Notes under the pieces: model-generated | Seen by the model: only the letters and a program-made list of their open reading frames with translations | Told to the model about the DNA's origin: nothing | Databases searched by the model: none | Part shown: piece by piece, positions 1 to 16,526 of the stretch | Numbering within the stretch: the stretch's first letter is position 1 | How the letters are laid out: each line of letters opens with the position of its first letter | Assembly: GCA_000447185.1 (NCBI GenBank) | Contig: KE647045.1 | Span: forward strand, 8,021 to 24,546 | DNA length: 16,526 bases | Source: Vairimorpha apis BRL 01 | Lineage: Eukaryota; Microsporidia; Nosematidae | Direction: 5' to 3' | Position numbers and translations under genes: made by a program

Positions 1-179
1 TTTTAGAGAAAATTAACTTATTTTTAGATATATTTTTGTTTTCATTAATTAAAATATAAAATTAGTTTTTTTATATGATGACTGTGAAATTCCAAAATTC
101 TGTTTTTTTATTAGTATATTATTTATAAAAAACATTGTCATATAAAACAATTAAAAATGATAAAATTACATTAAGAAAA

Positions 180-848
180 TTAAATTAATTTATTATCCAT
201 TATAATTTTTATTGTAGTTTGGATATTACAATAATAAATAAAAGCTGAAAGATTTTTAGTTTTAATATCTTTCAAAAATTTAAGTATTAAATAATTTTTA
301 GATACAAAAAAACTTTTTTGAGATAAAAAAGTTATAAGAAATCCAAAAAAATATAATAAATTGATTCTTACAATGTCACTATTTCTCGAGTTTATATAAT
401 CATTGTAATTTTGTATCAATTCAAATTTAAATTCAGTTTTATCATTTAAAATTAAGCTTGACTTAGACTTCAAACATTTAAACATATATATAATTCTTAA
501 GTCTAAAAATTCTACAGTTAGTTTACATTTTTTTAAATAAAAAAGCTTGATGTAGATTACAAACCTGCACAATTTGTTTAAAATTGTTGTTTTATTATAC
601 AATATATTTAATAAACAGTGATATAAAATAATTTTTTCTACTATATCATCTAGTTTTTTGATAAGCGATATTAGATATAAAATTACTTGTTGTTCACACT
701 CGTTATGTATATAATATTTTATTTTATTGACCAAAATATTTGAAAGAACAGATATAAATCTCAAATCATTAAAGCTTTTTGAATAAGTAAATCGAGATGA
801 ATTAAAAATATAAAATTTCGTCAATTTTAACATTATAGCAGATTCCAT
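180..848 (-). CDS. Orphan protein, or C-terminal continuation of the 802-1611 gene
   Basis: Open frame on the minus strand with no recognised domain. It stays open up to about 911, but the codon there is GTG; the first in-frame ATG is at 848, giving about 222 residues beginning MESAIMLKLTK. That start lies inside the neighbouring gene ending at 802, in another frame, and has no CCC motif before it. The product is rich in Ile, Leu, Lys, Tyr and Asn, has scattered Cys, and shows no clear signal peptide. I infer two options: a separate overlapping gene, or the second half of one protein of about 476 residues. In the second case the frame would change near an A5 run at 804-808 that holds one base too many for continuity; dropping one base gives an uninterrupted reading from 1611 to 180. 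Function unknown. Confidence 0.45.
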   Translation of the reverse strand: MESAIMLKLTKFYIFNSSRFTYSKSFNDLRFISVLSNILVNKIKYYIHNECEQQVILYLISLIKKLDDIVEKIILYHCLLNILYNKTTILNKLCRFVIYIKLFYLKKCKLTVEFLDLRIIYMFKCLKSKSSLILNDKTEFKFELIQNYNDYINSRNSDIVRINLLYFFGFLITFLSQKSFFVSKNYLILKFLKDIKTKNLSAFIYYCNIQTTIKIIMDNKLI

Positions 849-1611
849 GGTATTTTGGAATATTATTACAATTTCCAATGCATAAACATAACTTTTGAAA
901 ACATTTATCACAATAACAATAGTTATTAAGTATAAATTTTTGTTCTTTTTGATTTTTTAATTGTTTATCTGTATCTAAAATAAAGATCACTGGATTTCTC
1001 AAAATTATATCTAAACAAGATAAATTACGCTCCATAATTTGTTTTAGGTCAAAAGGAGAAGTTTTATGCATACAGTTTCTCTTATAATTTAAAATTCGCA
1101 AATATTTACAATTTTTTATTAAACCAATTTGTTTATAAAATACTTTTGCATTAGAAACAAAATGTGATTTTGAAGTATTAAATTTTTTCATTTTATTTGG
1201 AAACTGTATATTTTTGTCGATTTTATCATATACATAAATATATTTTGAAATAAATTGCTTTAGTTCAAATATTATTTTGTTTTTCAAATTAATATTAATA
1301 TTTTCATAATATTCTCTTATTAAATTATCACAAACTTGAGATTCTTCAGGATATGAAAAATTACACATATCGATTAGGTTATATAAATTATTTTCGCATT
1401 TAAAATTCTTGTATCTATCATTTTGATTATCTAAATAATCAAACACATCGGTCATTTTATTGTCTGAATCATATAAGTAAAAATCTTTAATAGGTTCTTG
1501 ACAGAATATATTTGCATTTGCTATATTTATGCCAAAATCATATAATCTTTCCGTATCAGAACGATTGTCATCAATATAAGAAGAAAATAAAACTTTATAA
1601 AATAAAAACAT
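802..1611 (-). CDS. Orphan protein with Cys-rich C-terminal cluster
   Basis: A 269-residue open frame starting at a true ATG (1611). I do not recognise the family. The N-terminal two thirds are polar and Asn/Asp/Lys-rich. The C-terminal end has a dense Cys cluster: Cys at about residues 232, 234, 237, 242, 244, 248 and 258, with His at 255. This could bind zinc or form disulfides, and its regular spacing suggests real coding sequence rather than chance. No convincing signal peptide is visible (the start MFLFYKVLF is hydrophobic but short). It is transcribed divergently from the secreted-protein gene at 1843, about 230 bp away. No CCC motif lies directly before the ATG. It may continue in another frame into 848-180. 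Confidence that it is coding is moderate to good; function unknown. Confidence 0.6.
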   Translation of the reverse strand: MFLFYKVLFSSYIDDNRSDTERLYDFGINIANANIFCQEPIKDFYLYDSDNKMTDVFDYLDNQNDRYKNFKCENNLYNLIDMCNFSYPEESQVCDNLIREYYENININLKNKIIFELKQFISKYIYVYDKIDKNIQFPNKMKKFNTSKSHFVSNAKVFYKQIGLIKNCKYLRILNYKRNCMHKTSPFDLKQIMERNLSCLDIILRNPVIFILDTDKQLKNQKEQKFILNNYCYCDKCFQKLCLCIGNCNNIPKYHGICYNVKIDEILYF

Positions 1612-1835
1612 ACTTTGTTTATTTAAAAATATTTAATAATTAATTTATAATTTTGATGACGTTATTATTGAATTTATTTTAAACAACAAATATATATATA
1701 TGATAAAAATAGTCATAATATTTGTAAAATTAAATTTATTAAAACATGATTTTTTTTATTTTAATTTAATTTGAAATGTCAAATAGGTCTTTGTTTAGTA
1801 AACAAAATTTAGATATTTAAAGCAATTCGAACAAT

Positions 1836-1845
1836 CCCTATTATG
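1836..1845 (+). promoter_or_regulatory. CCC start motif before the 1843 gene
   Basis: AATCCCTATTATG places CCC at 1836-1838, four bases before the ATG at 1843. C-rich motifs this close to the start codon are a known microsporidian transcription/start signal. It supports 1843 rather than the later in-frame ATG at 1963 as the gene start. Confidence 0.6.
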
Positions 1846-2447
1846 AAAATACTATTTTTCACAATAATTTGTGTTCACGGATTTACAAGAATATATACTA
1901 CAAAAGAAAAAGTGATGGGATAAAAGATGGATGGAACGGTAAAGATTTAAGAATTTCTACAAATGAGGGAATGGTGTGTTTTAAAGATGCAACTGTTACA
2001 AAAATTGAACAGTAATGGTAATAATACAGTTTACACATTACAAGATGGCTCTAAATTAACACTTAGTGGTAATGAATATAATTTAGCTTTAAATGACTAT
2101 AAAGGAAGCGATTTTGACATTCAAAATCCACAATATCTACATAATTATGGAGATGAAGTTCATACATGTTTAAAAAATGATCAAAATATGACAATTACAG
2201 GAGTTAAAGATGTTACAACAGATGGAAAAGGTATGTATCAAATTAAAGGTGGTGAATCAAATACTGCATCATCTAATAGTTCTAAAAATGTTGGTTCTTC
2301 GTCTAAATCAGATTATGACAAAAACAAAACCGGTAAATCTAAATCTAAAAAAAAAAGAGTAGTTCAAAAATTAATTTTGCAGATTCATTGATTGGATATG
2401 ATTTTCTTACTACTTTATCATTGAGTTATATCTCATGTTGTTTTTAA
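1843..2447 (+). CDS. Secreted Ser/Lys-rich orphan protein, frame-broken
   Basis: Composite gene of about 201 codons. The start at ATG 1843 has a CCC motif before it and a signal-peptide-like opening (MKILFFTIICVHGF). That frame stops at 1921, but the -1 frame entered at the A5 run 1907-1911 is clean for about 34 codons (SDGIKDGWNGKDLRIS and onward) until a stop at 2013. The original frame is then open from there to 2391 (TVYTLQDGSKLTLSGNEY and onward), which needs one base fewer somewhere near 2000-2012. At the A10 run 2347-2356 the -1 frame continues with a Ser-rich tail ending ISYISCCF-like (true end LSYISCCF) at the stop 2445-2447. The middle looks like repeated beta-strands; the C-terminal third is Ser/Lys/Asn-rich. 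Probably exported, perhaps to the spore surface or host, but this is inference. It is convergent with the gene at 2545. Three shifts mean miscounted bases or a decaying gene. The family is not recognised. Confidence 0.55.
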
Positions 2448-2544
2448 GAAAAAAACTGTAAATAAACATTTTACATTAATATTCTAGTAAATATTTAATA
2501 ATATAATTCAAAAAAAAACATAAAAACAAACAAAAACTAAAATT

Positions 2545-3207
2545 TTATTGAGTAGTAATTATTAAATCACACAATTTAACAAAAACGTATTCAACTAAAG
2601 TATTCTTTTCATCTTTCTTTTCGGTAGCACGTTTAAATATTTCTTTCTTCTTTTCAAGTTTCTTATTAATTTCATCCAAATATTTCTTATTGTCTTTTAC
2701 AAATTCTTTTTGTTTTGATGAAAAATCTTTAGAATCATCAAATATAATAACTTCTTTATAAGTATTAAAACCGCTTTCAAAATCTTTGTTATTTTTAAAC
2801 ATTGCTTTAATTTCATTAAAAACCTTTGAAATTTTTTCGTTTGAAATAGTTGCTTTACTTGGTGCAGTATCTTCTCCTTCACCTGAATTACTATTTTTCT
2901 GACTATCTCCTTGGTCATTATTTGAAATTTTGATATCATTCAAATATTTTTCATCAACATTAACAGTTGCATATAAAATATTAAGTCTAGTCTCCAAATC
3001 ATTTTTGCCAGTATTTATTTTTTTACTCGTTGACATAATAAAATCAATTGTATCTTTTGTATTTAACTCGCCAATTTTATCATTGGTTATTTCAGATACT
3101 TTTTTATCTTCATTAAATGGCCATACTTTCATATTATATAAAACAAACCCTCCTAATGTAATTAATGCTATTAATCCAATGACGGTTATCAAAGTTTTTT
3201 GAGACAT
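2545..3207 (-). CDS. Signal-anchored, Lys/Glu-rich orphan protein
   Basis: An intact 220-residue frame. Residues 5-25 (TLITVIGLIALITLGGFVLY) form one strong hydrophobic segment right at the N-terminus, so it is either an uncleaved signal anchor or a signal peptide; the rest is soluble. Residues about 96-118 are a low-complexity Asn/Ser/Gly/Glu linker, and residues about 162-200 are dense in Lys and Glu with heptad-like spacing, suggesting a coiled coil. The start is well supported: the upstream sequence reads ACCCCTATATG. The gene is tail-to-tail with the secreted gene ending at 2447, leaving about 97 bp. I do not recognise the family. Its features fit a lineage-specific exported or membrane-tethered protein of a microsporidian, but no function can be assigned. 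Confidence 0.75.
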   Translation of the reverse strand: MSQKTLITVIGLIALITLGGFVLYNMKVWPFNEDKKVSEITNDKIGELNTKDTIDFIMSTSKKINTGKNDLETRLNILYATVNVDEKYLNDIKISNNDQGDSQKNSNSGEGEDTAPSKATISNEKISKVFNEIKAMFKNNKDFESGFNTYKEVIIFDDSKDFSSKQKEFVKDNKKYLDEINKKLEKKKEIFKRATEKKDEKNTLVEYVFVKLCDLIITTQ

Positions 3208-3215
3208 ATAGGGGT
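3205..3215 (-). promoter_or_regulatory. CCCC start motif before the 2545-3207 gene
   Basis: On the minus strand the sequence is GGTACCCCTATATG, with the C-run (3211-3214) three bases from the ATG. It matches the C-rich microsporidian start-proximal motif. Confidence 0.65.
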
Positions 3216-6200
3216 ACCATAAAAAAATTTATTTATAGTTTTTAGAAATTAAATTATTGAAAAAAAATTTGTTAAAATTTAAATTTCATTTTTCTTTTTC
3301 GTTTTTATTTATTATTTTACAAAAAAATTAATGATATCTAAATTTTTAATTAAAATAAATAAACAATAAAATTTTAATTATTTAACTAATTATAAATTTA
3401 ACTAGAATAATTTTTTATGGTGTTTTATTGCTTATTAAAGTTGTCAAGTAATATTTAAATTTAAATTTAAAAAATATAAATACCTGGAATTGTTTGTAAT
3501 AAACAAAATCTTAATTTTTAAAATTTATCTAATTCTAAATTTAAATTTATTACCATAATATTTTAAATGCATTTTAATCAAATAATGATTTAAAATAAAT
3601 TTTTTATTTTTTTAAAAATTTAAAAATTGCGTAAAAGAAATTTTTAAATTATATTATCTTAAAAAATAAGAAAATAAAAATATATATTATTTGTTTATTA
3701 AACTGTAAACAATGATTATTTGATTGAAAAATTAATTTGCTATTTTTATAAAAAATATAAAAAGATATCAAATTATTTAAAAAATAAGTTTTTTAAAAAT
3801 TATAAATATGTTTAATTTCTTACAATTTCATTAAATTTTAAAATTATTTATAAAAATAATTGTAAAAAATAAACAACGTTATTTTAATTATTTAAACTAG
3901 TTTATTATAAATTCAAAACGATTTTTACGACATAAAAATTTGACCTAATTTATGTTTAAACAATTTTAAATTAAAAAACACAAAATACACAATTTTGATA
4001 ATAACTACCAATTTTTAAATTATTTTATTTATGTAATAAATTTCATAAATTTTTAAACTTTTTTTTTATACAAAAAAAATTGCTTATGAATATATATTTA
4101 AAAATGTTTTTATATAATTTTCTAAAGACTATCATATATAATAATTCATAAAAATTCTAGTGCTTATAAAATTTTAAAAAAAATATCGTAAAAACAATAT
4201 TTATTTAAAATATATGTATAATATTTATAAAATGTTTCTAACATATAAAATTTTTTATTATAATTATTCAACTTTAACATATTATTATTATGTTAATTGT
4301 GATGTTTATATAATTACATAAGTCAGAAAATATTTCAAATACAAAATTAACGTTTTTATTAAGCATCATGATAAAACAACAAAATAGTTTCATTAGTTTA
4401 TCTGACAATATTTATTTAGATTATTAAATCTTAATATTATTTACAATGTTAGTACAATTTTATTTTTTGAATTCATTATAATTTAAATATTTATAATTTT
4501 TAAGTAAAAATGATCATCATTTGTTTAAAAATATAGAATTACATGTTATAGTAAATTAAATGAAAAACATAAAATATATAAAAAAATCTCTTAAATTTAA
4601 TACCATTACAAATATTATCAAGTTTTTATAATATAACATAAAATTTGTTCAACTAGATTTAAAAAAAATTTATATCTTATGTATCAAATATATTTGAATG
4701 TTAAAATTAAAATTATTTATATATCAAGTAAAATAAATGTATTAAATTAAACAATAAATTATTAGAATAACCCATAATTTAAATGTTATTTAAAAGTAAA
4801 CTACATTTATATAAATTTTATTAATATTTAAATATCATTAAATTATTTAAATTTTTAATATGTATGTTGCATAAATTTGATTAAATTTTTATTTTAAAAA
4901 ATGTAACAATCTGTTAATATTTTTTTTAATGTCATAACAATTATTAATTAATGTTTATAAAGCAATTTTTTAAATATTTATTTATTTTTAATTATTTAAA
5001 TTACTAATATATACTTTTTTAAATATTATTTTATATGTAATATTTTTATTTTAAAAAATCTTCAAAACCAAGATGATTTACCCATTATTATTTCAATCAC
5101 TATAGTATTAATATATTCCAAATGTATAAAAAAGGCAAAATTATTTTTTCATATTTTTACTTTAACTTTAAATATTATATACCAAGATTTTTAACATTTT
5201 AAAATAAATTAATATTTTTTATTGAAGATATTTATTATTAAATAAAATCTATTTATATTTATTTGTAAATAATTTCATATTCATGTAAATTTTAATTAAC
5301 TAGTTCTATTCTAAATTTTACTTTATATATAAAATTTATAAATACCTGTGTAATTTGACTTTGTGAAAGTTAAATTTTTATGCTGTATATATAGATAAAC
5401 AATGTTTTACTATTTATTCTTGCTATATGTTTCAAAAACTATAATATTTATCTATGTTATTACAAGTGAGATTATTTATTATATTTTTTAAAAAAATTTA
5501 TTTTTTGTTATATTTAATATTTCATTTTTTTTAAGCCATTTAGAATGAAAACAAAAATCTGTAAAATGAATAATATTTAAATTATGTAAATTCAATATTT
5601 GTAAATAAAAAATTGTTAATAGTTTATTTTTAAAATAAAAAAAATTTCTTAATTATTTGAATAATTTAAACAAATTATGATATCTATCATAAAAATGCTA
5701 AAATATAATTTATTTTTATAAAAAAAAGGTTTTTTGATTATAACAATAAACACATATTTTAGCATTATTTGTATAAAAAATAAATGATTTTCAATTTATA
5801 GCATTTCTTATTTTTTTAAATATTTTTTTAAAAAATTAAAATAATTTAATTGTGGAAAATTTTAGAAATAATGATTTTTTATTAGCTGTTTTGAAATTTT
5901 ACGTTTAATAAGAATTTAATATCAAAAAAAAATTTAAATAAATTTAAAAATTATCTAAGAAAAAAAATAAATATTTTGTGTTAATTTAGGTTTAAGAGGT
6001 AAAATAATGTAATTAAAAAAATGTAATTACTTTTAAATATTATGTATTGTTATATATTATTTGTTTTTTTATTATAAAATTAATGTGAAAAACTAAATAT
6101 ATATATAAAGCATTTTATTATAATGAATAATAGAAAATGTCCAAATTGAAGTTTATAAAAAAAATATTAACATATAAAATCTCGGTAATAAAAAAATTTA

Positions 6201-6779
6201 TAGTCATATACTAAACAAGAAGGAAAATACATTTTATATTTAATGTATAAAAAAATTACTTTAAAGGAGAAAGTAAATTGAAAAAAAACGATTTTCTTAC
6301 AAGAGAAACAGATATAAACTTTAATATTGTTTAAGTTTTAATAAAATAGATAATTATATAAGAAGTATTTTTAACGTAATTGTTAAGAAATTTTTAAAAC
6401 TTTAAACATACCTGTAATTTTTTGTTTATTAAAGATATATAATATTTCTTTAATGGATAAAAAAATGAAATTTTAAAATATTAGAAAAATATAGAATATA
6501 AAAATAATTTAAATTTATAAAGAAAATGATTTTTACTTTAAAACTTTTTTATACAAAAAAAAGAATAAATTATTCATATAAAATATAATATATGAATACA
6601 ACAGTTAAACTATCAATTTAAAAACATATTCATTATATCATTAGTAAAAATAGCTAATTATTAAATATTTTTATAGTTTTGATAAATATAAAAAAATTAT
6701 TTAATAAAAATATATTTATATACTTAAAAATAAAAAAGTAATAAATAACCAAAATAAAATATTTTATTGTAAAAATAAT

Positions 6780-7101
6780 TTAATAAGTTGTACTAATAAT
6801 TTTTGATATTTTTATTTCAATAGCTTCCATTTCCAATAGAACACTCATAAGATTATCACAAATTTTCATGTACAGAGGGTTTACATTGCACACACACATT
6901 TTGCTTTTAATATAATAAATCTCTCAATTTTTACAATGTTTTAATAAAGAACGCAGATCTTACAACACATTTTTTTTTTCAATAATATTTATCTCATGAT
7001 AATTTTTCGTAGTTTTAATAAGATACACAGAACTTACTAGCTTCTCTGTGTTTTTCTCTATCTCATCTTAAATAACATCTTTCTGGTAAAGATAAAAGCA
7101 T
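6780..7101 (-). pseudogene. Degenerate Cys-rich relic, possibly transposase C-terminal zinc domain
   Basis: This island is visibly less AT-rich than the surrounding desert and codes, with stops and frame changes, for Cys/His-rich fragments on the minus strand. From 7101 the reading is MLLSLPERCYLR, a stop, then DREKHREASKFCVSY, a stop, then KNYHEIN in another frame. A second part is clean from 6899 to 6780 and begins MCVCNVNPLYMKICDN. The pattern Cys-x-x-x, Arg/Lys-rich, Cys, then C-x-C-N-V-x-P-L plus a His resembles the C-terminal Cys-rich domain of piggyBac/DDE_Tnp_1_7 transposases, with possibly two decayed copies. This is inference from spacing only; no DDE catalytic domain is visible upstream. 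If correct, it is an old dead transposon. It could instead be a decayed zinc-finger gene. Confidence 0.35.
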
Positions 7102-7966
7102 TTTTTTCAATTTAATAATCAATCAAATTTATAATTTACATATATTTAAAAGATATTATATGTATTATTTTTTGATAATGTTGTTTGTAAAAATTAAACA
7201 ATTATTAATATTATTTAATTAAACTATAGTGCATTTTTTAAAAAATAAATATTATTACTACAGATCTTTTTTTACAATATTTAACTATTAGATTAATTTT
7301 TATTTTCATATACAATTATTAATTAAATCTATTTTTATGTAAAGAAATTATAATTTCGTTCTAAGAAAAATTTAATAATTAAAATATCAAAGCTACAATT
7401 GTATTTAAAGTAAGTTTTAATAATATCTTACTTAACATTGCAGTAAAAATATTGTAATCATTTGTTAAAATTATTTATAATATTTTCATATATTTTAAAA
7501 TTATTTACTATTATATAATATAATATAAACTCAATATTTTTTTACATTTATAATTTTTAATATTTGTAAAAAGATTAGTCTAATTTTAACTGTCGATTTT
7601 AAAAAAAACTATTGTATTTTAAAAAATAGAAATTTACATTAATATAGTATTTTATTTCTAACAAAAGTGATAATAATTTTTTTCTTAAATTTTGGACCAT
7701 ATAATATGTTTTATTATGTATGATATATTGTAAAACTTTATTATTATTTTTATTACTAAGAATATTATTTAAAAAAGTTATTTTGAAGTATTAAAACTCA
7801 AATATTTACCATATATAAAGAAATAAATATTAAAATATAACCTTAAATTATTATCATAGTATCTTTTTCATATTTAGAATAATTTTAAGTTAAATTATTA
7901 AGCAAAGTTTAATACATACATAAATTAAAAAATTAAAATTTCAATTAAGTTAAAATTAAACAATAA

Positions 7967-8054
7967 TTTTATAAATTTTTTATTGTAAACTACAAACATA
8001 ATTACATTTTTTTTATAAATTTTTTATTGTAAACTACAAACATAACTACATTTT
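7967..8054. repeat. 44-bp tandem duplication
   Basis: Two adjacent 44-bp copies, 7967-8010 and 8011-8054, differ at a single base (ATAATTACA against ATAACTACA). The core TTGTAAACTACAAACATAA is more complex than the surrounding sequence, so chance is unlikely. It looks like a recent slippage or unequal-exchange duplication. Confidence 0.9.
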
Positions 8055-8270
8055 TATTTCGTAAAAAACAAAAATTTATAATTCAAATTTTTATAATAAG
8101 TGAAAAAATTTTATTGAAATAATTTCTTATAATAAATTTACTTAAAAATAGTTTTTAAAATTAAAAAGGCAAAAAAAATTTATTTAAAATAATTAAAATA
8201 ATTAAATTTATATTTGTCCGTAAAAAAAATTATGTAAACAATGAATATTATTATAAATTATATTATTAAA

Positions 8271-8451
8271 ATTTTTAAATACATAAACATTAGTTTAATA
8301 AAAATTTAAAAAAATTATATTAAAACGGTTTAAAATAAACACAAAATTTATCAAACTAAAAATGAAATTAAGATTTATAACATTTGTTAATAAATATTAA
8401 TGGGATATTTTTCAATTTTTATATTAAACTAATGTTTATGTATTTAAAAAT
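8271..8451. repeat. 181-bp palindromic element with about 36-bp inverted arms
   Basis: The left arm 8271-8306 (including ACATAAACATTAGTTTAATA) is repeated in inverted form at 8414-8451, matching throughout except for a 2-base insertion (TATATT against TATT). The arms enclose about 107 bp. Long near-perfect inverted ends around a short non-coding core are what a MITE or a foldback element looks like. No obvious target-site duplication is visible at the edges. A large hairpin formed in place by local inverted duplication is the alternative. Confidence 0.8.
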
Positions 8452-8776
8452 ACTGATAATATAATTTTTTATATTTTGAATATGTATTCTATTATTTTAA
8501 ATTTTTTATATCAATTTTTTTAATATTAAACATTAAATCTGATAATAATTTATTATAAGATTTTATATAATATATATTTTTAGTATCAATATTTAGTATC
8601 AATGTTATCAAGATAATATTTAAAAAAATAGCAATCAGATATAAAATATAATTAAAAATTAATAAATTATAAATTTTTGATATAATCACTGATTTTAGTT
8701 AATATAAATAAATTTAAATCTCCTTAAAAATTTGCTCCTTTAAAATTTACAATAAAAAAATAAAAATTCTAAATCA

Positions 8777-9364
8777 ATGGTAAATTATGAAGTTAAAATT
8801 TCAAAAATAGATAATTTATCTTGTTATGCGTATGATATTGATATGAAAAATGCTGGTATTTTAGTTATATATAAAAACGTTCCTATAAAAATTATTAATG
8901 CATCAATAATAATTCCTGAACAATTTTTTTTATTAGAAGAATATGGAAGTTGTTCTACATATTCAAAATCAATGAATCTTTTTGCTGACAAAAGTATAAT
9001 TGAATCGGAAATAATTCCTAAAATCAAAGATATTGATAAAGAAGTAATTAGAGAGAAAATCAAATCACAAAATGGATTACAAATTATATATGAAAAAGAA
9101 AAACTTAAATATCACGAATTTTTTAATATATACCTTTCTGGTGAAAATAATTTTGAAGGTAATATTTTATCATATAAAATTGGAAAAAGTATTTTTGAAA
9201 ACTTTAAATCAATTGAAATAAATTCATTTCTATATAAACATGAAATACTTTCTGAACAAGAAATTCATCAAGAAGGATGTTTTATTAAGCGTCATTATTT
9301 TAAAATTTGCTGTTATATAACACTTTTTTTGTTTTTCATTATTATTTATGAAAATATAGAATGA
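8777..9364 (+). CDS. Tail-anchored orphan membrane protein
   Basis: An intact 195-residue frame starting at ATG 8777. The family is not recognised. The body is soluble, with mixed beta-strand-like and charged helical stretches (a Lys/Glu-rich segment at about residues 80-112). One strongly hydrophobic segment close to the C-terminus (about residues 175-191, CCYITLFLFFIIIY) is followed by only a few residues. This is the layout of a tail-anchored protein with its body in the cytosol, as seen in SNAREs and ER or mitochondrial adaptors, but no SNARE heptad pattern is evident. Cys residues at about 168 and 178-179 lie beside the membrane. It is followed 67 bp later by RPP30 in the same direction. 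No CCC motif precedes the ATG; the upstream region has CTCC elements about 45-60 bp away. Confidence 0.7.
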   Translation: MVNYEVKISKIDNLSCYAYDIDMKNAGILVIYKNVPIKIINASIIIPEQFFLLEEYGSCSTYSKSMNLFADKSIIESEIIPKIKDIDKEVIREKIKSQNGLQIIYEKEKLKYHEFFNIYLSGENNFEGNILSYKIGKSIFENFKSIEINSFLYKHEILSEQEIHQEGCFIKRHYFKICCYITLFLFFIIIYENIE

Positions 9365-9431
9365 AAAAGTTATGAAATTATAAAAAAAGTTATAATATAA
9401 AAATAATTTTTTTCAGTAAAAATTTAAATCC

Positions 9432-10100
9432 ATGTATTATGATTTAGATATAAAAAGTAATTTTAAGAAAAAAGATATAAATTTTTTAATAGACTCAGAA
9501 TATGCTGGATATTGTATTTCAAAGACAATAAGACAAAGTGATATAAAAAAGTTTATAAGTTTAGATTTACCTTTTGACTTGCCAAATAAACACGTATTAA
9601 AAAAAATAACTGTAGATATTGATACAAATACATATAATATTAAACATCTTAAAGAAAAATGTGATGTATTATGTATTAAATTAAAAAATTTAGAGAGTCC
9701 TGTTGATGAAAATATGTGTGATCTTGTTAATATAGATTTTACTTCTCAAATAAAAATAAAAAATATTAATCCAAATGTTTTTTATGAGATTTCGATTTCA
9801 AATAATTTAAATAACAAAAAAGATAGACTCATGTGGTTTTATAATACAAAAATGTTTATAAATTATACTAAAGGGAAAAATGTTGTTATTAGTAGCGGTG
9901 CTGAAAATGCTTCTGAGCTTAAATCATACATAGATTTTATGAAATTATTTGATTTTTTAGATATTAAAGAAAAAATAGGACAAAGAATATTAAAAAATTC
10001 ATTAAAATTACTGCATAAATGTGCAGAAAATAGATATTTTGTTCATAATTGTATTTTTAACGATATAGATGAAGGTGTACTAAAAAAGAATTTTTACTAA
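9432..10100 (+). CDS. RPP30: RNase P/MRP protein subunit Rpp30 (Rpp1)
   Basis: An intact 222-residue protein, recognisable as the Rpp30/Rpp1 subunit of RNase P and RNase MRP, which process tRNA 5' ends and pre-rRNA in the nucleus. Family landmarks I can see are an N-terminal YYDLDI (usual form x-x-D-L-N-V), the mid-protein strand NVFYEISIS at about 115-123 (family: G-V-x-F-E-I), and KGKNVVISSGAENASELKS at about 147-165, matching the family's G-K-x-I-I-x-S-S-G-A block. After it comes an Arg/Lys/Leu-rich helix (QRILKNSLKLLHKCAENR). The fold should be a degenerate PHP/TIM barrel. It is shorter than the human protein (about 268 residues), as expected in a reduced eukaryote. The start ATG directly follows TAAATCC. 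The gene holds an intact A8 run, useful as a contrast with the broken genes. Confidence 0.85.
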   Translation: MYYDLDIKSNFKKKDINFLIDSEYAGYCISKTIRQSDIKKFISLDLPFDLPNKHVLKKITVDIDTNTYNIKHLKEKCDVLCIKLKNLESPVDENMCDLVNIDFTSQIKIKNINPNVFYEISISNNLNNKKDRLMWFYNTKMFINYTKGKNVVISSGAENASELKSYIDFMKLFDFLDIKEKIGQRILKNSLKLLHKCAENRYFVHNCIFNDIDEGVLKKNFY

Positions 10101-10364
10101 AACGATATAAATTAAGTAAATAGTTTTTTTTAATTTTCATAATAAGTCTATTTTATTTTAGATATTTAGATTGTTTTATTAAAAATTTAAATGTGTTCGA
10201 TATTTATACACAAAATTGTTTTTTTATTAATAAACATTAAAGATGTTAAATATAAAAAAATTTACATTCTTTGGTTTTAAATTTGTATCTACATCTTGAT
10301 ATGTTAATTTGGTATAATTATTCTAAAAATTTAAATAATTAAGTTTTCTGAACATTTTAATATT

Positions 10365-10391
10365 ACCCTCTATTAGTTAAATATTTTCATG
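10365..10391 (+). promoter_or_regulatory. CCC motif upstream of the small GC-rich ORF
   Basis: TATTACCCTCTATTAG places ACCC at 10365-10368, about 20 bases before ATG 10389. It is somewhat farther from the ATG than in the other genes here, but it is the same kind of motif and one of few CCC triplets outside coding regions. Confidence 0.4.
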
Positions 10392-10472
10392 TCGACAAGC
10401 GACATCGAGCTCGTAGCCATTATTACTAAAGTGATCGAGTACGATGGTTTTGTAGGTATTAAAACAATTTAA
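10389..10472 (+). CDS. Small GC-rich ORF (27 codons), perhaps a truncated gene start
   Basis: An ATG-to-TAA frame beginning MSTSDIELVAIITKVIEYDG. Its composition sets it apart: by count about 37% G+C over the frame and about 44% over its first 19 codons, with GAC, ATC, GAG, CTC, GCC and GTG codons that are rare in all other genes here. A CCC motif lies upstream. The VAIITKVI...G..G part is loosely like the N-terminus of ribosomal protein eS28, but the Arg-Thr-Gly core and everything after it are missing, so I do not assign it. Alternatives: a first exon whose partner I cannot find, a transferred or contaminating fragment, or a structured RNA, since the same bases hold a hairpin. Confidence that it is a real protein gene is low; confidence that the island is real sequence signal is high. 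Confidence 0.3.
   Translation: MSTSDIELVAIITKVIEYDGFVGIKTI
10403..10446 (+). other. Hairpin in the GC-rich island
   Basis: CATCGAGCTC (10403-10412) can pair with GAGTACGATG (10437-10446): ten positions with one mismatch and one G-U pair, with a 24-base loop. Flanking ACAA and TTGT could extend the stem across an internal loop. In a genome this AT-rich such a stem is notable and hints at a structured RNA, but no known ncRNA signature (tRNA, U-snRNA, 5S, SRP) is recognisable. Confidence 0.45.
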
Positions 10473-10839
10473 ACCAAAGAAATAAATTATTAAAATCGTT
10501 TAATTAAAGAAATACAGTTTTTTTAGAAACAAAGATAAATACCTAAACATGTCATTTTTTTGGCATTTTAAAAGTATATATGTGTAAAAACCAATGTCAC
10601 TATGACGAATTAATGCTTACCATAAAATTTTTAATTTTATAAGAAAACTCTAAATATTATTTTTATAATGTATTGAATAAAACTACTTTTAAATTTTTTT
10701 ATTACATATTTAAGTTTTTTATTTTTCTTAAAAAATATCATTAATATTTTTATTAAAATTATTACATTTTAAAATCATTTAAAACAATTTTTTTATATTT
10801 TAACTTAATTAAATATATGTTTGCAAAAAAAACCAAATT
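10473..10839. other. AT-rich spacer, no feature seen
   Basis: The spacer lies between the small GC-rich ORF and the 3' end of MCM3 (tail-to-tail). It contains one C-rich spot near 10540 (ATACCTAAACATG) but no usable open frame; the ATG there opens only 12 codons. Confidence 0.5.
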
Positions 10840-12842
10840 TTAATTTATAAACATTACTGTCTTATTTTCATAATAAATTATATCTTGTGCCCCAAGTTCT
10901 TCTAAAACAACATTTACGTCTTCTTTGGAAATTCCTAAAGTTTCATCAATACGACTAAAAATATCATCCAAACTCAAATTTTTCAATGATTCATTTTCCA
11001 GTCTAATTTCATACAATAAATTAATAACATAATCTTTTTTAGCATTTTCATTTTCGACAATTTCAAGTTCTTTATTTATTTCAAAATCTTGTATATCTTC
11101 TGTACTTTTTACACGTTTTGTAGGTTTTACAACTTGTCTTAAAAGTGTAGATTCTAGTAGTAAAATAACTTCTTCAATATCTACACTTTCAACCACAGAC
11201 GAACACCTTAATTTAGCATGAGCCGTTGATAGTCTTATTATTGTTTCTAACATTCTAGGCGTAATAGAAACAATTTGTTCTTTTTTATTTTTAAGTTGTC
11301 TTAATTTTGTATATTCTTTTATAATTAATTGACTAGCATCTCTTGATAAAACAGGTTTACTATTTTTACAGCTGACAATAAATTCTTTAAATCCACCAAT
11401 TTTAGTTTCTTCTTCTAAATTGCAAAACTGGAATGCATTTTTACTACATGATCAGATATTAAAGTATCAGTACTAGTATCATTTTTATCGAGAACAACAA
11501 AAATAAGATCAAACCTAGTCATAATAGATTCGGGAAGTTTAATATTTTCACTTGGTTTTCTATCTTCTTTATATATTCCAAATATAGGGTTTGCTGCAGC
11601 TAAAACTGAACATCGAGCATTTAAAGTTGTATGAATTCCCGCTTTACTTATTGTAACTGTTTGTTGTTCCATCACTTCATGTATAGCAACTCTATCTAAT
11701 TCATTCATCTTATCAAACTCATCGATACAAACAATTCCTCTATCTGCTAAAACCATAGCACCTGCCTCTAATCTTTTATCACCAGTATCTTTATCTATAA
11801 CGACAGCAGCAGTTAAACCTACACCACTTGAACCTTTTCCTGTCGTTGCCACAGAAATTTCATTAAAATTATATATAAATCTTAATAATTGTGATTTTGC
11901 CGTACTAGGATCACCTATCAAGAGAATATTTATATCTCCTCTTATTTTACTACCATTTTTCATAATAACTTCATTACCTCCCACAAGCATTAAAGCTAGA
12001 GCTTTTTTAATATTATCATGACCCCAGATGCTTGGAGCTATAAACTTATGAACATTATTAATATTAAAATCTCCTTTAATAAATTCTTCTGTTTTCCGTT
12101 TTTTAAATTGTTCAATATTATTTGCTATCAAAATATTTTTAAACTTATTTGGAAATTCTGTACTTGCAAAACATAAACTTTTATAAATTCCATAAACTTT
12201 TACTCTATCGCCTGGTTTTATTGTATCTACTAAATCATGACTTAATATGCATTCTACACTTCTAGGTAATTGTCCACATGGTGCATTCTCCGGCATTTCT
12301 TGCAAATTTATTGTTTGATAATCAATATACTCACTCATACCATATTCTGTACTTAAAATGCTCCCATCCGTGTCTCTGGTAGGATAAACAGTATTGGTAA
12401 TAGGTAATTTTGTTATCATAGTACTATCTCTATATTCTTTCTGCACAAAAGATGACTTATAATTATTAAAATGTACGCTTTTAATTATTTTAGGTCTACA
12501 TATAGAACAGCTTGTAATTATTCCTTCAACACAAATTAGTTTTCCTAAATATAATGAACTTAAAGTTCTTGGAGATAGTTTATATTCCCCAAAAGATCCA
12601 TTTATTCCAAATTTAACATTTTTTTGTGTAACTTCTTTTATTAAATCTTCAATAAGTGGTATAATATTAGTAGAATCATTAATAATTTCTTTAGCCAATG
12701 ATAGATTAAATAATCTCATCTCATCGATATTAAAAATAACACGATTTTTTAATGTTTTAATAATTTTGTCTGTATATATTTCATCGTTTTTAGTTTTAAA
12801 ATCTGTCAAAAAAGATCTAAAAATATCCAATGTTTCATTCAT
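10840..12842 (-). CDS. MCM3: DNA replication licensing helicase subunit MCM3, one frameshift
   Basis: MCM3 subunit of the MCM2-7 replicative helicase (nucleus). The first 475 codons (12842-11415) are intact. The N-domain has MCM3-type EGIITSCSICRPKIIKSVHF at about 106-125, lacking a Cys4 zinc finger as is usual for MCM3, and the MCM3-diagnostic QEMPENAPCGQLPRSVE at about 181-197. The AAA+ core has Walker A GDPSTAKS (310-317), GSSGVGLTAAV, Walker B VCIDEFDKM (371-379), sensor NAR..LAAANP and Arg finger TRFDLIF (442-448). After SDHVVKMH the frame stops at 11415, but the -1 frame continues at once with the expected lid helices (FKEFIVSCKNSKPVLS, then SITPRMLETIIRLSTAHAKL) and ends in a winged-helix-like tail (IIYYENKTVMFIN) at 10840. 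One base is missing, most simply in the T4 run of the coding strand (genomic A4 at 11424-11427), which keeps the conserved Met-His. Full reading about 667 codons. Confidence 0.93.
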
Positions 12843-12856
12843 TTTTTTAAAGGGTT
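12840..12856 (-). promoter_or_regulatory. CCC start motif before MCM3
   Basis: The minus strand reads GAACCCTTTAAAAAAATG, with CCC at 12852-12854, nine bases before the ATG. It is the same arrangement as at 3211 and 16168 and supports the chosen MCM3 start. Confidence 0.65.
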
Positions 12857-13252
12857 CAAAATAGTTTTTTAAAAAATTCTATAAAAATATCATTTTAAAA
12901 CGTTTTTTTTATTTTTCGTTTTAGAAATTTTTTTAAAATAAAAAAGAAAACTTTTGCTTGATATTTTTTTTAAAAAAAATATTTATTCTTTAATTTTTAA
13001 TTATTACATAATAATATACAATATTACATTAAATAGAAATGTTTATTTAAATTAAACTAAATTATAAAATTTTTTTTTAATATTATTAATATTTTTTTTT
13101 AAGTCAAAATACTAAAACAGATATTTAGATAAATTCAAATTTAAAAAATGTTATCATTATTTATTTAACATTAATTTAAATTTTTAAGTTTCTTGTAAGA
13201 TTATAAAAAAGAAATTTTTATTTAAAATTTAAACATAATTCATTTTAATTCT
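12857..13252. other. AT-rich spacer between MCM3 and the P-type ATPase
   Basis: About 400 bp of T- and A-runs with no open frame or recognisable site. Both neighbours are on the minus strand, so it must hold the ATPase 3' end signal and the MCM3 promoter; neither is identifiable beyond the CCC motif. Confidence 0.5.
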
Positions 13253-15180
13253 TTATTTAAAATAAATTGAATTTAAGATTATTATTATGTTAGGTACATA
13301 CATAAGAAATCCATTTTTAAAAAATTTTGGGTTTATAAATAATATTATTAAATTATATATCATAGACACTAAATAATTTAAATTTTTTTAAAATTAGTAA
13401 TTCTTATGATATCTAAAATACATAAAATATTTTTTAAGTCATTATTAACACAGAAATCGGCCTTTAAATTATTATTCATGCTAATACTCAGATTGCTCCG
13501 TTGAAATGCGGGAATATCATTAAAACCATCTCCAATCATACAATTCATTTCTTGTGTATTATTAATAACATTGGCTTTATCTTCTGATGTAATATTATAA
13601 TAATAATCTGTAATATTTAAATAATGACAAACTTTAACAACATTTTTTTTGAATCTCCTGATAATAAAATAACTTTATATTTTGACTTTAAAATATTAAT
13701 AAAATTTTTGGCATCTTTTTTAACATATGAAGTAATATGAAAAAAACCGGCAATTTTACTTTCTACACTAACGTAAATGCAATTATTATTGATATTATAG
13801 TTGTGGGTTATGTTTTTGTAATTGCAAAACGAATATTTTCCAATACGTATTTCGTTATTTTTATATTTACATCTTATACCACATGTTGAAATATATTCAT
13901 CTTGTTCAACAATCAAATTATAATGTTTTGATGCTTTAAGAACTTCTAAGATTCCTTTTGAATAAATATTTTGATATTTTAATTCTAAAAATATTACAAT
14001 TTTTTTAATTTTAGATTCAAGAAAAAATTTAGTAATTTTAATCGAGTCCGTTAAAGTACCAGTTTTATCTATAAAAATAGTTTTAATTCTTTTGATAACA
14101 TCATAATTTGAAACGATAATGTCATTATATCTTATTTCATGTTTAATTTTAAATTTTAACAATATATCAGAAATTAAAAAAACACAAGGGCAAATTCTCA
14201 TATTTAATAAAATTATATTATTTATGATATCTGGCAAATTTGATGATTTAAAAAAATATATCATTAATCCTAATAAATTCATAATTGCAATAAAAATTTT
14301 AAATTTTGATTTTTTTTCAGGTTTAGAAAAATCAGAAAAATTTGTAATATTTGTAACCTCAATTAAAGCTTTTCCCATTTTAATTATTGTTCCATCTTTA
14401 ATTATTTCATTTTTAAATTTTTTTTTATATTTTCTTCTCCTGTTAAAAAAGATTCGTCTACGAAACATTCTTTGGATATTAATTTTCCATTAAAATTGAC
14501 TTTTTCATTTTGTTTTAAATATATCAAATCTCCTTTTAATAAAGTGTTTTCATATCTATAAAAAATATCTTCTTTATTTTTATCATGTTTATTAAATTTA
14601 AACATTTTAATTAATTTTAATTTTTTGAATTAAAATTATAAATTTTGTTTAAATTTCCATGTATTTTTCTAAATTTAAAATTTTCAAATACAAAAAATGT
14701 ATTTAATTTAGATAATTTAAGAATTAATTTATTTAAAAGTTCATTAAATGAGACAAATAGTAATATATCAAATGCATTATTTAAATAATCTTGTTTAGTG
14801 TTTATAATATATAAAATAATATTCAAATATGAAAGAATCATATAATAATTTATTTTGTTGTGTAAATAATAACTTATTTGAATGTAAAGCATAAAACAAA
14901 TATTTATAAATATATTTTGTTTTATAATTTTTTTAAAAATAATTAATACAATTATTATAAAATTTTTTTTTATAATATTATCTTTATCAAATTTAAACCC
15001 TTTTTCTTTTAAAATGAGTAAAATTTTACTTAAATTACGTTTATATTCAATATAAATTTCTTTTGTCAATATATTTATTCGATATGAATGTATTTCAGAT
15101 ATGGAGCTCAAAGTTTTTGATAATTTAGTTAAACATAAAATACAAGATATACTTGTTATTTTTATTATTTTAGATTTCAT
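13253..15180 (-). CDS. Heavy-metal (Cu-type) P1B ATPase, cut by four poly-A frameshifts
   Basis: Metal-exporting P1B ATPase, about 643 codons if the five pieces are read in order. Piece 1 (15180-14617): HMA domain with CILC at residues 13-16, then four membrane helices (about 73-158). Piece 2: actuator domain, GDLIYLKQNEKV and VDESFLTGEE. Piece 3: membrane helix with CPC (14184-14192, RICPCVFLIS), the metal-site hallmark of Cu(I)/Ag(I) pumps, then phosphorylation motif DKTGTLT (14049-14069) and a short nucleotide domain ending LLSGDSKK. Piece 4: hinge motif MIGDGFNDIPAF (GDGFND at 13516-13533). Piece 5: last membrane pair, with YN (LNYLVSMIYN) and a final ILNSIYFK, stop at 13253-13255. Each junction is a poly-A run of the coding strand lacking one base: T6 14621-14626, T9 14418-14426, T8 13643-13650, T7 13383-13389 (genomic). 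No other stop occurs. The usual His-Pro of the nucleotide domain is not visible. No CCC motif precedes the ATG. Confidence 0.85.
13643..13650 (-). other. Slippery poly-A junction A8 in the P1B ATPase
   Basis: Coding strand TCA AAA AAA ATG, directly after LLSGDSKK. The incoming frame again offers A AAA AAA. A -1 step continues as NVVKVCHYLNI and on to the MIGDGFND hinge motif. Confidence 0.5.
14418..14426 (-). other. Slippery poly-A junction A9 in the P1B ATPase
   Basis: Coding strand ATA AAA AAA AAT, at the actuator domain just after TGEE. In the incoming frame this contains the heptamer A AAA AAA, a classic -1 ribosomal slip site and also a site for RNA-polymerase slippage. The frame after a -1 step continues the domain. 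Confidence 0.5.
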
Positions 15181-15514
15181 GCAAAAAAAAATTGTATTAA
15201 TTTATTTAAAAATGCATAAAAATTAAAACTCATAAATATTAAATTCTATAAAATTTTAAAACTTTTTATATCTTGTAAAAATAAAAAATTTTAAAAAAAC
15301 TAGGTATATTTTTTTAATAAAATTAAGATGAATTGCATAATTTTTATATTTATACCTTTAAAAAAATTTTAAAATTGTAAATTGTCTTATTATAATTTTT
15401 TATTAATATTAAATGCTTTTAATATATTTTTTAAAATATTTAATAGAAAATTAATAGTATAAAATTAACAAATTTATTTTTATAAAATATTATATCAAAA
15501 AATTTTATTTTTAG
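15181..15514. other. AT-rich spacer between P1B ATPase and LRR gene
   Basis: About 330 bp with no open frame, CCC motif or other structure that I can see. It must hold the ATPase promoter, so that promoter is not of the CCC type seen at the neighbouring genes. Confidence 0.5.
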
Positions 15515-16165
15515 TTAATGTTTATTTATATAAACTTCTTTAATTTTATTATTATTTTTAAAAAAATTTAAAATGTTATTAATATTTTTTACTGATAAAT
15601 ATAAAGTTTCTAGATTAATAAGATTTTCTATTGATTTTGGTATACATTGCAAATTTCCATTTAAAATACATAAATTTTTTAAATTTTTAAGATCTCCAAT
15701 ATTATCTGGTAATCTTATTAAGCAGCTATCATTTACATACAAATTTTGTAAATTTTTACATCCAGTAAATGTAGGTGGAAATTCTGTGATTTTTGATTTT
15801 TTGATATATAATGTTTTTAAATTTATTAAATATCCAACAGAATCTGGCAAAATAATTATATTTGTATCTTCAAGCCACAAAACAGTAAGATTGCTTAATT
15901 TCCCTATATTAGTTGACAAAATATCAAGTTCTGTTTTAAAGAAATATAATTGCTTTAGATTCAATTGATTTAAGATTTGTTCAGGAAATGTAAACATTTT
16001 GAGATCAGAAAAACTTAAAATTTCAAAATTGTTACAATTTTTAATTTTATTGTTAAAATCAAAACAATCTTCTTTTTTTAAATGTAATTCGATATGATTT
16101 TTAATTAGTTGAACATAAATTGCAAAAAAATATATAATATTATATTTAAAAATAAATATTTTCAT
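15515..16165 (-). CDS. Leucine-rich repeat protein, probably secreted
   Basis: An intact 216-residue protein. The N-terminus MKIFIFKYNIIYFFAIYVQL is a basic then hydrophobic stretch of signal-peptide type. From about residue 47 to the end it is made of LRR units with a strict period of 23 residues: LxxLxx strands begin at about 47, 70, 93, 116, 139, 162, 185 and 208, with the intervening pattern LPDxIGxLxNL (as in RLPDNIGDLKNLKNLC). This is the plant/Ras-suppressor-like 23-mer class, a protein-binding solenoid. Microsporidia are known to carry families of short secreted LRR proteins thought to meet host proteins; this role here is inference. The start is supported by ACCCTAATG. There is no C-terminal cap or membrane segment, so it may be trimmed. 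Confidence 0.85.
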   Translation of the reverse strand: MKIFIFKYNIIYFFAIYVQLIKNHIELHLKKEDCFDFNNKIKNCNNFEILSFSDLKMFTFPEQILNQLNLKQLYFFKTELDILSTNIGKLSNLTVLWLEDTNIIILPDSVGYLINLKTLYIKKSKITEFPPTFTGCKNLQNLYVNDSCLIRLPDNIGDLKNLKNLCILNGNLQCIPKSIENLINLETLYLSVKNINNILNFFKNNNKIKEVYINKH

Positions 16166-16171
16166 TAGGGT
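16163..16171 (-). promoter_or_regulatory. CCC start motif before the LRR gene
   Basis: The minus strand reads TTACCCTAATG, with CCC (16168-16170) two bases before the ATG. It is the tightest of the four such motifs in this window. Confidence 0.65.
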
Positions 16172-16204
16172 AACATAAAAAAAACTTTAAAATCTTAAAT
16201 TAAA

Positions 16205-16236
16205 AAACCTTTAATTAAAAAAATCAATTAAGGTTT
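16205..16236. repeat. Small inverted repeat
   Basis: AAACCTTTAATT (16205-16216) and AATTAAGGTTT (16226-16236) are complementary but for one bulged T, with a 9-base loop. It lies between the LRR start and the end of a possible upstream gene tail. Function unknown. Confidence 0.5.
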
Positions 16237-16286
16237 AATAAATAAAATTTTTAAATGTATAAAATTAAAAAATATTAGTTTTTATT

Positions 16287-16470
16287 TTACATATAAATTT
16301 TAATCAATATCATTTTTTTATTATTTCCATTAATTATAAAAAATATATTATTTTCAATTTTTTTTTGAGTATTTAATTTATTTGAATAAACTTTAAATTT
16401 TTTTTGCGTTTGTAGATTTTAATTCTATTAAATTTGTATTAAAATAATAATATTTTATTTTAAAAAATTA
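16287..16470 (-). pseudogene. Possible C-terminal tail of a gene entering from the right
   Basis: On the minus strand a frame ending at TAA 16287-16289 reads KVYSNKLNTQKKIENN, then FFIINGNNKKMILIKIYM, which is coding-like in its mixed composition. Before it, a second frame reads YYYFNTNLIELKSTNAKK and joins it if the T8 run at 16398-16405 holds one base too many. Upstream of about 16470 a stop closes that frame. It may be the broken 3' end of another minus-strand gene like those before it, or chance. No family is recognised. Confidence 0.25.
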
Positions 16471-16526
16471 ATCTAAATTTTTTTATATATCAACTATTAA
16501 AAAAAATCATAAAGTTACATTAAAAA

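What the first reader, a model, noticed from the sequence alone, without database searches (positions are those of the whole stretch)
13253..15180. Complete P1B ATPase cut four times, always one base short at a poly-A run
Seen: all motifs from CxxC, TGEE, CPC, DKTGTLT and GDGFND to the final membrane pair occur in order, in five pieces. The four junctions are A6, A9, A8 and A7 on the coding strand; each needs exactly one more base, and the sum restores a length divisible by three (1928+4 bases). No nonsense codon lies elsewhere. A decaying pseudogene would be expected to collect stops and shifts of both signs, also outside homopolymers. Inferred options: homopolymer undercalling in the assembly, a gene lost very recently, or real expression through slippage at A-runs, as described for some AT-rich endosymbionts.
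Basis: partly seen in the sequence, partly recalled or inferred. Interest (0 to 1): 0.85.

Follow-up and report, generated by a model that had tools for sequence, protein, structure and literature searches.

The report
Sequencing errors mimic a shattered gene
A metal-pump gene of the honey-bee parasite Vairimorpha (Nosema) apis looks cut four times in the public genome, but the cuts are most likely run-length errors of an old sequencing method, and the same kind of cut turns up in essential genes of that assembly.

Summary
On the minus strand, 15180 to 13253, a P1B-type (heavy-metal) ATPase lies in five open pieces; each step is one base short, no stop lies inside a piece, and every overlap touches an A-run. 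The window is from Vairimorpha (Nosema) apis BRL 01, assembled from 454 reads at about 15X. The contig's right end was assembled again as the left end of contig C128; the versions differ at 16 indels, 13 of them single-letter A/T. An MCM helicase gene is cut here and open there; the ATPase is cut further there, by six indels where the window is open. In 189 kb, 35 of 45 other frame breaks are one base short. Four of 7 MCM and 5 of 7 chaperonin loci are broken. A relative reads unbroken across junction 1. Against: both versions share all four cuts, and four exceeds the survey's expectation, so recent real loss is not excluded. Slippage rescue is unlikely.

The parts
14620..15180 (-). Piece 1: N-terminal metal-binding (HMA-like, CILC) region and first hydrophobic spans; 187 aa from ATG
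   Evidence: HMA E 0.0035, below cut-off; 131/187 identical to P0003
14405..14629 (-). Piece 2: start of the actuator domain with TGEE; 75 codons open
   Evidence: (E1-E2_ATPase 32.6 bits, cut-off 28.1)
13620..14489 (-). Piece 3: rest of actuator domain, CPC membrane span, DKTGTLT, nucleotide-binding part; 290 codons open
   Evidence: Hydrolase 32.9 bits; TIGR01525 E 1.8e-20
13381..13674 (-). Piece 4: GDGFND part of the phosphorylation domain; 98 codons open
   Evidence: TIGR01494 E 1.1e-11, TIGR01525 E 1.3e-10
13256..13387 (-). Piece 5: C-terminal hydrophobic stretch; 44 codons open
   Evidence: no Pfam match
14620..14629 (-). Junction 1: overlap of frames 1 and 2 (10 bases, A-run); open in the relative P0003
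14405..14489 (-). Junction 2: overlap of frames 2 and 3 (85 bases, longest run A9)
13620..13674 (-). Junction 3: overlap of frames 3 and 4 (55 bases, longest run A8)
13381..13387 (-). Junction 4: overlap of frames 4 and 5 (7 bases, reaching into an A-run)
10940..16526 (.). Stretch assembled twice: right end of contig C23 (this window) = left end of contig C128 (bases 1-5575), 99.36% identical, 16 indels in the pairwise alignment
10840..12842 (-). MCM-family helicase gene, cut in this window (475 and 137 aa pieces) but one open frame of 626 aa in C128, where C128's own end and a further indel lie near its 3' end; internal control for assembly error

Best explanation
The four cuts are sequencing and assembly errors. 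The gene is a complete, slightly degenerate P1B metal ATPase (most likely copper or a similar soft metal; inferred) of the microsporidian Vairimorpha (Nosema) apis BRL 01. The genome was read by 454 pyrosequencing at about 15X, a chemistry that measures run length by light intensity and tends to miscall long A/T runs (general knowledge). This gene is AT-rich (17% GC) with 18 A/T runs of six or more, so it collected four consensus undercalls. Shown: the breaks, their sign, the platform, the disagreement between two assemblies of the same locus, and the same signature in the sampled genome. Inferred: that each of these four particular breaks is an error, since both versions share them.
For: (1) Identity and platform: P0001, named 'cation transporting p-type atpase [Vairimorpha apis BRL 01]', comes from a 22,325-base contig, the length of C128, and maps to C128 in three pieces at 97.9 to 100%. 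The N. apis paper reports 454 Titanium, Celera/CABOG and 15X for non-repetitive contigs (PMC3726280). (2) Same locus assembled twice: window 10940-16526 = C128:1-5575 at 99.36%; 16 indels, 12 of them of one base, 13 of 16 of a single letter, all 13 A or T. (3) The MCM gene is cut in the window and open for 626 aa in C128. Six indels separate the two versions inside the ATPase, none a multiple of three; the window is open at all six. (4) Survey of 189,151 bases: 45 other breaks between overlapping open frames, 35 one base short against 10 of the other sign (p 2.5e-4); 22 against 2 where a run of 6 or more lies in the overlap; longest run in the one-base-short overlaps 6.14 on average against 4.53 in same-length random windows. 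(5) Essential genes: 4 of 7 MCM loci and 5 of 7 chaperonin (CCT) loci broken; the 10 overlapping-frame breaks inside them are all one base short (pieces on both sides checked against Pfam for three of the loci). The 12 of these loci compared do not match each other as DNA. (6) The relative P0003 (70% identical over piece 1) runs on without a break into the piece-2 sequence.
Against: Both versions of the locus share all four cuts although they differ at 16 other indels; systematic undercalling can do that, but so can real deletions. The gene has more breaks than its run content predicts from the survey: 0.76 expected, 4 seen, P 0.008 (the expectation is low because breaks flanked by under 60 codons are missed, one of the four here among them). 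No rise of breaks towards contig starts was seen. Junction 1 lies at a run of only six, short for a classic 454 error, though some breaks in essential genes have a longest run of only 3 to 5 in the overlap. Of the 13 single-letter indels between the versions, 6 lie in runs of 5 or less, so run length is not the whole story. Ten of the 45 other breaks have the opposite sign. No intact full-length relative was found; junctions 2 to 4 have no outside check.
Confidence: 0.9

Rival explanations
1. A real, very recent pseudogene: one or more of the four deletions exist in the genome of strain BRL 01 and the transporter has been lost.
For: All four cuts appear in both assembled versions. Breaks exceed the survey expectation. 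Metal transporters are dispensable more often than MCM or CCT genes (general knowledge).
Against: No stop codon and no change of the other sign in about 640 codons of the window's version; gene-like codon usage in all pieces; the same signature in essential genes; the window is open at six places where C128 is cut.
Confidence: 0.07
2. Real short runs rescued by slippage of RNA polymerase or the ribosome at A-runs, as reported for Blochmannia and Buchnera.
For: One sign only, at A-runs, otherwise preserved coding sequence: the pattern described for Blochmannia genes with frameshifts in homopolymer tracts (PMC3017870, abstract and passages).
Against: Four slips in one message would be needed; the MCM gene's cut is absent in C128; the reported bacterial cases are few per genome (8 genes in B. 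vafer), against 35 one-base-short breaks in 189 kb here, five of them with a longest run of 4 or less in the overlap; the relative P0003 is open at junction 1.
Confidence: 0.02
3. Short introns: stretches between pieces are spliced out, as the public gene model supposes.
For: The deposited N. apis protein P0001 skips two short stretches, and the genome paper reports 612 of 2,771 genes as intron-interrupted (PMC3726280 passage).
Against: P0001 is made of three blocks on C128 with skips of about 28 and 29 bases (worked out from the block ends and shared residues); the first skip is not needed in the window, which is open there, and the second drops the LSGD stretch of piece 3 (that it is a conserved motif is recalled). 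N. ceranae was reported with six intron-bearing genes (PMC2685015 passages). At all four junctions the open frames overlap.
Confidence: 0.01

Closest known systems
454 homopolymer frameshifts in AT-rich microsporidian assemblies (Nosema ceranae, PMC2685015, passages)
   Same: 454 reads and the CABOG assembler; that paper names homopolymer runs as prone to error and joins adjacent ORFs in 58 cases by supposing a one-base frameshift error.
   Different: There the cases were marked with ambiguity letters; in N. apis this locus was deposited with short skipped stretches instead.
P1B-type heavy-metal ATPases (TIGR01525, TIGR01511; PDB 2iye, copper-transporting ATPase)
   Same: Order of HMA-like region, TGE, CPC, DKTGT, GDGxND; best NCBIfam match of piece 3 and of P0001 is TIGR01525, of pieces 2 and 4 the general P-type model TIGR01494 with TIGR01525 second; PDB match of piece 3 is 2iye, E 5e-6.
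   Different: TGEE in place of the usual TGES, HY where HP is usual, HMA below Pfam's cut-off (usual motifs recalled).
Slippage-rescued frameshifts in Blochmannia and Buchnera (PMC3017870 passages; Tamas 2008 seen only in its reference list)
   Same: Indels in A/T runs with otherwise intact coding sequence.
   Different: Bacterial, few genes per genome, that paper treating genes with a single such frameshift as intact; here four sites in one gene, one platform explains the pattern, and no transcript was seen.

Membership tests
P1B heavy-metal ATPase | Phosphorylation motif DKTGT and hinge GDGxND | tested here: met
   Read in pieces 3 and 4; PF00702 32.9 bits over cut-off 26.4 in piece 3
P1B heavy-metal ATPase | Actuator domain with TGE | tested here: met
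   PF00122 32.6 bits, cut-off 28.1, piece 2
P1B heavy-metal ATPase | CPC in the membrane span before the P domain | tested here: met
   Read in piece 3; TIGR01525 match from profile position 175
P1B heavy-metal ATPase | N-terminal HMA domain with CxxC | tested here: inconclusive
   CILC present; HMA 18.1 bits against cut-off 24.8; 20.7 bits in relative P0003
P1B heavy-metal ATPase | Curated whole-protein score of TIGR01525 | tested here: inconclusive
   Pieces 2, 3, 4 score 23.9, 73.4 and 40.8 bits and P0001 91.9, cut-off 346.25; piece 1 no match, piece 5 not scanned against NCBIfam; single pieces cannot be expected to reach it
P1B heavy-metal ATPase | Two C-terminal membrane spans | tested here: inconclusive
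   Piece 5 is hydrophobic to the eye, 44 codons, no Pfam match; no membrane prediction was run
Slippage-rescued gene | Frameshift present in accurate DNA reads | not testable with these tools
   Raw reads (SRA067788 per PMC3726280) not available here
Slippage-rescued gene | Mixed run lengths in RNA | not testable with these tools
   No RNA reads
Slippage-rescued gene | Frameshift kept in related lineages | tested here: not met
   Relative P0003 is open across junction 1; junctions 2 to 4 not covered by any relative found
454 run-length assembly error | Independent assemblies of one locus disagree at runs | tested here: met
   16 indels in 5.6 kb, 13 of a single letter, all A/T, 7 of the 13 in runs of 7 to 10 and 6 in runs of 5 or less
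454 run-length assembly error | Essential genes show the same breaks | tested here: met
   4 of 7 MCM and 5 of 7 CCT loci broken
454 run-length assembly error | Excess of missing over extra bases, at runs | tested here: met
   35 against 10; 22 against 2 with a run of 6 or more in the overlap
454 run-length assembly error | These four sites differ between the two assemblies | tested here: not met
   All four junctions are shared by both versions

The most novel reading that the evidence does not exclude
The runs are really short in the genome, and this microsporidian tolerates one-base losses in A-runs across many genes because its nuclear RNA polymerase or ribosome slips on them often enough to restore full-length protein: a eukaryotic parallel of the Blochmannia cases on a genome-wide scale.
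Probability: 0.02. Interest if true: 0.9.

Novelty: not a real feature. Interest (0 to 1): 0.1.

Why it matters
Mostly as a caution. Gene-loss, pseudogene and intron statements drawn from this reference assembly should be checked against accurate reads first. The paper's 612 intron-interrupted genes (22% of 2,771), next to six intron-bearing genes reported for N. ceranae, may in part be the same artefact; the deposited ATPase model is the one worked example here. The metal ATPase itself, in a microsporidian, is worth a second look once its frame is established.

Tried and rejected
Tried: full-length relatives in the protein database. A piece finds only proteins of 0.55 to 1.75 times its own length, so an intact relative of about 640 aa would be missed by all three searches; the search with piece 4 found nothing. 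Tried: a contig-end effect as the reason for the excess of breaks; rates in 2.5-kb bins from the starts of the 20 sampled contigs were 0.27, 0.46, 0.33 and 0.19 per kb, no trend (contig right ends not sampled). Tried: tRNA and Rfam features in the window, none. Tried: an intact second P1B copy elsewhere in G000; TIGR01525 matches other P-type ATPases and this locus twice, none over the cut-off (5.96 Mb held, of about 8.5 Mb estimated in the paper, some of it withheld). Rejected: short introns (open frames overlap). Not examined: a programmed-frameshift signal beyond the runs, dN/dS, structure, raw reads. One search was superseded: it read stretches of N as open frames; only its overlap lengths and runs inside the window are used, and the survey counts come. 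Left out of the essential-gene count: junctions that lie outside the family matches (one in C152, one beside the MCM frame of C26, two beside that of C153; all four of the one-extra sign and between short frames), and the C152 chaperonin break itself, whose pieces do not overlap.

Full report
What is there. The window is the right-hand 16.5 kb of contig C23 (bases 8021-24546) of a 5.96-Mb, 223-contig genome. A public protein from the same locus, P0001, is named 'cation transporting p-type atpase [Vairimorpha apis BRL 01]' and comes from a contig of 22,325 bases, the length of C128; it maps to C128 in three blocks at 97.9 to 100%. The organism is therefore taken to be the honey-bee microsporidian Vairimorpha (Nosema) apis BRL 01 (taxonomy).

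The observation. On the minus strand five open frames follow one another from 15180 to 13256. All steps have the same sign, one base short. No stop lies in the coding frame of any piece, and codon usage of each is like that of other genes of the sample and unlike the two flanks. Piece 2 matches the actuator domain and piece 3 the HAD domain above Pfam's cut-offs; pieces 2, 3 and 4 match the heavy-metal ATPase profile TIGR01525 in successive stretches of the profile (73-110, 175-415, 415-505), though the general P-type model TIGR01494 scores better for pieces 2 and 4; piece 1 resembles an HMA domain below the cut-off. The junctions are located only to overlaps of 10, 85, 55 and 7 bases, each touching an A-run.

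Platform. The genome paper (PMC3726280: abstract in the outline, sections 6 and 16 whole, passages of sections 5, 7, 13, 14 and 24) reports a 454 Titanium paired-end library, Celera/CABOG assembly, and 15X for non-repetitive contigs. [quoted passage not shown] The N. ceranae genome paper (PMC2685015, passages) calls homopolymer runs prone to sequencing error and joins adjacent ORFs in 58 cases by supposing a one-base error. That 454 chemistry miscalls long runs is general knowledge.

One locus, two assemblies. Window 10940-16526, up to the contig's end, equals C128 bases 1-5575, its beginning: most simply the same place assembled twice and not merged. Identity is 99.36% with 12 mismatches and 20 to 21 gap openings by blastn; a global alignment shows 17 mismatches and 16 indels, 12 of one base, 13 of a single letter, all 13 A or T, seven in runs of 7 to 10 and six in runs of 5 or less. 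The MCM helicase gene is cut in the window (475 and 137 aa) and is one 626-aa frame in C128, which has its own end and another indel near the gene's 3' end. In the ATPase the reverse holds: six indels separate the versions, the window is open at all six, and C128 is cut further. The leucine-rich-repeat gene is 216 aa in the window and 147 in C128. So assembly error of this kind is all but shown in this stretch; two diverged alleles or copies would be the alternative, and would not account for a cut essential gene. Against: the four junctions of the finding are shared by both versions. If the versions share reads, or if undercalling is systematic, this is expected; it is also what real deletions would give.

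The genome. In 189,151 unmasked bases (window, C128 beyond the overlap, and the first 10 kb of 20 contigs, masked stretches left out) there are 223 open segments of 60 codons or more and 48 overlapping changes of frame, 3 of them in the ATPase. Of the other 45, 35 are one base short and 10 of the other sign (two-sided p 2.5e-4); where the overlap holds a run of 6 or more, 22 against 2. The longest run in one-base-short overlaps averages 6.14 against 4.53 in random windows of the same lengths, and 63% against 26% hold a run of 6 or more. Stricter minima of 80 and 100 codons give 23 against 4 and 18 against 2. Essential genes share this. Of 7 MCM loci (C23 and C128 counted as one), 4 are broken, with 5 breaks, all one base short; the pieces on both sides match MCM domains in the three that I checked, C75 in part. 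C26 is cut off by its contig's start. Of 7 chaperonin loci, 5 are broken by the match coordinates; five overlapping-frame breaks in four of them are all one base short, and the fifth locus (C152) has non-overlapping pieces and an unclear break. The 12 MCM and chaperonin loci that I held do not match one another as DNA. Four junctions of the one-extra sign, between short frames outside the family matches (one in C152, one beside C26's MCM frame, two beside C153's), were left out of these counts.

Is four too many? From the per-run rates of the survey the ATPase's runs predict 0.76 breaks; four were seen, P 0.008. The survey misses breaks beside segments shorter than 60 codons (it sees 3 of the 4 here), so 0.76 is low. 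The gene is at 17.3% GC, with 10 A-runs and 8 T-runs of 6 or more, against 27.2% and 6 plus 1 in the MCM stretch. No trend with distance from contig starts was found. The local error rate in this overlap is high, but the excess is not fully explained.

Relatives. P0003, 233 aa from a 2,076-base contig of an unnamed source, is 70% identical over all of piece 1 (131 of 187) and its last 46 residues run on into the piece-2 sequence (27 of 48 aligned columns identical). So junction 1 is open in a relative. P0003 ends inside the piece-2 region, for a reason that I cannot see, and no relative was found for junctions 2 to 4; full-length relatives could not be reached by the pieces.

Mechanism and verdict. 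Most likely the gene is whole, and the four cuts are consensus undercalls of A-runs. Shown: steps, sign, platform, disagreement, sampled-genome pattern. Inferred: that these four, shared by both versions, are errors. Recent real loss has perhaps 7%; slippage rescue 2%. The slippage literature seen is PMC3017870 (abstract and passages), which reports eight genes in B. vafer with run indels; Tamas et al. 2008 was seen only in its reference list.

By-product. P0001, the deposited protein, skips about 28 and 29 bases on C128 (worked out from the block ends); the first skip is needless in the window, the second drops the LSGD stretch of piece 3. The paper's 612 intron-interrupted genes of 2,771 stand against six intron-bearing genes reported in N. 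ceranae. Part of the 612 may be such bridged breaks; I tested one locus only. The searches 'Nosema apis' + 'introns' + 'sequencing errors' (one paper listed) and 'Nosema apis' + 'frameshift' (two listed, one of them seen in passages) showed no paper that says so; only the held open-access library was searched.

Noticed in passing
C128:2444-3343 (locus L009), window 13381-14282: The deposited N. apis protein P0001 bridges frame breaks by skipping about 28 and 29 bases, as if they were introns; the paper's 612 intron-interrupted genes may partly be such artefacts.
   Followed up: partly
window 10940-16526: C23 and C128 dovetail over 5.6 kb and were not merged; the deposited assembly holds this locus twice.
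   Followed up: yes
window 180-1611, minus strand: Two overlapping open frames (243 and 269 aa) in different frames, of the one-extra (or two-missing) sign; perhaps another broken gene, family unknown.
   Followed up: no
window 9432-10100, plus strand: RNase P subunit p30 homologue (PF01876, E 1.6e-18).
   Followed up: no
window 15515-16165, minus strand: Leucine-rich-repeat protein of 216 aa upstream of the ATPase; 147 aa in the C128 version.
   Followed up: no
window 13381-14629, minus strand: The ATPase departs from usual P1B motifs: TGEE in place of TGES, HY in place of HP (usual motifs recalled).
   Followed up: no
G000 C50:25029-26164 and C42:1857-2992: P-type ATPase matches with near-identical scores and the same spacing on two contigs, perhaps another locus assembled twice.
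   Followed up: no
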